The notes under the pieces: model-generated
Database searches by the model: none
Told to the model about the DNA's origin: nothing
The model's input: the letters and a program-made list of their open reading frames with translations, nothing else
Part shown: positions 1 through 64,000 of the stretch, piece by piece
Layout of the letters: every line of letters starts with the position of its first letter
How positions within the stretch are numbered: the first letter of the stretch is position 1
Assembly: GCF_004168255.1 (NCBI RefSeq)
Contig: NZ_SEWG01000004.1
Location: forward strand, 124,001 to 188,000
Length of the DNA stretch: 64,000 nucleotides
DNA from: Mucilaginibacter terrigena
GTDB lineage: Bacteria > Bacteroidota > Bacteroidia > Sphingobacteriales > Sphingobacteriaceae
Reading direction: 5' to 3'
Position numbers and translations under genes: made by a program

Positions 1-466
1 GCCTTAAACGGCCGCTGCCCCAGTTTTCGTACCTGAAACCGATATCTATACCGCTATGTTCGCCTGTTGACGCGATGAAGCCGGGGCCAATGGCGATGAT
101 AAACAGATTCTCTTTTGTGTAATTGGTTTGAAAAGCATTCCCGGCTTCACCTTCGGCATAAAACCCGGGGCTAAAATAGTATTTAACACCCGCTTTTAAT
201 GGGATATAACCTACCGGAGGCTGCATTGTTGAACTGCCTATTAAAGCACTTTTATAATGAAAGCTGGTGTACCCACCGGTAACCGTAAAACTTAATGCCG
301 AAACCAAAGGAACTTCGGCCTTGCCCGAGCCGCCAAAGCCTATGTTAAACACACTATTTGCGGGCACGCCAAGCTCCAGGCCAACGCCAAAAGCTTTGGT
401 GGGCGCTGTTTGCGCAGATGCGCTAACCGAAAATAACACAAATAATAAAGCCAGCAGTTTTTTCAT
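1..466 (-). CDS. outer-membrane beta-barrel protein, partial (C-terminus beyond window)
   Basis: Reading the minus strand from the ATG at 464-466 gives an uninterrupted frame to the window edge (about 155 residues). It begins MKKLLALLFVLFSVSASAQ, a signal peptide with an Ala-X-Ala-Gln type cleavage site. The mature part has alternating glycine/aromatic strands (LGVPANSVFNIGFGG, FTVTGGYTSFHYK, LKAGVKYYFSPGFYAEGEAG) typical of small OmpW/OmpX-like barrels. It closely resembles the next two genes in order of motifs (VGLELGVP, GGYTSF, KAGVKYYF, YAEGEAG), so it is the first of three tandem paralogues. The final strands lie outside the window. The substrate is unknown; a structural or porin-like role in the outer membrane is an inference. 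Confidence 0.8.
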   Translation of the reverse strand, partial: MKKLLALLFVLFSVSASAQTAPTKAFGVGLELGVPANSVFNIGFGGSGKAEVPLVSALSFTVTGGYTSFHYKSALIGSSTMQPPVGYIPLKAGVKYYFSPGFYAEGEAGNAFQTNYTKENLFIIAIGPGFIASTGEHSGIDIGFRYENWGSGRLR

Positions 467-578
467 TTCCTGATGAGTGGTTACCGGCCGAAAATACAAT
501 AATAATACACCAAAATAAAGTACTCGAATGCAAATTAACAGGTGTAAAAACACCATAACATATAAAAGGTAAAACAAA

Positions 579-607
579 CAGGCCCGAGAAAATACTTCCC
601 GGGCCTG
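579..607 (-). terminator. rho-independent terminator of the second barrel gene
   Basis: CAGGCCCG (579-586) pairs with CGGGCCTG (600-607) around a 13-base loop. On the minus strand the stem is followed by a T-rich tract (the complement of 571-578). It lies just after the stop of the gene at 631-1116. Confidence 0.7.
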
Positions 608-630
608 TTTACTTATGTGTTTAACTTTTT

Positions 631-1116
631 TTAGAAACCGTAAGCTATACGCACACCTATTTGGCTGATAGTACCATTTTTTGACCATGCTTCGTAACGC
701 ACGCCTATATCAAAACCGCCTTCAAGCGCGTAACCGATACCAGGGGCATAAGCAAATGCAGTACCGCCGCCGCTCTCGGTGCTAAATGCAGCACCTACCT
801 GGCCTTCGCCATAAAAACCATCGCTGAAGAAATATTTGATACCGGCTTTTGCAGGAACAAACCCAACCGAACCACCGCCAAATACATCTTTAACTTTAAA
901 TGAAGTATACCCACCAGATATGGTGAACATAGTTCCGCTTCCAATTGGCATTTCATACTTTAATGATCCGCCCAAACCAACATTGTAAACATCGCTGGTG
1001 CTGCCAATAGGCAGGCCGCCTTCAAAGCCAATGCTAAAACGAGCTTTGTCTGATTGTGCAGATGCTGTAAATGAAATACCACCTACAATTGCTAATAACA
1101 ATAATAATTTTTTCAT
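631..1116 (-). CDS. outer-membrane beta-barrel protein (second paralogue)
   Basis: A 161-residue protein with signal peptide MKKLLLLLAIVGGISFTASAQ. The mature domain has eight or so amphipathic strands and ends in a terminal aromatic strand (RIAYGF), the usual C-terminal Phe signal for insertion by the BAM complex. Shared motifs with its two neighbours are IGFEGGLPIGS, SGGYTSFKV, AGIKYFFSDGFYGEGQ and AYAPGIGY. It is followed by its own hairpin terminator at 579-607, and the neighbouring gene at 1252-1761 also has one, so the three paralogues look like separate transcription units rather than one operon. This is a small OmpX/OmpW-like barrel by appearance. No ligand or exact family can be assigned. 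Confidence 0.85.
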   Translation of the reverse strand: MKKLLLLLAIVGGISFTASAQSDKARFSIGFEGGLPIGSTSDVYNVGLGGSLKYEMPIGSGTMFTISGGYTSFKVKDVFGGGSVGFVPAKAGIKYFFSDGFYGEGQVGAAFSTESGGGTAFAYAPGIGYALEGGFDIGVRYEAWSKNGTISQIGVRIAYGF

Positions 1117-1206
1117 AATTTAAATTGTATAAGGTTGATTAATAGTAACAAATGTAAAATATTTTCCAAAAAAACAAACTGAGCGGCTTAAAAAAGTTCT
1201 AAACAG

Positions 1207-1231
1207 AAAAAGCCCCGAATTGGGGCTTTTT
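1207..1231 (-). terminator. bidirectional-looking hairpin terminator
   Basis: AAAAAGCCCC (1207-1216) pairs with GGGGCTTTTT (1222-1231) around GAATT. It sits between two minus-strand barrel genes, directly after the stop of the gene at 1252-1761. Confidence 0.85.
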
Positions 1232-1251
1232 CAATACTATGTTAATAAATA

Positions 1252-1761
1252 TTAGAAGCTGTAACCTACACGCAAACCAACCTGGCTAAGTGTCGATCCG
1301 TTTTTAGTCCAAGCCTCGTAACGCACACCTGCATCTAAGCCACCACCAAACGAATATCCTATACCAGGGGCGTATGCAAATGCAGTACCGCCACCGCTTT
1401 GTGTAAAGAAAGCGGCACCTGCCTGTGCCTCACCGTAAAAGTTTTCGGCAAGGAAATATTTAATACCTGCTTTTACAGGCACAACGCTGGTGTTACCAAC
1501 CTTAACCGTGCCAAACGGCGTGGTGGCTTCTTTACCCTGAATGCTGCTGAAACCTGCAGAACCGGTAATAAAGGTACCTTCGGCAATTGGGTGATCATAT
1601 TTTAATGAACCACCGATAATAAAGTTTGAAACGTTTTTAAGATCACCAACAGGTAAACCGGCTTCAACACCGATGCTGAATTTACCGCCATCGCTTGATT
1701 GAGCAAATGAACTTGCAGACAGGCCGCATACAGCGGTTAATAATAATAGTACTTTTTTCAT
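1252..1761 (-). CDS. outer-membrane beta-barrel protein (third paralogue)
   Basis: The frame is open further upstream to 1848, but the natural start is the ATG at 1759-1761. It begins MKKVLLLLTAVCGLSASSFAQ, a clean signal peptide, giving 169 residues; the upstream extension would bury this peptide. The mature part repeats the paralogue pattern (IGVEAGLPVGDLKN, IIGGSLKYDHPI, AGIKYFLAENFYGEAQAGAAF, AYAPGIGYSFGGGLDAGVRYEAW) and ends in a barrel-terminal strand, RVGYSF. It is most similar to the gene at 631-1116, including a near-identical C-terminal half, which suggests recent duplication. Its function beyond outer-membrane localisation is not known. Confidence 0.85.
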   Translation of the reverse strand: MKKVLLLLTAVCGLSASSFAQSSDGGKFSIGVEAGLPVGDLKNVSNFIIGGSLKYDHPIAEGTFITGSAGFSSIQGKEATTPFGTVKVGNTSVVPVKAGIKYFLAENFYGEAQAGAAFFTQSGGGTAFAYAPGIGYSFGGGLDAGVRYEAWTKNGSTLSQVGLRVGYSF

Positions 1762-1921
1762 TGTTTTTATAAATTGTGTGAATTTAAGTACGGCATTGCT
1801 GGTAGCCCATACTTTGCCGCTTTCGGATATATTGACGCCCATCAGCAAAGTTCGTTACACAAAAAATTTAAAAAAATAGTAAAACACTGACTTTGTGGCA
1901 ATTAAAGTCAGCCCGGGAATG

Positions 1922-2629
1922 TTACTTATTCGTTAGCCCGATAAAAATACTTTCGAGCGATTGCCCCTTATTTTTGTCCCTTAAACTCTTCAGTGTATCG
2001 TTGGCTGCAATTATCCCCTTATTAATAATGATCACCTTATTGCAAACGGCCTCAACCTCCTGCATAATGTGTGTAGATAAAACAATGGTTTTTGTTTTGC
2101 CCAGTTCGGTAATTAGCTGCCTGATGCCAACCAACTGGTTAGGGTCGAGCCCCGAGGTGGGCTCATCCAGTATCAGCACCTGCGGGTTGTGCAATATGGC
2201 CTGCGCCAGGCCAACGCGCTGGCGATAACCTTTTGATAGCTGGCCAATTTTTTTATGCTGCTCGGGACCAAGCCCGGTTTGTTCAATAACCTCGGCAATG
2301 CGTTTAGCTGGTTCGTGCATGCCATGGATGCCCGCCACAAACGCCAGCGACTCCTTTACATACATATCCGTATAAAGCGGGTTGCTCTCGGGCAGGTAAC
2401 CAATATTGCGCTTTACATCCAGCGGTTGTTTGTTAATATCAAACCCGCATACAGATGCCGTGCCCGATGTTTGGGGGATAAAGCAGGTAAGCATTTTCAT
2501 GGTGGTGCTTTTGCCGGCGCCATTTGGGCCTAAAAAACCCAGCACGCCTGTATCTGCCATAAAGTTGATACTATCAACCGCCTTTTGCTGCCCGTAAACT
2601 TTTGTCAGTGCCTCTGCCCGGATACTCAT
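1922..2629 (-). CDS. gldA: ABC transporter ATP-binding subunit, gliding-motility GldA type
   Basis: A 235-residue ABC ATPase. The start chosen is the ATG at 2627-2629 (MSIRAEALTKVYG), because the upstream extension runs into degenerate repeat DNA. Walker A is GPNGAGKST at residues 34-42, the signature is LSKGYRQR at 131-138, Walker B is VLILDEP at 151-157 and the switch histidine is in STHIM near 187. Length and sequence fit the GldA subunit, which in Bacteroidota works with the GldF/GldG membrane proteins in gliding and type IX secretion-linked functions. Those partners are not in this window; gldA is often unlinked from them. A generic ABC-2 type exporter ATPase is the alternative. Most non-gliding relatives also carry this gene, so motility cannot be inferred. 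Confidence 0.8.
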   Translation of the reverse strand: MSIRAEALTKVYGQQKAVDSINFMADTGVLGFLGPNGAGKSTTMKMLTCFIPQTSGTASVCGFDINKQPLDVKRNIGYLPESNPLYTDMYVKESLAFVAGIHGMHEPAKRIAEVIEQTGLGPEQHKKIGQLSKGYRQRVGLAQAILHNPQVLILDEPTSGLDPNQLVGIRQLITELGKTKTIVLSTHIMQEVEAVCNKVIIINKGIIAANDTLKSLRDKNKGQSLESIFIGLTNK

Positions 2630-2639
2630 GCGGTAAAAA

Positions 2640-2746
2640 TAGATTTTAGATGTGAGATTTGAGATATTAGATTTGAGATTTAACGCTTGCGCCGGCACGA
2701 ATAATTAAATTAAATTCGAAATTGAAAATCCGAAATTCGAAATCAA
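2640..2746. repeat. degenerate A/T-rich intergenic repeat, two word types
   Basis: Between gldA and glyS the sequence is built of reiterated short words. Variants of GAGATTTGAGAT occur at 2642-2681, and variants of AAATTCGAAATTG at 2712-2746. The repeats begin about ten bases from the gldA start codon and run up to the glyS promoter. This is one of about a dozen such islands in the window (see findings). Confidence 0.6.
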
Positions 2747-2752
2747 AAAATA

Positions 2753-2760
2753 TATCTTTG
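2753..2760 (+). promoter_or_regulatory. Bacteroidota -7 promoter element of glyS
   Basis: TATCTTTG matches the TAnnTTTG consensus exactly and lies 8 bases before the glyS ATG at 2769, implying a very short leader. No convincing TTTG -33 box is visible at the usual distance; that position falls in the repeat island. Confidence 0.55.
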
Positions 2761-2768
2761 CCCCTATT

Positions 2769-4247
2769 ATGAGCAACTCAACCGACGAACTTTTTAAAAA
2801 CGTTATATCGCACTGTAAAGAATATGGTTTTGTTTTCCAATCGAGCGAAATATATGATGGCCTTAGCGCTGTTTATGATTACGGCCAAAACGGGTCGGAA
2901 TTAAAAAACAACATCAAAACCTACTGGTGGAAAGCCATGGTGCAAATGCACGATAACATAGTCGGGATAGATTCGGCCATATTTATGCACCCAACCATCT
3001 GGAAAGCAAGCGGCCACGTTGATGGCTTCAGCGACCCGATGATAGATAACAAGGATAGCAACAAACGCTACCGTGCCGACCAGTTACTGGAAGACCGCAT
3101 TGCCAAACTGGACGAGGAAGGCAAAACCAGCGAAGCTGAGGAATTGCAGATAGAAATGGACAACGCCCTAAAGGCCGAAGACTTGCCCCGCCTGCGCGAG
3201 CTCATCATCGAACAAAATATAAAATGCCCGTTGAGCGGCACCGCCAACTGGACAGATGTACGCCAGTTTAACCTGATGTTCAGCACCCAGATGGGTGCCG
3301 TGGCCGATGATGCCGATGTGGTATATCTACGCCCCGAGACAGCGCAGGGGATATTTGTAAATTACTTAAATGTGCAAAAATCGGGCAGGATGAAAATTCC
3401 GTTTGGTATCGCCCAAATTGGTAAAGCTTTCCGTAACGAGGTTATTGCCCGCCAGTTCATCATCCGCATGCGCGAGTTTGAACAGATGGAGATGCAATAC
3501 TTTGTACGCCCCGGCACACAAAAGGAATGGTTTGAAAAATGGAAGGCAGCACGTTTAAAATGGCACCTTGCCTTAGGCACCGATGCAGCTAAATACCGCT
3601 ACCACGAACATACCAAGCTGGCACACTATGCAGATGCTGCTTACGATATCGAGTTTGATTTCCCATTCGGATTTAAGGAGGTGGAAGGCATCCACAGCCG
3701 TACCGATTTTGACCTGAGCCAGCACGAGAAATTCTCGCGCAAAAAAATGCAGTACTTCGACCCTGAACTGGGCGAGGACGGCAAGCCATACGGTAACTAC
3801 ATCCCTTACGTTATCGAAACTTCGATAGGGTTAGACAGGATGTTCCTGCTTACCATGATAAACGCTTACGAGGAAGAAGACCTGAGCACCGAAGAAAGAC
3901 AGGATAGCCGCACTGTGCTACGCCTGCACCCTTGCCTTGCACCGGTTAAGGCGGCTATTTTCCCGCTTACCAAAAAGGATGGCCTGCCGGAGAAAGCCCG
4001 CGAGATAATGGATAAATTGAAACTTGATTTCAACATCCAGTACGAGGAGAAAGACGCCATTGGTAAACGCTATCGCCGCCAGGATGCTATCGGTACACCT
4101 TTCTGTATCACGGTAGATCATCAAACCCTGGAGGATAACACCGTAACTATTCGCCACCGCGATACCATGGCGCAGGAACGTGTTGCTGCCGATGACCTGG
4201 AAAAGATAATAGGCGGTTTGGTAAGCTGGAAGAACCTTTTGGGGTAG
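2769..4247 (+). CDS. glyS: glycine--tRNA ligase (dimeric, class II)
   Basis: The 492-residue protein charges tRNA-Gly with glycine in the cytoplasm. It has the single-chain alpha2 GlyRS architecture. The N-terminal catalytic core starts with CKEYGFVFQSSEIYDGLSAV and contains the motif 2 region FRNEVIARQFIIRMREFEQMEM and the motif 3 region ETSIGLDRMFL. The C-terminal anticodon-binding domain (about 385-492) has PLTKKDGLPEKA, RYRRQDAIGTPFCITVD and TIRHRDTMAQERV. Length agrees with bacterial members of this type and no alpha/beta two-subunit enzyme is needed. The gene stands alone, with its own promoter element at 2753-2760 and terminator at 4271-4293. Confidence 0.97.
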   Translation: MSNSTDELFKNVISHCKEYGFVFQSSEIYDGLSAVYDYGQNGSELKNNIKTYWWKAMVQMHDNIVGIDSAIFMHPTIWKASGHVDGFSDPMIDNKDSNKRYRADQLLEDRIAKLDEEGKTSEAEELQIEMDNALKAEDLPRLRELIIEQNIKCPLSGTANWTDVRQFNLMFSTQMGAVADDADVVYLRPETAQGIFVNYLNVQKSGRMKIPFGIAQIGKAFRNEVIARQFIIRMREFEQMEMQYFVRPGTQKEWFEKWKAARLKWHLALGTDAAKYRYHEHTKLAHYADAAYDIEFDFPFGFKEVEGIHSRTDFDLSQHEKFSRKKMQYFDPELGEDGKPYGNYIPYVIETSIGLDRMFLLTMINAYEEEDLSTEERQDSRTVLRLHPCLAPVKAAIFPLTKKDGLPEKAREIMDKLKLDFNIQYEEKDAIGKRYRRQDAIGTPFCITVDHQTLEDNTVTIRHRDTMAQERVAADDLEKIIGGLVSWKNLLG

Positions 4248-4270
4248 CCTGCAAAACGAAAAATAATACC

Positions 4271-4293
4271 AACGCCGGTTTTTAACCGGCGTT
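4271..4293 (+). terminator. rho-independent terminator after glyS
   Basis: AACGCCGGTT (4271-4280) and AACCGGCGTT (4284-4293) form a perfect 10-bp stem with a TTT loop, followed by further T residues. Confidence 0.9.
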
Positions 4294-4410
4294 TTTGGTT
4301 TTACTTTAACCGGTATTATTTATACAGGATATAAATTTATTACTGAGAGTTGAATGTTTCAGTTAACCGTAATAAACTTTATACCTTAGACAAATATTTG
4401 TAACCTAAGG

Positions 4411-6600
4411 TTGAAACGCATCTATCCTTTCATAATTTTCATTTACCTGGCGTGTGTAACTGCGTTTGCTGCCGCTGCGCCAAAGGGTATCGACAGCCTT
4501 AAAAATCGGGTTTTTGCGGCAAACGGACACATAAAGGCCAATGATACCATCACGGTTAATAACTTAAATAAACTTGCCGATAACTGTTACGAGTCGGCCC
4601 CCGACAGTACAATTTACTATTCGGACCTGGCCATAGGCATTGCAAAAAAGATCAATTATCAAAAAGGTATTGCAGCGGCTTATGTAAATATTGCCCTGGT
4701 AAACTCCTTTAAAGGCGATTATACCACCGCCAATACCAATTACAAGATAGCGCTGCACTTATACAAGCAAATAAATAACCAGTTTGGCATTAGCGAGGCT
4801 TATATGGGCTTAGGCCGCGTGCAGGATTTTTTGGGTAATTACGATACCGCTATCCATTTTTTTGAACAGGCGCTTGCAATACGCATTAAACTTCGTAAAG
4901 AAATAGACATTGCCGATTGCTACGGGCTTATGGGCATCACCTACGACAATAAAGGTAAATTCAGCAAAGCGCTCGATTATTATTTTAAAGCGCTAATTAT
5001 ACAGGCAAGGCTTAACGAACAGCTTGCCGCTGCCGATAATTATTGCAACATAGGTGTGGTAATGCAGCACCTGGAACTGTACTCAAAAGCTTTGGATTAT
5101 TTTGACAAGGCCAACAAAATATGGCTGAAGTTAAACGATAAGCAAGGTATAAGCACCTGCTATCAAAATATTGGCGAGGTGATGATGTCGCAAAAAAATT
5201 ATCCTAAAGCAATAGGTTACTTTAAACGCGCGTCGGCCATTTACCACGATCTTGGAGACGAGGAAGGCATAAGCCTCATCTATTACGATCTGGGCCTTTA
5301 TCATTATTACACCTCAAAACCCGATTCGGCCCTGTATTACCTCAATATGTCGCTTCAATCGGCATCAAAAAACAAAATACAATATAACAAAGCGTACGCC
5401 TATGTTGGCCTTGCGCTTATATATAGTCTCGAAAAAAAGTACGACGAGGCTTATAAATACGCTTTGCTTGCCCAGCATACAGCTAATAACCTGCAAAGCC
5501 TGAACACCCGTGCCGAGGCTACCCTGCAACTAAGCAAAGCCCTGGCCGGCTTAAAACAATTTGAGGAAGCTTACGCGCAAAACCAACTGTATTTAACATT
5601 AAAGGATAGCCTTAAAAACGATGAGAGCCTGCAAAAGCTTCTGTCGTACAATATGGCTATCGAGTTTGAAAACAACCAGCGCAAAACAAGCCAGAAAGAG
5701 GAGGCACTTGTACAAAAGATTGCCGAGCAGCGGCGCACCAATATAATTGCGGCGATAATTATTGTGGTAATTACCACAATGCTTATTGTTTATTATAACG
5801 CTAAACGCAAACAGCTAAAAGCAAACGCCCTGTTAGCCGAAAAAAACAAAGAGGTATTGATACAAACCGAAAAACTTAACGAACTCAATATTTTAAAAGA
5901 CCGTTTGATAGGCATATTAGCTCACGATCTTAGGGCGCCCTTAAGTACCTTACGGGGTATGTTCTCGTTAATGGCGGATAAGGACATTACACACACCGAA
6001 TTTATTGACATGGTGCCGGGTGTATTTGGCAAGCTGGAACACACATCCGACTTTTTAGATACCCTTTTATTTTGGATAAACAGCCAGGTTGATAATATTG
6101 AGGATACTACCAAAAGCTTTTGCCTGTGCGACCTGGTTAAGGCAGAACTTGCAAACCTTGAAGATCAGTTTAAATTAAAAAACATCACACCTGTAAACAA
6201 GGTTGGCCCGGGGCATATGGCATTTGCCGATCCAAACTCCATCAGGATAGTGATACACAACTTTTTAACCAATGCCATTAAGTTTTCGTATGTGGACAGT
6301 ACTATCGAAATTTCGGCGCGTATGGAAAACGAAAAAGTGTATTTTATGGTTACAGACCAGGGCATTGGCATGAGCGCGGAGCAGTTAAACCGCCTGTTTA
6401 TAAGTAAAGTAACCAGCCATATTGGCACCATGAACGAAAGCGGCACCGGTATGGGCCTTATTTTTTGTAAGGACCTGATTGAAAAATACAATGGCGAAAT
6501 TTGGGCCAAAAGCATTTTACATGAGGGCACCGAATTGGGTTTTGCCCTGGCCGCCGGTGAAGCTGCGGACACAACGCCAAATAGCGATCAACTACAATAA
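4411..6600 (+). CDS. TPR-repeat sensor histidine kinase
   Basis: A 729-residue protein starting at a TTG codon; no ATG precedes the signal peptide MKRIYPFIIFIYLACVTAFA. Residues 50-400 are tetratricopeptide repeats (for example AYMGLGRVQDFLGNYDTAIHF, DCYGLMGITYDNKGKFSKAL), predicted periplasmic. A transmembrane helix follows at about 444-462, then a coiled linker. The HisKA domain has ILAHDLRAP with the phosphoacceptor His505. The HATPase domain has an N box (NFLTNAIKFS, 617-626), a G1 box (DQGIG, 649-653) and a G2 box (GTGMGL, 678-683). No receiver domain or partner response regulator is adjacent, so the output is unknown. Architecture is common in Bacteroidota; the signal sensed by the TPR region cannot be deduced. 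Confidence 0.9.
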   Translation: MKRIYPFIIFIYLACVTAFAAAAPKGIDSLKNRVFAANGHIKANDTITVNNLNKLADNCYESAPDSTIYYSDLAIGIAKKINYQKGIAAAYVNIALVNSFKGDYTTANTNYKIALHLYKQINNQFGISEAYMGLGRVQDFLGNYDTAIHFFEQALAIRIKLRKEIDIADCYGLMGITYDNKGKFSKALDYYFKALIIQARLNEQLAAADNYCNIGVVMQHLELYSKALDYFDKANKIWLKLNDKQGISTCYQNIGEVMMSQKNYPKAIGYFKRASAIYHDLGDEEGISLIYYDLGLYHYYTSKPDSALYYLNMSLQSASKNKIQYNKAYAYVGLALIYSLEKKYDEAYKYALLAQHTANNLQSLNTRAEATLQLSKALAGLKQFEEAYAQNQLYLTLKDSLKNDESLQKLLSYNMAIEFENNQRKTSQKEEALVQKIAEQRRTNIIAAIIIVVITTMLIVYYNAKRKQLKANALLAEKNKEVLIQTEKLNELNILKDRLIGILAHDLRAPLSTLRGMFSLMADKDITHTEFIDMVPGVFGKLEHTSDFLDTLLFWINSQVDNIEDTTKSFCLCDLVKAELANLEDQFKLKNITPVNKVGPGHMAFADPNSIRIVIHNFLTNAIKFSYVDSTIEISARMENEKVYFMVTDQGIGMSAEQLNRLFISKVTSHIGTMNESGTGMGLIFCKDLIEKYNGEIWAKSILHEGTELGFALAAGEAADTTPNSDQLQ

Positions 6601-6635
6601 CACAAATCAATATTATTATTTTATACCTAAACCAC

Positions 6636-8123
6636 ATGAGAAGATCTCTACTCCCCTATTTTATTGCACTGCTTTTACCCCTGTTGGCATCGGCGCAAAA
6701 CGAGGCCCCTGTTAACGAAGATTTTGCCAAAGGCATAAAAGCTACCAACACCTTTGCGTTTAACGATCACCTGAATGTTATGCAGGTAAGCACCGACGAC
6801 GAAAACTTTGACCTGATAGCCATTGACGACAAGATGCAAATTGTATGGAAAACATCATTAGCAGGCTACGGTATAAAAACCGATAAATTAAAAGGCAAAA
6901 TAATAGCCCTTGCCTCATCAGATCACAGCATGTTCAAAGGCACCAACAATACTTTTAAAGCATATGTGGTTGACCCTGCAACAGGCAAAGTACTGGCCGA
7001 TAAGGTTGTGTATAAATCAACGGACGAGTATGTGGAATTTCCGCAGATGTACACCGGCGACGGAGAATTTTTTAAACTGGCGGTAAGGCAAAGCGGCTTT
7101 AAACGCAAAATACATGTGGGCGTACCCATTTTTAGTTTTTTCGCCTATAACGGTTATGTAAAGGAATATAACGAAACTAAAAATCTGCAGGTAATAGAGT
7201 ATAATGATAAACTGGATTCGGTAAGTTCGTTTAAGCCGGCCAAATCAAATGGTATATTTATATCGCTGGCCTGGAACAAGCACGCCGATATGTTTATAGG
7301 CTGGCTGAATGGACCAAGCATCGAGGTTTATAAGTATGATGCAGGCAAAACTGTCCCGTCTAACCAGTTAACGGTACCTGTATCTTTAAAGGAGGATAAG
7401 GCGGTTATACCAAGTAAAAGTTTACTGTTACAGCCTGCCGAAGACAAAAATATACTTTACTATAGCCTGCTTTACCGCAACCCTGATAAGGATACGGAGC
7501 TAGGGATTGGCAAGCTTGATTTTGAAACCAACAAAAAATCATACGTTACCCAGGTAATAGACAAGGCAAACCTTAAAGTTATTAAAAAGGCTTTTGTACC
7601 TGTTAACAAAGACATTGACGATGTAGACCTTGGTTACGGCGGCGGTATGGGGCTTAAGTACATGAACGAAGTGGATGGAAAAGTAATTTTAACTGTGGCC
7701 TCAAATGCTACCGTATCCAGCGGCGTTAGCAGTGGCGGCGTATACTATTTAGAATATGCCCCCATAATAAATGTTTTTGATAAAGATCTTAACCTGAAAT
7801 TTCAGCAGGTGTTACCATCAAACAGCTATTACCCTTCAAGGCCATTACAAACCGGTTACCACGTTATAAAAAACAAACTTTACATGGTAGCCAATACAAA
7901 AAAAGGGCTCACTAAAAACCTTGGCGTATTTGGCATCCTTGATATTAATACCGGCAAATGGGATAAAATGGAACTACTTTCAAAAAAACACATCAGTAAT
8001 TCCGACTATTCAGAAGGCCCTTCCATTTTATGGTTTGGCAATAGTTTTATTGTACCTTACTTTGCACCCAAAACCTTTGCGTTTACCAAATCGAACGTGT
8101 CCCTGCAGCTAAACCAGTATTAA
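6636..8123 (+). CDS. secreted protein of unknown function, possible beta-propeller
   Basis: A 495-residue protein with signal peptide MRRSLLPYFIALLLPLLASAQ. After it come many short beta-strand-rich segments of the kind seen in propellers (FDLIAIDDKMQIVWKTSLAG, NTFKAYVVDPATGKVLADKV, LAWNKHADMFIGWLNGPSI, GVFGILDINTGKWDKMELL). These look like read-outs of values rather than enzymes. There are no catalytic motifs, no lipobox and no type IX C-terminal sorting domain. It begins 35 bases after the sensor kinase stop, with no terminator between, so the two may be co-transcribed. I do not recognise the family; a periplasmic or surface ligand-binding role is only a guess. Confidence 0.75.
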   Translation: MRRSLLPYFIALLLPLLASAQNEAPVNEDFAKGIKATNTFAFNDHLNVMQVSTDDENFDLIAIDDKMQIVWKTSLAGYGIKTDKLKGKIIALASSDHSMFKGTNNTFKAYVVDPATGKVLADKVVYKSTDEYVEFPQMYTGDGEFFKLAVRQSGFKRKIHVGVPIFSFFAYNGYVKEYNETKNLQVIEYNDKLDSVSSFKPAKSNGIFISLAWNKHADMFIGWLNGPSIEVYKYDAGKTVPSNQLTVPVSLKEDKAVIPSKSLLLQPAEDKNILYYSLLYRNPDKDTELGIGKLDFETNKKSYVTQVIDKANLKVIKKAFVPVNKDIDDVDLGYGGGMGLKYMNEVDGKVILTVASNATVSSGVSSGGVYYLEYAPIINVFDKDLNLKFQQVLPSNSYYPSRPLQTGYHVIKNKLYMVANTKKGLTKNLGVFGILDINTGKWDKMELLSKKHISNSDYSEGPSILWFGNSFIVPYFAPKTFAFTKSNVSLQLNQY

Positions 8124-8144
8124 AAAATTATAAATATTTTTTCC

Positions 8145-8181
8145 ACGCCTCATTGCTTATATTAGCATTGAGGCGTTTTTT
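8145..8181 (+). terminator. rho-independent terminator
   Basis: ACGCCTCATTGC (8145-8156) pairs with GCATTGAGGCGT (8165-8176) with one mismatch and is followed by a T run to 8181. It ends the sensor kinase/secreted protein unit. Confidence 0.85.
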
Positions 8182-8241
8182 GTAACCCTAAAACAATTAC
8201 AGCCTACACTCCTTTTGGTTTATATATGAAAACACAACTAC

Positions 8242-9360
8242 ATGTCTATTAAGATTAAAGACCAGCCCTTTTATATCCAAAGCACCGCCGTATTGTTTGG
8301 CCTTGTGCTGCTGGTGTATGTAATGATACAACTGGCAGATATTTTGGTTCCGCTTGCCTTTGCGGCGTTTTTGGCGGTATTGCTTAACCCGCTTGTTAAC
8401 CGTTTACAGCGGTATAAAGTACCTAAAGCGCTTTCTATTGCTATCGCGATGCTGGTTATGATCATAGCCGTAGCAACCGTGTTTTATTTCCTGAGCACGC
8501 AAATAGCCCAGTTTGGCGATTCGCTGCCCATGCTGCAGAAAAAATTTGAAGCCATAACTACCGACCTGAAAAACTGGGTACAGGCCACATTTGGTGTACA
8601 GATTACCAAGCAGGAACAAATGCTTAAAGACGCGCTGAACAACAGCCAGGCTATGCTTGGCCGTACGGTTAACGGCGTATTGGGCACCCTGGCCATTATA
8701 TTTTTGCTGCCGGTGTATATTTTTCTGATGCTGTTTTACAAACCGCTTATCCTTAATTTTTTATACGAGGTTTTTTCTGAAGAGAACTCTAAGAAAGTAA
8801 GCGATGTGTTAAGCGAAACCAAAAGCGCTATTCAAAGCTATATAGTTGGCTTGCTGATAGAGATGATCATCGTAGCCGCTATGAACTCGGCTGCGCTGGT
8901 TTTGCTTGGCGTAAAATACGGCATACTTATTGGCTGCATAGGTGCTATATTAAACCTTATACCTTACCTGGGGGGCATTATAGCCATTGCTTTACCTGTG
9001 TTAATGGCAACCGTTACCAAGGATGGCTACTCCACGCAGTTGGGGGTAATTATTGCTTATATAGTAATTCAGTTTATTGATAATAATATACTGGTGCCGC
9101 GCATTGTATCATCAAAAGTGCAGATAAACGCGCTGATGTCGATAATTGTGGTGCTGCTGGGTAATGCACTATGGGGCGTATCGGGCATGTTCTTGTCCAT
9201 CCCTTTTGTGGCCGTGTTAAAGATCATATTTGACCGCATAGATGACCTTAAGCCTTGGGGAAAACTGCTTGGCGATAATGTACCTACACGCCATATGGGC
9301 GAAATGTTGCGCAGCCGCAGTAAACGAAAAGCTGTGCTGCCGAAGAAGGAGGATAGTTGA
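8242..9360 (+). CDS. AI-2E family (PerM/TqsA-like) membrane permease
   Basis: The 372-residue integral membrane protein has the AI-2E family pattern: two N-terminal helices (AVLFGLVLLVYVMIQLADIL and PLAFAAFLAVLLNPLVNRL), a third helix near residue 75, and a soluble central segment rich in charged residues (about 95-145). A C-terminal bundle of four or five helices follows, containing the family-typical GILIGCIGAILNLIPYLGG and QFIDNNILVPRIVSSKV. Members export small molecules or act as sodium/proton antiporters; the true substrate varies and cannot be read from sequence. It is transcribed alone between a terminator at 8145-8181 and another at 9387-9427. Confidence 0.9.
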   Translation: MSIKIKDQPFYIQSTAVLFGLVLLVYVMIQLADILVPLAFAAFLAVLLNPLVNRLQRYKVPKALSIAIAMLVMIIAVATVFYFLSTQIAQFGDSLPMLQKKFEAITTDLKNWVQATFGVQITKQEQMLKDALNNSQAMLGRTVNGVLGTLAIIFLLPVYIFLMLFYKPLILNFLYEVFSEENSKKVSDVLSETKSAIQSYIVGLLIEMIIVAAMNSAALVLLGVKYGILIGCIGAILNLIPYLGGIIAIALPVLMATVTKDGYSTQLGVIIAYIVIQFIDNNILVPRIVSSKVQINALMSIIVVLLGNALWGVSGMFLSIPFVAVLKIIFDRIDDLKPWGKLLGDNVPTRHMGEMLRSRSKRKAVLPKKEDS

Positions 9361-9495
9361 TGGTTCATAGTTCATTGTAAAAAAGTAAGGTCTGCAACGT
9401 TATGTTTGCAGACCTTCTTCTTTTTTTCGTTACCTCTATGGACTATCGACCATCGACTACCTGATGGCTATGAACTATGAACAATGAACCATGAA
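9360..9495. repeat. inverted degenerate repeat arms, CTATGAAC dialect
   Basis: ATGGTTCATAGTTCATTG (9360-9377) recurs in inverted, partly duplicated form at about 9468-9495 (ACTATGAACAATGAACC and neighbours). The arms bracket a proper terminator hairpin and a GACTATCGACCATCGAC stretch. They fill the space between two convergent genes. Confidence 0.65.
9387..9427 (+). terminator. hairpin terminator between convergent genes
   Basis: AAGGTCTGCAA (9387-9397) and TTGCAGACCTT (9406-9416) form a perfect 11-bp stem, followed by CTTCTTTTTTT on the plus strand. It ends the AI-2E gene and may work weakly in the other direction. Confidence 0.88.
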
Positions 9496-9499
9496 CTTA

Positions 9500-10834
9500 C
9501 TAATGGCTCACCGGATTATCACCCTTATTTAGGGTACCGTTGGTGAATAATAACGGGCTAACCTTTTTGGTATCGCCCTGGTACACCCAAATAATGTTGC
9601 CAATGTATTTACGGAAGGCATCGCTTATCTGTTGAGGGGTAAGTTTCTTTACATCCTCTGCAAGCGTTAAAGACCGTTTCCAGTTGTTGTGCAGCACCTC
9701 GTTCGATGCTATTGAAGATGCCTGCGCGCTGTTGGTTTCGTTTTTATAGTAAAAACCTGTCAGGTAGGTAACCTTCATATCGGCAACCTCGGCAGCATTA
9801 AAACCCTGGCTTTTTATCCTGTCTACCAGTTTATCAAACACCCTGATATATTTATCAGGTTCGGTAGTTGATACCGAAAATTTGGCAACCGATGTAGCGC
9901 CTACGCTAAACCATGCCGAAGGGGCATATGACAAACCATTATTAGTACGTACATCCAAAAAGTGCTTATCGTAAAAAATACGCATAGCTACGTTAAAGGC
10001 GTCGAAATCGGGCGTGCCTGGTGCCGGGCCGCTGGTTATACCTTCTACATAGTTGGTAGCCAGTTCGCGGCTTTCGGCCGAGAAAGTGTTCTTGTAAGCT
10101 CTGAAGAACGATTTTTTCAATTCAAAAGGTGCACCTTGTTTTATGCCGGTAAGCATGCCTTTTACTTTGGCTTCGATAGCTGCGCGGTCAAGATCGGCAA
10201 CCACTACTATCAGCATCCGCGATTTTGTTAAAACAGAGTGGTAATAAGCCTTGGTTTCTTCGGCAGTAAGTTTTTGTATTATTTCGGGCGTACCGTTGGG
10301 GTCTTTCGCATAATCGCGGCCCGCAAACGCTACTTTATCGGCATATTTATCAATAGCATTATCCGGGTCCGAGTCCTGAGCTTTCAGGTCGGTTATGGCA
10401 TCCTGTTTAATGCGCTCAAACTCTTTAGCATCAAACTTAGGGATGGTAATAGCCTCAACGTATAATGGCCAGGCAACATCAAGGTCGCTTTTTATACAGT
10501 TTAGCTTTAAAACCGAGAAGTTTTTGTTGCTTCCGCCGTAAACAGCTGCGCTAATTTTATTCAGCTGATTTTTAAACTCGTTTTTGGTATGCTTTAAGGT
10601 ACCGCATTCGGTTAGGGCGCTAATTGCCATCGATTCGATACCGATTTTGGTTACCGGGTAGTTTTGCACACCGCCCTTTATAACTGTTTGTATCTCAACA
10701 ATATCGTTGCCGCTTGGTTGTACAATAACCTTTACACCGTCAACCATCATCTCGTATGCCTTTTGCTGGGCAAAGGCAGGGTTGGCGCCTGCCGTGGCAG
10801 CTGCAACTAATAATAGATATATATATTTCTTCAT
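9500..10834 (-). CDS. M16 family peptidase-like protein, inactive partner subunit
   Basis: A 444-residue exported protein (signal peptide MKKYIYLLLVAAATAGANPAFAQ) with the M16 fold: a first domain with ALTECGTLKHTKNEF and a second domain with FDAFNVAMRIFYDKHFLDVR. At the place where active M16 proteins carry HxxEH, this one has IESMAISALTECGT, so the zinc site is absent. Bacterial M16 proteins often occur as an active plus inactive pair that form one chamber. Here the active partner is encoded 16 bases upstream in the same operon. A role in periplasmic peptide degradation is an inference from the family. Confidence 0.88.
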   Translation of the reverse strand: MKKYIYLLLVAAATAGANPAFAQQKAYEMMVDGVKVIVQPSGNDIVEIQTVIKGGVQNYPVTKIGIESMAISALTECGTLKHTKNEFKNQLNKISAAVYGGSNKNFSVLKLNCIKSDLDVAWPLYVEAITIPKFDAKEFERIKQDAITDLKAQDSDPDNAIDKYADKVAFAGRDYAKDPNGTPEIIQKLTAEETKAYYHSVLTKSRMLIVVVADLDRAAIEAKVKGMLTGIKQGAPFELKKSFFRAYKNTFSAESRELATNYVEGITSGPAPGTPDFDAFNVAMRIFYDKHFLDVRTNNGLSYAPSAWFSVGATSVAKFSVSTTEPDKYIRVFDKLVDRIKSQGFNAAEVADMKVTYLTGFYYKNETNSAQASSIASNEVLHNNWKRSLTLAEDVKKLTPQQISDAFRKYIGNIIWVYQGDTKKVSPLLFTNGTLNKGDNPVSH

Positions 10835-10850
10835 CTTAATTTCAATTTAA

Positions 10851-12230
10851 TTATTTAGCTACAAAAAACGAAGCCACATTTGCCTGTTTGCTTGCCTCGG
10901 GTGTTAATATTATACCAGATACCATGGGTTTACCAACTATATAGGTATTCATATATTTGGCAATATCTGCCCGGCTAACCTTTTGGTAATTATCAGTAAG
11001 ATCGGTATAGTAGTTAAACGATGTACTGCACCACTGGAAGCTTAATTGCGATGGCAGCGAAGATGGTTTTTCCAGTTCGCGGCTGTGGTTGCGCAATAAT
11101 ATGGCTTTGGCATCTGTTAACTGTTCATCAGTGTAATAATCGGCTTTGCCCCACTGGCCCATTTGGTTTTGGATCTCGTCGTAGCACTCTTTTAATTTAG
11201 ATGGGTTAGGTACCACAAACACCGAAACCATGCCGGTATAATGGCTTGTACCGTAGCTTATGCCGGCCGACGAAGCAAGGCCTTTATCAACAAGCGATTG
11301 TTGTAATTTTGATGAATTAAGGTCTAATATGGTCGAAAAAACATCAGCTGCTACTGTCGAGGCCGAATCTGTCATATAAGCAGGGCCTTGCCATGCAAAC
11401 ATCATAAAAGGCGTGCGCGCTATCGACATCTCTTTTACAAATGCTACGCTCTTTTCAACTGGTTTAAACGCAGGGATAGGGTATTTTTCGTGCGGATTGA
11501 ATCCACTGTTGGCCCAATCGCCAAAAATAGTTTCTACCTGTTTAAAACCATCCTCGTGCTTAACATCACCGCAAATAATAAGCAGGCTGTTATTAGGAAC
11601 ATAATATTTCCCTTTTATCACCATCATTTTTTCGGGCGTAGCTGTATTGATCACTTCGTGGATCCCGATAGGCATTTTGCGGGTTATCAGATCGCCCCAA
11701 AGGTTTTTACTTACATCGTAATATAACTGGAAACCCGGACTACTCTCATTGCGCTGGAACTCGCCGTCGACAACAGGGCGCTCCTTCTTCATATCTTCTT
11801 CGCGGTAAATTGGGAAACGTACCGAGGCGTTCATCAGCTTAAGGCCTGCGTTAAGGCTATCTTTACCAATGGTGAAATAATAGTTTACACGTTCGTTGCC
11901 TGTGGTACCATTCCAGATGGCGCCGAGTTCCTGCGTGCGTTTCAAAAATTTCTCCTGGTCAGGGTAATCTTTGTTAGCTTTAAAAAACATGTGCTCGAAA
12001 AGGTGCGACAAGCCGCTGTATTCGGGCCCTTCGGTGTAGGCGCCATTCTTTACAGCAATTTCGATAGTGGTTAGTGGTACTTTGCTGTTCTCGATAACAA
12101 CAACATCCAGGCCGTTTGGTAACTTTTTATAAAAGTAGCCTTCGGGCAGCCGGGGCTGGGCAACTGCGCACAAGGTGGCGGCTACGCCAACTGCAGTCAG
12201 GGTCAAAAGTTTTGTAATTTTCAGGGTCAT
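10851..12230 (-). CDS. zinc M16 family peptidase, catalytic subunit
   Basis: The 459-residue exported protein has a signal peptide ending near VAQPRLPEGY. The inverted zinc motif is HLFEH at residues 76-80 (in SGLSHLFEHMFF), and the second glutamate is supplied by the region around GEFQRNE. The fold then continues through the typical M16 halves (STVAADVFSTILDLNSSKLQQ in the C-terminal domain). Zinc binding and cleavage are therefore intact, unlike in the adjacent gene at 9500-10834, with which it is co-transcribed. Members resemble mitochondrial processing peptidase and PqqL. Substrates are probably peptides in the periplasm or at the surface. Confidence 0.93.
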   Translation of the reverse strand: MTLKITKLLTLTAVGVAATLCAVAQPRLPEGYFYKKLPNGLDVVVIENSKVPLTTIEIAVKNGAYTEGPEYSGLSHLFEHMFFKANKDYPDQEKFLKRTQELGAIWNGTTGNERVNYYFTIGKDSLNAGLKLMNASVRFPIYREEDMKKERPVVDGEFQRNESSPGFQLYYDVSKNLWGDLITRKMPIGIHEVINTATPEKMMVIKGKYYVPNNSLLIICGDVKHEDGFKQVETIFGDWANSGFNPHEKYPIPAFKPVEKSVAFVKEMSIARTPFMMFAWQGPAYMTDSASTVAADVFSTILDLNSSKLQQSLVDKGLASSAGISYGTSHYTGMVSVFVVPNPSKLKECYDEIQNQMGQWGKADYYTDEQLTDAKAILLRNHSRELEKPSSLPSQLSFQWCSTSFNYYTDLTDNYQKVSRADIAKYMNTYIVGKPMVSGIILTPEASKQANVASFFVAK

Positions 12231-12306
12231 ACTTAATTGGATTATACCTTTAGATTATAATCCTATAAATATATTACATAAAATTAAAATTTTAGTTATG
12301 CCAATA

Positions 12307-12897
12307 TCACTTGAATTTTATAACCACTTTTTTACCTGATATATTCTCTAAAAACGGCCTGAATATAAGCCCGGCGTTTTCGCGGGCTTTGGCCAGCAAG
12401 TTCATTTCAGTAGCAGTGGCCAGCATCTTTTTTTCGGCCAGTTTATATACATCCTCTACCATTTCTTTGCTTTTATCGGCAAACCAAACACCCGATACAT
12501 CGTACACCCGCGACTTCCCATGATCCAGCTTAACGTAGCAAACCTCGGGCCGGGGCAGCGTTATTTCAACCGTATCCTTGCGTTGCGTAATGTCTTGCTT
12601 TTTAACTTTGGTAAGGTCGATGCATGCTGTTACCTCGCCCACCGCTACAAACAGCACCCTTGAATCGGGCAGGATAGTATGCAGTTCCTTTTTTTCAACC
12701 ACATCCTTCATGGCGTATTTAACCAGTTCCAGTTTACCCATGGCAATTACTTTACTTACCATGGCATCTTCGGTAACCTGGGTGCGGGTGGTAGTAAATT
12801 CGTGCTTGATATAAAAGAAAAGAAAGATCAAAAAACCGGTAATGACCAGGGCAAATGTAAGCGTAAGCGAAATACGGGAACGGGAGGTATTGAACAT
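12307..12897 (-). CDS. DUF4230 membrane-anchored protein
   Basis: The 196-residue protein has one N-terminal transmembrane helix (ISLTLTFALVITGFLIFLFF, about residues 9-28) and a soluble domain of the DUF4230 type. That domain has a central beta core (VGEVTACIDLTKV, DTVEITLPRPEVCYVKLDHG) and a C-terminal helical stretch (EKKMLATATEMNLLAKAREN). This order is characteristic of the family, whose function is undescribed. The gene is on the same strand as the M16 pair, 76 bases upstream of it, and could be co-transcribed with it, although no shared role is known. The soluble domain is predicted to lie outside the cytoplasmic membrane. Confidence 0.8.
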   Translation of the reverse strand: MFNTSRSRISLTLTFALVITGFLIFLFFYIKHEFTTTRTQVTEDAMVSKVIAMGKLELVKYAMKDVVEKKELHTILPDSRVLFVAVGEVTACIDLTKVKKQDITQRKDTVEITLPRPEVCYVKLDHGKSRVYDVSGVWFADKSKEMVEDVYKLAEKKMLATATEMNLLAKARENAGLIFRPFLENISGKKVVIKFK

Positions 12898-12920
12898 GGC
12901 GGTTGCTATATACCATACCT

Positions 12921-12956
12921 ACAAACAAAAATAGCGATGGTTTGCACCATCGCTAT
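12921..12956 (-). terminator. rho-independent terminator of the OsmC gene
   Basis: ATAGCGATGGT (12931-12941) and ACCATCGCTAT (12946-12956) form a perfect 11-bp stem. On the minus strand it is followed by TTTTGTTTGT (complement of 12921-12930). Confidence 0.88.
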
Positions 12957-12980
12957 CTGTACGGATATTTATTGCTGTGA

Positions 12981-13400
12981 TTAAGCGTAAGTAACGTTCA
13001 ACGTAATAGGTACGCTCAGCGCTTTTGATACTATACAGCCCGATTTCGCGCCTTCTGCTACTTCTTTAAATTTCGCCTCGTCAACACCGTCAATAACAGA
13101 TGCCTTAAGTTCCAGGTGGATGCCTTTAATTTCCAAAGCCTGCATATCCAGGTCAAGGATGGCGTCGGTAGTCAGGTCGCCGGGGGTAATGCCCTGTTGC
13201 GTTAAAGCTGCGCCTACTGCCATGGTGAAGCAGCCTGCGTGTGCGGCGGCAATCAGTTCTTCGGGATTCGTGCCTACACCATCCGCAAAGCGGGTTTTAA
13301 AAGAGTATTGTGTTTTGTTAAGGATAGTGCTTTGTGTGGTAATTTCGCCCTTACCTTCTTGCAGGGTACCGTTCCAATGTGCGTTTGCTGTGCGTTTCAT
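12981..13400 (-). CDS. osmC: OsmC family peroxiredoxin
   Basis: The 139-residue protein reduces organic hydroperoxides using two redox cysteines. They are visible at Cys57 in AAHAGCFTMA and Cys122 in KSGCIVSKALS, each in its normal context. The helix-leading GTNPEELIAAAHAGC is a family hallmark and favours the OsmC subgroup over Ohr. Length is standard (about 140). It has its own terminator at 12921-12956. It probably acts in the cytoplasm in oxidative or osmotic stress; no specific regulator is adjacent. Confidence 0.93.
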   Translation of the reverse strand: MKRTANAHWNGTLQEGKGEITTQSTILNKTQYSFKTRFADGVGTNPEELIAAAHAGCFTMAVGAALTQQGITPGDLTTDAILDLDMQALEIKGIHLELKASVIDGVDEAKFKEVAEGAKSGCIVSKALSVPITLNVTYA

Positions 13401-13500
13401 AGTTTTATGTTTTTCTGAGTTTTTGCTAAAATAGCGATATGTTGGGTTGAATAAAAATTATCTGTGTTAAGTATTCATAAATATCATCATGGTTATTTAA

Positions 13501-13612
13501 CTCACCCCGCCCCGATAACTATCGGGAACGCTTCGCTGGTCGACCCTCTCTGCTGCGCAATATGGTTTTTGCTTTTCCTCCCTCTCCTTCGGAGAGGGCT
13601 GGGGAGAGGCTC
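13501..13612. repeat. REP-like hairpin element after the old yellow enzyme gene
   Basis: GC-rich sequence containing CCCTCTCCTTCGGAGAGGG (13580-13598), a perfect 8-bp stem with a TTC loop, followed by GCTGGGGAGAGG. Upstream is CCCCGCCCCGATAACTATCGG, which includes a CCGATA/TATCGG palindrome. Composition differs sharply from the A/T-rich surroundings. It abuts the stop codon at 13613. It could serve as a terminator, but its layout resembles dispersed repeats at 15694 and 28393. Confidence 0.55.
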
Positions 13613-14680
13613 CTACCATTTTGCCCGCTCGTACTGTACCGGCCATTTAACTTCCTGCCCCAACTCGTGCGCTGCGCGTAGCGGGAAGTGCGGGTCGCGA
13701 AGAAACTCGCGGGCCATAATTACCAGGTCGGCCAGCCCGTTTTGGATGATCTCGTCTGCTTGTTTGGCTTCGGTTATCAAACCTACCGCACCGGTTAATA
13801 TATCAGCGTTCTTTTTAATCGCTTCGGCAAATTCAACCTGGTAACCCGGCTTAAGCGGGATCTGCGCGCCGGCAACATTACCACCGGTAGAACAGTCTAC
13901 CAGGTCCACACCTTTTTCTTTTAATATTTTTGCTAACGCGACAGAATCGTCTATCGTCCACGCGCCTTCCGTCCATTCTGTTGTCGACAGCCTTACAAAC
14001 ATTGGATAATCCGCAGGCCAAACTTCATTTACGGCATAGATAATTTCCAGCAGCAGGCGGATACGGTTCTCGAACGAGCCGCCGTATTCATCTGTGCGTT
14101 TGTTGCTATGCGGCGACAGGAATTCATTGATCAGATAACCATGGGCACCATGCAATTCAATCACCTTAAAACCGGCTGCAATTGACCGTACGGTAGCGGC
14201 TTTAAAATCAGTTATTACTTTAGCTATGCCAGCTTTGTCTAATTCAGTTGGGGCGGTTTCGCTGCTGCTAAAGGGTATGGCGCTTGGCGCAAAAGTTTCC
14301 CAGCCATTATCGTCGGTAGATTGTAATTGTTTGCCGCCGTTCCAAGGTTCGGTGTGGCTTGCTTTACGGCCGGCATGTGCCAGCTGTATACCTGCGACTG
14401 CGCCGTGGTTTTCAATAAAGGTTGTTATTTCTTTCAGCTTCGCGATGTGTTCGTCTTTGTAGATCCCCAAATCGGCAAAGGTTATACGGCCCTCGGGCGA
14501 TACTGCAGCTGCTTCGGTAATTACCAGGCCCGCGCCTCCAACCGCCCGGCTGCCTAAATGCACCAGGTGCCAGTTATTGGCAAACCCATCTACGCTGGAA
14601 TATTGGCACATGGGCGATACCACAATGCGGTTTTTAAATTCGATACTTTTTATTTTTATGGGAGAAAATAGATGTGACAT
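13613..14680 (-). CDS. namA: NADH:flavin oxidoreductase, old yellow enzyme (YqjM-like)
   Basis: The 355-residue FMN enzyme reduces activated C=C bonds of alpha,beta-unsaturated carbonyls with NAD(P)H. The TIM-barrel motifs are FKNRIVVSPMCQYSSVDG (with Cys25 and Tyr27, as in the YqjM subgroup where that cysteine tunes the flavin), LITEAAAVSPEGR, and the substrate-binding His177/His180 in ELHGAHGYLINEF. FMN-phosphate contacts are in the C-terminal GLITEAKQADEII and ADLVIMAREFLRDP. Length fits YqjM (about 340). It stands alone on the minus strand. The physiological substrate is not known. Confidence 0.92.
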   Translation of the reverse strand: MSHLFSPIKIKSIEFKNRIVVSPMCQYSSVDGFANNWHLVHLGSRAVGGAGLVITEAAAVSPEGRITFADLGIYKDEHIAKLKEITTFIENHGAVAGIQLAHAGRKASHTEPWNGGKQLQSTDDNGWETFAPSAIPFSSSETAPTELDKAGIAKVITDFKAATVRSIAAGFKVIELHGAHGYLINEFLSPHSNKRTDEYGGSFENRIRLLLEIIYAVNEVWPADYPMFVRLSTTEWTEGAWTIDDSVALAKILKEKGVDLVDCSTGGNVAGAQIPLKPGYQVEFAEAIKKNADILTGAVGLITEAKQADEIIQNGLADLVIMAREFLRDPHFPLRAAHELGQEVKWPVQYERAKW

Positions 14681-14799
14681 ATTAATTGTGTTTAGGCAAA
14701 TATGGAAAAGAAACCAACATTGCGTTTCACAGTTTTGTCATTTACCCCGATGCCGTATTTATTTACCTGCAAATTAGCTGCTATCAACAATATCACCCG

Positions 14800-15192
14800 C
14801 TAATTGCGCTGGGCTTCATCCGCAAATTTGTCGTTTTCCTTTTTACTTTTCACCAATAGCACTTCGTCATTATCAAGTGGCAGGTAACCATATTCGTAAC
14901 AGAAAAAGTAACGCGCGCCTGCCTGGGTTTTAAAACTGCTGGTAAAATAGTCGAAATCGAAGCCGTTCACCAGCATTTTCTCGCGGTTGGTTTTGGTTTT
15001 GCCCGATGGGTTCAGTTCCTCTATAATCCGCCTGTTACGGCGTAAGATATTATTGATGTTACGCACCAAATTATAGCTATTGCTGTTAAGCTGGTTGTTG
15101 TAATTATTGCGGCACAGGTCGTTACAAAACTTTTTATCCGCGCGGCCATGCAGGGTTGTACCGCAATCCAGGCATTTTCTTTCGGCTGTCAT
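14800..15192 (-). CDS. small zinc-ribbon protein of unknown function
   Basis: A 130-residue protein whose N-terminus carries four cysteines in CLDCGTTLHGRADKKFC followed by NDLC, that is Cx2C...Cx3C, a likely zinc ribbon. The rest is basic and asparagine-rich (NNYNNQLNSNSYNLVRNIN) and then has a compact aromatic domain (GFDFDYFTSSFKTQAGARYFF). This type of protein is widespread in Bacteroidota without an assigned role; nucleic-acid binding is plausible. It is transcribed divergently from the SSB gene at 15337, with a strong palindrome between the two starts, which may mean shared regulation. Confidence 0.72.
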   Translation of the reverse strand: MTAERKCLDCGTTLHGRADKKFCNDLCRNNYNNQLNSNSYNLVRNINNILRRNRRIIEELNPSGKTKTNREKMLVNGFDFDYFTSSFKTQAGARYFFCYEYGYLPLDNDEVLLVKSKKENDKFADEAQRN

Positions 15193-15214
15193 ACCTTAAA
15201 GATACATAATTATT

Positions 15215-15244
15215 TATCCGTTTGCAAACGCTTGCAAACGGATA
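15215..15244. promoter_or_regulatory. perfect 30-bp palindrome, possible operator
   Basis: TATCCGTTTGCAA (15215-15227) and TTGCAAACGGATA (15232-15244) are perfect inverted copies around ACGC. Within it, CGTTTGCAAACG (15219-15230) is itself a 12-base palindrome, and AAGCGCTT follows at 15247. It lies 22 bases from the zinc-ribbon start and about 90 bases from ssb, with no T run. Its shape suggests a dimeric repressor site; LacI-family operators look similar. This is an inference. Confidence 0.5.
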
Positions 15245-15336
15245 CAAGCGCTTATAACTAATTAGTAACCGACTAATCTTTAGTTCTCTCTGCAAATTTG
15301 TACCGTTCATAATTATTAAAATAAACACAATGCAAA

Positions 15337-15675
15337 ATGGCAACTATTAAAAACAGCGTAAGGCTAATTGGTAACGTGGGCATGGACCCAGATGTAAGGA
15401 CTTTTGATAATAACCGCAAAATGGTGCGTTTATCTATCGCTACCAACGAAAGCTACAAGAACGACAAAGGCGAAAAAATATCCGATACCCAATGGCATAA
15501 TATTGTGCTTTGGGGCGCGCAGGCCACCTTGGCCGAAACTTATTTAAAAAAAGGCGATTCGGTTATTATTGAAGGCAAACTGGCATCCCGCAATTACAAC
15601 GACAAGGACGGCGTAAAGCGCTATGTAACAGAAGTTGTTGTGAATGAATTTATGAAAATGGGGAATAAAGAGTAA
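15337..15675 (+). CDS. ssb: single-stranded DNA-binding protein, short form without acidic tail
   Basis: The 112-residue protein consists only of an OB-fold. It starts MATIKNSVRLIGNVGMDP and includes the family motifs VRLSIATNESYKN, WHNIVLWGAQA, YLKKGDSVIIEGKL and VTEVVVNEF. It ends MGNKE, so it lacks the glycine-rich linker and the acidic DDDIPF-type tip that normally recruits replication and repair partners. It may therefore be an accessory SSB, with the main copy elsewhere. It is divergent from the zinc-ribbon gene. Confidence 0.9.
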   Translation: MATIKNSVRLIGNVGMDPDVRTFDNNRKMVRLSIATNESYKNDKGEKISDTQWHNIVLWGAQATLAETYLKKGDSVIIEGKLASRNYNDKDGVKRYVTEVVVNEFMKMGNKE

Positions 15676-15693
15676 GCAAAAAGCGGACGGGGC

Positions 15694-15791
15694 GTGCGAT
15701 TCTTTCCCTTGGGAAGGAGGAGGAAGGGGTTTAATGAAGTTGTAAGTAGCAAGTTGGAAACCCCTCCCTGGCCCTACATCTTCCATCGCAC
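15694..15791. repeat. 98-bp inverted-repeat element bounded by GTGCGAT/ATCGCAC
   Basis: GTGCGAT at 15694-15700 is matched by ATCGCAC at 15785-15791. Inside, AAGGGGTTT is matched by AAACCCCT, and the arms are rich in CCTTCC/GGAAGG. It begins 19 bases after the ssb stop and lies between convergent genes. It looks like a non-coding mobile hairpin (REP/MITE-like); no transposase is nearby. Confidence 0.6.
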
Positions 15792-15820
15792 CCCTCCCAT
15801 GGACGGAATTCTATTGTTAA

Positions 15821-16525
15821 TTACGGCGTTGATACCGCAACCGGCAATACTTTACCGTTAAAAAAGCGGTGACCGGTTACGGCGAAATCGGCGATATATT
15901 TACCCATTTCAAATGCCATAACAGGTGACTCGTAACCGGGGAAGGCTTGTTCCAGCATTTCGGTTTGTGCGGACCCCAGTGCCAGGCAGTTCACTTTGAT
16001 GCCTTGCTCAACCAATTCTTGCGCCAGGCATTCGGTTAGCGTGTGCAAGGCAGCTTTACTTGCCGAGTATGCCGACAGACCGTTAAACTTGGCGCTGCCC
16101 TGGAAACCGCCCATACTGCCAATATTAAGGATATGCGAGCCCTCGCCCATAAACTGCAGCAGGCTTTGGATGATGCGCACATGGCCTATATAGTTGCTTT
16201 GCAGCATTTCTACAAAATCGCTTTCAAGCAGTTGGGTAAATGGTTTATTGATAAGCACGCCCGCGTTATTCACAAGCACATCTACGCGGCTATCAAAATT
16301 GGCGGTAATAAATTGCTGCAAGCCGGCGTAATCATCGTGCACAATATCAAAAGCTATGGCATACAGTTCGCACTCGGGGTTAAGGCCTTTGGCAATTTCA
16401 AGCAAACGGGTAAGTTTATCCTGCGAACGCGCCAGGGCCATCACTTTATGCTTGCCTGATAATATTAATTCTAATACAGCTTCAAATCCTACACCGCTGC
16501 TGGCGCCTGTTATAATGATGTTCAT
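15821..16525 (-). CDS. short-chain dehydrogenase/reductase
   Basis: The 234-residue Rossmann-fold enzyme has the cofactor motif GASSGVGF near the N-terminus, the structural NNAG (VLVNNAGVL), and the catalytic Ser (NIGSMGG) with the YSASK motif (Tyr and Lys). This is a classical SDR using NAD(P)H. Length is standard. Substrate specificity cannot be deduced. Its ATG overlaps the stop of the PIN-domain gene (ATGA at 16522-16525), so it is the last gene of a three-gene operon with a toxin-antitoxin pair. Confidence 0.9.
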   Translation of the reverse strand: MNIIITGASSGVGFEAVLELILSGKHKVMALARSQDKLTRLLEIAKGLNPECELYAIAFDIVHDDYAGLQQFITANFDSRVDVLVNNAGVLINKPFTQLLESDFVEMLQSNYIGHVRIIQSLLQFMGEGSHILNIGSMGGFQGSAKFNGLSAYSASKAALHTLTECLAQELVEQGIKVNCLALGSAQTEMLEQAFPGYESPVMAFEMGKYIADFAVTGHRFFNGKVLPVAVSTP

Positions 16526-16884
16526 AGTGTAAATGGATCTATTAATTCCACTTTATTGCCGAGTGATTTGAAATCGGCAATGTTATTAGTTAGCAAAGGT
16601 AAGTTTTGGACTGCCGCTGTAGCATAAATTATTGCGTCAGGGAGTTTTATGCGATGTTTTTTACGAATATCGATTGTGGCTTCTGCGATAGCGTCTGTTA
16701 ATGGAATAACGGGTATCACATCACATAGATCGACCAAAAGCTCGTGCTCTGCCTTATTTTTAAATGCATACCCCAAAGCTTCGATCTTAGTTATAACTGA
16801 AATTGAAGCTTGATTTAAAATGATATTTGGTAATGTAAGGGTGTAATTTGATAGATAAATTAAGATGTTGGTATCAAAAATCAC
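16522..16884 (-). CDS. vapC: PIN-domain ribonuclease, VapC-like toxin
   Basis: The 120-residue PIN-domain protein has the N-terminal acidic motif MIFDTNILIYL with catalytic Asp4, a central conserved Glu (TKIEALGY), and the C-terminal acidic cluster KLPDAIIYATA with another Asp, then LLTNNIADF. These match the metal-binding acidic triad or quartet of PIN nucleases. Such VapC-type toxins cleave RNA, often tRNA, when not held by antitoxin. It overlaps the upstream small gene by 11 bases, as expected for a type II toxin-antitoxin pair, and overlaps the SDR gene by 4. Activity is inferred from motifs only. Confidence 0.85.
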   Translation of the reverse strand: MIFDTNILIYLSNYTLTLPNIILNQASISVITKIEALGYAFKNKAEHELLVDLCDVIPVIPLTDAIAEATIDIRKKHRIKLPDAIIYATAAVQNLPLLTNNIADFKSLGNKVELIDPFTL

Positions 16885-17119
16885 GATCCCATTCCTTTCT
16901 TATCTCGCGTTGCCATTCAACGGGGTCTTTAATATCCTTGAAAAGGTTTTTTCCTTTAGCCTTATCTAAAATTGAATTAATACGCGCGTATTGAGTTGAT
17001 GGCTCGTTTAAGTTGGTATTGTTTTCAACAGCGATATTTTTAACATAGGGGATATCATGCAATATCTTCTTTAAAGATTCTGTATCCTCATCCTCTACTT
17101 GTATTATCAGCGTTGTCAT
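16874..17119 (-). CDS. putative antitoxin of the PIN-domain toxin
   Basis: An 81-residue small acidic protein (MTTLIIQVEDEDTESLKKIL) located directly upstream of, and overlapping, the PIN-domain gene. The N-terminus is beta-strand like; the C-terminal half (NSILDKAKGKNLFKDIKDPV, EWQREIRKEWDRDF) is helical and rich in Trp and charged residues, as are toxin-wrapping tails of VapB-type antitoxins. I do not recognise an AbrB, RHH or Phd DNA-binding domain with confidence. The antitoxin call rests on size, position and overlap. Confidence 0.65.
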   Translation of the reverse strand: MTTLIIQVEDEDTESLKKILHDIPYVKNIAVENNTNLNEPSTQYARINSILDKAKGKNLFKDIKDPVEWQREIRKEWDRDF

Positions 17120-17141
17120 ACCCTAAATTACAACTAATAAA

Positions 17142-18920
17142 TTAAATTATCAACCTCTCCTCTACCGGGTGTTTGATCAGGTACAGGCCATCGTTTATTA
17201 GTTTTTTATATTCCGGCTCTGTTGCTGCCTTTTGTTCCAGAAATTGCTTTATCTCGGTTGCTAAGGCAGGTTCTGCGTCCTCGTGCTCTAAAAGTTCTAA
17301 GATCTCTAAAGCACAAAGCCAGTCGTCGTGATGGAATTTTTGGAGCACCATCCATACATTACCTAAAAAGCCCAGGTCGCCGCCGGTATGCCTGCGGTCG
17401 CGTACCTGCTGGTAAAGCTTGTGCAGTTCTTTGGTCCTTTGGTCGTATTCGGGGTGGTGCGTGCCTGTGTTTGATTTGTATGCGATCTCCAGGAAAGCAT
17501 CCTTATCGGCCGCGCCACAAAATACCGAAGTGATGGTTCCGCCCACGGCCATGTCGTAAATACCCCAGGCAGGGTCAAACAAAATGGATCCTTTTTCGTC
17601 CAAAACCGTACATTTTTCGATTTTGAAAAGGATAATTTTGCCATTTTCGGTGCTGATTTTAGTTAGTTTGCCGGCAACGGTAATGCCACTTTCAAAAATC
17701 AGGGAAACGTCTTTGCCGGTTTCAATTCCGGCAGCCGTCAGCTCATTGGCAGTAAAATCTTCCAGCGGCTTATCGTACCCCTTCAGCCTGCCAACGGGCG
17801 AGCTGAAACCGTCTTTATGATACTTTTTGCCGTGACCTTTTAATTGCTTGTTACCAACCGCCAAAGATGTTCCGCCCGTGGTTTTTATAAATGTTGGTTG
17901 GCCGTTTCCCTCCGTTTTAAATTCAGTGAACGTACCTGAAATCTGTAAGCCCGAACTGTAAACCGCGGTACAGGTATTCTTGCTGTCGATAGCCTTTTGT
18001 ATCCCATAAGTACCGCCACGGCGAAACGACATGGTATCGGCGAACTCTTCGAGCACGTCTATCAGGTTTTGGAAAGTTGGGGTTACAAATAGCTGCGGCT
18101 GCGTTTTGGTGATATCGTAACTGTATTTAACCGCATCGATGGTATAAGGCAGCTTTTTCACCTCCTCCATCATACAGCTGGCGCTTTCGCCTATAGACGA
18201 GAGCAGCCCTGCGCCATAGATCTTCGGGTTGTCCAGCGTGCCTATCAGCCCGTATTCTACCGTCCACCAGTGCAGGCGGCTCAGCAGAGCCATTTCAGAT
18301 GGTTCGCCCATGTTGTCCTGGTACCAGGCAACCAGTTCATCGGCCCTTTGTATTTCTTCGGGGTCGGCGTCGGGCATTTCCTTTAGTATTGATAAGGCAC
18401 GGATAGCCTCGTATAATTCAAAGTCCTGCGAGCTGAACATGGCCTTCGCCCCTATCGACCCAAAATAACTGAGGTATTCGTGGTAATCCTTATCGGCGAT
18501 AATAGGCGCATGGCCAGCCGACTCATGGATGATATCGGGCGCTGGTGTATATTCGATATGGTTTAACTGGCGGATATCGGCAGCAATAACCAGTACGCGG
18601 TAAGCCTGGTACTCCATAAAAGCGGCAGGGGGTATAAAACCATCCACCGTAACCGCGCCCCAGCCAATTTTGGCCAGCGCGTTATTCATGTCCTGCAGGT
18701 CGGGAATTTTCTCGATGGTAAGGCCAGCTTTTTGCAAACCGGGGATGTACGGATAGTAAGCTACATCTTTTAAATAACTATAATTTTGGCGCATAACGTA
18801 CCGCCAAACGGCATGATCAACCGGGGTGTAATGGCCGTAATGCTGGTCTACAATAAATTGTTTTAAATGACTGGGCAATGCCGCAACCTGCGGGTTATTA
18901 AAATCATTAAAATCGCTCAT
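17142..18920 (-). CDS. phhA: aromatic amino acid hydroxylase (phenylalanine 4-monooxygenase) with long C-terminal extension
   Basis: The 592-residue protein carries an iron- and pterin-dependent hydroxylase core in residues 1-300. The iron ligands are His132 and His137 in HESAGHAPII, plus Glu222 in WWTVEYGLIG. It would convert phenylalanine to tyrosine with tetrahydrobiopterin, feeding the tyrosine catabolic genes at 28-34 kb. Typical bacterial PhhA is about 260-300 residues. Here a further 290 residues follow, first glycine/lysine-rich strands (GISGTFTEF-like) and then a helical tail (LGFLGNVWMVLQKFHHDDWL). The extension matches no domain I know. Tryptophan or tyrosine hydroxylase activity is an alternative. 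It lies 22 bases from the antitoxin gene on the same strand. Confidence 0.9.
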   Translation of the reverse strand: MSDFNDFNNPQVAALPSHLKQFIVDQHYGHYTPVDHAVWRYVMRQNYSYLKDVAYYPYIPGLQKAGLTIEKIPDLQDMNNALAKIGWGAVTVDGFIPPAAFMEYQAYRVLVIAADIRQLNHIEYTPAPDIIHESAGHAPIIADKDYHEYLSYFGSIGAKAMFSSQDFELYEAIRALSILKEMPDADPEEIQRADELVAWYQDNMGEPSEMALLSRLHWWTVEYGLIGTLDNPKIYGAGLLSSIGESASCMMEEVKKLPYTIDAVKYSYDITKTQPQLFVTPTFQNLIDVLEEFADTMSFRRGGTYGIQKAIDSKNTCTAVYSSGLQISGTFTEFKTEGNGQPTFIKTTGGTSLAVGNKQLKGHGKKYHKDGFSSPVGRLKGYDKPLEDFTANELTAAGIETGKDVSLIFESGITVAGKLTKISTENGKIILFKIEKCTVLDEKGSILFDPAWGIYDMAVGGTITSVFCGAADKDAFLEIAYKSNTGTHHPEYDQRTKELHKLYQQVRDRRHTGGDLGFLGNVWMVLQKFHHDDWLCALEILELLEHEDAEPALATEIKQFLEQKAATEPEYKKLINDGLYLIKHPVEERLII

Positions 18921-19051
18921 TCCTTAGCTTTCGGGTTTATAATTAACCAAAATTAGGAAATTAGGTTTAGCTAAACAGCGATTGTATCAGATAAATTGCA
19001 GAAATATTACCTTTTATTGGGGTATAGAAAAGCGCTGAAAAATTAAATATT

Positions 19052-20014
19052 TTAAATAGATTGATTTTCAGAATTATCTTCTGTTTTGGGCAAACCATCT
19101 TCTAAACGGCTTGGGCGGATAACGTAATAAACACCCAGTAACGCTACCAGCAACGAAATGATATAGAACGTACCGGGCAGGAAGGTTGCCAGGCTTTCGT
19201 CCATCGGGAAAACCTTGGTAAGCTGTAAAAAAACGGTCTCGCGGATGCCTGCGCCGCCTATACTGATGGGAATAATAGTAGCCAGCGCCGAAATTAAAAA
19301 GGAAAGCAGGTAAGGCGAATACTTGCCCTCGAAATCCTGCCCTATCATAATAAAAACAATGGCTACCAGTTGCAGGCTTTGTACCCCTACCGCCTTTAAG
19401 TGCGCTTGCCAAAAATAATGGGTGTACTCCCTGAAAAATTTATAGGCCACAAAATAATAAATGGCCGAAGCCCCAATGAATATGCTTAGCGGGATACCAA
19501 TGTGGATATCTATCTGAGGTATCAGGAAAATAAGCGCCACAATGATCAAACCTATAGCCCAAAGGCCGCTCAGCCTGTCGAACATGATAGCCCAGAAAAC
19601 CTTTTTCGCGGGCAGCTTATAATTCTTTTTTAGTAAAAATATCTTGTAGCCATCGCCCCCAATACCACCCGGCAACAGGAAGTTGTAGAACAGCCCCAAA
19701 AGGTACAGCCTGAAATTGAACCGTGGGTCGAGTTTTAGTTTGATAGATTTAAAGAAGCTGGATAAACGCCACGAGGAGATCACTATGGAACCGAAAAAGC
19801 AAAGCATAGCGGCAAACATCCACCAGTAATTGGCATGCAGTAAGCGGAATTTAACCTTCTCTAAAGGCACTTTCCTGAAAACAAAGTAGAGCAGAACAGA
19901 GGTAACCGCAAATTTAAGCAACACCTTGGTAATGCTCCATAAACGCTGTTTCCATGTTTTTGGGGCAACCAGTTCCTGTGCTTCGTCCTCCTCGGCTTGT
20001 GCTAAGTCTTTCAT
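19052..20014 (-). CDS. lysylphosphatidylglycerol synthase/flippase-like membrane protein (UPF0104)
   Basis: A 320-residue integral membrane protein with about eight helices. The family pattern is present: FAVTSVLLYFVFRKVPLEKV, LGLFYNFLLPGGIGGDGYKIFLL and SIGGAGIRETVFLQL. This is the transmembrane region also found in MprF and related flippases, here without the synthase domain. Lipid or isoprenoid-glycan translocation is known for some members; the cargo here is unknown. The start is ATG at 20012-20014, followed upstream by a long degenerate repeat island. It is transcribed alone. Confidence 0.85.
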   Translation of the reverse strand: MKDLAQAEEDEAQELVAPKTWKQRLWSITKVLLKFAVTSVLLYFVFRKVPLEKVKFRLLHANYWWMFAAMLCFFGSIVISSWRLSSFFKSIKLKLDPRFNFRLYLLGLFYNFLLPGGIGGDGYKIFLLKKNYKLPAKKVFWAIMFDRLSGLWAIGLIIVALIFLIPQIDIHIGIPLSIFIGASAIYYFVAYKFFREYTHYFWQAHLKAVGVQSLQLVAIVFIMIGQDFEGKYSPYLLSFLISALATIIPISIGGAGIRETVFLQLTKVFPMDESLATFLPGTFYIISLLVALLGVYYVIRPSRLEDGLPKTEDNSENQSI

Positions 20015-20030
20015 TCGGGTGCAAAGGTAA

Positions 20031-20226
20031 TAAATTAGTGATTAGTTGATTTGTGATCAGAGATTAGTTGTTGTTGGTAATTTGAGATTTGTGATTAGAG
20101 ATTAGTTAGCACAATGTAATTCCAACTAATTACGGATTAACCGGCAGCGACTCAACTAATCTCTGATTAACTAATCACTAATCTCTAATTCCCACTATTC
20201 TCTAATCACTATTCTCTAATCACTAA
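20031..20226. repeat. large inverted degenerate repeat, GATTAGTGATTAG dialect
   Basis: The left arm (20031-20110) is built from GATTAG, TGATTAG and GAGATTAG words. The right arm (20150-20226) is built from their complements (CTAATC, ACTAATC, CTCTAATC). ATCAGAGATTAGTTG at 20056-20070 is exactly inverted at 20153-20167. The element fills the divergent intergenic space and ends at the aguB promoter. Confidence 0.75.
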
Positions 20227-20233
20227 AATAAAG

Positions 20234-20241
20234 TATTTTTG
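20234..20241 (+). promoter_or_regulatory. -7 promoter element of the putrescine genes
   Basis: TATTTTTG fits TAnnTTTG and lies 18 bases before the aguB ATG at 20260. It directly follows the last repeat words of the island at 20031-20226. Confidence 0.5.
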
Positions 20242-20259
20242 CGCAAATTTCTATCAGAT

Positions 20260-21129
20260 ATGAGTAAGGTAAAAGTTGGTATAGTGCAAATGACCTGCAC
20301 GGCAAATAAGCAGGAAAACCTGGATAAGGCTATTGTTAAAGTACGCGAAGCTGCCGCCAAAGGCGCGCAGATTGTTTGCCTGCAGGAGCTTTTTACATCG
20401 CTGTATTTTTGCGATGAGGAAGATTACGATAACTTTAAACTGGCCGAACCTATCCCCGGCCCCTCAACTGATGCTTTGCAAAAAGTAGCCGGCGAACTGG
20501 GTGTAGTTATCATCGCATCGTTATTTGAAAAACGCGCGCAAGGCGTTTACCACAATACCACCGCCGTTTTAGATGCCGATGGCAGCTACCTGGGCAAATA
20601 CCGCAAAATGCATATCCCCGATGACCCGGGCTTTTACGAGAAATTTTACTTCACCCCCGGCGACCTGGGCTACAAGGTTTTCAAAACCAAATTTGCTACC
20701 ATAGGCGTGCTCATCTGCTGGGACCAGTGGTACCCCGAAGCTGCGCGTATTACCGCCTTAATGGGTGCCGAGATCCTGTTTTACCCAACCGCCATCGGCT
20801 GGGCAACCACGCAGGATGAGGCCACCAACATTAAACAATATAATGCCTGGCAAACCATCCAACGCGGCCATGCTGTTGCCAATGGGGTACACGTGGTAAG
20901 CGTTAACCGTGTTGGCGAAGAAGCCGGCGTAAAATTCTGGGGAGGCTCGTTCTTCGCCGATCCGTTTGGAGAGGTGTTACACCAAACAACAGTTGAACAG
21001 GAAGAAGTGGTGGTTAAAGAGCTTGACCTTGATCAGTCTGATTATTACCGCAGCCACTGGCCGTTTTTGCGGGACAGAAGAATTGACAGCTACCAGCCCA
21101 TAACGAAGCGTTTACTGGATAACGATTAA
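20260..21129 (+). CDS. aguB: N-carbamoylputrescine amidase
   Basis: The 289-residue nitrilase-superfamily hydrolase converts N-carbamoylputrescine to putrescine, CO2 and ammonia. The catalytic triad is visible as Glu43 (CLQELF), Lys116 (KYRKMHIPD) and Cys153 (LICWDQWYPE). The ATG at 20260 (MSKVKVGIVQMT) is chosen over an in-frame TTG at 20239, which lies inside the -7 promoter element. It precedes agmatine deiminase by about 136 bases, separated by a hairpin repeat. Together they form the two-step agmatine route to putrescine. Confidence 0.95.
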   Translation: MSKVKVGIVQMTCTANKQENLDKAIVKVREAAAKGAQIVCLQELFTSLYFCDEEDYDNFKLAEPIPGPSTDALQKVAGELGVVIIASLFEKRAQGVYHNTTAVLDADGSYLGKYRKMHIPDDPGFYEKFYFTPGDLGYKVFKTKFATIGVLICWDQWYPEAARITALMGAEILFYPTAIGWATTQDEATNIKQYNAWQTIQRGHAVANGVHVVSVNRVGEEAGVKFWGGSFFADPFGEVLHQTTVEQEEVVVKELDLDQSDYYRSHWPFLRDRRIDSYQPITKRLLDND

Positions 21130-21136
21130 TCACACA

Positions 21137-21224
21137 TGTCATTGCGAGCGATAGCGTGGCAACCTCGTCGCTCGCATATTGAACGCGACGAGATTGCCAC
21201 GTCACTACGCTCCTCGCAATGACA
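21137..21224. repeat. 88-bp hairpin element bounded by TGTCAT/ATGACA
   Basis: TGTCATTGCGAG at the left end is inverted at the right (CTCGCAATGACA, 21213-21224), with long internal matches (GTGGCAACCTCGTCGC against GCGACGAGATTGCCAC). It is a REP/MITE-like palindrome between aguB and aguA. No coding capacity. Confidence 0.85.
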
Positions 21225-21242
21225 TATCTTTATATTGCTCTA

Positions 21243-21270
21243 CCATGAACTATCAACCATCAACTATGAA
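21243..21270 (+). repeat. short CTATGAAC-dialect repeat at the aguA start
   Basis: Words of the type CATGAACTATCAACCATC run across the beginning of aguA. The same words occur at 9468-9495, 12 kb away. They contribute an alternative in-frame ATG at 21245. Confidence 0.5.
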
Positions 21271-22303
21271 CTTCGCCGACTTAAAAGGCTTCCACTTCCC
21301 TGCTGAATGGGCACGTCAAGAAGCCATGTGGCTTAGCTGGCCGCACAAAGAAGCGTCATGGCCGGGCAAGTTGCCACTTATCTACCCGAAGTACTGCGAG
21401 TTTATTAAGGTGATTTCTGAGGGGCAAATCGTTCGTATAAACGTTGCTGATGAGCAAATGGCGGCGTTTGCCAAACAGCAGTTGTTATCAGCAGGGGTCG
21501 ATCTAAAAAAAGTTGAATTTTATGATTTTCCAACTAACGATGCCTGGTGCCGCGACCATGGCCCGGCGTTCCTTGTTAATTATAACACAAAAGAAAAGGT
21601 AATTGTAGATTGGAATTATAACGCCTGGGGCGATAAATACCCTCCATATGATCTGGATGATGTTATCCCGACAAAAATTGCCAACCACTTTAACCTGCCG
21701 GTGTATCATCCCGGTATTGTGATGGAAGGCGGCTCGGTTGATTTTAACGGCGCGGGTACCTTGCTCACCACTACCGCCTGCCTGCTTAATAAAAACCGCA
21801 ACCCGCATTTAAACCAGCAGCAAATAGAAGGCTACCTGCAAAACTACTACGGTGTGGAGCAGATCCTTTGGCTGGGCGACGGCATTGTAGGCGACGATAC
21901 CGACGGCCATATTGATGATATCACCCGCTTTGTAAATGCCGATACGGTTGTAACCGTGGTTGAAGAAAACAAAAACGACGAGAACTACCACCTGCTGCAG
22001 GAAAACCTGCAAACCCTTAAAACCATGCGACTGATAAACGGCAAGCAGCTAAACATTGTAGAGCTACCCATGCCTGAACCGGTGATATACGACGGCCAGC
22101 GCTTACCTGCATCGTACGCCAATTTCTACATCGGAAACGCCGCCGTAGTTGTACCTACCTACCGTTCGCATCACGACGATAAAGCCCTGGATATTTTGCA
22201 AGGCTGCTTCCCCGACAGGAAAGTTGTAGGTATCGATTCAACAGATATTATCTGGGGGTTGGGGAGTTTCCATTGTTTAAGCCAGCAGGAACCGGCGGTG
22301 TAG
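21266..22303 (+). CDS. aguA: agmatine deiminase
   Basis: The 345-residue guanidino-modifying enzyme hydrolyses agmatine to N-carbamoylputrescine and ammonia. Motifs are DAWCRDHGPAF, MEGGSVDFNG, GDDTDGHIDDITRF and the C-terminal catalytic cysteine, Cys337 in GSFHCLSQQEP. The start chosen is ATG 21266 (MNFADLKGFHFPAEW); an ATG seven codons earlier and longer extensions lie in repeat DNA. The last 56 bases overlap antisense with the end of the gene at 22248-23456. It works with AguB upstream. Confidence 0.95.
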   Translation: MNFADLKGFHFPAEWARQEAMWLSWPHKEASWPGKLPLIYPKYCEFIKVISEGQIVRINVADEQMAAFAKQQLLSAGVDLKKVEFYDFPTNDAWCRDHGPAFLVNYNTKEKVIVDWNYNAWGDKYPPYDLDDVIPTKIANHFNLPVYHPGIVMEGGSVDFNGAGTLLTTTACLLNKNRNPHLNQQQIEGYLQNYYGVEQILWLGDGIVGDDTDGHIDDITRFVNADTVVTVVEENKNDENYHLLQENLQTLKTMRLINGKQLNIVELPMPEPVIYDGQRLPASYANFYIGNAAVVVPTYRSHHDDKALDILQGCFPDRKVVGIDSTDIIWGLGSFHCLSQQEPAV

Positions 22304-23456
22304 GGTCGAGTTCAAAATCAAACCATGGAATGTTGAGCAGACCTTTTTTTCCGTATATGAAAACAGCGCTGCCAACAGGTGTTTTATAATAACTTTTTTC
22401 TGAAACATCTACCTCTCTAATATTCTGTCCGGGTAACCAAGGGTTTAATTTAAGGTGGTAATGTGCGCCTTTGCCACTGCTTATATATTCGTCAGCCACA
22501 GTGGTTGTAAAATTAGTGGGTGTCGACCTGTCGAAAAAGCAATTAACAACAATAGTGTTTGCAAAACCATATAAAAACGATATTACCACCATTGCAGCAA
22601 TTTGCCCTTTAGCAACGCCTTTGATTTTATTGATACCTGTGCTGTACAACAAAATAAATAAGGCTACCGTAACACCCGCTACAATTGGCCATGCATTGGC
22701 AAATGAAAGCACCTCATATTCTGCAATTGCCAATATAAAAACGTTAATAACAGACATTGTAAGCCCTAAAATTATACCCATGTGCAAGCTTCTTTGGCTT
22801 GCACCTACAAATTTTATAAGGCCATTGCTAAACCTCATGATAGCTATGCCCAAAAGCGGGTATAGGGCGCCGGTCCAAAAAGACACAGAGCTATTCCTGA
22901 CAAATATTAAGATAAAGCACATAACTAACCCCCAGATGTTATAAGCTACAGCGATTTGCCTCATCTTGCTGATTTTAGCTTCACGTTCCTCGGGGGTATA
23001 ACCTAAAGAATTATCGTTTAACAGCGCCTCCTTTTCCTTTTCCAGATCTACTTTATCCAGATCAGTAAATTTTTCACGCAGCCATTTTGTTAATTCCTCA
23101 GATTTAGCAAGATCATCGTAATTGCTGATGTTTATTCGGGAATAAGAAACATCTATTGGTTCAATGATAATAATTTTAGACTCAATTCTCACCCCTTTAA
23201 TATTGTCAAATTTTAAAGTTTTACTGTAAAAAAGGCGCGCCCTTGTAATGCTTGTTTCAGTTACAGTCACTTTACTTTTGAATATATTGATGAGTACGCA
23301 CAAGCAAACCAGTATTGGGATTAAAATAAAAACATACAAACTACTATCATGTGGTGGCTTTGAGATAATTAAATAGCTAAAAAACACTATCATCCCGCCT
23401 GTTAATAGCCCATATAATATCTTACTAAAAACACCAACCTTATACTCGTGTTCCAT
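22248..23456 (-). CDS. membrane protein of unknown function
   Basis: A 402-residue protein. Two N-terminal helices (FSKILYGLLTGGMIVFFSYLI and LYVFILIPILVCLCVLINIF) are followed by a small beta-rich cytoplasmic domain of PH-like appearance (VTVTETSITRARLFYSKTLKF, DNIKGVRIESKIIIIEPI). A charged stretch follows, then six or so more helices from about residue 170, and a C-terminal strand-rich tail (GAHYHLKLNPWLPGQN). I do not recognise a named family. The 3' end overlaps aguA convergently by 56 bases, so its final residues (FELDPTPPVPAGLNNG...) are fixed by the opposite strand. Confidence 0.75.
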   Translation of the reverse strand: MEHEYKVGVFSKILYGLLTGGMIVFFSYLIISKPPHDSSLYVFILIPILVCLCVLINIFKSKVTVTETSITRARLFYSKTLKFDNIKGVRIESKIIIIEPIDVSYSRINISNYDDLAKSEELTKWLREKFTDLDKVDLEKEKEALLNDNSLGYTPEEREAKISKMRQIAVAYNIWGLVMCFILIFVRNSSVSFWTGALYPLLGIAIMRFSNGLIKFVGASQRSLHMGIILGLTMSVINVFILAIAEYEVLSFANAWPIVAGVTVALFILLYSTGINKIKGVAKGQIAAMVVISFLYGFANTIVVNCFFDRSTPTNFTTTVADEYISSGKGAHYHLKLNPWLPGQNIREVDVSEKSYYKTPVGSAVFIYGKKGLLNIPWFDFELDPTPPVPAGLNNGNSPTPR

Positions 23457-23571
23457 TGCAATTATTTAGATTTTCTAAAATATCTAAATTTATAAAGATC
23501 CCCCAACCTAATTTTTTACCGACAATTCTCCCCCCCTTACCGACTACTTTAATCATATTGCCAATATTGGG

Positions 23572-23602
23572 TTTGCATATGTGTAATCTTACATTAGTTT
23601 TG
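23572..23602 (+). promoter_or_regulatory. promoter of the LiaF-like/LytTR operon
   Basis: TTTG at 23572-23575 and TAGTTTTG at 23595-23602, spaced by 19 bases, match the Bacteroidota -33/-7 consensus. The start codon at 23630 is 27 bases downstream. Confidence 0.65.
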
Positions 23603-23629
23603 GTTAACAATTTAAAATAGAAGAAGACC

Positions 23630-24448
23630 ATGTCAAACAATATAGATCTCCAGAACAAAACACCCAAAGGCAAAGTAATGGCCGGGCTGTTATTGCTGTT
23701 AGTAGGCGGCGTTATGCTTTTACAGCAACTCAATGTATTTTTCATTCCCGATTCGGTATCCCTGTGGCCGCTATGGCTTATATTTTGGGGCCTTGTTGTG
23801 GGTGCCAAAAACAATTTCCAAAAACCATCGGGCGTTATGCTGATAGGTTTAGGTGTAATTTTTATGCTTACTTCAAACCTGCATAACTCAAGCGGCTTTG
23901 TATGGCCGGCAGCTCTTATAGGTATTGGTTTATGGATAATATCAAAAAAGAACAGCCACACCAACATTAATACCGGCAACGATTACTGGGACAAAAAATA
24001 CCAGGCTAACCCGTTTACTACAGAAAAACCTTTGGCAAATTTTGATACCGAAGAAGGAGATACTGCCGAAAGCACTACCGAGCCGGCAGGCAATTACAGG
24101 CCTTCGCCCGAGGATTTCCTGAACGCTACAGCCATATTTGGCGGCGTTAATAAAACCATTCTGTCAAAAAACTTCAGGGGCGGCGATATCACCAACATAT
24201 TTGGCGGCACCGAGCTTGATTTTACGCAGGCAGATATCCACGGGCGGGTTATTATAGACATTACCCAAATGTTTGGCGGTACAAAAATAATAGTACCATC
24301 TAACTGGCACGTGGTACCAGACCTGGCCGCCGTATTTGCGGGTGTAGATGATAAACGCATTAAACACGCGCAGGTTAATACTACCGATAAAGTTTTAGTA
24401 CTTAAAGGTGTATCGGTGTTTGCCGGTGTTGATATCCGCAGCTATTAA
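23630..24448 (+). CDS. LiaF-like envelope-stress membrane protein (DUF5668 plus LiaF C-terminal domain)
   Basis: The 272-residue protein has an N-terminal block of three or four helices (VMAGLLLLLVGGVMLLQQLN, LWPLWLIFWGLVVGAKN, GVMLIGLGVIFMLTSN, FVWPAALIGIGLWII) typical of the LiaI/LiaF transmembrane region. A hydrophilic linker follows, then a C-terminal domain of repeated strands (ATAIFGGVNKTILSKNFRGG, ITNIFGGTELDF, ITQMFGGTKIIVP, AAVFAGVDDKR) as in LiaF. In Firmicutes LiaF inhibits a cell-envelope sensor kinase. Here a LytS-type kinase and LytTR regulator follow in the operon, so an analogous inhibitory role is inferred. Confidence 0.85.
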   Translation: MSNNIDLQNKTPKGKVMAGLLLLLVGGVMLLQQLNVFFIPDSVSLWPLWLIFWGLVVGAKNNFQKPSGVMLIGLGVIFMLTSNLHNSSGFVWPAALIGIGLWIISKKNSHTNINTGNDYWDKKYQANPFTTEKPLANFDTEEGDTAESTTEPAGNYRPSPEDFLNATAIFGGVNKTILSKNFRGGDITNIFGGTELDFTQADIHGRVIIDITQMFGGTKIIVPSNWHVVPDLAAVFAGVDDKRIKHAQVNTTDKVLVLKGVSVFAGVDIRSY

Positions 24449-24496
24449 TTTTAATCCAACTTATTATTTATAAATATAATTAAGGGAGAACATGTT

Positions 24497-24832
24497 ATGA
24501 ATTGGTATGTAGCAAAATTAGTTTTCAGGGTGATAAGCGGCAATGGCGACCATAACGCGCAGTTTGACGAACAACTGCGGCTGATAAATGCCGGTACCGA
24601 AATTGAAGCTTATGAAAAAGCAAGCAATATTGGCCACGCCAACCAGGATAGCTTTGTTAACGTACAAAAGCAAACCGTTAAATGGCAGTTTATTGATGTT
24701 GCCGAACTGAACGCTTTAAGCGGCTTAACAGATGGTACCGAACTATACTATAACATACACGAAGCACCCGACCCCGACCTTTACATTGCCTGGGCACACC
24801 ATAAAAGCGCCCTGTTGGGTGCAAAAAACTAA
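24497..24832 (+). CDS. DUF4288 protein
   Basis: The 111-residue soluble protein starts MNWYVAKLVFRVISGNG, the typical opening of DUF4288, with the following DEQLRLINAGTEIEAYEKA and FIDVAELNAL segments. The family has no known function. The gene sits inside the LiaF-like/LytS/LytTR operon (49 bases after the first gene, 23 before the third), which suggests a part in that signalling unit or simple co-transcription. Start is the ATG at 24497. Confidence 0.8.
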   Translation: MNWYVAKLVFRVISGNGDHNAQFDEQLRLINAGTEIEAYEKASNIGHANQDSFVNVQKQTVKWQFIDVAELNALSGLTDGTELYYNIHEAPDPDLYIAWAHHKSALLGAKN

Positions 24833-24855
24833 ACCATCACCATAAATAAAAAGCT

Positions 24856-25890
24856 TTGGCGTCATCACAAATATCGCAATCGAAATTACTTGGGGCTTTT
24901 GCAGTCTGCGGGTTGGCATGGGCCGGCCTGCAAGGCTACATTATCCATAGCTTCGGTTTCCCCTGGATGACGGCCGTTACCGACAGCCTGATGAGCGCTG
25001 TGCTGTTATCGGGCGCGTGCTGGCTTATCAACAACAACCTGCGTTATTACCAGCCCGACAAAGAAAGCTACATATACCTGCTTATATGGTGTGCCGCGCT
25101 TGCTGCCGCCTGTATTGCCGGTTGCCGTTACATATTGCCGCTGTTTAACATGGGGCAGGTGTACTTTAACTTTCTGCAGCAATCGTTGGTTATCAGGTTT
25201 TTTACCCTGTTTTTAGCCATCGGGTGGATGGCCATGATCAGCGCGCTGTGGTACTCGCAGCTGGATCACAAAAAAACCGTCGAGCGCAAAACCGAAGCCG
25301 AAAAACTTGCCCGTGATGCCGAGCTTTATAATCTTAGGCAGCAATTACAGCCACACTTTTTATTTAACAGCCTAAACTCTATCAACGCGCTTATTGGCTT
25401 TAAGCCCGAGCTGGCCCGCAAAATGATCCACCAGCTCTCTGATTTTTTACGCGGTACCCTTAAAAAAGACGATCAGCTTTTGGTACCGCTGAACGATGAA
25501 CTGACGCATTTGAATTTATACCTGGAGATTGAGAAAGTACGCTTTGGCCACCGCCTGCAAACCGAGATAAGCTGCGACGAAAAATGCGGCGAGGCCACGC
25601 TGCCATCCATGCTGTTGCAGCCCCTGGTAGAGAATGCTATAAAGTTTGGTTTGTATGATACCACAGGCGAGGTTACCGTGAGCATCCGTGCCGAAACGGA
25701 AGAGCAGTACCTTATTATCATGATACAAAACCCTTACGACCCAAAAACCAGCCGCCCGCGTAAAGGCACCGGTTTTGGCTTAAGCGGGGTACAACGCCGC
25801 CTTTATTTGATATTTGCCCGTAACGATTTGATGGAAACTCACGCAAATGATAATATATTTACAACCATAATAAAAATACCGCAGTTATGA
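24856..25890 (+). CDS. LytS/YehU-type sensor histidine kinase
   Basis: A 344-residue membrane kinase. The start is a TTG (MASSQISQSKLLGAFAVCGL...); the next ATG would remove the first helix. There are four N-terminal helices, then the His_kinase domain with the conserved QLQPHFLFNSLNSINALI (phosphoacceptor His) and an HATPase_c with VENAIKFGL and GTGFGLSGVQRRL. It overlaps the LytTR response regulator by 4 bases (ATGA), so the two form a two-component system. The LiaF-like gene upstream suggests that the stimulus is envelope stress; that is inference. Confidence 0.92.
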   Translation: MASSQISQSKLLGAFAVCGLAWAGLQGYIIHSFGFPWMTAVTDSLMSAVLLSGACWLINNNLRYYQPDKESYIYLLIWCAALAAACIAGCRYILPLFNMGQVYFNFLQQSLVIRFFTLFLAIGWMAMISALWYSQLDHKKTVERKTEAEKLARDAELYNLRQQLQPHFLFNSLNSINALIGFKPELARKMIHQLSDFLRGTLKKDDQLLVPLNDELTHLNLYLEIEKVRFGHRLQTEISCDEKCGEATLPSMLLQPLVENAIKFGLYDTTGEVTVSIRAETEEQYLIIMIQNPYDPKTSRPRKGTGFGLSGVQRRLYLIFARNDLMETHANDNIFTTIIKIPQL

Positions 25891-26633
25891 TCAGCGCTTT
25901 AATTATCGACGACGAGCCTTTGGCCCGTATGGTTGTACAGGAATATTTGCAGGCTTTCCCCCAGATAGAGGTTTTGCAGGAATGCGGCGACGGCTTTGAA
26001 GGCCTTAAAGCCATACAACAGCACCAGCCCGACCTGATATTCCTGGATGTGCAAATGCCAAAAATTAACGGTTTCGAGATGCTGGAACTGGTTGATAACC
26101 CGCCTGCTGTAATATTTGCCACCGCGTTTGATGAATACGCCATAAAAGCATTTGAAGCTCACGCGGTTGATTATCTTTTAAAACCCTTCAGTAAAGAGCG
26201 TTTTACCAAAGCCATAGAAAAACTTTTAGCACAGGCACCGGCCGGCCCTACCCCGGTAACCAAAACAAACCCCTTGCTTGACGAAGCCGCGCAATCGCCC
26301 GCGCAAAACGAACGCATTGTGGTAAAAACCGGCACCAAAGTAAAAATTATAGCCGTGCAGGATGTTGAATACCTGCAAGCCGACGATGATTATGTAAGCG
26401 TGATCACCGCCGAAGGCGCCTTCCTGAAAAACAAGACGATGGCCTTCTTCGAGAAGACTTTGGACCCACGTTATTTTGTGCGGGTGCACCGCTCCTATAT
26501 TATCGCCATACAGCAAATAACCCGCTTAGACCCGTACGAAAAAGACAGCCACCTGGCCATCCTGAAATCGGGCGCCAAGATCCCGGTTAGTAAAACAGGG
26601 TATGTGAAGTTGAAACAAGTGTTGGGGATATAA
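25887..26633 (+). CDS. LytTR-family response regulator
   Basis: The 248-residue regulator has a receiver domain (residues 1-120) with the acidic pair IIDDEP, phosphoacceptor Asp55 in IFLDVQMPKING, and the conserved Thr and Lys (FATAFDEYAIKAF, DYLLKPF). A C-terminal LytTR DNA-binding domain (about 145-248) follows with VVKTGTKVKIIAVQDVEYLQ, DDYVSVITAEG, FVRVHRSYIIAI and IPVSKTGYVKLK. It is the output of the kinase encoded directly upstream. Target promoters are unknown. It is followed by two hairpin repeat elements rather than a standard terminator. Confidence 0.95.
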   Translation: MISALIIDDEPLARMVVQEYLQAFPQIEVLQECGDGFEGLKAIQQHQPDLIFLDVQMPKINGFEMLELVDNPPAVIFATAFDEYAIKAFEAHAVDYLLKPFSKERFTKAIEKLLAQAPAGPTPVTKTNPLLDEAAQSPAQNERIVVKTGTKVKIIAVQDVEYLQADDDYVSVITAEGAFLKNKTMAFFEKTLDPRYFVRVHRSYIIAIQQITRLDPYEKDSHLAILKSGAKIPVSKTGYVKLKQVLGI

Positions 26634-26658
26634 GAAGCTTGTCCATCTGAAAACCTGT

Positions 26659-26739
26659 TGTCATCCTGAACGATAGTGAAGGATCTCTCGCCGAAATGCA
26701 TCTTCGGGATCAGATGCTTCACTATCGTTCAGCATGACA
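26659..26739. repeat. 81-bp hairpin element bounded by TGTCAT/ATGACA
   Basis: TGTCATCCTGAACGATAGTG (26659-26678) is inverted near the right end as CACTATCGTTCAGCATGACA (26720-26739). The internal GCATCTTCGGGATCAGATGC forms the tip. It lies just after the LytTR gene. Confidence 0.85.
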
Positions 26740-26789
26740 CTTTTTAAATTTTTATTTTCAAACTAATTTTTCTACTCTGCAACAGCCTA

Positions 26790-26851
26790 TGTCAGTCTGA
26801 GCTTGTCGAAGACTTGTATGACTTGTTAATGGTTCGACAGGCTTACCATGA
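26790..26851. repeat. imperfect hairpin element, TGTCAGTCTGAGC type
   Basis: TGTCAGTCTGAGCTTGTCGA (26790-26809) is partly inverted near the right end (TCGACAGGCTTACCATGA). It resembles the TGTCAT class but is more degenerate. No coding potential. Confidence 0.65.
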
Positions 26852-26920
26852 TATTTTCTTGTTTACTGTTGTTTTCAAACTAAATATTTAGGTATATTTA
26901 TCAAACCAATTATTTGATAG

Positions 26921-27622
26921 ATGCCTAAGCTATTTTTTATACTGCTCTTAATGTTCGCGCCGGTAATAAAACCTATCGATCTGCCCGATAGCAAACGGGC
27001 AAGCACGGCCCGTACTGCTATATGGCCAAAACTGCAGCAAGAATTAAATGACCGGGGCTTCGACAAAAAATACCGCCTGTATATCCGCATCATTAAACAA
27101 CTGGACCAACTGGAAGTATGGGCCAAAAAAGGCAATAAATACGAATTGTTTAAACGTTATAACATTTGCTACTACTCGGGCGATCTGGGTACCAAAACAC
27201 GCAAAGGTGATGGTAAAAGCCCGGAAGGTTTTTATAGTATAGGAGCTAACCAGCTAAACCCGGTAAGCAACTACCATCTTTCCATCAATATCGGCTACCC
27301 CAACAAGTTAGAAAAACTAAAAGGCTACACAGGTGATGCCATCATGATCCATGGCCGTTGCGCATCTATCGGCTGTTACGCCATGACAAACCCATCCATC
27401 GAAGAAATTTACACCCTGGTTTATAAAGCGCTTGAAACCGGCCAAAAAGATATAGGACTGGCAATATTTCCGTTTAAGCTTGATAATGAACATTTGAAGA
27501 AATTTGCCGGCTCGCCCTATTATTTATTTTGGAAAATGATGCAGCCTGGTTACGAATTGTTCGAGAAAACGCATATTCCGCCCCTGGTTGGTGTTAATAG
27601 GCAGCAGTACAGTTTTAAGTAA
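26921..27622 (+). CDS. L,D-transpeptidase family protein, YafK/DpaA-like
   Basis: A 233-residue exported protein (N-terminal hydrophobic stretch FFILLLMFAPVIKP). The YkuD catalytic region is MIHGRCASIGCYAMTN, with the His and nucleophilic Cys arranged as in E. coli YafK/DpaA rather than as in classical SHGC-type enzymes. In E. coli that subgroup releases peptidoglycan-linked lipoprotein rather than making 3-3 crosslinks. Upstream KKYRLYIRIIKQLDQLEVWA and KSPEGFYSIGANQLNPVSNY are typical of the fold. The substrate here is unknown. It is convergent with the DUF3891 gene, 6 bases apart. Confidence 0.88.
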   Translation: MPKLFFILLLMFAPVIKPIDLPDSKRASTARTAIWPKLQQELNDRGFDKKYRLYIRIIKQLDQLEVWAKKGNKYELFKRYNICYYSGDLGTKTRKGDGKSPEGFYSIGANQLNPVSNYHLSINIGYPNKLEKLKGYTGDAIMIHGRCASIGCYAMTNPSIEEIYTLVYKALETGQKDIGLAIFPFKLDNEHLKKFAGSPYYLFWKMMQPGYELFEKTHIPPLVGVNRQQYSFK

Positions 27623-27628
27623 ATACTC

Positions 27629-28354
27629 CTATTTCTCTAACCGCCAAATCTTTTCTGTAACCTGTGCACCGGCCAATTCTTTTTTAAATTGATCATTGCT
27701 TTTAAATTTCAGTGTAGCAAGTGTTCTGCTTTCTAAACTTAAAGTAAAGCTAACATCTTCAAAAGGCCATGGCTTTATGGTGAGTGTGCCGTTATCTTTT
27801 CGCATCAGTTTATACTGCTTATCATCGGGCCCCCGGCTCACTTCTATAGTGCGGTTTTCGGGCTGCACCTCGTGCTGGGCGAGTAATAACGAAAAGGCAT
27901 CGCACCATTCCATCAAACCGTAGGCATGGTCAATCTCTTTTTGGGTGATGCCAAGTTCTTTCATCCATTGCTTTTGCAGTTTTTCCTGTTCTGCCAGGAA
28001 GGATCTTACCCCGGGTTTTGTCTCCCCCTCCCCTTTGTGCAAAAAACTCATGTGTACCGATGTAAGCAAGGCAATGTAGCGGCTTTTAGATACCGAAAAA
28101 TTGTGCAGGCGCTGGCAATGTTCCGCCTCAAATTTTTTCATACTAAAATCAACGGGGCCACCTTGCGTGGTAAGCAAGTCGTCAGCTTCCAGTTCTGTTT
28201 GGGCATCGTCGTGGTCGGCAATGGCAATAAGGGTTTCTGTCCAGCGCTCGGGGCGATCCTTTTTGCGCCACTGCATAGCAATTTGAGCGGCCAGCAAGCC
28301 ATGCGCCCGTTGCGTTATTATTTCCCAGCCTTGTTCTGTGTAGTTAACTATCAT
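27629..28354 (-). CDS. DUF3891 protein
   Basis: The 241-residue cytoplasmic protein opens with MIVNYTEQGWEIITQRAHG, then IAMQWRKKDRPERW and IAIADHDDAQTELEADDLL. This is the histidine/aspartate-containing beginning of DUF3891, with His and Asp residues that might bind metal, as in HD-type folds. The latter part includes YGLMEWCDAFSLLLAQHEV. No function is known. It is convergent with the L,D-transpeptidase gene and is separated from the flavin reductase gene by a GC-rich hairpin element at 28393. Confidence 0.78.
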   Translation of the reverse strand: MIVNYTEQGWEIITQRAHGLLAAQIAMQWRKKDRPERWTETLIAIADHDDAQTELEADDLLTTQGGPVDFSMKKFEAEHCQRLHNFSVSKSRYIALLTSVHMSFLHKGEGETKPGVRSFLAEQEKLQKQWMKELGITQKEIDHAYGLMEWCDAFSLLLAQHEVQPENRTIEVSRGPDDKQYKLMRKDNGTLTIKPWPFEDVSFTLSLESRTLATLKFKSNDQFKKELAGAQVTEKIWRLEK

Positions 28355-28392
28355 TAAAGGGATAATGATCGGGAAGGGAAATTGTTTCCTCC

Positions 28393-28473
28393 AGCCCCCT
28401 GAAGGGAGAGCAGGGTATAAATACTAATATTATACTAAAAGTCTCCCCTAACGGGGGAGATTTAGAGGGGGCT
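28393..28473. repeat. REP-like element forming the 3' end of the flavin reductase gene
   Basis: AGCCCCCT at 28393-28400 is inverted as AGGGGGCT at 28466-28473. Inner hairpin CTCCCCTAACGGGGGAG lies at 28443-28459. The right arm includes the last codons (Ser-Pro-Leu-stop) of the gene at 28462-29355. Composition is unlike the surroundings. Confidence 0.7.
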
Positions 28474-29355
28474 TAACAGCACCATCCATGCCTCCATTAC
28501 CAAACCATCATCCAGCAATTGTTTCGCCTTTAAATGCAGTTGCAGTTCGCGGGTTTGGCTGTCGCCGATGGTGGCATCGAAGATCTCCTTCATCTCATCG
28601 CTTTGGGCGTAGGCTTCAATCTCTTCGTCCGTCGGCAGTACCTCAACGTTGCCTAATTGCCCCAGGTTATTGCCTGTAAGCACTTTAGAACTGCGGATAG
28701 CATACGGAATGGCATCTACCCCAATACCTACGGTAGTAACCGGCTTTGCCACCTTAAACAGGTTATCGGCGGTAACACGGCAGTACCAGTCGGCACCCAG
28801 GCGGGCTACCAGGTCAATTTTCTCCTGATCGATGGTGCCGTTCTCATTTAAAATATCTTCCTTGATGTGAATATATTTGATCTCGGCAATGACCAGGTTA
28901 CCTGCGCCGGGCGTATCAGCCAGGCTAATGATATCCCTTACCACACACTCCAGTTGCACCGGCGATTCGGCCACGCGGGGTGGCTTTACCAATACGGATG
29001 GTTGTTCGGTTAAGCCTGCTTTAATAAATTCGTTTACCCCTGCCGGGTACTCTACGCTTGATAAGGAAACCTGCTGCACCATATCGTAATTAACAATATT
29101 GATCACAACTTCGGGCACCTGTTTCAAGTTCTCCAGCGTATGCTTGGTGGTATTATCCCTCACCCTGCGGCTTGGCGAGAATACGCATACCGGCGGGTTA
29201 ACGCTAAAAACGTTAAAAAAACTAAACGGACTAAGGTTTACATTGCCATCCTTATCTACTGTTGATGCCAGGCAAATAGGCCTGGGCGCCACCGCATGGT
29301 TAAGGTAGGCCTGGATCTGTAGCGGGGAAAGGTCTTTTATATCGAGGGTTAGCAT
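28462..29355 (-). CDS. flavin reductase family protein (FMN-binding)
   Basis: The 297-residue protein has the split-barrel flavin reductase fold. Motifs are AVAPRPICLASTVDKDGNVN, LSPFSFFNVFSVNPPVC, RDNTTKHTLENLKQVPEVVIN and VECVVRDIISLAD, as in FMN-dependent reductases and HpaC-like proteins. The C-terminal 90 residues go beyond the usual 200-residue family. Its place next to FAH, HmgA and HppD suggests a link to aromatic catabolism, but its exact reaction is unclear. The final residues are encoded by a REP-like element. Confidence 0.85.
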   Translation of the reverse strand: MLTLDIKDLSPLQIQAYLNHAVAPRPICLASTVDKDGNVNLSPFSFFNVFSVNPPVCVFSPSRRVRDNTTKHTLENLKQVPEVVINIVNYDMVQQVSLSSVEYPAGVNEFIKAGLTEQPSVLVKPPRVAESPVQLECVVRDIISLADTPGAGNLVIAEIKYIHIKEDILNENGTIDQEKIDLVARLGADWYCRVTADNLFKVAKPVTTVGIGVDAIPYAIRSSKVLTGNNLGQLGNVEVLPTDEEIEAYAQSDEMKEIFDATIGDSQTRELQLHLKAKQLLDDGLVMEAWMVLLSPL

Positions 29356-29362
29356 GGTGAGG

Positions 29363-29834
29363 TGTTGTAAAGTTGAAATGTTGTAAGGTTGAAATGTTAT
29401 TTTTTCTTCTTGTTTGCCTCAAACTCTTTTAAATAGGCAATCAAAGTTTTCGTTTTACCGGAAAACTCCAAACTCTTACTGTATAAATCATCAAATGTCG
29501 ACTGTTCTATCTTCCCTGCTGAAATTAAAATTGTTAGTTTATTCCTAAATTCTCCAGACGAACCCTTGGCATAATTAAGGAATCTAATAAAATCAGGATT
29601 GTTATTATATTCAAATCCTTCGGCGATATTGTCCGACATTGAACATGCTGCCCGTCTAATCTGGTCTTTCATTCCCCAATCTGATTTTAAAGGCTCAGAG
29701 TCGCATAAAATATAAACCTGAACAGCAATTGCCACTGCAATCTTCCATATCTCTAAATCTTCGAACTTATCAATTTTGGGCATAGACAATCAACATTTCA
29801 ACCTTCCAACATTTCAACTTTCAAACTTTACAAC
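29363..29834. repeat. inverted degenerate repeat arms enclosing a four-helix-bundle gene
   Basis: The left arm, about 29363-29396 (TTGTAAAGTTGAAATGTTG and repeats), is inverted on the right at 29787-29834 (CAACATTTCAACC, CAACATTTCAACTTT, CTTTACAAC). The complete gene at 29397-29783 is the loop. The outer edges touch the flavin reductase start region and the FAH stop codon. Confidence 0.75.
29397..29783 (-). CDS. four-helix-bundle protein, S23/IVP family
   Basis: A 128-residue all-helical protein. The start is ATG at 29781-29783 (MPKIDKFEDLEIWKIAVA); a TTG two codons upstream lies in repeat DNA. Family hallmarks are FEDLEIWKIAVAIAVQVYIL, SDNIAEGFEYNNNPDFIRFL and YAKGSSGEFRNKLTILI. The same fold is encoded in intervening sequences of 23S rRNA genes, in free-standing copies in Bacteroidota, and in accessory proteins of diversity-generating retroelements. 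The biochemical role of the stand-alone proteins is not established. The gene is bracketed by inverted repeat arms (29363-29834), unlike its neighbours. Confidence 0.88.
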   Translation of the reverse strand: MPKIDKFEDLEIWKIAVAIAVQVYILCDSEPLKSDWGMKDQIRRAACSMSDNIAEGFEYNNNPDFIRFLNYAKGSSGEFRNKLTILISAGKIEQSTFDDLYSKSLEFSGKTKTLIAYLKEFEANKKKK

Positions 29835-30826
29835 TTCTTCAATCCTAAAATTGAAAAATCATCTTTACTTTTTTTAATAATATTGCCCAGCATACCCAGT
29901 CCGGTTATCTCCATTTCAACCAGGTCGTTTGGCTGTAACCATTGGGTTTGGTAATTAGGGTCGTTTAGCAAGCCTGTTCCGTTAAGCTCCAAAAAGCAGC
30001 CTGTACCTACCGTACCCGAGCCTATTACATCACCCGGCAGCACATCGCAGCCATACGCACAGCGTTCAATGATCTCGGCAAAGGTCCAGTCCATATCGGC
30101 CATATTGCCGCTGCTTACCTGTTTACCGTTTACCACGCACTTCATTTCCAGGTTGTAAGTAACGCCGGTGTGTCCCTCTTTTGGCGAAGTTTTATACTGT
30201 TCCAATTCATCGGGGGTAACCAGCCAGGGGCCAATTACGGTCGAAAAATCTTTTCCTTTGGCCGGGCCGAGGTTCAGCAGCATTTCTTCCATTTGAAGGG
30301 TACGGGCGCTCATGTCGTTCATGATCATGTAACCCGCAATAAAACTGTCCGCATCAGCTGCTTTTATATTACGGCCTTTTTTGTTGAGCACCACAGCTAC
30401 TTCCAGTTCAAAATCAAGTTTCTGGAAATGGTCGGGCATGCATTCAATTTCGCCGGGGCCTTGTATGGCGTTGTGGTTAGTAAAGTAAAATATGGGGTAC
30501 TGGTCAAACTCGGCTATCATATCCACCTTGCGGTTACGGCGCGCGGCGGCAACATGCTGGCGGAAAGCGTACCCGTCGCGGCACGATGTGGGGTGCGGTA
30601 CGGGTGCCATCAGCTCGTAAAACAACTCCTCTTTGGCCTGGATTTTAGCAGACCTGATGGACTCGTTCACCTTTTTAGCGCGGTCCATCAGTTCATCGCC
30701 GCCCCATAAAAATTCATTCATATTGTCGGGGATCAGCTTATCGCACGAGTGCAGATTGAAGATATGCCCGTTTATGTAGATGCCTAAATGTTCCCGGTCT
30801 TCGGTTTTGTAGGATACTAATTTCAT
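29828..30826 (-). CDS. fahA: fumarylacetoacetate hydrolase family protein
   Basis: The 332-residue protein has the FAH fold. Metal and catalytic motifs are KLDFELEVAVVLNKKGRN (acidic ligands), AGYMIMNDMSARTLQME, GPAKGKDFSTVIGPWLV and DVIGSGTVGTGCFLE. It would cleave fumarylacetoacetate to fumarate and acetoacetate, the last step of tyrosine catabolism. That role fits its place with HmgA and HppD. It is slightly shorter than the eukaryotic enzyme, as is usual in Bacteroidota. Its stop codon and last codons lie in the right repeat arm at 29787-29834. It is divergent from hmgA. Confidence 0.9.
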   Translation of the reverse strand: MKLVSYKTEDREHLGIYINGHIFNLHSCDKLIPDNMNEFLWGGDELMDRAKKVNESIRSAKIQAKEELFYELMAPVPHPTSCRDGYAFRQHVAAARRNRKVDMIAEFDQYPIFYFTNHNAIQGPGEIECMPDHFQKLDFELEVAVVLNKKGRNIKAADADSFIAGYMIMNDMSARTLQMEEMLLNLGPAKGKDFSTVIGPWLVTPDELEQYKTSPKEGHTGVTYNLEMKCVVNGKQVSSGNMADMDWTFAEIIERCAYGCDVLPGDVIGSGTVGTGCFLELNGTGLLNDPNYQTQWLQPNDLVEMEITGLGMLGNIIKKSKDDFSILGLKKL

Positions 30827-31508
30827 ATAATATAATTAGTGGTTTATTGGTTTAGTGATTTCATTTTGTGTACGAACCTCGCAAACGATCTATCGGCACA
30901 AAACGCTCTTAATTATAATTGGTTTATTGGAAATCAAAAGTAGCAAAATAGTTGATTGATGAACAGTTATCCGGATAGCTAACATTCCTTGCACCTATAT
31001 AATTAAATTTGATACAAGTGGTGGCGCCATTTTGTCAGTATTTTATTTACAAATAATTGACCATCAATAATTTATAAAAATTAGCCTGAATGTGCAAACG
31101 TGAACGTGAACATTTGCCCTCATTTATCGACCAGAAAATCGTTGAAAGCCAATATTCAACCACTCATTAAAAACTATGCTTGCATATTAAATTTAGATAG
31201 CGTAATTTTGATATTAATGATGAGCATTAAAAAACAGTTTTACTTTTCCCTCGGGCTTACTTCTATGAGTAATTCGTCTTCTTTCAGGGATGCTGTGCTC
31301 TCTAAGATCGCCTTGGCGCAATTCTAATTTTTGTTGTAAAGTTTTAATGTTGAAAGGTTGGAATGTTATTCCTGTCTGTCGGATTAAAACTATTCTGAAT
31401 TTTCAAATGTTTGATTTCTAAAACGATAAGTCAAAAGTTCAACTTTTCAACCTTAAAACGTTTCAACATTTCAACTTCGATACATTCCAACATTTAAACC
31501 AATTTAAA
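30827..31508. other. 682-bp divergent intergenic region between fahA and hmgA
   Basis: No convincing gene is present; one 75-codon reading frame (31100-31327) has no start context or family resemblance. A TACTTTTG on the minus strand (plus CAAAAGTA at 30935-30942) could be the fahA -7 element. Repeated words (GGTTTATTGG near 30849 and 30920) and a degenerate inverted repeat (31331-31500) fill much of the rest. The region probably holds the control sites for the tyrosine genes, but no operator was recognised. Confidence 0.5.
31331..31500. repeat. inverted degenerate repeat, TTGAAATGTTG dialect
   Basis: The left arm, 31331-31368, has words such as GTTGTAAAGTTTTAATGTTG. The right arm, about 31429-31500, has TTCAACCTTAAAACGTTTC and CAACATTTCAACTTC. 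These are the same words as at 29363-29834 but in an 'empty' arrangement, with a 60-base spacer instead of a gene. It ends 8 bases before the hmgA ATG. Confidence 0.65.
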
Positions 31509-32666
31509 ATGCCTATTTACCATACTTTAGGGACCATCCCGCATAAGCGGCACACGCAATTTCGTAAGCCGGATGGTACTTTATATGCCGAGGAACTGGT
31601 ATCAACCGAAGGTTTTTCCAGCCTGTACTCGTTGGTTTACCACGCCTACCCGCCTACTATTGTAAAAGAACTGGGCGAACCGTATTCTGTCGAGCCCAAA
31701 ATAGCACGCGAAAAGCACCTTAAACATACCAGTCTGATAGGTTTTAATATAAAGCCCGAAGACGATTACCTGAAAAGCCGCAAGCCGGTGTTGGTGAACG
31801 CCGACCTGCACATATCGCTTGCCGCCCCGCGCAAAAGCATGACCGACTATTTTTACAAGAACAGCCAGGCCGACGAGGTGATCTTTATCCACGAGGGTAC
31901 GGGTACTCTAAAAACCGGCTTTGGTAAAATAAAATTTGAGTACGGCGATTACCTGGTGATACCCCGTGGTACCATCTACCAGCTGGAGTTTGATACGCCG
32001 GATAACCGCCTGTTTATTGTAGAGAGTTTCAGCCCTATCCGGTCGCCAAAACGCTACCGCAATGCTTACGGGCAATTAATGGAGCATTCGCCCTACTGCG
32101 AACGTGATATAAAGCGCCCCACCGACCTGGAAACTATCGACCAAACGGGCGATTTCAAGATCCTGATCAAAAAACAGGGGCTTATCTATCCATACACCTA
32201 CGGCACCCACCCCTTCGATTTTATCGGCTGGGACGGCTTCCATTACCCATGGGCATTTTCTATACATGATTTTGAACCGATAACCGGGCGCGTACACCAA
32301 CCGCCACCGGTGCACCAGACCTTCGAGGGCAACAACTTTGTGATCTGCTCTTTTGTGCCGAGGAAGTTTGACTATCACCCATTATCAATTCCCGCCCCCT
32401 ACAACCACAGTAATGTGGACAGCGACGAGGTTTTATACTATGTAGATGGCGATTTTATGAGCCGCAAAAGCGTGGTAAAAGGGCAGATAACCCTGCACCC
32501 CGGCGGTATACCGCACGGCCCCGCGCCGGGCTCGGTCGAAAAATCCATCGGCAAGGAATTTACCGATGAACTGGCCGTGATGATAGACCCCTTCCGCCCG
32601 CTGATGCTGACCGAAGATGCGATCCAAATTGAAGACGAGAGTTATTATAAAAGCTGGGTTATTTAG
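31509..32666 (+). CDS. hmgA: homogentisate 1,2-dioxygenase
   Basis: The 385-residue cupin-fold dioxygenase opens homogentisate to maleylacetoacetate using Fe(II). Family motifs are MPIYHTLGTIPHKRHTQF, ADEVIFIHEGTGTLKTGFG, GDYLVIPRGTIYQLEF, YPWAFSIHDFEPITGRVHQP and the iron-ligand region TLHPGGIPHGPAPGSVEKS. It is shorter than the 430-residue proteobacterial enzyme, as is usual in this phylum. hppD follows 101 bases later and both are on the plus strand. A repeat island lies on each side. Confidence 0.96.
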   Translation: MPIYHTLGTIPHKRHTQFRKPDGTLYAEELVSTEGFSSLYSLVYHAYPPTIVKELGEPYSVEPKIAREKHLKHTSLIGFNIKPEDDYLKSRKPVLVNADLHISLAAPRKSMTDYFYKNSQADEVIFIHEGTGTLKTGFGKIKFEYGDYLVIPRGTIYQLEFDTPDNRLFIVESFSPIRSPKRYRNAYGQLMEHSPYCERDIKRPTDLETIDQTGDFKILIKKQGLIYPYTYGTHPFDFIGWDGFHYPWAFSIHDFEPITGRVHQPPPVHQTFEGNNFVICSFVPRKFDYHPLSIPAPYNHSNVDSDEVLYYVDGDFMSRKSVVKGQITLHPGGIPHGPAPGSVEKSIGKEFTDELAVMIDPFRPLMLTEDAIQIEDESYYKSWVI

Positions 32667-32667
32667 T

Positions 32668-32767
32668 GTTGAAAGGTTACAGTAGTTGAAAACGTTTTAA
32701 ACGTTCAAATTCAGTAATCACAACCATTAAAACATTTACAACCCTTACAACAATTACAACCAACAAC
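32668..32767. repeat. degenerate repeat between hmgA and hppD
   Basis: The left part (32669-32712) has GTTGAAAGGTTACAGTAGTTG and similar words; the right part (32722-32766) has complementary ACAACC/TTACAAC words. It is the same dialect as at 29363 and 31331. It fills the whole intergenic space. Confidence 0.6.
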
Positions 32768-33892
32768 ATGGAAACATTAACATTAGATACAAAACCAATT
32801 ACAACAGATTTTTTACCGCTTAACGGTACCGATTATGTTGAATTTTATGTAGGCAATGCCAAGCAGGCCGCGCATTACTATAAAACCGCTTTCGGTTTCC
32901 AGGACCTGGCTTATGCCGGCCCCGAAACAGGCGTACGCGACCGTGCTTCGTATGTATTGCAGCAGGGCAAAATACGCATTGTACTAACAACGCCGCTGCA
33001 CTCCGACCACCCCATTGCCGAGCATATTAAAAAACATGGCGATGGCGTAAAGGTATTGGCCCTTTGGGTTGATGACGCTTACGATGCTTTTGCACAAACA
33101 ACAAAACGTGGTGCCGAACCATACCAGAAGCCGCAAACCATTACCGATGAGCACGGCGAAGTACGTACCAGCGGCATCAAATTGTACGGCGAAACCGTCC
33201 ACCTTTTTATAGAACGTAAAAACTACAGCGGGCCGTTTTTGCCGGGTTATAAGGCTATGCAAACTACCTATCAACCGCCAGTTTCGGGCCTGTTGTATGT
33301 AGACCATTGCGTAGGTAACGTGGGTTGGCATAAAATGGACCAATGGGTTAATTTTTATGAGGATATCATGGGTTTCCGTAACATCCTGACCTTTGACGAT
33401 AAAATGATCTCGACCGAATACTCCGCACTGATGAGCAAGGTAATGAGCAACGGCAATGGTTATGTGAAGTTCCCGATAAACGAACCTGCCGAAGGAAAAA
33501 AGAAAAGCCAGATAGAAGAATACCTGGAGTATTATGAAGATGAAGGCGTACAGCATCTGGCATTGGCCACTGCCGATATCGTTAAAACCGTTACCGACCT
33601 GCAAAGCCGCGGCATCGAGTTCTTAACCGTGCCAACCACTTATTACGATGAGTTAACTGCCCGCGTAGGTAAAATAGACGAAGACCTGGAACCGCTTAAA
33701 AAATTAGGCATCCTGGTTGACCGCGATGATGAGGGCTATTTACTACAGATCTTCACCAAACCGGTGGAAGACCGCCCTACCCTGTTCTTCGAGATCATAC
33801 AACGTAAGGGTGCAAAATCATTTGGCGCGGGTAATTTTAAAGCTTTATTTGAAGCTATAGAACGCGAGCAGGAATTACGAGGGAATTTGTAA
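32768..33892 (+). CDS. hppD: 4-hydroxyphenylpyruvate dioxygenase
   Basis: The 374-residue two-domain vicinal oxygen chelate enzyme converts 4-hydroxyphenylpyruvate to homogentisate. The N-terminal domain opens DYVEFYVGNAKQAAHYY. The catalytic C-terminal domain carries the iron ligands: His in YVDHCVGNV, His in DEGVQHLALAT and Glu in LFFEIIQRKG. The downstream product goes to HmgA encoded just upstream; its substrate arises from tyrosine transamination. A strong terminator follows at 33921-33948. Confidence 0.97.
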   Translation: METLTLDTKPITTDFLPLNGTDYVEFYVGNAKQAAHYYKTAFGFQDLAYAGPETGVRDRASYVLQQGKIRIVLTTPLHSDHPIAEHIKKHGDGVKVLALWVDDAYDAFAQTTKRGAEPYQKPQTITDEHGEVRTSGIKLYGETVHLFIERKNYSGPFLPGYKAMQTTYQPPVSGLLYVDHCVGNVGWHKMDQWVNFYEDIMGFRNILTFDDKMISTEYSALMSKVMSNGNGYVKFPINEPAEGKKKSQIEEYLEYYEDEGVQHLALATADIVKTVTDLQSRGIEFLTVPTTYYDELTARVGKIDEDLEPLKKLGILVDRDDEGYLLQIFTKPVEDRPTLFFEIIQRKGAKSFGAGNFKALFEAIEREQELRGNL

Positions 33893-33920
33893 GAATAAAT
33901 CGGGTATCTCGCATATTTGA

Positions 33921-33948
33921 ACAGCCGGGTTTTGCCCGGCTGTTTTTA
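33921..33948 (+). terminator. rho-independent terminator after hppD
   Basis: ACAGCCGGG (33921-33929) pairs with CCCGGCTGT (33935-33943), followed by TTTT. Confidence 0.92.
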
Positions 33949-33950
33949 TT

Positions 33951-33990
33951 AAAGGGTTAATTATAAAAGGGTTAATTATAAAAGGGTTAA
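33951..33990. repeat. 15-bp tandem repeat, 2.7 copies
   Basis: AAAGGGTTAATTATA occurs at 33951-33965 and 33966-33980, with a partial third copy at 33981-33990. It lies between the hppD terminator and tspO. Confidence 0.85.
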
Positions 33991-34055
33991 AACACCCTGC
34001 AAAACAGTGAATTATATGGTTAAACATTTTATAACTTGCATAGGTTATATAAAAC

Positions 34056-34553
34056 ATGAGCAGTAAGCCATTAAATAATAAATTTCAATTACTCCCACTG
34101 CTGGTAAGCATCGCCATTACCTTCACCATTGGTATTGTTGCCTCGTTATTTACCCGGCCAGAAATTACCGGCTGGTACCAAACATTACGCAAGCCATCTT
34201 TTACGCCGCCTAACTGGCTTTTCCCTGTAGCATGGAGTACACTTTACCTTTTGATAGCCATATCAGCCTATATCATCTGGAAACATCGCGATAGCAGGCC
34301 TAAATATAAAACAGCGGTTATTATTTATTTTACGCAGCTGGCCCTTAATTTTTCGTGGTCGATAGTGTTTTTTGGCATGCACCAGGTATTGGGAGGGCTG
34401 ATAATTATCATTGCTTTGCTGGTAACCATTATTTTAAATATAGCCTGGTTTGCACGTATCAACAAGCCGGCTGCATGGCTGCTGGTGCCTTACATTGCAT
34501 GGGTGCTTTTTGCTACGTTGTTAAACATTAGTATTTGTGTACTTAACAAATAA
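34056..34553 (+). CDS. tspO: TspO/MBR family protein
   Basis: The 165-residue membrane protein has five helices and the tryptophan-rich loops of the family: EITGWYQTLRKPSFTPPNWL, FPVAWSTLYLLIAISAYIIW and QLALNFSWSIVFFG. TspO proteins bind porphyrins and act in tetrapyrrole and stress responses; the precise function in this organism is unknown. Length and helix number are standard. It stands between hppD and an uncharacterised gene, with no shared operon evidence. Confidence 0.93.
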   Translation: MSSKPLNNKFQLLPLLVSIAITFTIGIVASLFTRPEITGWYQTLRKPSFTPPNWLFPVAWSTLYLLIAISAYIIWKHRDSRPKYKTAVIIYFTQLALNFSWSIVFFGMHQVLGGLIIIIALLVTIILNIAWFARINKPAAWLLVPYIAWVLFATLLNISICVLNK

Positions 34554-34592
34554 GAAAAACACTATTTTTATTGCACGTTTATTGTGCCCGAA

Positions 34593-35129
34593 ATGAAAAA
34601 ATTATTCCTTACCTGCGCCTTCGTTATTATTGCCGTAACATTCGCCTTAGCGGATACCATAGCCATCAATCATTTTGTAGTAACAGAAAACCCGTTTGCT
34701 AAAGACGAAGTAGCCATTAAAGCGGTAGATACCGCTGGTATAACCCAGGAAAACGTTACCGGGTTGTTCACGTTTACGGTTAACGGCTTTACCGAGCAGC
34801 TTAATTTTGATAAAGGGGTAGCGTTTTATCGTCATAAAATAGAAAAATCGAGCTTTGTTTACACGCGGCACGAGAATGATAGCGGAACGCACTCTATGCT
34901 CTATTATATCTACCGGCACGATAGCAAGCTTACACCTGTAAAGATCAGCTGGATAGTATTGATATCCATCCCTTTGGGGCTTATTTTACTTGGTTACCTG
35001 TTTAAAAGGTTTATCATCATCGCGCTCATCATTTTCTGTATATTCCTCTACTTTAATCACAGCAGCGGATTAAGTATCCCAACATTTTTTCAGAGTATTA
35101 TTGACGGGTTGAAGGGGATGTTTTCTTAG
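34593..35129 (+). CDS. exported membrane protein of unknown function
   Basis: The start is the ATG at 34593 (MKKLFLTCAFVIIAVTFALA, a signal peptide), preferred over an in-frame GTG three codons earlier. About 178 residues: an N-terminal beta-rich extracytoplasmic domain (IAINHFVVTENPFAKDEVAI, GLFTFTVNGFTEQLNFD), then two C-terminal helices (ISWIVLISIPLGLILLGYLF and FIIIALIIFCIFLYF) separated by a short turn. No known family was recognised. It follows tspO by 39 bases without a terminator, so co-transcription is possible. Confidence 0.7.
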   Translation: MKKLFLTCAFVIIAVTFALADTIAINHFVVTENPFAKDEVAIKAVDTAGITQENVTGLFTFTVNGFTEQLNFDKGVAFYRHKIEKSSFVYTRHENDSGTHSMLYYIYRHDSKLTPVKISWIVLISIPLGLILLGYLFKRFIIIALIIFCIFLYFNHSSGLSIPTFFQSIIDGLKGMFS

Positions 35130-35131
35130 GT

Positions 35132-35240
35132 AGGTTAGAGGTTATAGAAGAATCCTTTATGGATTGTTTTTTTTAGCTATTTTTTACTTTATTAAAACTT
35201 TACAAAGCCTAACCTCTGATTAACTAATCTCTAATCACGT
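35132..35240. repeat. degenerate inverted repeat between convergent genes
   Basis: GGTTAGAGGTTA near 35134-35146 is mirrored by TAACCTCTGATTAACTAATC near 35211-35230, the dialect seen at 20031-20226. It lies between the exported protein gene and tamL. Confidence 0.55.
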
Positions 35241-35251
35241 AAGCGAAGCGC

Positions 35252-37612
35252 TTAAAACGGCAGCCCTATCCCAAAGTTAAGCTGCATAAAACCGTAGTTT
35301 TCGCCATTAGTTACCCGGTACGATCTTTTGAACGGCCCATCGCTAAACAGTTCACCAAAGTGTTTAACAAATACCCATTGGTCTGACCCATTAAACTGCG
35401 GATCTTTAAACTTAAAGGCGGCATCCAGCCTGAATATAAAGAAATTAAGATCAAAGCGCAAGCCTGTACCAATACCTATAGCTGTTGATTGCAGCAGGTT
35501 ATTAAACCTGAATTCGCCATTAGGATTATCTGCCTGCTTATGCAGCCGCCATACATTACCCGCATCTACAAAAAACGCGCCTTTTAGCTTGGCGCCAAAA
35601 AAGTTATCGGCCAATTTATACCGGTATTCGGCATTGGCAACAATTTTTATTTCGCCAAACTGGTCAAGGTATTTCAGCCTCGCGCGGGCAGTATCGGCTG
35701 CGCCGCCAACACCATAACTTGCCCGGTTAAACTGCCCTGGGCCAAGGGTGCGCGGCAGCCAGGCACGTATATCGTTTGCGCCCCCGGTGTAAAAATTCTT
35801 TTCAAATATCAGCTGGTTACTATTGCCGTAAGGCACGCCAATACCCGGGTTAAACCTTAAGATAAACTGCTTTTCGCCGCCTAAACTGCGGTACCAGCGG
35901 TAATCTATTTCGGTTTTTATGTACTGTGCAAATGCATAACCAAATATTGTGCGCTGCCCCAGCGAATCTCGTGGTGCACCTATCAGCTTACTTATTAAGC
36001 TAAGTGTACCGCCGCCCAGATCAAGCCCGCCCCTAAAATAAATGAAGTTTTTGTACGAGTTTAACTCCTGGGCATTATACTGAAAGGTATACTGGCTTCC
36101 GGATGTAAAAGTGGTACGCCCGATAAGCTTTACATACGAAAAACGGTTTTGCTTTAAAAGCTCGATCCTGGCAACAGGATCGATGCTGCCGCTCGAGAAT
36201 TCGATATTTATAGGTGTTACCGAGTGCTGTTTACGTGTAGTTTCAAAAAAATCGTAGGTAACTGAGTTGATAAAACTCTTACGTTCAACCAATCCCTTTT
36301 GATAAAACATCTGGAAGTTGGTAGAGAACGTTGTATGCGGTACGCCAAACTTAGCCAGGTTAGGGAATTTAAAGGGCAGCAGTAACCTTGGGTAGATCAC
36401 GCTTACACCGGTCCTGAAATCCTGGTTTTGTATCCCTTCGTTAACGGCCGAGTTACCGTTATCAAATAAGATGCTCCAGTTAAGCTTTACCTGCAGTATA
36501 GCCGCCTGTTTAAATATATTACGGTTTGTAAATGTATTGCCCAGGTTATAGCCAAAACGCCCCTGGTTAAACAAAAACTCCGCCTCTACGCGGTCTGTCA
36601 TGCGTTTAAGGGGGACGATATCAATTTTGGTGTTTAGCCGGTTGGTACTGTCTGATAGCTTTTCGTAGGTTGGGTTGGGCACGTTCCTGAACACATTCAA
36701 TTCCGACAGGCGCGACGTGGTTAATGTTTGCTTATCAATATCATATAATTCCCCTTTGCGTTGAAAAATATAGCTGGTAACCGTGCGGGGCTTAAACCTG
36801 CCCGAAAAGTCGACAAACCTAAACTGCGAATCAACCTGAATGGTATCTGCCTTGCCTGTGGTGCGGCCGTTGCTGCGGGCAATGGTTATTAATGTATTGT
36901 TAATGGTATATACAGGGTGTTCGGCTTTGCCTTCGGGGTTATCAATGGTCATCACCACATCAACCACACTTTTGTTAAAGCTGGAATCGGGCAGGTAATT
37001 AATGTACTGGCGGAAAAAATCGTAATAGCCGTTCCGTTTCATTACCTGGTAAAACTGGTCGCGGTCATAGGCAAGGCTGTCTGTGTCAAACCGGCTGCCA
37101 ACATTTAAATGCGTATACTGCTTACGCGTATCACGGTACAATTCCTGCACTTTTGGGTCGGCAATGCTATCTCTAAAGTTACGTATTTTAAAAAGCGGGC
37201 CTTCGGTAGCGGTAAAAAACAGCCTGGCTTTTTTCTTTTTTACCACTATGGAATCGGTAACCTTTGCCTTTAAAAAGCCTTTGTTTATCAGGTATTTTTG
37301 TATTTGCAGGCGCGAAAACTCTACTAAATTGCTATCAAGTATAGCCGGTGGTTCGCCTATTTTACGCTTACCTTTGCTACTAAATAAATAATAAAACTGA
37401 AGGTTAAGCCAGTTGTTGGGCTGCTGTTCTTTATCTACGTAGTTGATAGCTGTTTCCGAAAATTCCTTGTCGATACCTTTGATGGTAACTTTGCGCACAA
37501 TAGCCTGGTTATCGGTAAGTCCGCGTGTAACACTACAGCCGGCACCAATAATAACCACTAAAATACTTAATATTGCAAGACGGATATTCCCGGGTGTATT
37601 ATATGCTTTCAA
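35252..37612 (-). CDS. tamL: BamA/TamA family outer-membrane lipoprotein (TamL)
   Basis: A 786-residue protein. The start is a TTG at 37610-37612 because an in-frame stop lies just upstream and no ATG gives the signal peptide. The lipobox is VIIGAGC with Cys26. The N-terminal half carries POTRA-like modules (VRKVTIKGIDKEFSETAINY, PVYTINNTLITIARSNG). The C-terminal half is a 16-strand barrel with EFLFNQGRFGYNLGN and ending FMQLNFGIGLPF. In Bacteroidota the lipidated TamA homologue TamL pairs with TamB in outer-membrane assembly; tamB is not in this window. Its first 10 bases overlap the divergent methyltransferase start. Confidence 0.9.
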   Translation of the reverse strand: MKAYNTPGNIRLAILSILVVIIGAGCSVTRGLTDNQAIVRKVTIKGIDKEFSETAINYVDKEQQPNNWLNLQFYYLFSSKGKRKIGEPPAILDSNLVEFSRLQIQKYLINKGFLKAKVTDSIVVKKKKARLFFTATEGPLFKIRNFRDSIADPKVQELYRDTRKQYTHLNVGSRFDTDSLAYDRDQFYQVMKRNGYYDFFRQYINYLPDSSFNKSVVDVVMTIDNPEGKAEHPVYTINNTLITIARSNGRTTGKADTIQVDSQFRFVDFSGRFKPRTVTSYIFQRKGELYDIDKQTLTTSRLSELNVFRNVPNPTYEKLSDSTNRLNTKIDIVPLKRMTDRVEAEFLFNQGRFGYNLGNTFTNRNIFKQAAILQVKLNWSILFDNGNSAVNEGIQNQDFRTGVSVIYPRLLLPFKFPNLAKFGVPHTTFSTNFQMFYQKGLVERKSFINSVTYDFFETTRKQHSVTPINIEFSSGSIDPVARIELLKQNRFSYVKLIGRTTFTSGSQYTFQYNAQELNSYKNFIYFRGGLDLGGGTLSLISKLIGAPRDSLGQRTIFGYAFAQYIKTEIDYRWYRSLGGEKQFILRFNPGIGVPYGNSNQLIFEKNFYTGGANDIRAWLPRTLGPGQFNRASYGVGGAADTARARLKYLDQFGEIKIVANAEYRYKLADNFFGAKLKGAFFVDAGNVWRLHKQADNPNGEFRFNNLLQSTAIGIGTGLRFDLNFFIFRLDAAFKFKDPQFNGSDQWVFVKHFGELFSDGPFKRSYRVTNGENYGFMQLNFGIGLPF

Positions 37613-38352
37613 AATCTCAGATCAGTTTACTAACGTCCTTACAACATAAAAAGTTTCGCAGGGAACATGGTTTGTTTATGGTAGAGGGTTACAAATCGAT
37701 AACTGAATTTGCCGATTCTGATTATCAAATCCATACCATATATCATACGCCTGATACAGCCCCAAAATTGCTTAAATTATCCCGAAAAATAAACTTTCAG
37801 GAGATTTCTTTAAACGACCTGCAAAAAATAAGCGCCCTAAAAAGCCCGGCCGATGCAATTGCCACGGTTAATATACCCCAATGGGGCGGCTTAAACTACA
37901 CAACGCTAAAAAATAAGTTTAGTTTGGTGTTGGATGGCGTGCAGGACCCCGGCAATATGGGTACCATCATTCGCACGGCCGATTGGTTTGGTATCAGCAC
38001 CATTATTTGCTCGGAAGATTCCGTTGATGCCTACAACCCCAAGGTAGTACAGGCCACTATGGGTTCGTTGGCGCGGGTAAATGTCACTTATACCAATTTG
38101 CCTGGCCTTATTTCGGTCGCAAAGCTGCCTGTTTTCGGGGCTTTATTAAATGGCGAAAATATTTATACCACCAATTTTGGCACCGAAGGTTTAATTATTA
38201 TGGGTAACGAGGGTAATGGCATAAGGCCTGATATTCAGCAATTAGTGACAAAAGCCATTACTATTCCGCGCGTTGGCAGGGCCGAATCTTTGAATGTGGC
38301 CATAGCTACGGCCATATGCTGCTCGCAGTTGGCGGCAAAATCGTACAAATAA
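37603..38352 (+). CDS. TrmH family (SpoU) RNA 2'-O-methyltransferase
   Basis: The 249-residue protein opens MLSKSQISLLTSLQHKKFR, typical of this clade, so the ATG at 37603 is the start despite overlapping tamL. A substrate-binding domain (residues 1-90) precedes the knotted SPOUT catalytic domain with LVLDGVQDPGNMGTIIRTAD, GNEGNGIRP and ITIPRVGRAESLNVAIATAI, the three SpoU motifs. It would 2'-O-methylate an rRNA or tRNA ribose using SAM; the target nucleotide is not readable. Confidence 0.93.
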   Translation: MLSKSQISLLTSLQHKKFRREHGLFMVEGYKSITEFADSDYQIHTIYHTPDTAPKLLKLSRKINFQEISLNDLQKISALKSPADAIATVNIPQWGGLNYTTLKNKFSLVLDGVQDPGNMGTIIRTADWFGISTIICSEDSVDAYNPKVVQATMGSLARVNVTYTNLPGLISVAKLPVFGALLNGENIYTTNFGTEGLIIMGNEGNGIRPDIQQLVTKAITIPRVGRAESLNVAIATAICCSQLAAKSYK

Positions 38353-38355
38353 AAA

Positions 38356-38385
38356 TTGATTGGCAACAAATAATTACTATTTTTG
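38356..38385 (+). promoter_or_regulatory. promoter of tRNA-Cys
   Basis: TTG at 38356-38358, then 19 bases, then TATTTTTG at 38378-38385, a match to the Bacteroidota consensus. The tRNA begins 14 bases further on. Confidence 0.6.
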
Positions 38386-38399
38386 CAATCCTTAAAATT

Positions 38400-38470
38400 G
38401 GTCGGGTGGCCGAGTGGCTAGGCAGAGGTCTGCAAAACCTCCTACAGCGGTTCGAATCCGCTCCCGACCT
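38400..38470 (+). tRNA. tRNA-Cys (GCA)
   Basis: The acceptor arm GGTCGGG (38400-38406) pairs with CCCGACC (38463-38469). The anticodon stem GAGGT/ACCTC holds the loop CTGCAAA with anticodon GCA at 38432-38434. The T arm is GCGGTTCGAATCCGC. Length 71; discriminator base T; CCA is not encoded. Confidence 0.97.
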
Positions 38471-38499
38471 CAAGGTTAAAAACATTTAAATAAAAAGTC

Positions 38500-38676
38500 A
38501 TGGGCGTTACTCGTTTAAAAAGAAAAGATAGAAGGAACAAAACTACTTCACGTTTAGAAGTTCAGTTTTTAAAATTGGCTACCAACATTGAGTTAGGTGA
38601 CCGTTCTGCAGAGAAAAAAGATAGCCAGATAGCAAAAAACAATGCTGTTTTAGCTATTGCTGCTTCAGGCAAATAA
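38500..38676 (+). CDS. small basic protein, 58 residues, downstream of tRNA-Cys
   Basis: ATG at 38500 starts MGVTRLKRKDRRNKTTSRLE and the frame ends at TAA 38674-38676. The N-terminus is strongly basic (KRKDRRNK) and the remainder helical (VQFLKLATNIELGDRSAEKK). Codon use looks like that of real genes and a good terminator follows at 38701-38731. It lies 29 bases after tRNA-Cys and may share its transcript. A role with ribosome or RNA is possible from the basic N-terminus but not established. Confidence 0.75.
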   Translation: MGVTRLKRKDRRNKTTSRLEVQFLKLATNIELGDRSAEKKDSQIAKNNAVLAIAASGK

Positions 38677-38700
38677 TCCTTCTTTTTAAGAAATTAAAAA

Positions 38701-38731
38701 GGCGTATCAATGTATTGATACGCCTTTTTTT
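38701..38731 (+). terminator. rho-independent terminator
   Basis: GGCGTATCAA (38701-38710) and TTGATACGCC (38715-38724) form a perfect stem with TGTA loop, followed by seven T residues. Confidence 0.92.
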
Positions 38732-38742
38732 GTTGATTAAAT

Positions 38743-38880
38743 TGTCATTTCGGACGAGGTGCGAGGAGAAACTGCCTCTTGATCGATAGCAAAAAATCTT
38801 ATACGACGAGTGAAAGCATGGCGTATAAGATTTTTCTTCGCGCCTCCTCACTTTCCCGCCCACTGCTCATCGAAATGACA
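38743..38880. repeat. 138-bp compound hairpin bounded by TGTCAT/ATGACA
   Basis: The outer ends are TGTCATTTCG (38743-38752) and CGAAATGACA (38871-38880). A nested pair, AAAAAATCTTATACG and CGTATAAGATTTTT, sits inside. It lies between convergent units and is the longest of the TGTCAT elements. Confidence 0.8.
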
Positions 38881-38895
38881 CAGGGCGGGTCAATC

Positions 38896-39933
38896 CTATC
38901 GCTGCAATATTCTCTTATTTATCCTCCCTATCAATCCCGGCCCCTCATAAATAAATCCGGTATATAACTGCACCAATGATGCGCCCGCATTTAATTTTTC
39001 AACCGCATCTTCAGCCGAATGAATGCCACCCACGCCGATGATAGGGAACGAGCCCCCTGATACTCTGTGCAGATAGCTGATCACCTCGGTAGACCGTTTG
39101 GTTAACGGCCTGCCGCTTAACCCGCCGGTTTCCCCTTTATGTGCCGAGGTAAGGCCCTCGCGACTGATAGTTGTATTGGTAGCAATAATACCTGCTATGC
39201 CTGTTTGTTTCACAATATCGGCAATATCATTTAACTGCTCATTGGTAAGGTCGGGCGCTATTTTTAACAGGATAGGCCTGCTTATACCGTTCTTGCTATT
39301 ACGTTGCTGCAGCGTGTTTAAAATATGCATCAGCGGTTCTTTTTCCTGCAACTCGCGCAGGCCGGGGGTATTGGGCGAGCTTACGTTAACCACAAAATAA
39401 TCTACCACGTCAAAAAGCCTGTCGAAGCATTTGATATAATCGTTTACAGCATCCTCATTAGGGGTTACCTTATTTTTGCCTATGTTACCACCAACTATAA
39501 GAGCCTGCTGCCCCGGCTTTAGGCTTTTGCGGTAAGCTGCAATACGTTCGGCAGCTATATCAACACCATGGTTATTAAAACCCATACGGTTTATCAGCGC
39601 CCCATCTGCCGGCAGGCGAAACATGCGTGGTTTATCGTTACCCGGCTGTGGCAAGGGGGTTACCGTACCCACCTCCACAAAACCAAAGCCCAGGTTACCC
39701 ATTTCACTTATCAGCTCGGCATTTTTATCAAAACCGGCGGCAAGGCCAACCGGGTTTTTAAACTTCAGGCCAAAAACCACGCGTTCCAGCCGTTTATCGC
39801 TGCTGCCCCAAATGGCTTTACTTAATGCCGGGCCGCCCGGGAAACGGTTAAAACGTTGAAGGTTGCGGGTTACAAAATAATGCACGTTCTCGGGGTCGAA
39901 CTGAAACAACAGGGGTTTAAGCAATTGATACAT
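38896..39933 (-). CDS. pyrD: dihydroorotate dehydrogenase (quinone), class 2
   Basis: The 345-residue FMN enzyme oxidises dihydroorotate to orotate in pyrimidine synthesis, passing electrons to quinone. The N-terminal amphipathic extension ([20 protein letters not shown]) marks the membrane-associated class 2. Motifs are [38 protein letters not shown] (with the class 2 catalytic serine), and [21 protein letters not shown]. It is a monocistronic gene divergent from the SGNH hydrolase gene. Confidence 0.96.
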
Positions 39934-40039
39934 GGCGCGAATTTACCGTTTTTAATAATTAAGCTTAAACTTAGATAAGAATATTGTATTTTGGCTTACC
40001 AATTAACCGTCATTAAGACGGATATTTATAACCTAATTT

Positions 40040-40804
40040 ATGAAAGATACTAACAAAAACTCCCGCCGCAATTTTATAAAAACTACCGCCGTGGGTGCGG
40101 TCGCGGCTATCAGCATCCCGCAGATCGTATCAGCTTCGGCCAACAGCTTTGGCAGTAAAAAGGTACAGTTGAACGATAATGATGTAATACTTTTTCAGGG
40201 TGATTCCATTACCGACTGGGGCCGCGACCGTAATAAAACCGAACCTAACGATAACAGCGCTTTGGGCAACAGCTACGTTTTATTAACCGCTGCCGAATTG
40301 CTGGAAAAACACGCGGCCAAAAACCTGAAAATATACAACAAAGGTGTAGGCGGCAACAAAGTATACCAACTGGCCGAAAGGTGGGATACCGACACCCTTG
40401 CCCTAAAACCAACTGTGCTAAGCATCCATGTTGGTGTTAACGATTTTTGGCATACCCTTGGCGGCGGCTATACCGGCACCATAGATACTTACATTACCGA
40501 TTACAGAAAACTGATTGAGAGAACCAAGACAGCCCTGCCAGGCATAAAAATAATTATCGGCGAGCCATTTGCCATGACAGGCACCCGTGCGGTTGATGCC
40601 AAATGGTACCCAACGTTTGACCTTTTCCGTAAGGCAGCGCGTGATATTGCCAATCAATACAACCTCCCGTTTATCCCATATCAAACCATATTTGATAACG
40701 CCCTTAAACAAGCGCCCGCCACCTACTGGACACTGGATGGCGTGCACCCCAGCCTTGCCGGCGCAAAACTGATGGCACAGGGGTGGATGGAAACGGTGAA
40801 ATAA
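40040..40804 (+). CDS. exported SGNH/GDSL hydrolase
   Basis: A 254-residue protein with a twin-arginine-like signal (KNSRRNFIKTTAVGAVAAIS). The catalytic blocks are GDSITDWG (Ser), GVGGNKV (block II Gly), GVNDFW (block III Asn) and the C-terminal DGVHPSLAG (Asp and His). It would hydrolyse an ester, perhaps a carbohydrate acetyl ester as in related Tat-exported members; the substrate is not known. It stands alone, with a repeat island downstream. Confidence 0.9.
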   Translation: MKDTNKNSRRNFIKTTAVGAVAAISIPQIVSASANSFGSKKVQLNDNDVILFQGDSITDWGRDRNKTEPNDNSALGNSYVLLTAAELLEKHAAKNLKIYNKGVGGNKVYQLAERWDTDTLALKPTVLSIHVGVNDFWHTLGGGYTGTIDTYITDYRKLIERTKTALPGIKIIIGEPFAMTGTRAVDAKWYPTFDLFRKAARDIANQYNLPFIPYQTIFDNALKQAPATYWTLDGVHPSLAGAKLMAQGWMETVK

Positions 40805-40805
40805 G

Positions 40806-40890
40806 CCGAAAGCTAATAGACTAAAGCTAAAAGCTTGGTATCTTCCCTTTGTAAAGCTTTCAGCTTTGAGCTTTAGCCTTTCAGCCCAAA
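40806..40890. repeat. inverted degenerate repeat, AAAGCT dialect
   Basis: AAAGCTAATAGACTAAAGC (near 40809) and similar words are inverted at 40852-40885 as AAAGCTTTCAGCTTTGAGC and GCTTTAGCC. It fills the space between the SGNH gene and the ABC-F promoter. Confidence 0.7.
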
Positions 40891-40894
40891 AGCG

Positions 40895-40902
40895 TATCTT
40901 TG
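40895..40902 (+). promoter_or_regulatory. -7 promoter element of the ABC-F gene
   Basis: TATCTTTG matches TAnnTTTG and lies 8 bases before the ATG at 40911. A -33 box is unclear. Confidence 0.5.
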
Positions 40903-40910
40903 CGCCCGAA

Positions 40911-42833
40911 ATGATAGCTATAAATAACCTTACGTTCGAGATTGGTGCGCGTGCCTTGTATGATGAAGCCAACTGGCATATAAAACCAGGTGAAAAAATT
41001 GGCCTGATAGGCGCTAACGGTACGGGTAAAACTACGCTGTTAAAGATCATTGTGGGCGATTACACACCTACATCGGGTACCATTTCAATGGCTAAGGACC
41101 TTACCATGGGCTACCTTAACCAGGACCTGCTATCCTACTCGTCCGATAAAAACATCGTACATGTTGCCATGGAAGCGTTTGAGCGCCAAAACCAGCTGCA
41201 CGATGAAATTGAGGTTTTGCTTAAAAAACTGGAAACAGATTACAGCGAAGAGCTGCTGCACAAACTAAGCGATAAACAGCACGAGTTTGAACTGCTTGAC
41301 GGTTATAATATTGAATATAAAGCACACGAAATTTTAGCCGGCCTTGGTTTTAGCGAGGCTGATTGCGCACGTAAATTAAGCACCTTTAGCGGGGGCTGGC
41401 GCATGCGTGTAATGCTTGCCAAAATTCTTTTACAGGCGCCCGATATCCTATTATTGGATGAGCCTACCAACCACCTCGACTTACCATCGATACAGTGGCT
41501 GGAAGATTACCTGAAGGCGTTTAGCGGCGCTATCATCATCGTATCGCACGATAGATGGTTTTTAGATAAGGTGATAAATCGCACGGTGGAATCGCGTAAA
41601 GGTAAACTGAATGTTTATGCCGGCAATTATACTTTTTACCTGGAAGAGAAAGCCTTAAGGGCCGAAGTTCAGCGTGGAGAATTTAAGAACCAGCAATCGA
41701 AAATAAAACAAGAGGAACGTTTGATCGAGCGTTTCCGCGCCAAGGCATCAAAAGCAAAAATGGCGCAATCGCGTATAAAAATGCTTGATAAACTGGAGCG
41801 TGTTGAAGATGTGGACGATGATAACCCGGAGGTTAACTTCAGCTTCCGTTTCAGCAAGCAATCGGGCCGCCACGTGTCTACTTTAGAGCATATCACCAAA
41901 AAATATCCCTCAATTGATATTTTAGAAGATGCCGAAGCGATCATAGAAAAAGGTGATAAGATTGCCCTGATAGGTGCCAACGGTAAAGGTAAATCGACCC
42001 TACTGCGTATCGTAGCCGGCGCTGATAAGGAGTTTAAAGGTACTGCCGTTACAGGGCATAATGTTACACAAACCTTTTTTGCCCAACACCAGTTAGAGAG
42101 CCTTCATTTAGAACATCAGATACTACAGGAACTCCAGGCCTTCGCCCCAAAACATACCGATACCGAGTTGCGCTCGATATTAGGTTCGTTTTTGTTCACC
42201 GGCGATGATGTTTTCAAAAAGATCAAAGTACTATCGGGTGGCGAAAAATCGCGTGTAGCGCTGGCAAAAGCATTAACTGCTGATGCAAACTTTTTGGTAC
42301 TGGATGAGCCTACCAACCACCTGGATATGGCATCGGTTAATATATTGATACAGGCCCTGCAGCAGTACGAAGGCACGGTGATCGTAGTATCGCACGACAG
42401 GTATTTCCTGGATAATGTAGCCAACAAGATCTGGTTCATCGAAGACCAAAAGATAAAACAATACCCCGGCACCTATGCCGAGTACGACGAATGGAACGCA
42501 AAGCGAAAACTTGACCCTAAAGTGGCTGCGCCTGCCCCTCAGCCAAAAAAGGAAGAGAAAAAGCCCGAGCCGGTTAAACAGCCGCAAAGCGACAACAAAC
42601 ACCAGCAGCTAAAAAAGCTTAACCAAGACCTGAGCAAAATGGAAGAGCATATTTCGGCTTTAGAAAAAGAAGTAAAACAGCTGGAAACCCAACTGGCCGA
42701 CGACACCATCTACAACCAAGCCGAAAAGCTAAAGCAGATCAGCGATAACTATCAACTTAAAAAGCTGGAGCTTAGGGAAAATCAAAGTCGCTGGGAGGCC
42801 CTTGCCGAGCAGATCATGGAACTGGAAGCGTAG
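40911..42833 (+). CDS. ABC-F family ATPase
   Basis: The 640-residue soluble protein has two ATP-binding cassettes and no membrane part. The start is ATG 40911 (MIAINNLTFEIG), just after the promoter. The first cassette has Walker A GANGTGKTT, a modified signature FSGGWRMR and LLLDEPTNHLD. The linker typical of ABC-F follows. The second has GANGKGKST, LSGGEKSRVALAKAL and LVLDEPTNHLD. A C-terminal coiled coil (HQQLKKLNQDLSKMEEHISA) resembles Uup. ABC-F proteins act on ribosomes or in antibiotic protection; the specific role is undetermined. Confidence 0.93.
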   Translation: MIAINNLTFEIGARALYDEANWHIKPGEKIGLIGANGTGKTTLLKIIVGDYTPTSGTISMAKDLTMGYLNQDLLSYSSDKNIVHVAMEAFERQNQLHDEIEVLLKKLETDYSEELLHKLSDKQHEFELLDGYNIEYKAHEILAGLGFSEADCARKLSTFSGGWRMRVMLAKILLQAPDILLLDEPTNHLDLPSIQWLEDYLKAFSGAIIIVSHDRWFLDKVINRTVESRKGKLNVYAGNYTFYLEEKALRAEVQRGEFKNQQSKIKQEERLIERFRAKASKAKMAQSRIKMLDKLERVEDVDDDNPEVNFSFRFSKQSGRHVSTLEHITKKYPSIDILEDAEAIIEKGDKIALIGANGKGKSTLLRIVAGADKEFKGTAVTGHNVTQTFFAQHQLESLHLEHQILQELQAFAPKHTDTELRSILGSFLFTGDDVFKKIKVLSGGEKSRVALAKALTADANFLVLDEPTNHLDMASVNILIQALQQYEGTVIVVSHDRYFLDNVANKIWFIEDQKIKQYPGTYAEYDEWNAKRKLDPKVAAPAPQPKKEEKKPEPVKQPQSDNKHQQLKKLNQDLSKMEEHISALEKEVKQLETQLADDTIYNQAEKLKQISDNYQLKKLELRENQSRWEALAEQIMELEA

Positions 42834-42973
42834 AATAAAAAGTTTTTTAGGAGGCAGTTGCAGTAGCAGTTGCCTTTAAGCAAATATCATTGCTGCCGCG
42901 AGCTTTCAGTTGCGCTAAACCGCGGTAAATGAAATAAATTCGGCATAACGTGACTTTTTTCTACCTTGTGTTG

Positions 42974-44236
42974 ATGAAAACCCGTTTCTGCTTTTTACTG
43001 CTTTGCATTTTTGTAAGCATATCCTGTTTCGCCCAAACTCCACCCTTTGATAACAGCGTTTATCGCCACGAGATAAAAAGCGTTGAGTTTTATAATTCAA
43101 AAAAAACGGCTTCGTTCCCGGTTATTGAGTTGGGCGGGCGCGAAACTGTTACCCTGGGTTTTGATGACCTGAGCGGTGCAAGCCGTACTTTTAATTACAC
43201 CCTGCAGCACTGCGATGCCAATTGGAACCCTTCCAGCCTGTCGCCTGCCGAGTACCTGGAAAGCTTTACCGACGACCGCCTGAACGATTACACTTATTCA
43301 TCGGGTACGTTCCAAAAATACACCCACTACGAGGTTAAGATCCCAAACCGTAACATCGCGCCTAAAATATCAGGCAATTACATTTTAAAGGTTTATGAGG
43401 ATGGCGACCCAACTAAACTGATACTTACCCGCAGGCTTTATGTGGTGGGCAAACGCGTATCGGTAAGCGCCAATATCACCGCGTCTAACACGGTTTCGGC
43501 AAGGCGCACAAACCAAAAGGTAAATTTCAATATCGACTATACAGGGTTAGCCGTTCAAAACCCAACCACCGATATCCGCGCTTTCCTGATGCAAAATGCA
43601 AGGCCCGAAACCGGGATCATGAACAATAAACCAACCTACATACGTGGCACGCAGCTTGTTTATAACGATGTTAACATTAACGATTTTGCAGGCCGTAACG
43701 AGTTCAGGCATTTTGACACACGTACATTAAAACTCAACTCGGAACGGATCTCAAAGATCTATAAAGATACCGCCAATACGGTTGTACTGCTTGGCGACCC
43801 AAACCGCGACCTGCCCAATTATACTTTGCTGTATGATATTGATGGTAAGTTTTTCATCCTTAACCAGGATGGCAACGACCCGCGCCGCGATGCCGACTAC
43901 GCGCATATGTATTTCAGTTTGGCAGCCAATAAATCGCAGGCCGATGGTACGGCCTATATTGTAGGGCAGTTTAATGATTATAAGCTCGACGCTAACAGCA
44001 GGCTCACGTATGACGACCGCGGCCGCTGGTACACCGATCTGCTGTTGAAACAGGGGGTTTACGATTACCAGTACGTTTGGGTGAGCAACGCCACCAAAAA
44101 GCCCGACGATACCGCACTTGAAGGCAATTATTTTGAAACCGAGAACGAATACCAGTTGCTGGTTTACTACCGCCAAACCGGGGCCCGCTACGAGCAATTG
44201 GTGGGTTATAATCTATTAACTACGGCAAGGCAATAG
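42974..44236 (+). CDS. DUF5103 protein, type IX secretion plug protein domain
   Basis: A 420-residue exported protein. The start is ATG 42974 (MKTRFCFLLLCIFVSISCFAQ), a signal peptide, rather than the ATG eight codons upstream. The mature part is all-beta: EIKSVEFYNSKKTASFPVIEL, FDDLSGASRTFNYTLQHCDA, GRWYTDLLLKQGVYDYQYVW. It ends in a strand-rich domain. DUF5103 corresponds to the plug component described for the type IX outer-membrane translocon. No other T9SS gene except gldA (40 kb away) is in the window. The precise role is inferred from the family. Confidence 0.85.
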   Translation: MKTRFCFLLLCIFVSISCFAQTPPFDNSVYRHEIKSVEFYNSKKTASFPVIELGGRETVTLGFDDLSGASRTFNYTLQHCDANWNPSSLSPAEYLESFTDDRLNDYTYSSGTFQKYTHYEVKIPNRNIAPKISGNYILKVYEDGDPTKLILTRRLYVVGKRVSVSANITASNTVSARRTNQKVNFNIDYTGLAVQNPTTDIRAFLMQNARPETGIMNNKPTYIRGTQLVYNDVNINDFAGRNEFRHFDTRTLKLNSERISKIYKDTANTVVLLGDPNRDLPNYTLLYDIDGKFFILNQDGNDPRRDADYAHMYFSLAANKSQADGTAYIVGQFNDYKLDANSRLTYDDRGRWYTDLLLKQGVYDYQYVWVSNATKKPDDTALEGNYFETENEYQLLVYYRQTGARYEQLVGYNLLTTARQ

Positions 44237-44284
44237 CAATATTGGCTTACAAACTTTTACGGTCGATACTTTCCTGTTAAAGTT

Positions 44285-44292
44285 TATCTTTG
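44285..44292 (+). promoter_or_regulatory. -7 promoter element of the thioesterase gene
   Basis: TATCTTTG lies 4 bases before the ATG at 44297, implying an almost leaderless transcript. Confidence 0.5.
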
Positions 44293-44296
44293 CAGC

Positions 44297-44818
44297 ATGA
44301 AAGGAAAATCATCCAAAGAATCATTCACCATTATGAACGAGCTGGTATTACCTAACGATACCAACACCCTTAACAATTTAATGGGAGGCCGTTTATTACA
44401 CTGGATGGATATCGCGGCAGCTATATCGGCACAAAAACACTGCAACCGTATAGTGGTAACTGCGTCTGTTGATAATGTTTCCTTTCAGCACCCTATAAAA
44501 CTTGGTGATGTAATTACCATCGAGGCTAAGGTTTCGCGCGCATTTACTACCTCTGTCGAGGTGCGGCTGGATGTATATGCGCAAAACATACCATCCGGTA
44601 CGAAAGTTAAAAGTAACGAGGCCTATTATACATTTGTAGCTTTAGACCAAAACGGCCGTACCATACCCGTGCCACCTATGCTGCCCGAAACCGACGAAGA
44701 AGTTGAACTATATGAAGGTGCGCTTCGCCGCCGCCAGCTAAGGCTGATATTAGGCGGCAAAATGAAACCTGATGATGCTACCGAGCTAAAGGCATTGTTT
44801 TTTGGCGTAACCAAATAG
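44297..44818 (+). CDS. acyl-CoA thioesterase, hotdog fold (YciA/BACH-like)
   Basis: The 173-residue protein belongs to the hexameric hotdog thioesterases. Motifs are NDTNTLNNLMGGRLLHWMDI (with the Asn/Gly-rich loop and catalytic Asp), AAISAQKHCNRIVVTASVD, VSFQHPIKLGDVITIEAKV and TSVEVRLDVYAQN. It hydrolyses acyl-CoAs to CoA and free acid in the cytoplasm; chain-length preference cannot be deduced. The macrodomain gene follows 39 bases later on the same strand. Confidence 0.93.
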   Translation: MKGKSSKESFTIMNELVLPNDTNTLNNLMGGRLLHWMDIAAAISAQKHCNRIVVTASVDNVSFQHPIKLGDVITIEAKVSRAFTTSVEVRLDVYAQNIPSGTKVKSNEAYYTFVALDQNGRTIPVPPMLPETDEEVELYEGALRRRQLRLILGGKMKPDDATELKALFFGVTK

Positions 44819-44857
44819 CCTCAAAAACATCTTTACTACCCTATCCGTTATTTATTT

Positions 44858-45379
44858 ATGGATGATCGTATAAAACTACAGCAAGGCGATATCACCAAAC
44901 TACAGGTTGATGCTATTGTAAACGCCGCAAACAGCAGCCTGATGGGTGGTGGGGGTGTTGATGGTGCCATACACCGTGCCGGCGGCAAGCAGATATTGGA
45001 AGAATGCAAACAGATTGTTAACCGGCAGGGCGGCTGCAAAACCGGCAACGCGGTAATAACCACGGGCGGCAAACTACCCGCCCGGTACGTGATACATACC
45101 GTTGGCCCTGTTTGGAACGGCGGTAAGCACAACGAAGAAGAACTGCTGGCCAATTGTTACAGCAACAGCCTTAAAATTGCTGCGGGTAATGTGATCAAAG
45201 CCATCGCTTTCCCAAATATCAGCACCGGGGTTTACCGTTTCCCTAAAGATAAAGCGGCATCGATAGCGGTAAAAACCGTTGATGCCTTTTTACATACTAA
45301 CCGGGATATGGAAGAAGTGATATTTATTTGTTTTGATGATGAGAATTACGGACTGTATAAACGGCTGTTAAATAATTAG
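44858..45379 (+). CDS. ymdB: macrodomain O-acetyl-ADP-ribose deacetylase
   Basis: The 173-residue single macrodomain opens [24 protein letters not shown] up to the [14 protein letters not shown] loop. The phosphate-binding region is [12 protein letters not shown]. This matches YmdB-type proteins that hydrolyse O-acetyl-ADP-ribose and reverse some ADP-ribosylation. Length is standard. It may be co-transcribed with the thioesterase; the combination has no evident shared pathway. A hairpin repeat follows. Confidence 0.94.
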
Positions 45380-45381
45380 CT

Positions 45382-45478
45382 ATAAAGAGCGCCAAGCGAA
45401 AGCACAAAGGTCACGAAGTAAGCTCCGTGACCTTGTGATATAAAATATAATCTTTAAGCGCTTTGTGGTTAAATCATT
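45382..45478. repeat. inverted repeat/terminator between convergent genes
   Basis: AAGCACAAAGGTCACG (near 45399-45414) is mirrored by CGTGACCTTGTG (near 45427-45438), with flanking AGCGCC/AAGCGCTTTGTG words. It could end both the macrodomain and EVE genes; its words also fit the degenerate-repeat class. Confidence 0.65.
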
Positions 45479-45480
45479 AA

Positions 45481-45888
45481 TTACTCCCCTGCCAATTCCA
45501 GTATCCGGTCAAATTCTTCGCGCGTCATCCCCATTACAGATAGGCGGCCTTGTCTTACCAGGCCAATATCTTTAAGGCGTTCATCGGCTTTAATTTGTTC
45601 GAGGGTTACGGGCTTTTTAAGCGGCTCTACAGGTGCAAGGTCTACAACAACCCAATTAGGGTCCTCGGTTGTTGGGTCCTGGTAAAACTCTTTTACAACT
45701 TTGGCTATGCCTACAATTTCTTTCCCTTCGTTGCTGTGGTACCACATTACCAGGTCGTCTTCCTTCATCAGCCTTAGGTTATTACGGGCCTGGTAGTTGC
45801 GCACACCATCCCAAAAGGTACGGCCCTCTTTGTTGAATTTATCCCAGCTATATTTAAACGGTTCGGATTTTACAAGCCAATGGTTCAT
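45481..45888 (-). CDS. EVE domain protein
   Basis: The 135-residue protein is a PUA-like EVE domain: MNHWLVKSEPFKYSWDKF, FWDGVRNYQARNNLRLMK, GDLV-type DDLVMWYHSNEGKEIVGIAK and the C-terminal LSVMGMTREEFDRILELA. Such proteins bind modified bases or nucleotides. It is free-standing here, with no restriction or defence domain attached. Exact ligand unknown. Convergent with the macrodomain gene. Confidence 0.92.
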   Translation of the reverse strand: MNHWLVKSEPFKYSWDKFNKEGRTFWDGVRNYQARNNLRLMKEDDLVMWYHSNEGKEIVGIAKVVKEFYQDPTTEDPNWVVVDLAPVEPLKKPVTLEQIKADERLKDIGLVRQGRLSVMGMTREEFDRILELAGE

Positions 45889-46090
45889 ATAAAAACTATG
45901 TACGGAGTGGTTGAATTTGCTATTTTCTCCGGACGCGGTAAAGGTGACAAAATACGGCGAAAAACTAAAATTAATTATTAAACGCGTTTAAACATCTATT
46001 TTTCTTCTTACGAAAAACTATTTTGTAGCTAATCTTAATACGATAATATATATAATTGTAGTATACCATTTGCCTTGAACGTATACAAGT

Positions 46091-47050
46091 ATGCCTTTAC
46101 AGATCAATAATGATGATGCCAGCTTTAATGTGTTGTTTCATCACAATCCCAACCCAATGTGGATCGTGGAGGTTGATACGCTTCAGTTTAAAGAGGTAAA
46201 TGATGCCGCTATAAAACATTATGGCTACTGCCGCGAGGAGTTTTTAAACCAAATAACACTATCGAACATCCGGCCGGTGCACGAGCAGCAGGATATGCTT
46301 GCTCTTATCAAGCGTATAAAGCACAGCCAAACCATAAAAAAGGACCTTACGCACGTTAAAAAGGATGGAAGCGTAATTTATGTAAACATTACATCGTACA
46401 ACGTTACCTATTATGGGTGCCGTTGCCGCATGGTTATTATTAATGACATCACCCTGCAAAAGCATAAGGATATAAAGCTTACCGAGGCCTTAGATAAAAT
46501 TAACGAGACCCTGGAAAGCATCACTGATGGCTTTATAACGCTCGACCGCAAACTGCGGATAACTTACTGGAATAAAGAAGCAGAGCGCATACTGGCTACA
46601 GACAGGGCCGCGGTACTGCACAAAACGTTATGGCAGTTATACCCTTACTATCGCGAGCTAAACGTTTTTAAACGGTTTAATTACTCGTTAGATCATAAAG
46701 AAACGATAAAGTTTGAAGAACATATCCCGCAGTTAAATAAATGGGTGTGCTTTACGGTTTACCCCGGCAGTGATGGACTGGCGGTATACTTTCAGGATAT
46801 TAGCGGACAAAAACATGGCGAGGAGCAGATAAACCTTAAAAACAAAAGCCTTGATCAGATAGCCTATATCAACTCGCATTTGATACGAAAGCCGCTGGCC
46901 AATATATTAGGTATCATTAATTCTTTAGAATGCGCGCCGCATGATGAAGAGCATTTAGAGCAGCCCTTAAAAATGCTTAAACTAAGCGCTGTTGAGCTGG
47001 ATCATATCATAAAGGATATCAATACCCGGGTAGAAAAAACGTTAAAGTAG
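46091..47050 (+). CDS. PAS-domain sensor protein with a degenerate dimerisation helix and no kinase domain
   Basis: The 319-residue cytoplasmic protein has two PAS domains. The first is at about 10-125 (FNVLFHHNPNPMWIVEVDTL, FKEVNDAAIKHYGYCREEFL, KKDGSVIYVNITSYNVT); the second is at 130-245 (ITDGFITLDRKLRITYWNKE, VYFQDISGQKHGE). A short DHp-like helix pair follows (LDQIAYINSHLIRKPLANIL). That segment resembles histidine-kinase dimerisation helices, but no HATPase domain follows and the protein ends at TRVEKTLK. A signalling adaptor or remnant kinase are both possible. Convergent with holA. Confidence 0.82.
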   Translation: MPLQINNDDASFNVLFHHNPNPMWIVEVDTLQFKEVNDAAIKHYGYCREEFLNQITLSNIRPVHEQQDMLALIKRIKHSQTIKKDLTHVKKDGSVIYVNITSYNVTYYGCRCRMVIINDITLQKHKDIKLTEALDKINETLESITDGFITLDRKLRITYWNKEAERILATDRAAVLHKTLWQLYPYYRELNVFKRFNYSLDHKETIKFEEHIPQLNKWVCFTVYPGSDGLAVYFQDISGQKHGEEQINLKNKSLDQIAYINSHLIRKPLANILGIINSLECAPHDEEHLEQPLKMLKLSAVELDHIIKDINTRVEKTLK

Positions 47051-47060
47051 GCCTTTGGCT

Positions 47061-48083
47061 TTAGTACAATATTTTAAACATCAGTTCCTTCATCAAACCA
47101 CCATGGCCGGTGTTTGATTCAACGCCTTTGCTTTTTAGATCGTATTCGCGCAGGTAGCTTATCACCTGGAAGGTTTTGCCAAGATTGTAACCACGCGCTG
47201 CCTGCTCATAATCCTTTAAAAAGTATGGGCTAACACCAAGTTCCCTTGCTAGATTTTGCGGTGTTTTATCTTTCACATAATGATAGGCCAGCACCTTGCT
47301 GAAAAAATTATTGAGATTGCCCAGCACCAGCACAATAGGGTTGGCCTTAGGGTTGGCTTCAAAATAGTTCACTATCTGGTTAACCTTGTAGGCGTCCTTT
47401 TTCGTCAAAGCTCCCTGTAGTTCAAAAACATTATACTCCTTACTGATGCCTATGTTATCCTGTATCAGCTGCAGGGTTATCTCCTGCCCGGCGCTGATAT
47501 TCAGTATCAGCTTGTCCAGTTCGTTGGCAATTTTAGAAAGATCATTCCCCAAATATTCTGACAGCATGACCGATGCCTGCGGGTTTATTTTGTATTTTTT
47601 TTCGGCTATATAGCTTTCTATCCAGCCGGGTATCTTGCTATCGTATAACGCCGCCGATTCAAATATCAACCCGTTCTTTTCAATCGCTTTGTAAGTCTTT
47701 TTACGTTTATCAAACTTCCCGTATTTGTAGCAAAATACCATAATGGTGCTTGGCAGCGGGTTTTCCAGATAGCTAAGTATGGGGTTGATGCTTTTTTTGT
47801 CGTCATCATCCCGGCCCCATTTCATATCCTGCGCTTCTTTTACCATCACCACCTGGTAATCGCTCATCATGGGGTAGCGCTTGGCGGCGTTAATGGCGGT
47901 CATAATATCCGTATCCTTGCCGTATAGTATAGTTTGGTTAAAACCCTTCTCCGCGTCGGATAAAAGGTTGTTCTCGATATAATCGCTCACCAGGTCGATA
48001 TAATAAGGCTCCTCTCCGTGCAGTAAATACAGGGGTTTAAACTTATGGTTCTTAAGGTCTTTTATAATATCAGGAGCGGCCAT
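47061..48083 (-). CDS. holA: DNA polymerase III subunit delta
   Basis: The 340-residue clamp-loader subunit opens the sliding clamp. Motifs are LYLLHGEEPYYIDLVSDYIE (N-terminal domain), FNQTILYGKDTD, YLGNDLSKIANELDKLIL (domain II) and FELQGALTKKDAYKVNQIV plus the C-terminal collar region (QNLARELGVSPYFLKDYEQA). It is divergent from the HsdR-N gene; the same neighbour arrangement is common in Bacteroidota. The start ATG is 48081-48083, five bases from a repeat arm containing a TACTTTTG element on its strand. Confidence 0.93.
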   Translation of the reverse strand: MAAPDIIKDLKNHKFKPLYLLHGEEPYYIDLVSDYIENNLLSDAEKGFNQTILYGKDTDIMTAINAAKRYPMMSDYQVVMVKEAQDMKWGRDDDDKKSINPILSYLENPLPSTIMVFCYKYGKFDKRKKTYKAIEKNGLIFESAALYDSKIPGWIESYIAEKKYKINPQASVMLSEYLGNDLSKIANELDKLILNISAGQEITLQLIQDNIGISKEYNVFELQGALTKKDAYKVNQIVNYFEANPKANPIVLVLGNLNNFFSKVLAYHYVKDKTPQNLARELGVSPYFLKDYEQAARGYNLGKTFQVISYLREYDLKSKGVESNTGHGGLMKELMFKILY

Positions 48084-48087
48084 CTTT

Positions 48088-48244
48088 AAGTCAAAAGTAG
48101 AAATTGCGAAGCACTCTTGAGCACTAAAACGAAAAATAATAACGCGAAAAACTTAAAAGTAAAAAGTCCTGCTTGTCGACTAATAAACTTAAAGATAATT
48201 ACAGCCGCACCTTGTTTTGACTTTTGTATTTTTACTTTTGACTT
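48088..48244. repeat. inverted repeat arms carrying mirrored promoter elements
   Basis: AAGTCAAAAGTA (48088-48099) is exactly inverted as TACTTTTGACTT (48233-48244). Each arm contains TACTTTTG reading outward towards holA (minus) and the HsdR-N gene (plus), a fit to TAnnTTTG. Related words (AAAAGTAAAAAG) occur between. Confidence 0.65.
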
Positions 48245-48251
48245 TAATAAC

Positions 48252-48710
48252 ATGGATCTACTACTCCCGCTCAATTTACCACCCTACCCTTTTAAGCTTA
48301 CCGAACAAAACGGGCAGCTTACGGTGTTCGACGAACTGCGGAAGAAAAATATCATCATCACCCCCGAGGAGTGGGTACGCCAGCATTTTGTTCAATATCT
48401 TATTAACCAAAAGCAGTACCCCCGCTCGCTTATAAAGCTCGAAGGCGGTTTAAAACTGCACGGCATGGCTAAACGTACCGATATTGTGGTTTTTAACTCA
48501 TCAGGAAAAAAGATCTTACTGGTTGAATGCAAGGCCCCGTCGGTTGCCATTACGCAGGCTACCTTTGACCAGGCTGCACGCTATAATATGGTGCACAAGG
48601 TGCAATTGATGGTAGTAAGCAATGGCTTGCAACATTACTATTGCCGCATCGATCACGCTACCGAAACTTATCAATTTATAGAGGAATTGCCCGGCTATAA
48701 AGAGCTTTAG
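48252..48710 (+). CDS. HsdR N-terminal-domain protein (stand-alone nuclease-like)
   Basis: The 152-residue protein starts at ATG 48252 (MDLLLPLNLPPYPFKLTEQN); the longer frame from 48117 runs through repeat DNA. It has the PD-(D/E)XK-like fold of type I restriction HsdR N-termini. Motifs are EWVRQHFVQYLINQKQYP, RTDIVVFNSSGKKILLVECK (Asp and the E-x-K pair) and ITQATFDQAARYNM. No helicase, HsdM or HsdS genes accompany it, so it is not a restriction system. Divergent association with holA suggests a housekeeping role; the function is unknown. Convergent overlap with the hybrid kinase by 4 bases. Confidence 0.88.
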   Translation: MDLLLPLNLPPYPFKLTEQNGQLTVFDELRKKNIIITPEEWVRQHFVQYLINQKQYPRSLIKLEGGLKLHGMAKRTDIVVFNSSGKKILLVECKAPSVAITQATFDQAARYNMVHKVQLMVVSNGLQHYYCRIDHATETYQFIEELPGYKEL

Positions 48711-50527
48711 CTGCCCACAGTGGCTACCAGGTTTTGAATTTTCTCCATCAGTTCATCCGGCTTAAATGGCTTGGCCACGTAATCGTTCATCCCGGCGTTG
48801 GTCACCTGGTCGCGGATGTCAAATAAGGCTGATGCAGTTAAGGCGATGATAGGGATATTTGCCTTGGCAGGGTCGGGCATTTTGCGGATCTCCATAGATG
48901 CGTCAAAACCGTTCATCACAGGCATTTGCAGGTCCATCAAAATAATATCAAAATTACCGTATTGCACAATTTCTACCGCGCGGTCGCCATTTTCGGCAAT
49001 GGTAGGTACTATCTTCCATTTCGAGAACAGCTTTTTCATCAACATCACATTCACCGGGTTGTCTTCGGCGATGAGGATACGCAGGCTGCTGCCCATATTT
49101 TCTAACTCAATAACGTTTGGCTGCTGTGGCTGTGGTTCTGTTGTACGTTCTTTTTGCTGAGGAATAACTTCTGTTGATACCGGAAACTCCATATTAAAGG
49201 AAAACTCCGACCCTTCGTTCACCTTACTGCTTACATGCATTTGCAGGCCCTGAAGCTCAAGCAGGCGTTTTACAATAGCTAAACCCAAACCGGTGCCCCC
49301 GTATTGGCGCGTGGTGGTGATAGATTCCTGGGTGAAAGGCTCAAATATAGTTTCCAGATTTTCTTTTTTGATACCGATACCCGAATCCTTAACCGAAAAG
49401 CCAATCGTAATGTTATTGTGCCGGTCTTCTAAACAGGTTGCCCGTACCCAAACATTACCCTGCGATGTAAATTTGATGGCATTGCTCACCAGGTTAAATA
49501 TAATTTGTGTAAGGCGGGTTGGGTCGCCAAATATTATTTTCCGCCTTAAAGCGCTGTCTATATCCAGCTTAAACATCAGGCCTTTTTCTTCGGCCTTTAT
49601 GATCTGCCCTCCACAGATGTTCTGCATCAGTTCAACCAGGTTAAACTTGATCTTCTCGAACACTACCTTGCCCGATTCTATCTTATTAAAATCAAGCACA
49701 TCGTTAACAATGGCAAGCAGATTATTGGCCGAAAACTTCAGTATCTCCAGGTTCTCGCTTTGGTCCTGCCGCGGGTTATTCATCAGCAGCAGGTTACTCA
49801 TGCCAATTACCGCGTTAAGCGGCGTGCGGATCTCGTGCGACATGGTCGACAAAAACTCCGACTGCACCTGCGATGATTTTTCGGCCTTTTCAATGGCCCT
49901 TTCAAATTTGATATTTAGCGCCGCCTGCTCTTCCCCGGTATCTTTAAGCTGTTTTATATTCTTTAAAAACGCCGTGTAAAAGTGGCTATGGATAAATATT
50001 ATCAGTATGAAATTGGCAAAAATAGCGATGATTGTGGTGGACTGATCGGCCTTTTCGGGCTTAAAAAAATCTATGTAATAATTATGATCATACTGCATCA
50101 CCATAAATATCAATACCGGCAATAAGTTAAGCAGCGAGAAAAACATTCCCCAGTTTTGCCCCAGCATATAAAAGCTGAAAACGATAACAAGAATAATGAT
50201 CTGTATGGTTATAATGTTTACATCCTGCAGAATAATAAACACCGTAGCCAAATTTAGCAGGGTGCCAATAACAAGCAGCATATGCGATATGGTGCGCCAG
50301 TGCGGCTTGTAAGTAAGATACTTAAACAAAGCCAAAACCACCAAAAGCGTAACCCCCGATGTAAGCGACATTACCCGCAGGTTTTGAAGATACACGCTCA
50401 GGAATAACGCCCCTATACCTACAATTGCAAGTAAAAAACCATAATATAGCAAACGGATACGGGCCTGGTCGAGGATGGACTGTTCCCTGGTAAGTATCTT
50501 ATTAATGGAGAAATTAAAAAAATCCAC
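48707..50527 (-). CDS. hybrid histidine kinase with receiver domain
   Basis: The 606-residue protein starts at GTG 50525-50527. Residues 1-190 contain six or so helices (LLYYGFLLAIVGIGALFLSV onwards). HisKA has STMSHEIRTPLNAVIGMS with the phosphoacceptor His. HATPase_c has NLVSNAIKFTSQG, DSGIGIKKENLETIFEPF and GGTGLGLAIVKRLLEL. A C-terminal receiver (RILIAEDNPVNVMLMKKL, IILMDLQMPVMNGF, IALTASALF, VAKPFKP) completes a BarA-like arrangement. No Hpt or output domain or partner gene is adjacent. Confidence 0.94.
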   Translation of the reverse strand: MDFFNFSINKILTREQSILDQARIRLLYYGFLLAIVGIGALFLSVYLQNLRVMSLTSGVTLLVVLALFKYLTYKPHWRTISHMLLVIGTLLNLATVFIILQDVNIITIQIIILVIVFSFYMLGQNWGMFFSLLNLLPVLIFMVMQYDHNYYIDFFKPEKADQSTTIIAIFANFILIIFIHSHFYTAFLKNIKQLKDTGEEQAALNIKFERAIEKAEKSSQVQSEFLSTMSHEIRTPLNAVIGMSNLLLMNNPRQDQSENLEILKFSANNLLAIVNDVLDFNKIESGKVVFEKIKFNLVELMQNICGGQIIKAEEKGLMFKLDIDSALRRKIIFGDPTRLTQIIFNLVSNAIKFTSQGNVWVRATCLEDRHNNITIGFSVKDSGIGIKKENLETIFEPFTQESITTTRQYGGTGLGLAIVKRLLELQGLQMHVSSKVNEGSEFSFNMEFPVSTEVIPQQKERTTEPQPQQPNVIELENMGSSLRILIAEDNPVNVMLMKKLFSKWKIVPTIAENGDRAVEIVQYGNFDIILMDLQMPVMNGFDASMEIRKMPDPAKANIPIIALTASALFDIRDQVTNAGMNDYVAKPFKPDELMEKIQNLVATVGS

Positions 50528-50635
50528 TCGTTGCTAAATCGGTATTAAATAGGTTAACTAAAATAATAAATATAACGGTATAATATACACAATAACTTAT
50601 TATTTTAGGATGCAAAGTGCCTTAACACTATGCAA

Positions 50636-53326
50636 TTAGCCTGCCAGCCCGCGCAAATTATCCTCCACTATCTTTAACCTTGCCTCTGCGTCGGCTTTCT
50701 TTTTTAGTTCGTTCTCAATTATCTCGGGCTTTGCATTAGCCATAAAGCGTTCGTTTTGCAATTTGGCATTTACCGATCTCAGGAAACCTATCAGGTAATC
50801 CTGTTCCTTTTCAAGCCTTTCACGCTCGGCAACCGCATCAATTTCTATATTCAGCGAGATAAAAAACTCGTCTGTGCCCGCTACAAAGCTGTTTGCGCCG
50901 TTAACAGCACCATCAACCAAACTCAGTTCGGTGATGTTTCCAAGTTGTTTAATTACGCCTTCGTATTCTTTATAGTTGATAGCAGAGTTTGCTTTTATAG
51001 CCAGGGGTAACGCGTCCTTTGGCGATAATTTATTACCGTTACGTGTGTTTCTTACCTGGGCAATTACCTGTTGTACAACTTCTATATCGGCAACCAGGCG
51101 GGTATTTATTTGCCCGATAACTGGCAGTTGTGCAACAATGCAGCAATCAAGCGGGGTGCGTGTGCCAAACAATTCATCGTGCCAAAGCTCCTCGGTGATG
51201 AACGGCATGTAAGGATGCAGCACCTTAAGAATATCCTGGAAATAGGATACGGTTGCATTGTAGGTTTCCCGGTCAATTTTTTGTTTTTCGACTCCCTGCT
51301 GGTAAACAGGTTTTACCATTTCCAGGTACCAGGCGCAGAAATCGTCCCACACCAGTTTGTAGGTTGTCATCAGCGCTTCCGATAAACGGTATTGTTTAAA
51401 ATCGCTCTCGATATCAACCAAAGCCTGGTTAAACCGGCTGCCAAACCACTCAATAGCTACCTGGTTATTCGGGGCGATGCTATCATCGGCTTCCCAGCCT
51501 TTTACCAGTTTAAAGGCATTCCATATTTTATTGGCGAAGTTACGGCCTTGTTCGCAGTAGCTTTCGTCAAACATCAGGTCGTTACCTGCGGGAGAGCATA
51601 GCAGCATGCCTACACGTACCCCATCGGCACCATATTTTTCTATCAATTCTAACGGGTCGGGCGAGTTACCTAAGGATTTGGACATTTTGCGCCCCAGTTT
51701 ATCCCTAACGATGCCGGTTAAGTAAACATTAGTGAAAGGTTTTTGCCCGCGCAACTCGTGCCCTGCCATGATCATGCGTGCCACCCAAAAGAACAGTATC
51801 TCGGGTGCGGTAACCAAATCGTTTGTTGGGTAGTAGTAGTTTATCTCGGCATTATCCGGGTTGCGCACCCCATCAAAAACCGACATTGGCCAAAGTCCTG
51901 ATGAGAACCAGGTATCCAGAACGTCTTCGTCCTGGGTTAAGTTCTCGATAGTAAGTGAAGCGTCGATTTTATGTGCTTCTGCCAATGCTTCTTCTTTGGT
52001 TTTGGCAACTACAAACTCGCCGTTTGGCAGGTAATACGCCGGGATCTGCTGCCCCCACCATAACTGGCGGCTAATATTCCAGTCCCTAACATTCTCCATC
52101 CAGTGGCGGTAGGTGTTGATGAATTTTTCGGGGATCAGCTTTACATCTCCATTTAAAACATATTCTAAAGCAGGCTTAGCCAGTTCGGGCATTTTGCAAA
52201 ACCATTGCATGCTTAGCCTTGGTTCGATAACCGCGTTGGTACGTTCGCTGAAACCTATTTGTGAGGTGTAATCCTCCGTTTTTTCCAGCGCACCGGCTTC
52301 TTCTAAAAGCACAGCTATTTTTTTTCGGGCGGCAAAGCGGTCTTCCCCTACCAGGATCTGTGCCTTCTCATTAAGGGTAGCATCATCGTTTAAAATATCA
52401 ATAACAGGCAGCTTATGCCGCTGGCCAAGTTCATAGTCGTTTAGGTCGTGCGCGGGGGTAACCTTTAAACAGCCTGTACCAAAGTCCATGGTCACGTAAT
52501 TATCCAGTATCACCGGGATCTCGCGGTTTATTAATGGGATAAAAACTTTCTTACCATGCAAATGGGTATACCGTTCATCATTAGGGTTGATACAGATAGC
52601 CGCATCAGCCATGATGGTTTCGGGCCGCGTAGTTGCAATAGTTAGATAGCTTTGGCTGCGTTGTGCGTTGTGTGAGGTGCGTTCTTCATCCGCTACACGC
52701 TCTTCGTCACCCGCAACCTCATATTTTATATAATAAAGCTTCTGATTAACTTCTTTACGGTTAACCTCCTCGTCGCTTACGGCGGTTTTGCTTTGCGGGT
52801 CCCAGTTTACCATGCGTACGCCGCGGTAGATCCAGCCTTTTTTATGCAGATGAACAAAGTAATCTATCACAGATTCGCTCATATCCTCGTCCATCGTAAA
52901 TTTGGTACGTTCCCAATCGCACGATGCACCAAGCTTCTTTAATTGTTCAAGGATAATACCACCGTATTTATCTTTCCACTCCAGGGCGTAGGTCAAAAAC
53001 TCCGAGCGGGTAAGGTCTTTTTTACTGATGCCGCGTTCTTTAAGCATGGCTACAACCTTTGCTTCGGTAGCAATGCTGGCGTGGTCGGTGCCCGGCACCC
53101 AGCAGGCATTTTTACCTTTCATACGGGCACGGCGTATCAGCACATCCTGTATGGTATTGTTTAGCATATGGCCCATGTGCAGCACACCGGTAACATTTGG
53201 CGGCGGGATAACAATGGTATATGGCTCGCGTTCATCAGGCACCGACCTGAAGAAATTGTGCTGTAACCAGTAACTGTACCATTTTTCTTCGGCTTGTGCG
53301 GGCGAATAGGTTTTTGCAATACTCAT
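50636..53326 (-). CDS. valS: valine--tRNA ligase, with a short low-complexity insert
   Basis: The 896-residue class I synthetase starts at ATG 53324-53326 (MSIAKTYSPAQAEEKWY); a TTG three codons upstream is less likely. The HIGH-type motif is VLHMGHMLN (residues 49-57), the editing domain begins near TIATTRPETIM, and KMSKS is KMSKSLGNSP. A C-terminal coiled coil (KAEIIENELKKK-like) is typical. Just before the editing-domain motif, residues 206-226 (DEERVADEERTSHNAQRSQS) form a repetitive charged insert encoded by 52649-52711, absent from the enzyme as I know it. The gene stands alone, with a repeat island upstream. Confidence 0.97.
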   Translation of the reverse strand: MSIAKTYSPAQAEEKWYSYWLQHNFFRSVPDEREPYTIVIPPPNVTGVLHMGHMLNNTIQDVLIRRARMKGKNACWVPGTDHASIATEAKVVAMLKERGISKKDLTRSEFLTYALEWKDKYGGIILEQLKKLGASCDWERTKFTMDEDMSESVIDYFVHLHKKGWIYRGVRMVNWDPQSKTAVSDEEVNRKEVNQKLYYIKYEVAGDEERVADEERTSHNAQRSQSYLTIATTRPETIMADAAICINPNDERYTHLHGKKVFIPLINREIPVILDNYVTMDFGTGCLKVTPAHDLNDYELGQRHKLPVIDILNDDATLNEKAQILVGEDRFAARKKIAVLLEEAGALEKTEDYTSQIGFSERTNAVIEPRLSMQWFCKMPELAKPALEYVLNGDVKLIPEKFINTYRHWMENVRDWNISRQLWWGQQIPAYYLPNGEFVVAKTKEEALAEAHKIDASLTIENLTQDEDVLDTWFSSGLWPMSVFDGVRNPDNAEINYYYPTNDLVTAPEILFFWVARMIMAGHELRGQKPFTNVYLTGIVRDKLGRKMSKSLGNSPDPLELIEKYGADGVRVGMLLCSPAGNDLMFDESYCEQGRNFANKIWNAFKLVKGWEADDSIAPNNQVAIEWFGSRFNQALVDIESDFKQYRLSEALMTTYKLVWDDFCAWYLEMVKPVYQQGVEKQKIDRETYNATVSYFQDILKVLHPYMPFITEELWHDELFGTRTPLDCCIVAQLPVIGQINTRLVADIEVVQQVIAQVRNTRNGNKLSPKDALPLAIKANSAINYKEYEGVIKQLGNITELSLVDGAVNGANSFVAGTDEFFISLNIEIDAVAERERLEKEQDYLIGFLRSVNAKLQNERFMANAKPEIIENELKKKADAEARLKIVEDNLRGLAG
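52649..52711 (-). repeat. in-frame repetitive insertion inside valS
   Basis: The 63 bases read as two DEER-type units followed by ACAACGC twice and neighbouring ACGC words. The repetitive, A/C-rich words resemble intergenic degenerate repeats elsewhere in the window. The frame stays open. Confidence 0.5.
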
Positions 53327-53523
53327 AGCCTGCAAAAATAACTATTTGGCGCTAATTGGGAATAGGTAATTTAGGAAGTTCGGCGCTATATAACTAATCT
53401 CCAATTAACTAATCACTAATCTCTCAAGACTATATGGAACAATTATAAATTACAGCAATTTAAATATCAGCAACAATATTTTTACATATCGCCGTTTATA
53501 CTGTTATAAATACAGCATCAGAC

Positions 53524-53610
53524 ATGAAAACAATGCCCTTGAATCGTTTTTTGGCAGCTTTTATTAAAATGTCGCGATTATCAGTTGTCATCAACTGGTT
53601 TAACAAATAA
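53524..53610 (+). CDS. possible 28-residue small protein
   Basis: ATG at 53524 starts MKTMPLNRFLAAFIKMSRLS, with TAA at 53608-53610. The peptide is basic and amphipathic and sits in the 454-bp space ahead of the MBL-rhodanese gene. It could be a small membrane peptide, a leader, or chance. No ribosome-binding site or family match supports it, so confidence is low. Confidence 0.25.
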   Translation: MKTMPLNRFLAAFIKMSRLSVVINWFNK

Positions 53611-53763
53611 CATCCCCGCACAATTATTTGCCATCCTGCAGATAAAAATCAGCCTCATGGGTTACAAGTAACCCTGTACTAATGTGTCAATTACCAAGTG
53701 GATGCCGGTAATAACTTTACAACATTCTAACACTCAAGTTTACAACACTCTAAACTAAACCTA

Positions 53764-53771
53764 TATCTTTG
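53764..53771 (+). promoter_or_regulatory. -7 promoter element of the MBL-rhodanese gene
   Basis: TATCTTTG matches TAnnTTTG and lies 17 bases before the ATG at 53789. Confidence 0.5.
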
Positions 53772-53788
53772 CGGCACTGACACGTTAT

Positions 53789-55123
53789 ATGATAGTTCAC
53801 CAATTTTACGATAAGGGCCTGGCGCATGCTTCGTACGCCATTATACGCTCGGGCAGGATGGTTGTTATCGACCCGGCCCGCAACCCGCAGCCTTACTATG
53901 ATTTTGCCGCTTTGCACAATGCGGATATTACCGGGGTGATAGAAACACACCCCCACGCCGATTTTGTAAGCTCGCACCTGGAGATGCACCAAACTACCGG
54001 CGCGGTTATTTATGTGAGCAAACTGGCAGGCGCCGCCTACCCCCACGAAAGTTTCGACGACGGCGACGTGATCAGACTGGATGATATCAAACTAAAAGCT
54101 ATTAATACCCCAGGTCACTCGCCCGATTCTATTTGTGTTTTACTGGAAGACGAAAAAGGCCGCGACTGCGCCGTGTTTACCGGCGATACGCTTTTTGCCG
54201 GTGATGTTGGCCGCCCCGACTTGCGCGAGAACGCGGGAAATATCACTGCCAAAAAAGAGGAACTGGCCCGTCAAATGTATCATAGTACCCGCGAAAAGCT
54301 GATGGTGTTGCCGCAGGATGTCACCGTTTACCCCGCCCACGGCCCCGGCTCGTTGTGCGGTAAAAGCATGAGCCCCGACCTGCAAACCAGTATTGGTAAA
54401 GAGCTGCGCGAAAACTACGCACTGCAGTTGATGGACGAGCTGACATTTGTAAATACCCTGATGGCCGACCAGCCCTTTATGCCAAAATATTTTGGATATG
54501 ATGTTGAGCTGAACAAAACCGGCGCCCCAAATTTTGAAGAAAGTATAGGCATGGTAACCCGCCCTGCAACTGATATCCCTTTAGAAAAAGGCGCGTTAAT
54601 TATTGATACCCGTACCAAAGATGTTTACCGGGCCGGGCATATAAAAAATTCCATCAACCTGCAGGATGCCGAGAAATTTGAGACCTGGCTGGGCTCGGTT
54701 ATCGGCCCGGATGAACAGTTCTACTTAATTGCCGGTAACGACGTTGAATTGGAACAAATGATAGCTAAAACGGCCAAAATAGGGTACGAAAAAAATATAA
54801 TCGCTGCTATTTTAGCACCCGAAGCGGCTAATCAGCGCTCACCAGAGTTAAAATATGCTGAATTCAAAACCAACCCAAACTATTATACCATTGTTGATGT
54901 ACGCAATTGGGCCGAAATAAAGGCAGGCAAATTATTCATCAATGCCCTAACCATCCCACTACCCGAATTGCGGGAGCGGGTGGGCGAAATACCAACCGAT
55001 AAACCCATCGTAGTGCACTGCGCGGCGGGCTACCGGTCGGCCGCAGCGGCAGGGATAATTGAGACCGAAATTACCAATGTCCCCGTTTATGACCTTGGTG
55101 AAGCCATAAACGACTGGAAGTAG
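53789..55123 (+). CDS. metallo-beta-lactamase fold hydrolase fused to two rhodanese domains
   Basis: The 444-residue cytoplasmic protein begins with an MBL domain (1-240). The zinc motif is THPHADFVSSH, with further ligands in NTPGHSPDSI, FTGDTLFAGDVGRPD and YPAHGPGSLCG. This resembles persulfide dioxygenase/glyoxalase II-like members. Two rhodanese domains follow: 260-350 with no catalytic cysteine, and 360-444 with active-loop HCAAGYRSAAAA (Cys). Such fusions act in sulfide or persulfide oxidation. The upstream peptide and repeats give no further clue. Convergent with the GMC gene, whose end lies 1 base away. Confidence 0.92.
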   Translation: MIVHQFYDKGLAHASYAIIRSGRMVVIDPARNPQPYYDFAALHNADITGVIETHPHADFVSSHLEMHQTTGAVIYVSKLAGAAYPHESFDDGDVIRLDDIKLKAINTPGHSPDSICVLLEDEKGRDCAVFTGDTLFAGDVGRPDLRENAGNITAKKEELARQMYHSTREKLMVLPQDVTVYPAHGPGSLCGKSMSPDLQTSIGKELRENYALQLMDELTFVNTLMADQPFMPKYFGYDVELNKTGAPNFEESIGMVTRPATDIPLEKGALIIDTRTKDVYRAGHIKNSINLQDAEKFETWLGSVIGPDEQFYLIAGNDVELEQMIAKTAKIGYEKNIIAAILAPEAANQRSPELKYAEFKTNPNYYTIVDVRNWAEIKAGKLFINALTIPLPELRERVGEIPTDKPIVVHCAAGYRSAAAAGIIETEITNVPVYDLGEAINDWK

Positions 55124-55124
55124 G

Positions 55125-56846
55125 TTATGCCTTAAACTCGCCCTTCTTTAGCGCATCGGCAGCGTAATTTGCTGCGCGTGCGGTTAAAGCCATAAAAGTA
55201 AGCGAGGGGTTTTGAGTGCCTGTGGAGGTCATACATGCGCCATCGGTTATAAATACATTGGGGCAGGCATGCAGCTGGTTCCACTTGTTAAGTAAGGATG
55301 TTTTGGGGTCGCGCCCCATACGTACGCCGCCAACTTCGTGAATATCAAGCCCCGGGGCCTGTTTACTATCATTTGCAGAAATGTTTTTACAACCTGCTTT
55401 AGCCAGCATTTCTGCCCCCTGCACCAAAAAATCCTTTAACAGCTTTTCGTCGTTATCATCATAATCAACCGATATACGCAGCTGCGGGATGCCCCATTTA
55501 TCTTTTTGCTCGTTACTCAGTTGTACAAAATTACTTGCCTTCGGGATGGTTTCGCCCTGCATCATCATGTAAATGCCCCATGGCCCTGGTTCGGCTATGG
55601 CATCTTTGTATCCGGCACCAATCGGGTCGCCTTCGGTAAAATGGCCCCAGCCGGGGCGTGTGGCGGTATAAAAGGTCATGTATCCGCGCAAAAAGTCGGT
55701 TTCCTGTTTGTAAACGTTCCTGAAGTTGGGCATCATTACCGCGGTTGGCCTGCGGCCATAATAGTAACTATCCATCGGCCCATCAAAACTTGCTGTAAGC
55801 GACCCGCGATAGTTATGGAATGCTAAGTATTTGCCTAATAACCCGCTGTCGTTCCCTAAACCATTTGGAAAGCGATTTGATGTTGAATTGAGCAGGATAA
55901 GATTGCTGTTCAATGCAGCGGCATTTACAAAAATGATCTTCGCAGAATATTCTATGGCTTTATCGGTATGCGCATCTATCACCCTTACGCCAACGGCTTT
56001 TTGCTTTTTTTCGTCGTAAATAATGGAATGCACCACAGCATCGGGCCGCAGGGTTAAATTGCCTGTTTTAGCTGCCCAGGGCAGTGTTGACGAGTTAGAG
56101 CTAAAGTAGCCCCCAAACGGGCACCCGCGTTCGCACAGGCTACGCGCCTGGCACTGGCCCCGGCCTTGCTGCAAGTGCACCTCTTTAGGTTTGGTAAGAT
56201 GCGCGCAACGGCCAATAATAACGTCGCGGTCTTTATAACCGGCCATTATGCGCTTCTGTATCTCCTTCTCCACCACGTTCATTTCCCATGGCGGTAAAAA
56301 GTCACCGTCGGGAAGGGTTTCCAGGCCGTCGTGGTTACCGCTTATGCCTGCAAACTGTTCAACATAAGTATACCATGGCGCAAGGTCGTTGTACCGTATG
56401 GGCCAGTCTACCGCGAAACCATCGCGTGCAGGCCCTTCAAAATCAAACCTGCTCCAGCGCTGTGTTTGCCTTGCCCAAAGTAATGATTTGCCCCCAACCT
56501 GGTATCCGCGGATCCAGTCGAAGGGTTTATCCTGCACATAAGGGTGTTCCTTATCTTTCACAAAAAAATGTTCGGAAGCTTCGCTGAAAGCATAGCAGCG
56601 GTCTACTATTGGGTTTTCCTGCTTTACAGCCAACGGTATTTGATCGCGGTGCGGAAAGTCCCAGGGGTTTTTAGTAGCTGTGGGGTAATCTTTTAAATGT
56701 ACCACATCCCTGCCACGCTCTAATACCAGGGTTTTTAGCCCCTTGCCACAAAGCTCTTTAGCCGCCCAGCCGCCACTGATACCCGACCCTATCACGATAG
56801 CATCAAAGGTATTAGCCGCAAATTCGTTTGAATTTACATATGCCAT
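55125..56846 (-). CDS. GMC-family FAD oxidoreductase
   Basis: A 573-residue enzyme; the start is ATG 56844-56846 (MAYVNSNEFAANTFDAIVIG). The FAD-binding dinucleotide motif is IVIGSGISGGWAAKEL. Other family parts are YQVGGKSLLWARQTQRW, the cysteine-containing CQARSLCERGCPFGGYFSSN and the C-terminal HEVGGVRMGRDPKTS with TDGACMTSTGTQNPSLTFMA. There is no N-terminal signal. It oxidises an alcohol or sugar, perhaps like the gluconate-type GMC members of Bacteroidota, but no cytochrome or small-subunit partner is adjacent. Confidence 0.9.
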   Translation of the reverse strand: MAYVNSNEFAANTFDAIVIGSGISGGWAAKELCGKGLKTLVLERGRDVVHLKDYPTATKNPWDFPHRDQIPLAVKQENPIVDRCYAFSEASEHFFVKDKEHPYVQDKPFDWIRGYQVGGKSLLWARQTQRWSRFDFEGPARDGFAVDWPIRYNDLAPWYTYVEQFAGISGNHDGLETLPDGDFLPPWEMNVVEKEIQKRIMAGYKDRDVIIGRCAHLTKPKEVHLQQGRGQCQARSLCERGCPFGGYFSSNSSTLPWAAKTGNLTLRPDAVVHSIIYDEKKQKAVGVRVIDAHTDKAIEYSAKIIFVNAAALNSNLILLNSTSNRFPNGLGNDSGLLGKYLAFHNYRGSLTASFDGPMDSYYYGRRPTAVMMPNFRNVYKQETDFLRGYMTFYTATRPGWGHFTEGDPIGAGYKDAIAEPGPWGIYMMMQGETIPKASNFVQLSNEQKDKWGIPQLRISVDYDDNDEKLLKDFLVQGAEMLAKAGCKNISANDSKQAPGLDIHEVGGVRMGRDPKTSLLNKWNQLHACPNVFITDGACMTSTGTQNPSLTFMALTARAANYAADALKKGEFKA

Positions 56847-57064
56847 TATAGTTAATTTGGAAACTGAAATTAGCAATTGTTGGCGATAAGCGCAATAATG
56901 GCGCGGAAAACATGTCAAAGTAAGGTTGGCGCAGAGGCTGATGGTTTTACAAACTCACTATAACAAAAGAAAAGGGTGTTAGCCATGAGCCTATGAAGGG
57001 TGCGCGGCGGGGTATAGTCCGTTATTGGTTCAGCATAAGTATATGCATGGCATCTTAAAAAACA

Positions 57065-57409
57065 CTAAGCCCCCTCTATGTTCCACATACCGGGATGGTC
57101 GCGGTAATGGCTTATATTCTCTATGATCTCTTCAACCTCGTGGGTGGTAAGCTCATCACGGCCATCGGCAGTGTAGGTAAACATTTTACCGGGGTCTTCA
57201 AAGGTGATATAGCCCAAGTAATTGGGATCGACCTTTTTTTCGAGCAGCAATTCGCTTTCCTGCCGATTTTCTTCGTCGATGTCAAACCCGCCGTCGTTAT
57301 AAATATTATAGGTATATGTTAATACCTGGTGCCCATCTACCTGGGCCTGCGTATTTGGGATAACCTTCACAGGCCTTTCGTTTCCAACGGTAAAAAATAT
57401 GGGTATCAT
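57065..57409 (-). CDS. small acidic protein of unknown function
   Basis: A 114-residue soluble protein (MIPIFFTVGNERPVKVIPNT; YTYNIYNDGGFDIDEENRQE) with strands in the first half and acidic helical segments in the second (RDELTTHEVEEIIENI). It has no signal peptide, metal motif or recognised domain. It is acidic overall, unlike chance frames in this DNA, and has a normal ATG, so I take it as a gene. A longer opposite or overlapping reading (57306-57602) looks like a shadow. The neighbours give no functional hint. Confidence 0.6.
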   Translation of the reverse strand: MIPIFFTVGNERPVKVIPNTQAQVDGHQVLTYTYNIYNDGGFDIDEENRQESELLLEKKVDPNYLGYITFEDPGKMFTYTADGRDELTTHEVEEIIENISHYRDHPGMWNIEGA

Positions 57410-57674
57410 TGGCTATGTTATTGTTTAGCAAAAACAAATGTTGTACCAAATAATTGGCCTGCCGCAAGGAACGGGGGGGATTAACCACACCTTTTTTATC
57501 ATCCTGATTAAACGGCATTTTTAAAGGCAGCATGCAGCTAAATAAAGCGGGTATAGCATAGGTGCCTACCTCAAATAAAAACCGTACGTGCTGCGTTGCC
57601 ATATATGAATTAGAGTATTAAGTACTTTTAAATAAACAGTTTATTATTATTTTAGGGCAACCAACCTTAAACTG

Positions 57675-58970
57675 ATGACAACAACAACCGCCGCCGAACC
57701 CGCCCACTGGTCGCCCCTCCGCAAGATATCATTGCGCTTTTTCTTTATCTTTTTTATTCAATACATTATTTTAAACCCCAACGGTGTTTTACCCGGCATT
57801 GATAAGCTATACGAAGTTTACATTGAACCCATACACAAATTGATAGTATGGATAGGCACCCACATACTTCATTTGGACAAACCCGTCAGCGTTTTTACCA
57901 ATGGCAGCGGCGATACCACGTATGATTATTTAGTGCTGCTTTTTGGTATTGTGTTAGCGTTAACAGGTACTTTGATATGGACACTGGCCGACCGGAAAGC
58001 CCGCAATTACAATAACATGTTTTATTGGCTTACAGTGCTGGTACGTTATTACGTGGCCATTACTATGGTTACTTACGGCTGCGTAAAAATTATTAAGCTG
58101 CAATTCCCCGGGCCAACACCTGATAGACTGATACAGCCCTTTGGCACTGCATCGCCAATGGGGCTGGCATGGACATACATGGGCTACTCTACCGGTTTTA
58201 ATTACTTTACCGGGTTGGCAGAGTTTATCTGCGGGGTACTGTTATTCTTTCGCCGTACGGCTACGCTTGGGGCTATTATAGGTTTGGTGGTGGCCGGGAA
58301 TATCATGGCCATTAATTATGCGTTTGATGTACCGGTTAAACTGCTATCAACCATGCTGGTTGTTATGTGCCTGTACATTTTAAGCAAGGATTTTATACGG
58401 CTTACTAACTTTTTTATCCTTAACAAATCCGCGCCACCGGCAAATTTAGGCCGGCATACGTTTAAAAAACGCTGGAAGAACATCACCCTTACAACGGTAA
58501 AATATATACTGGTAATTTATACGGTTGCCATGAATTTTTATGGCGATGTGCAAGCGATGAGCCAATATGGCGATGCCGCTAAAAAACCACCGTTATACGG
58601 CATATATAACGTGCAAAGCTTTGTACGCAACAAGGATACTATACCGCCGTTAAAAACCGATACAACACGCTGGGATAAACTTACCGTAAGTTATGAAGGT
58701 CGGGCCAGGGTTGTAATGAGCGACGATACCATCCGCACACACGATTTTAAAATAGATACGCTTAAACATACTATAGATATGTATAGCTACGCAGATACCA
58801 CCGGCAAAGCACATTACACTTATAGCTACCCTGCTAAAGACGTATTGCTGTTAAAAGGTACCATGAGGAATGACTCTATAACCATCCGCCTGAAAAAGTT
58901 TGACCTGAACAGGTTCAGGTTGCTAAACAGGGGCTTCCACTGGATAAACGAATACCCTTATAACAGGTAA
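57675..58970 (+). CDS. DoxX-like integral membrane protein with C-terminal soluble domain
   Basis: The 431-residue protein has an N-terminal helix (ISLRFFFIFFIQYIILN), then a DoxX-like bundle: YDYLVLLFGIVLALTGTLIW, YWLTVLVRYYVAITMVTYGC, NYFTGLAEFICGVLLFFRRT, LGAIIGLVVAGNIMAINYAF and LLSTMLVVMCLYILS. A final helix (VKYILVIYTVAMNFY) leads to a C-terminal, probably extracytoplasmic beta domain (TVSYEGRARVVMSDDTIRTH) of about 130 residues. DoxX proteins are poorly understood; some act in redox or thiol systems. The pairing with a soluble domain is not assigned. Confidence 0.75.
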   Translation: MTTTTAAEPAHWSPLRKISLRFFFIFFIQYIILNPNGVLPGIDKLYEVYIEPIHKLIVWIGTHILHLDKPVSVFTNGSGDTTYDYLVLLFGIVLALTGTLIWTLADRKARNYNNMFYWLTVLVRYYVAITMVTYGCVKIIKLQFPGPTPDRLIQPFGTASPMGLAWTYMGYSTGFNYFTGLAEFICGVLLFFRRTATLGAIIGLVVAGNIMAINYAFDVPVKLLSTMLVVMCLYILSKDFIRLTNFFILNKSAPPANLGRHTFKKRWKNITLTTVKYILVIYTVAMNFYGDVQAMSQYGDAAKKPPLYGIYNVQSFVRNKDTIPPLKTDTTRWDKLTVSYEGRARVVMSDDTIRTHDFKIDTLKHTIDMYSYADTTGKAHYTYSYPAKDVLLLKGTMRNDSITIRLKKFDLNRFRLLNRGFHWINEYPYNR

Positions 58971-58994
58971 TTTTTTACCGGGTATCAGGATAAA

Positions 58995-59030
58995 AAAAGA
59001 GCGGGTACCCATATGGATAGCCGCTCTTTT
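58995..59030. terminator. bidirectional terminator
   Basis: AAAAGAGCGG (58995-59004) and CCGCTCTTTT (59021-59030) form a 10-bp stem, with T/A runs on both sides, between convergent genes. The loop contains CCATATGG, a small palindrome. Confidence 0.88.
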
Positions 59031-59050
59031 GTATTTTAGTTGATTGTATA

Positions 59051-60508
59051 TTAGTTTACAGCACCCGGTGTGGTGTAAGGAAGTATTTGCGGGTTGTAAT
59101 TAGCCCAGCCTGCGCTCCAGTCGTCGGTACCAAAAGCGCCGCGATAAGTAACTTTTTCAAAAAATGTGTCGGCTAATTTAGCATCGGTAAATACCGCGCC
59201 TGATGCGGCAGCCGAGCCTGCTTTTACTGTGAATACTGGTGTACCCGGCAAAGCAAAGTCTGACGAGAATTTAAACGGATCGTTTATTAAAGCATCAGCA
59301 TATTGGGCTGCATCAAAAGTGTTGTTAGCACGTAAAGTAGCTTCGAATATAGCTTTCTGCGTAGCGTTGTCACCTTTAACTTCGTTGCCCTTTTTGTTAC
59401 TTCCATAAATAATATTGTTAGCAAAAACTAAGCGGCCCGCTGTAAAATTTGTTGATGTTGCACCTGCGGTAGCAACTTTAGAGTCGTCTATATAAATACC
59501 TTCCTGGAAACCTGCAAATACCGAGTTGAATATGCTTTCGGCCGAGTTACGGCGGATCTGCGCTGCATGCTGGTAGTTGGCATTAACGGTTGGCAATGTT
59601 GGGGCTGCTGTTGAAGGCAATACCGGGCCTAACAAGGTCATGTTGGCAAATACAACGGATGTTTGCGGAGCTTTATCCGAACCCGAGCCATCGTTATCAG
59701 ATTCAAAAGCGTTTGAGCCCGATACGTCGGCAATGGTTGGGTAGCGCTGCGCTAAACCAAACTGAACTTTACCAGAGAAACCGAAGTCGGTGTCAAAGTC
59801 GTCATCTAAGCTACCGATAGCTAATAAGTGTTTAGCTGTTACCGTACCGCCAAACCATTCGTAAGCGTCATCGCCAGAGCGGTAAACTTCGATATAATCA
59901 AGCGTAGTACCTGCGCCTACACCACCCATTGTAAGGCCATTGATCTCGTTATCGGGTGAGAAAGGGATACCTGCGTACTCGATACGTACATACTTTAACG
60001 TACCCGAGTTATCGTTAGCGTCGCTGCCGCCGTACTGTTTGTATTTGGCATCGTTACCTTTACCATCAAGGCCGCCTTCTATGTTTACGTTATCGCCCTG
60101 GTTTACCGGTGCTTTACCTAAAAGGATAATACCTCCCCAGTCGCCCGCGGTACGTGTACCTGCACCAAACGATGATGTAAATACAATTGGTTTGGTTGAT
60201 GTGCCAATGGCCGATATTTTTGAGCCCCTGGTAACAATTAAAGTACCTTTGCTTGCTTTATCGCCTTTAATGATGGTACCCGGCTCAATAGTAAGTGTAG
60301 CACCTTCGGTAACATACACAAAACCTTTTAAGGTGTAAATTTTATCGGCGGTCCAGGTGGTGCTGGTAGCTATATCTCCGCTAATTTCTACTGTATTGCC
60401 CGTGTTTGTTGGCGGGTCAACAATTGGGTCGATGATGGCGTCCTTTTTAGTACAAGAACTTGCCATAATAACTGCGCTAAGCGCTAAAAATAATAATGAT
60501 TTTTTCAT
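59051..60508 (-). CDS. surface lipoprotein, likely partner of the TonB receptor
   Basis: A 485-residue protein with a lipobox (IMASSC, Cys19). The rest is glycine-, serine- and aspartate-rich with repeated strand signatures: LKGFVYVTEGATLTIEPGTI, GDWGGIILLGKAPVNQG, YVRIEYAGIPFSPDNEINGL, LDYIEVYRSGDDAYEWFGGT, like a right-handed beta helix. A SusD-like helical fold is not seen. It lies 81 bases downstream of the TonB receptor on the same strand, so it is probably a co-expressed surface protein that delivers a ligand to it. The ligand is unknown. Confidence 0.8.
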   Translation of the reverse strand: MKKSLLFLALSAVIMASSCTKKDAIIDPIVDPPTNTGNTVEISGDIATSTTWTADKIYTLKGFVYVTEGATLTIEPGTIIKGDKASKGTLIVTRGSKISAIGTSTKPIVFTSSFGAGTRTAGDWGGIILLGKAPVNQGDNVNIEGGLDGKGNDAKYKQYGGSDANDNSGTLKYVRIEYAGIPFSPDNEINGLTMGGVGAGTTLDYIEVYRSGDDAYEWFGGTVTAKHLLAIGSLDDDFDTDFGFSGKVQFGLAQRYPTIADVSGSNAFESDNDGSGSDKAPQTSVVFANMTLLGPVLPSTAAPTLPTVNANYQHAAQIRRNSAESIFNSVFAGFQEGIYIDDSKVATAGATSTNFTAGRLVFANNIIYGSNKKGNEVKGDNATQKAIFEATLRANNTFDAAQYADALINDPFKFSSDFALPGTPVFTVKAGSAAASGAVFTDAKLADTFFEKVTYRGAFGTDDWSAGWANYNPQILPYTTPGAVN

Positions 60509-60589
60509 GTTGATATCTCTCGATTTTTTAACAAAGAACGGCTACCCGTATTAAGCCAGTATTAACTGGCGTTTAACAAATAACTTAAT

Positions 60590-63367
60590 TTAAAAAGTGT
60601 AATTAAATGATAATGAGTAGTTTGAACCCATCGAATAATTTTTAAAGGTGGTACCCGTGCCCGATGGTGCATACGGCTTACCATCAAGCTGGTACACAAA
60701 ATTGTAGCGTTGGTTTAACACGTCGCTCCCGCTGAATTTGATCTCGCCGCGGCTTTTGATAACCTTGTAGCCGATCTGGAAATCTAACATATCACGCGGC
60801 TTCTCGTAGATGCTGGAGAACCTGCCGCCACCTGCAAAGAAGATGCGCTCACCAAGGCGGTTATACAGTATGTTGATAGATAATTTATTGTTCATTTCGG
60901 TATGCTGCAAGCCCGCGTTTATCACGTATGGCGATTGCCCAACCAACGGGCGGCTCTTCTCTAAACGTGGTATGCCATCGGTAGGGTTGGTTACCTTTGA
61001 TCGGTTTATAGACAAGTTTGCATAAGCGGTAGTGTTTTTAAAGAAATTGCTGCTATTGATAAAATCTAAGGATTTGCGGGCTTCCAACTCAAAGCCATAT
61101 ACATAGGCCGACTTTGAATTAAAGTAGGTGATGTTCGTGGTCGAGTTCTCGTCCTGTATCAGGGGCTCAATGGCGTTCTGGAATTTTTTGTAGAATGCCG
61201 ATACCGAAAATATTTGCCCCGCGGCGGGATAAAATTCGTAACGCAGGTCGGCATTATCTATTACTGTGCGCTGCAGATCGGGGTTACCTTGCTGGTTGGC
61301 CAGTAACTCATAATCATAGTAAGAGAACAGGGCCAGTTCCCTAAACTCGGGGCGGGCTATGGTGCGGTAGTATGATGCCCGTAAATTTGCTTTGGCAGTT
61401 AACGCGTAAGTAAAGTTTACCGATGGCAGCAGGTCAAGGTTATCCAGGTTTACGGCTTTAGCGGTAGGATCTTTGGTTACCAGGTTAAGGTCGAATTTCT
61501 CGGCCCTTAAACCGTACACTATACGAACATGCTCGCCAATTTTGCTATCAAGCATGGCGTAGCCCGCGTTGGTTGTGCTATTGGCGGTGTACCTATCCGT
61601 TAGGTTTTGCAATTCATCAAGGTTATATAAGCCGGACGCGATAGCATTTGGACCAAATAAGGTTTGTATCGGGCGCAGCCTAACCGCGTCAGAATTAGGG
61701 TCGTTTGTGTTTAATACCAGGCCAATAAACCTCGCGTCGAAGGTCCTGTCGCGGTATTGCGAGCTTAAACCCAATTTAAGTGTACTTTGCTTGAAAAGGT
61801 TAACCGGTAGGTTATAATCAACCTTACCCGCGTAAATGTTTTCGTTTAGATGCGAGAACAAACGGGCGTTCTCTTTATTTAAATTGGTTATCTGGGCAAC
61901 AAAATCTTCGCCTGCGTTGTGCTGGGTGTAGTTTACCTTCTTTTGATCGGGCTGGTCGTTAAGGATGTTACTGTAGCTTAAGTTCCATTTTAATTTCGAA
62001 CTTTTTTCGCCCAGGCCGTGCTCACCTTCTAAAGTGGTTTTAAACAGGGCTTTCTCTAACAGGTCGTAAGCATAAAAACGGTTATCGTTTGATGAGTTGC
62101 TGGTGTTTGGGCCTGTACGGTAAGTAAACTGATCATCCAAAACCCTGTTGTACAGGTTTTTTAACGTGATCTTATTTTTACCAAAGCTGTAGGCAAAATT
62201 TGCCAGGGCGCCAACGTTGGTCGAGAATTTGTTTTGCTGGCTGCGGTAGTCAACGTTATCGTACTGCTGTATAAAATCGGGCACTATGGTTTGCGCGTTA
62301 CGGTAAGTTAACGCTACAGTAGTACCAAGGCGGTTCTTATTCTCGCCAATTTCCTTTACGTTACCAATGGTTACCTGGTAGTTTTGAGTAGGCAGGGCCT
62401 TTGAAGTGTAAACGTTATAGTCGTTATTAAGGGTGTTAATGGCCTGGATGTTCTGCTTGGCCGGTAATTGCCTTAAAGTTATCTGGCTGGTAGTAGGGAA
62501 GTTGCTTACCAGTTTGCGTGTGCCATCGTCAAAACCTAAGTAATCGATAGCGCTGCGGTAGCCGCTTTTAAAATCTTTAAAGGTGCTTTGGGTGTTGTAG
62601 CCATAGCCAATGCCAACGGTTACAAAATTCTCGTCGGGGATATCTTTGGTCAGGATCTGTACGCTGCCGCCTGCAAAATCGCCCGCCATATCGGGGCTGG
62701 CTGTTTTGCTGATAATGATGTTATCAACCAGGTTAGATGGTACGATATCAAACGAGAACGCCTTACGGTTAGGCTCGGTACTTGGCAATGGCGCGCCATC
62801 AAGCGATGCCGTGTTGTACCTGTCGCTTAAGCCACGCACCACCACAAACTTATTGTCCTGTATGGTAGCGCCGCTGATGCGCTTCAGCACATCGCTGGTA
62901 TTCCTGTCGGGCGATTTTTTGATCAGTTCTGAGGAGATACCATCAGATATGGATACGCTGTTCTTTTGGATAGCGTACAATGCCCCTACCGACTCCTTGC
63001 GGTAGGTAGACCGTACAACCACCTCTTTAAGCGCCTGCGATTCGGCCGGGGCTACAGTAATATCAAGCGGAGTATTGCCGTTTGCCTTTACTTCGATATC
63101 AGATACGGTTTTGCTTTGGTAGCCAATATAGCGTACCAAAATGGTGTATTTGCCCGGCGCAAGGCCGCTTAATACATAATGGCCTTCTACATCGGTAGCG
63201 GCGGCTTTGGTGGTTCCCTCGATATTAACGGTGGCCCCTATTAAGGTTTCGCTTGTTTTTTGATCGATGACCTTGCCCGAGATACGGCCTGTACCTTGTG
63301 CAAATAAACTGCCTGCATTCAGGCTTAAAACGATAAGAATGGTTATTGCGGATAAAACTTTTTTCAC
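60590..63367 (-). CDS. TonB-dependent receptor with carboxypeptidase-regulatory-like domain
   Basis: A 925-residue outer-membrane receptor. The start is GTG at 63365-63367, giving the signal peptide MKKVLSAITILIVLSLNAGS. Residues 27-110 form a CarboxypepD_reg-like domain (GRISGKVIDQKTSETLIGAT). A plug follows with VLKRISGATIQDNKFVVVRG and SVQILTKDIPDENF. The 22-strand barrel ends NYSLSFNYTF. Such receptors take up large or scarce ligands using TonB energy. The downstream lipoprotein and the HTH gene on the same strand suggest a ligand-specific locus. Substrate is not known. Confidence 0.92.
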   Translation of the reverse strand: MKKVLSAITILIVLSLNAGSLFAQGTGRISGKVIDQKTSETLIGATVNIEGTTKAAATDVEGHYVLSGLAPGKYTILVRYIGYQSKTVSDIEVKANGNTPLDITVAPAESQALKEVVVRSTYRKESVGALYAIQKNSVSISDGISSELIKKSPDRNTSDVLKRISGATIQDNKFVVVRGLSDRYNTASLDGAPLPSTEPNRKAFSFDIVPSNLVDNIIISKTASPDMAGDFAGGSVQILTKDIPDENFVTVGIGYGYNTQSTFKDFKSGYRSAIDYLGFDDGTRKLVSNFPTTSQITLRQLPAKQNIQAINTLNNDYNVYTSKALPTQNYQVTIGNVKEIGENKNRLGTTVALTYRNAQTIVPDFIQQYDNVDYRSQQNKFSTNVGALANFAYSFGKNKITLKNLYNRVLDDQFTYRTGPNTSNSSNDNRFYAYDLLEKALFKTTLEGEHGLGEKSSKLKWNLSYSNILNDQPDQKKVNYTQHNAGEDFVAQITNLNKENARLFSHLNENIYAGKVDYNLPVNLFKQSTLKLGLSSQYRDRTFDARFIGLVLNTNDPNSDAVRLRPIQTLFGPNAIASGLYNLDELQNLTDRYTANSTTNAGYAMLDSKIGEHVRIVYGLRAEKFDLNLVTKDPTAKAVNLDNLDLLPSVNFTYALTAKANLRASYYRTIARPEFRELALFSYYDYELLANQQGNPDLQRTVIDNADLRYEFYPAAGQIFSVSAFYKKFQNAIEPLIQDENSTTNITYFNSKSAYVYGFELEARKSLDFINSSNFFKNTTAYANLSINRSKVTNPTDGIPRLEKSRPLVGQSPYVINAGLQHTEMNNKLSINILYNRLGERIFFAGGGRFSSIYEKPRDMLDFQIGYKVIKSRGEIKFSGSDVLNQRYNFVYQLDGKPYAPSGTGTTFKNYSMGSNYSLSFNYTF

Positions 63368-63483
63368 GTGTATTAATTTAATACCGCAAAACTATTACCC
63401 CCATGTTAGTTGAATGTTATGCGTTTATTACCATAACAACTACTTAATATTAATTATATGTTAACTGATTTTTGAATGCGCTA

Positions 63484-63846
63484 TTAACCAGCTTTTTGCC
63501 GCCCGGCATTGTCGTGCTGCTTAATTTCCTGTATTTCCAGTTCGTAGGCGCGCATACGGGCGTGCAGGATATCCACCTCGGTACGCAGCATCTGGATCTC
63601 GGTTATCAGCTTGGCCGAATCGGGCTTATGGATCATTTTATCGCCGGTGCCCAGTATCAGCCACTCGGGCGAATACTTTAACTGGAAACAAAGCTTGCGG
63701 ATAAGGTAATAACTGATATCCTGTTTCTGGTTGATAACCTTGCTAATAAAACCTTGGTCAACCCCAATAGCATTGGCAAGGGCAAGCTGCCCCCCATGCT
63801 CCTTAACAATAACCTTTATACGTTTTACAACTGCTTCGTCAGACAT
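63484..63846 (-). CDS. helix-turn-helix DNA-binding protein
   Basis: A 120-residue protein; the start is ATG 63844-63846 (MSDEAVVKRIKVIVKEHG), rather than an upstream ATG at 63921. Residues 1-70 contain an HTH of the XRE/lambda-repressor type (QLALANAIGVDQGFISKVI). A coiled coil at 75-110 (AKLITEIQMLRTEVDILHAR) probably makes a dimer. It lies 116 bases before the TonB receptor on the same strand and may regulate it. It could also be a phage-like regulator, but no phage genes are near. Confidence 0.82.
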   Translation of the reverse strand: MSDEAVVKRIKVIVKEHGGQLALANAIGVDQGFISKVINQKQDISYYLIRKLCFQLKYSPEWLILGTGDKMIHKPDSAKLITEIQMLRTEVDILHARMRAYELEIQEIKQHDNAGRQKAG

Positions 63847-64000
63847 GTTGCAATTATAAACATTTTTAGGAATTAGGTACATTTTTGTGAAAAAACCATC
63901 CATTCTTCCCGGGTGTCCCACTAATTATATTACAAATGATAATTTTTATGCAATCTATTGATAATGAATTATTTACCGATTTGACTTCGGTATAAAAATA

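Follow-up and report, generated by a model that had tools for sequence, protein, structure and literature searches.

An S23 four-helix-bundle gene between inverted word arrays: a probable enzyme-less mobile element in Mucilaginibacter

The S23 locus

The window, that is, the whole stretch of 64,000 nucleotides analysed here, lies on contig C4 of a 4.28-Mb genome (G000; other G numbers denote further genomes, and L numbers denote loci). Between a gene for an FAH-family hydrolase and a flavin reductase-like gene, and outside any 23S rRNA gene, it carries an S23 gene (L006) with an array of short words on each side (Table 1). The protein scores 93.2 bits with the PF05635 profile (curated cut-off 33.8) and 88.8 bits with TIGR02436 (cut-off 24). 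Its start codon is ATG at 29783, with TTG at 29789 as the alternative (open reading frame 29397-29789). This is the only open reading frame of at least 60 amino acids between the arms, and PF05635 is its only profile match, so that no transposase is encoded.

Table 1. Features of the S23 locus and gene-less repeat islands in the window
Feature	Position	Strand	Remarks
Flavin reductase-like gene	28462..29355	-	downstream co-directional neighbour; open reading frame and profile
Downstream array	29363..29398	-	GTTGNAANG-type word of the upstream array in inverted form; runs into the S23 stop codon (29397-29399)
S23/IVP four-helix-bundle gene	29397..29783	-	PF05635, TIGR02436; lysine-rich C-terminus
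Upstream array, gene sense	29790..29834	-	8-nt words GTTGNAANG; best-paired part 29792-29826
FAH-family hydrolase	29828..30826	-	upstream co-directional neighbour; open reading frame and profile
Island	9353..9497		in a convergent gap; its heptad is that of S23 gene L002 (cosine 0.70); 95-nt loop
Island	20028..20235		in a divergent gap; ATTAGTGATTAG as its word, with a cosine of 0.50 to L246 (G088) and of 0.22 to L014 (G000)
Island	31332..31500		shares its octad with the window S23 gene (cosine to the arms of that gene 0.58); 65-nt loop; 31332-31468 in the scan, lengthened on the right by eye

The two arrays pair as inverted arms of 35 nt each (29364-29398 and 29792-29826), which are 91% complementary and have 393 nt between them. 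Among the window-wide inverted repeats lying no more than 900 nt apart, they rank first in the list. In the arm test used throughout, the complementarity between the upstream flank (250 nt) and the downstream flank (300 nt) of the profile match is compared with that of 200 dinucleotide shuffles; the S23 arms reach p<=0.005. The same level is reached by four of the 53 open reading frames of the window, S23 with a score of 27 and the other three with 14-16, and these three put the false-positive rate of the test at some percent.

The upstream array extends slightly past the 35-nt best pair, and its last unit on that side (29828-29834) contains the FAH stop codon; the downstream arm terminates 7-8 nt ahead of the start of the flavin reductase gene. 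The gap between the two genes is taken up by the S23 gene and its arms. Both the inverted arms around a four-helix gene and their abutting of the neighbours, as described in the first-pass annotation, are therefore confirmed. The FAH protein ends in LKKL* here, and in KK* in 24 of 28 copies from relatives without the element.

Arms at other S23 genes

It had been advised that other four-helix genes be checked for flanking arms, and the 13 others in the window genome were all found to be armed. This gives 14 of 14 S23 genes found in G000 (15 match rows, two of which were merged by the analyst; all p<=0.005), to which are added 12/12 further genes of G088, a second, single-contig genome of the genus, and 30/30 other genus loci, likewise at p<=0.005. 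In a phylum sample, arms were detected at 57 of 70 loci at p<=0.05 and at 45 of 70 at p<=0.005. The sets of G000 and G088 comprise all S23 matches found there; the genus, phylum and GTDB samples consist of the best-scoring matches and are non-random. The control toxin family Gp49 (PF05973) gave 2/30 at p<=0.05 and 0/30 at p<=0.005, and the flanks of 28 FAH genes (two of 30 loci, at contig ends, being left out) score 9-18 in a gapped version of the arm test.

The best 80 S23 loci across GTDB species were treated in the same way; 78 were testable, the other two lying near contig ends. Their group names were taken from record titles, and many of the records are metagenome-assembled genomes (MAGs). 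Outside Bacteroidota, 40 of 44 loci have arms at p<=0.05 (35 at p<=0.005), and within Bacteroidota, 28 of 34 (20 at p<=0.005). The four non-Bacteroidota loci without arms come from MAGs of an archaeon, Opitutia, Acidobacteria and Nitrospira, and two of the 40 with arms (L307, L327) show a different best period. S23 loci on cyanobacterial plasmids have arms in 5/5 cases. An Rfam scan around 40 of 46 non-Bacteroidota loci found no rRNA; one tRNA and one 6S RNA were found nearby. The family itself is widespread, with a PF05635 match in 99 of 100 genus genomes and 193 of 247 phylum genomes searched.

Some individual loci have features of their own. Two S23 genes of the window genome, L011 (C4:123545) and L005 (C5:380104), contain internal stops while their arms are still present. 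On plasmids of Anabaena 90 (L371) and Pseudanabaena galeata (L372), the S23 gene is located between cas6 and cas4; in Anabaena, a type I-D cas1 is annotated next, and the 3' array of the S23 gene falls inside the annotated Cas4 frame near its start.

Anatomy of the arrays and the word

The element is laid out as a 5' array, the S23 gene and a 3' array, each array typically with 4-5 tandem words of 7 or 8 nt. Both arrays give the same word when read inward, and this word has an AG step. When the arms are compared with themselves at lags from 3 to 15, identity is highest at 7, 8 and 14, a pattern that the control lacks. Words of period 7 (69 loci) have A at position 1 in 82% and G at position 2 in 96%; for period 8 (17 loci), the values are 73% and 92%, three of the 89 loci being left out of the table for want of a clear period. 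The number of units per array peaks at 4-5 on both sides (medians 4.6 and 4.4, 101 loci), and at 2 in shuffled flanks. As judged by eye, array length varies, with about 10 units in L009 and more in L371 and L372. Ahead of the S23 gene in L372, about 15 nearly perfect 7-nt units are packed into 130 nt, against the usual 4-5. L011 appears to use 9-nt words.

The first-pass annotation had called the words locus-specific, a description that had to be given up. From comparison of the sequences, the word goes with the S23 subfamily, at unrelated loci and in gene-less islands too. Among 89 loci (3916 pairs), the cosine between words stays at a background of about 0.05 when the proteins are less than 50% identical. 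For pairs without a shared neighbour gene, it rises to 0.33 at 60-70% identity and 0.52 at 70-80%. The 88 pairs with at least 60% identity in different neighbourhoods have a mean cosine of 0.373, and permutation of the labels gave a mean of 0.103 and a maximum of 0.200 in 2000 trials. Only 215 of the 3916 locus pairs have any neighbour gene in common, which indicates that the genomic settings differ widely.

Individual cases agree with this. Four subfamily-word pairs, matched by reading proteins and arms, are present in both G000 and G088 (L007/L250, L013/L252, L014/L254, L005/L249). The subfamily of the window gene is found between four gene pairs in four genomes, with the octad word every time and with long forward open reading frames alongside (its neighbours were sought in forward frames only). 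The exceptions are L072, and L007 as compared with L009 and L012, where words differ at about 70% protein identity.

The S23 gene is under purifying selection. In eight of nine protein pairs, dN is 0.05-0.16 with dS above 1.3 or not computable (dN 0.05 and dS 4.4 for L006/L024); the ninth, a very close pair, has dN 0.008 and dS 0.063. The protein and its word thus outlast neutral change.

Gene-less islands

A de novo scan for inverted repeats covered 464 kb of sequence from G000 and 400 kb from G088. The best period was 7, 8 and 9 in 6, 13 and 2 cases and 10, 12 and 13 once each; two of the cases are S23 loci. Of the 22 gene-less islands, 17 match the word of one of the 27 S23 genes of G000 and G088 at a cosine of at least 0.45. 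None matches the 29 words of other genus members, and one matches the 45 phylum words. The mean best cosine is 0.571 for the islands and 0.193 for shuffled islands. The remaining five are probably not of the S23 kind. That such repeats exist without the gene, as noted at the outset, is accordingly upheld; two islands in the window have loops of 65 and 95 nt. By eye, the latter loop (island 9353..9497) holds a terminator-like hairpin. The genes at 20 of the 22 islands could be resolved: 13 pairs are co-directional, 4 divergent and 3 convergent.

The islands of G000 have a cosine of 0.46 to the words of G000 and of 0.29 to those of the other genome; the islands of G088 match both sets alike (0.41 and 0.38). 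For several G088 islands, the S23 gene with the matching word turned up in G000 and not in G088. The matches were made with the pooled words of two genomes, so an island and its S23 gene need not share a genome.

In three further genomes (G096, G047, G035), the match between island and S23 word, a REPIN-like doublet, was not confirmed. G096 has no island in 200 kb despite 10 S23 matches. G047 has one island in 200 kb and one S23 match (L070), whose word is unlike the island by eye. G035, the sole genome without a PF05635 match among the 100 of the genus, has one credible island in 400 kb (L385, 8832-8920), chosen by eye from four hits with a period of 7-9 nt. The proposal that island number is a function of S23 number is not supported by these genomes.

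Turnover of sites

Occupation of orthologous sites turns over. It had been suggested that relatives be examined for absence of the gene at the window locus, and most of them do lack it: S23 is present at two of 30 FAH loci (G000 and G056, with proteins 91% identical), for which 190 nt behind FAH were read. The other loci have different palindromes or short spacers, including those of relatives with 97-92% identical FAH proteins.

The gap between argC and argD could be resolved in 29 species, one of 30 being left out as the end of argC was not located; the S23-less gaps were sorted by eye on sequences and scores. Two S23 subfamilies, each with its own words, occupy this gap, an L001-type gene in four species, G000 included, and an L004-like gene (52-77% to L004) in four others. 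In G044, the gap has a gene-less island with an L004-like word, and so a gene-less form does exist at a site where other species hold the S23 form, as had been surmised. The loop of this island, the sole one compared, is by eye unlike a remnant of S23. Further states of the gap are weak arrays (3), a single array (2) and other palindromes (7), and eight gaps have neither an array nor arms scoring at least 13. In the argC gene of G000 (positions 331-1446 of L001, on contig C1), ArgC carries PPSGGWGA twice, which resembles an in-frame repeat element within the gene.

The other palindromes (GTCATCCTGA..., GTCATTGCGAGG... and similar) are found at 26659-26739 in the window, at L017, L018, L019, L022 and L027, and at L267 and L281. 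In relatives, they use gaps of the S23 type, one kind of repeat replacing another between species. The GTAGGTTGGGTTG and GTCATTGCGAGG palindromes were set aside as candidates for S23-type arrays; they occupy the same gaps but contain no 7-8-nt arrays by eye.

Plasmids provide the clearest view of empty sites. Plasmids 1 and 2 of Calothrix brevissima have an integrase, the arm-S23-arm unit and a hypothetical gene. In plasmids of Tolypothrix PCC 7601, Aulosira and Nostoc carneum, which are about 90% identical, the same genes are separated by a 3-nt gap with no array. The arms thus belong to the element and arrive together with the gene. At the cas6-cas4 site, which holds S23 in Anabaena 90, Dolichospermum UHCC 0315A, 98.8% identical around the site, has a different palindrome, and Nostoc UHCC 0302 has a 23-nt gap. 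For the S23 site of Nostoc edaphicum, no second record with its flanks was found.

The first-pass annotation had proposed a mobile element, with the other islands as its empty forms. The first part stands, as the gene and arms behave as a mobile unit. The second, with islands as targets of insertion, is not supported, since the empty plasmid sites have a 3-nt gap and no arms. No target-site duplication was seen in two comparisons of occupied and empty sites, where the ends of the element are not sharply defined. In both, the upstream gene of the occupied form ends differently from that of the other form, in its final codons as well as its stop. The occupied form often substitutes for the entire spacer instead of splitting it.

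Orientation and interpretation

Of the 75 S23 loci that could be resolved in Bacteroidota, 73 are in sense with both neighbours, two are opposite to both and none is mixed (one of 76 loci was unresolved, and some of the 75 are orthologous). In G000 and G088 alone, 25 of 26 genes are in sense with both. Outside Bacteroidota, where the calls are crude longest-ORF calls, as they are in Bacteroidota, the figure is 20 of 31; one Nostoc plasmid copy is opposed to both neighbours. The orientation in Bacteroidota is read here as reliance on read-through expression.

It is considered probable, if by no means settled, that the window gene and its arms are a copy of an enzyme-less mobile element of the kind known as intervening sequences (IVSs) of 23S rRNA, located between the genes of an operon, and that its S23 protein reads the element's own word. 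The S23p protein of Xanthomonas is described as a toroidal homopentamer (PMC4990558), and five chains are present in each of the solved structures of relatives, 2gsc and 2rld. Such a pentamer may bind the array with about one protomer per word. The TRAP protein offers an analogy for one protomer per repeat. By gripping both ends, the pentamer could render the element movable by an activity of the host. Islands that share the word but have no gene would be relatives of the non-autonomous kind, and the sense orientation would follow if S23 were expressed only through read-through. What speaks against a mobile element is that it has no catalytic domain and that the two comparisons showed no target-site duplication. 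Also on this side are the frequent replacement of the entire spacer, island numbers out of step with those of S23, the G088 islands whose words belong to S23 genes of G000, the pairs with different words at about 70% protein identity, and the looser orientation outside Bacteroidota, with the opposed Nostoc plasmid copy.

A far wider proposal can be made only tentatively and is given somewhat less than an even chance. S23 elements would form a bacteria-wide class of enzyme-less mobile DNA, whose pentamer reads AG plus 5-6 subfamily letters, with about one word per protomer and one word per subfamily. The islands would be non-autonomous, the rRNA IVSs copies that landed in 23S genes, Avd a recruited member, and the orphan heptamers of several phyla traces.

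Instead of a mobile element, the S23 gene could be part of a resident regulatory module, in which the protein binds RNA or DNA specifically and controls its own operon via the arrays; the islands would then be its regulon, and the module would be kept as useful and spread only by ordinary gene transfer. Purifying selection and cognate words would be expected of such a module, as would the sense position among co-directional neighbours, with arrays adjoining start and stop codons. The retention of the L001-type element at argC-argD in four species suits a useful resident gene as well, and counts against a mobile element. Nevertheless, different subfamilies alternate at that very site, the copies L005 and L011 have internal stops, 7 of the 20 resolved islands lie in convergent or divergent gaps, and the settings vary widely, with 215 of 3916 locus pairs sharing any neighbour. 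The module is, on this balance, unlikely.

Less likely again is an RNA-processing element as in 23S rRNA, whose arms would pair in the mRNA to form a stem for RNase III, cleavage of which would free the S23 message from the operon transcript. The terminal repeats of the Coxiella IVS, which has heptamers before its reading frame, are reported to be cut by RNase III (PMC4990558), and the sense orientation (73/75) would fit. Differences between arms, however, show no excess of G-U pairs, with 99 wobble-compatible against 126 incompatible transitions (one of 89 loci, with identical arms, left out). Permuting the units of one arm lowers complementarity only from 22.3 to 19.3, random flanks giving about 10 (85 of 89 loci used, four left out). 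Complementarity thus mostly survives, and the common word weighs more than an exact stem. In the register test on the same 85 loci, in-register identity (0.834) exceeds that of the better one-period shift (0.731) in 83, which implies some mirrored order, though the register was picked as the best one. Altogether, the RNA-stem reading gains little from the wobble and permutation tests.

That the arrays are ordinary intergenic repeats, grown by slippage and template switching, with S23 genes landing in existing islands, is very improbable: gene-less islands do exist, one of them in a genome without an S23 match (G035), array length is variable and other palindromes occupy the same gaps, but the plasmid empty sites without any arms largely contradict it, the word tracks the protein subfamily and arms are missing at control genes.

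On the mobile-element reading, the findings point to a kind of mobile DNA that has gone largely unrecognised and that can be tested. The function of S23 proteins is given as not known in the accessible text of PMC4990558; the inverted word arrays that match the subfamily provide the family with a predicted and directly testable ligand.

Comparison with known systems

In the open-access literature, as represented by titles and the starts of abstracts, no earlier account of arms, words or islands at non-rRNA S23 genes was recognised. In the accessible portion of PMC5524665, four helix bundle proteins appear just in a table. Heptamers in a single IVS, and terminal repeats in IVSs generally, are already known (PMC4990558).

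REPINs and their RAYT proteins are similar in that short, extragenic, gene-less inverted doublets form protein-associated groups; RAYT, however, is a tyrosine transposase (PMC3116915), whereas no catalytic domain is known in S23, whose repeat is an array of 7-8-nt words on either side of its own gene. A Y1 transposase as obligatory partner was rejected, as Y1_Tnp found no match in G002, a genome with S23 matches, and the window gene is itself a PF05635 protein.

Avd, the accessory protein of diversity-generating retroelements, is described as a structural relative of PF05635 (4DWL against 2GSC; PMC10053308). The S23 element, by comparison, does not seem to need a reverse transcriptase, and this enzyme too was dismissed as an obligatory partner: G011, G013 and G025 have S23 genes and no RVT_1 match. 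In G000, there is one such match, on contig C5, whose S23 gene lies about 67 kb away, and none on C4, the contig of the window.

The orphan TAACTGA repeats of Beggiatoaceae, cyanobacteria and Bacteroidetes resemble the arrays in being tandem, 7 nt long, mostly intergenic, in 2-6 copies and near start codons; in the text available, they are nearly all direct, with one inverted set (PMC4679880). The complement, TCAGTTA, shares the AG step with S23 words. Adjacent TCAGTTA copies were found at 0 of 374 loci examined, and the connection is a lead only. Heptanucleotide hairpins are known from cyanobacterial tRNA-Leu introns.

The closest relatives are the IVSs of 23S rRNA with an S23p reading frame, for which mobility has been proposed since the 1990s (PMC4990558). 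Both have an S23 gene between terminal inverted repeats, are similar in size (428 nt in the IVS and about 470 nt here), are sporadically distributed and lie in sense within the host transcript; the Coxiella IVS also has tandem heptamers ahead of its reading frame (PMC4990558). They differ in that the S23 elements here lie between protein genes, have words tied to subfamilies and are accompanied by gene-less islands; here, moreover, S23 is under purifying selection, whereas the Coxiella frame is described as decaying (PMC4990558). We infer that S23 elements and rRNA IVSs form one kind. The shared anatomy connects the IVSs with the much larger number of S23 genes that lie outside rRNA, and gives the previously ownerless heptad and octad repeat islands a candidate owner.
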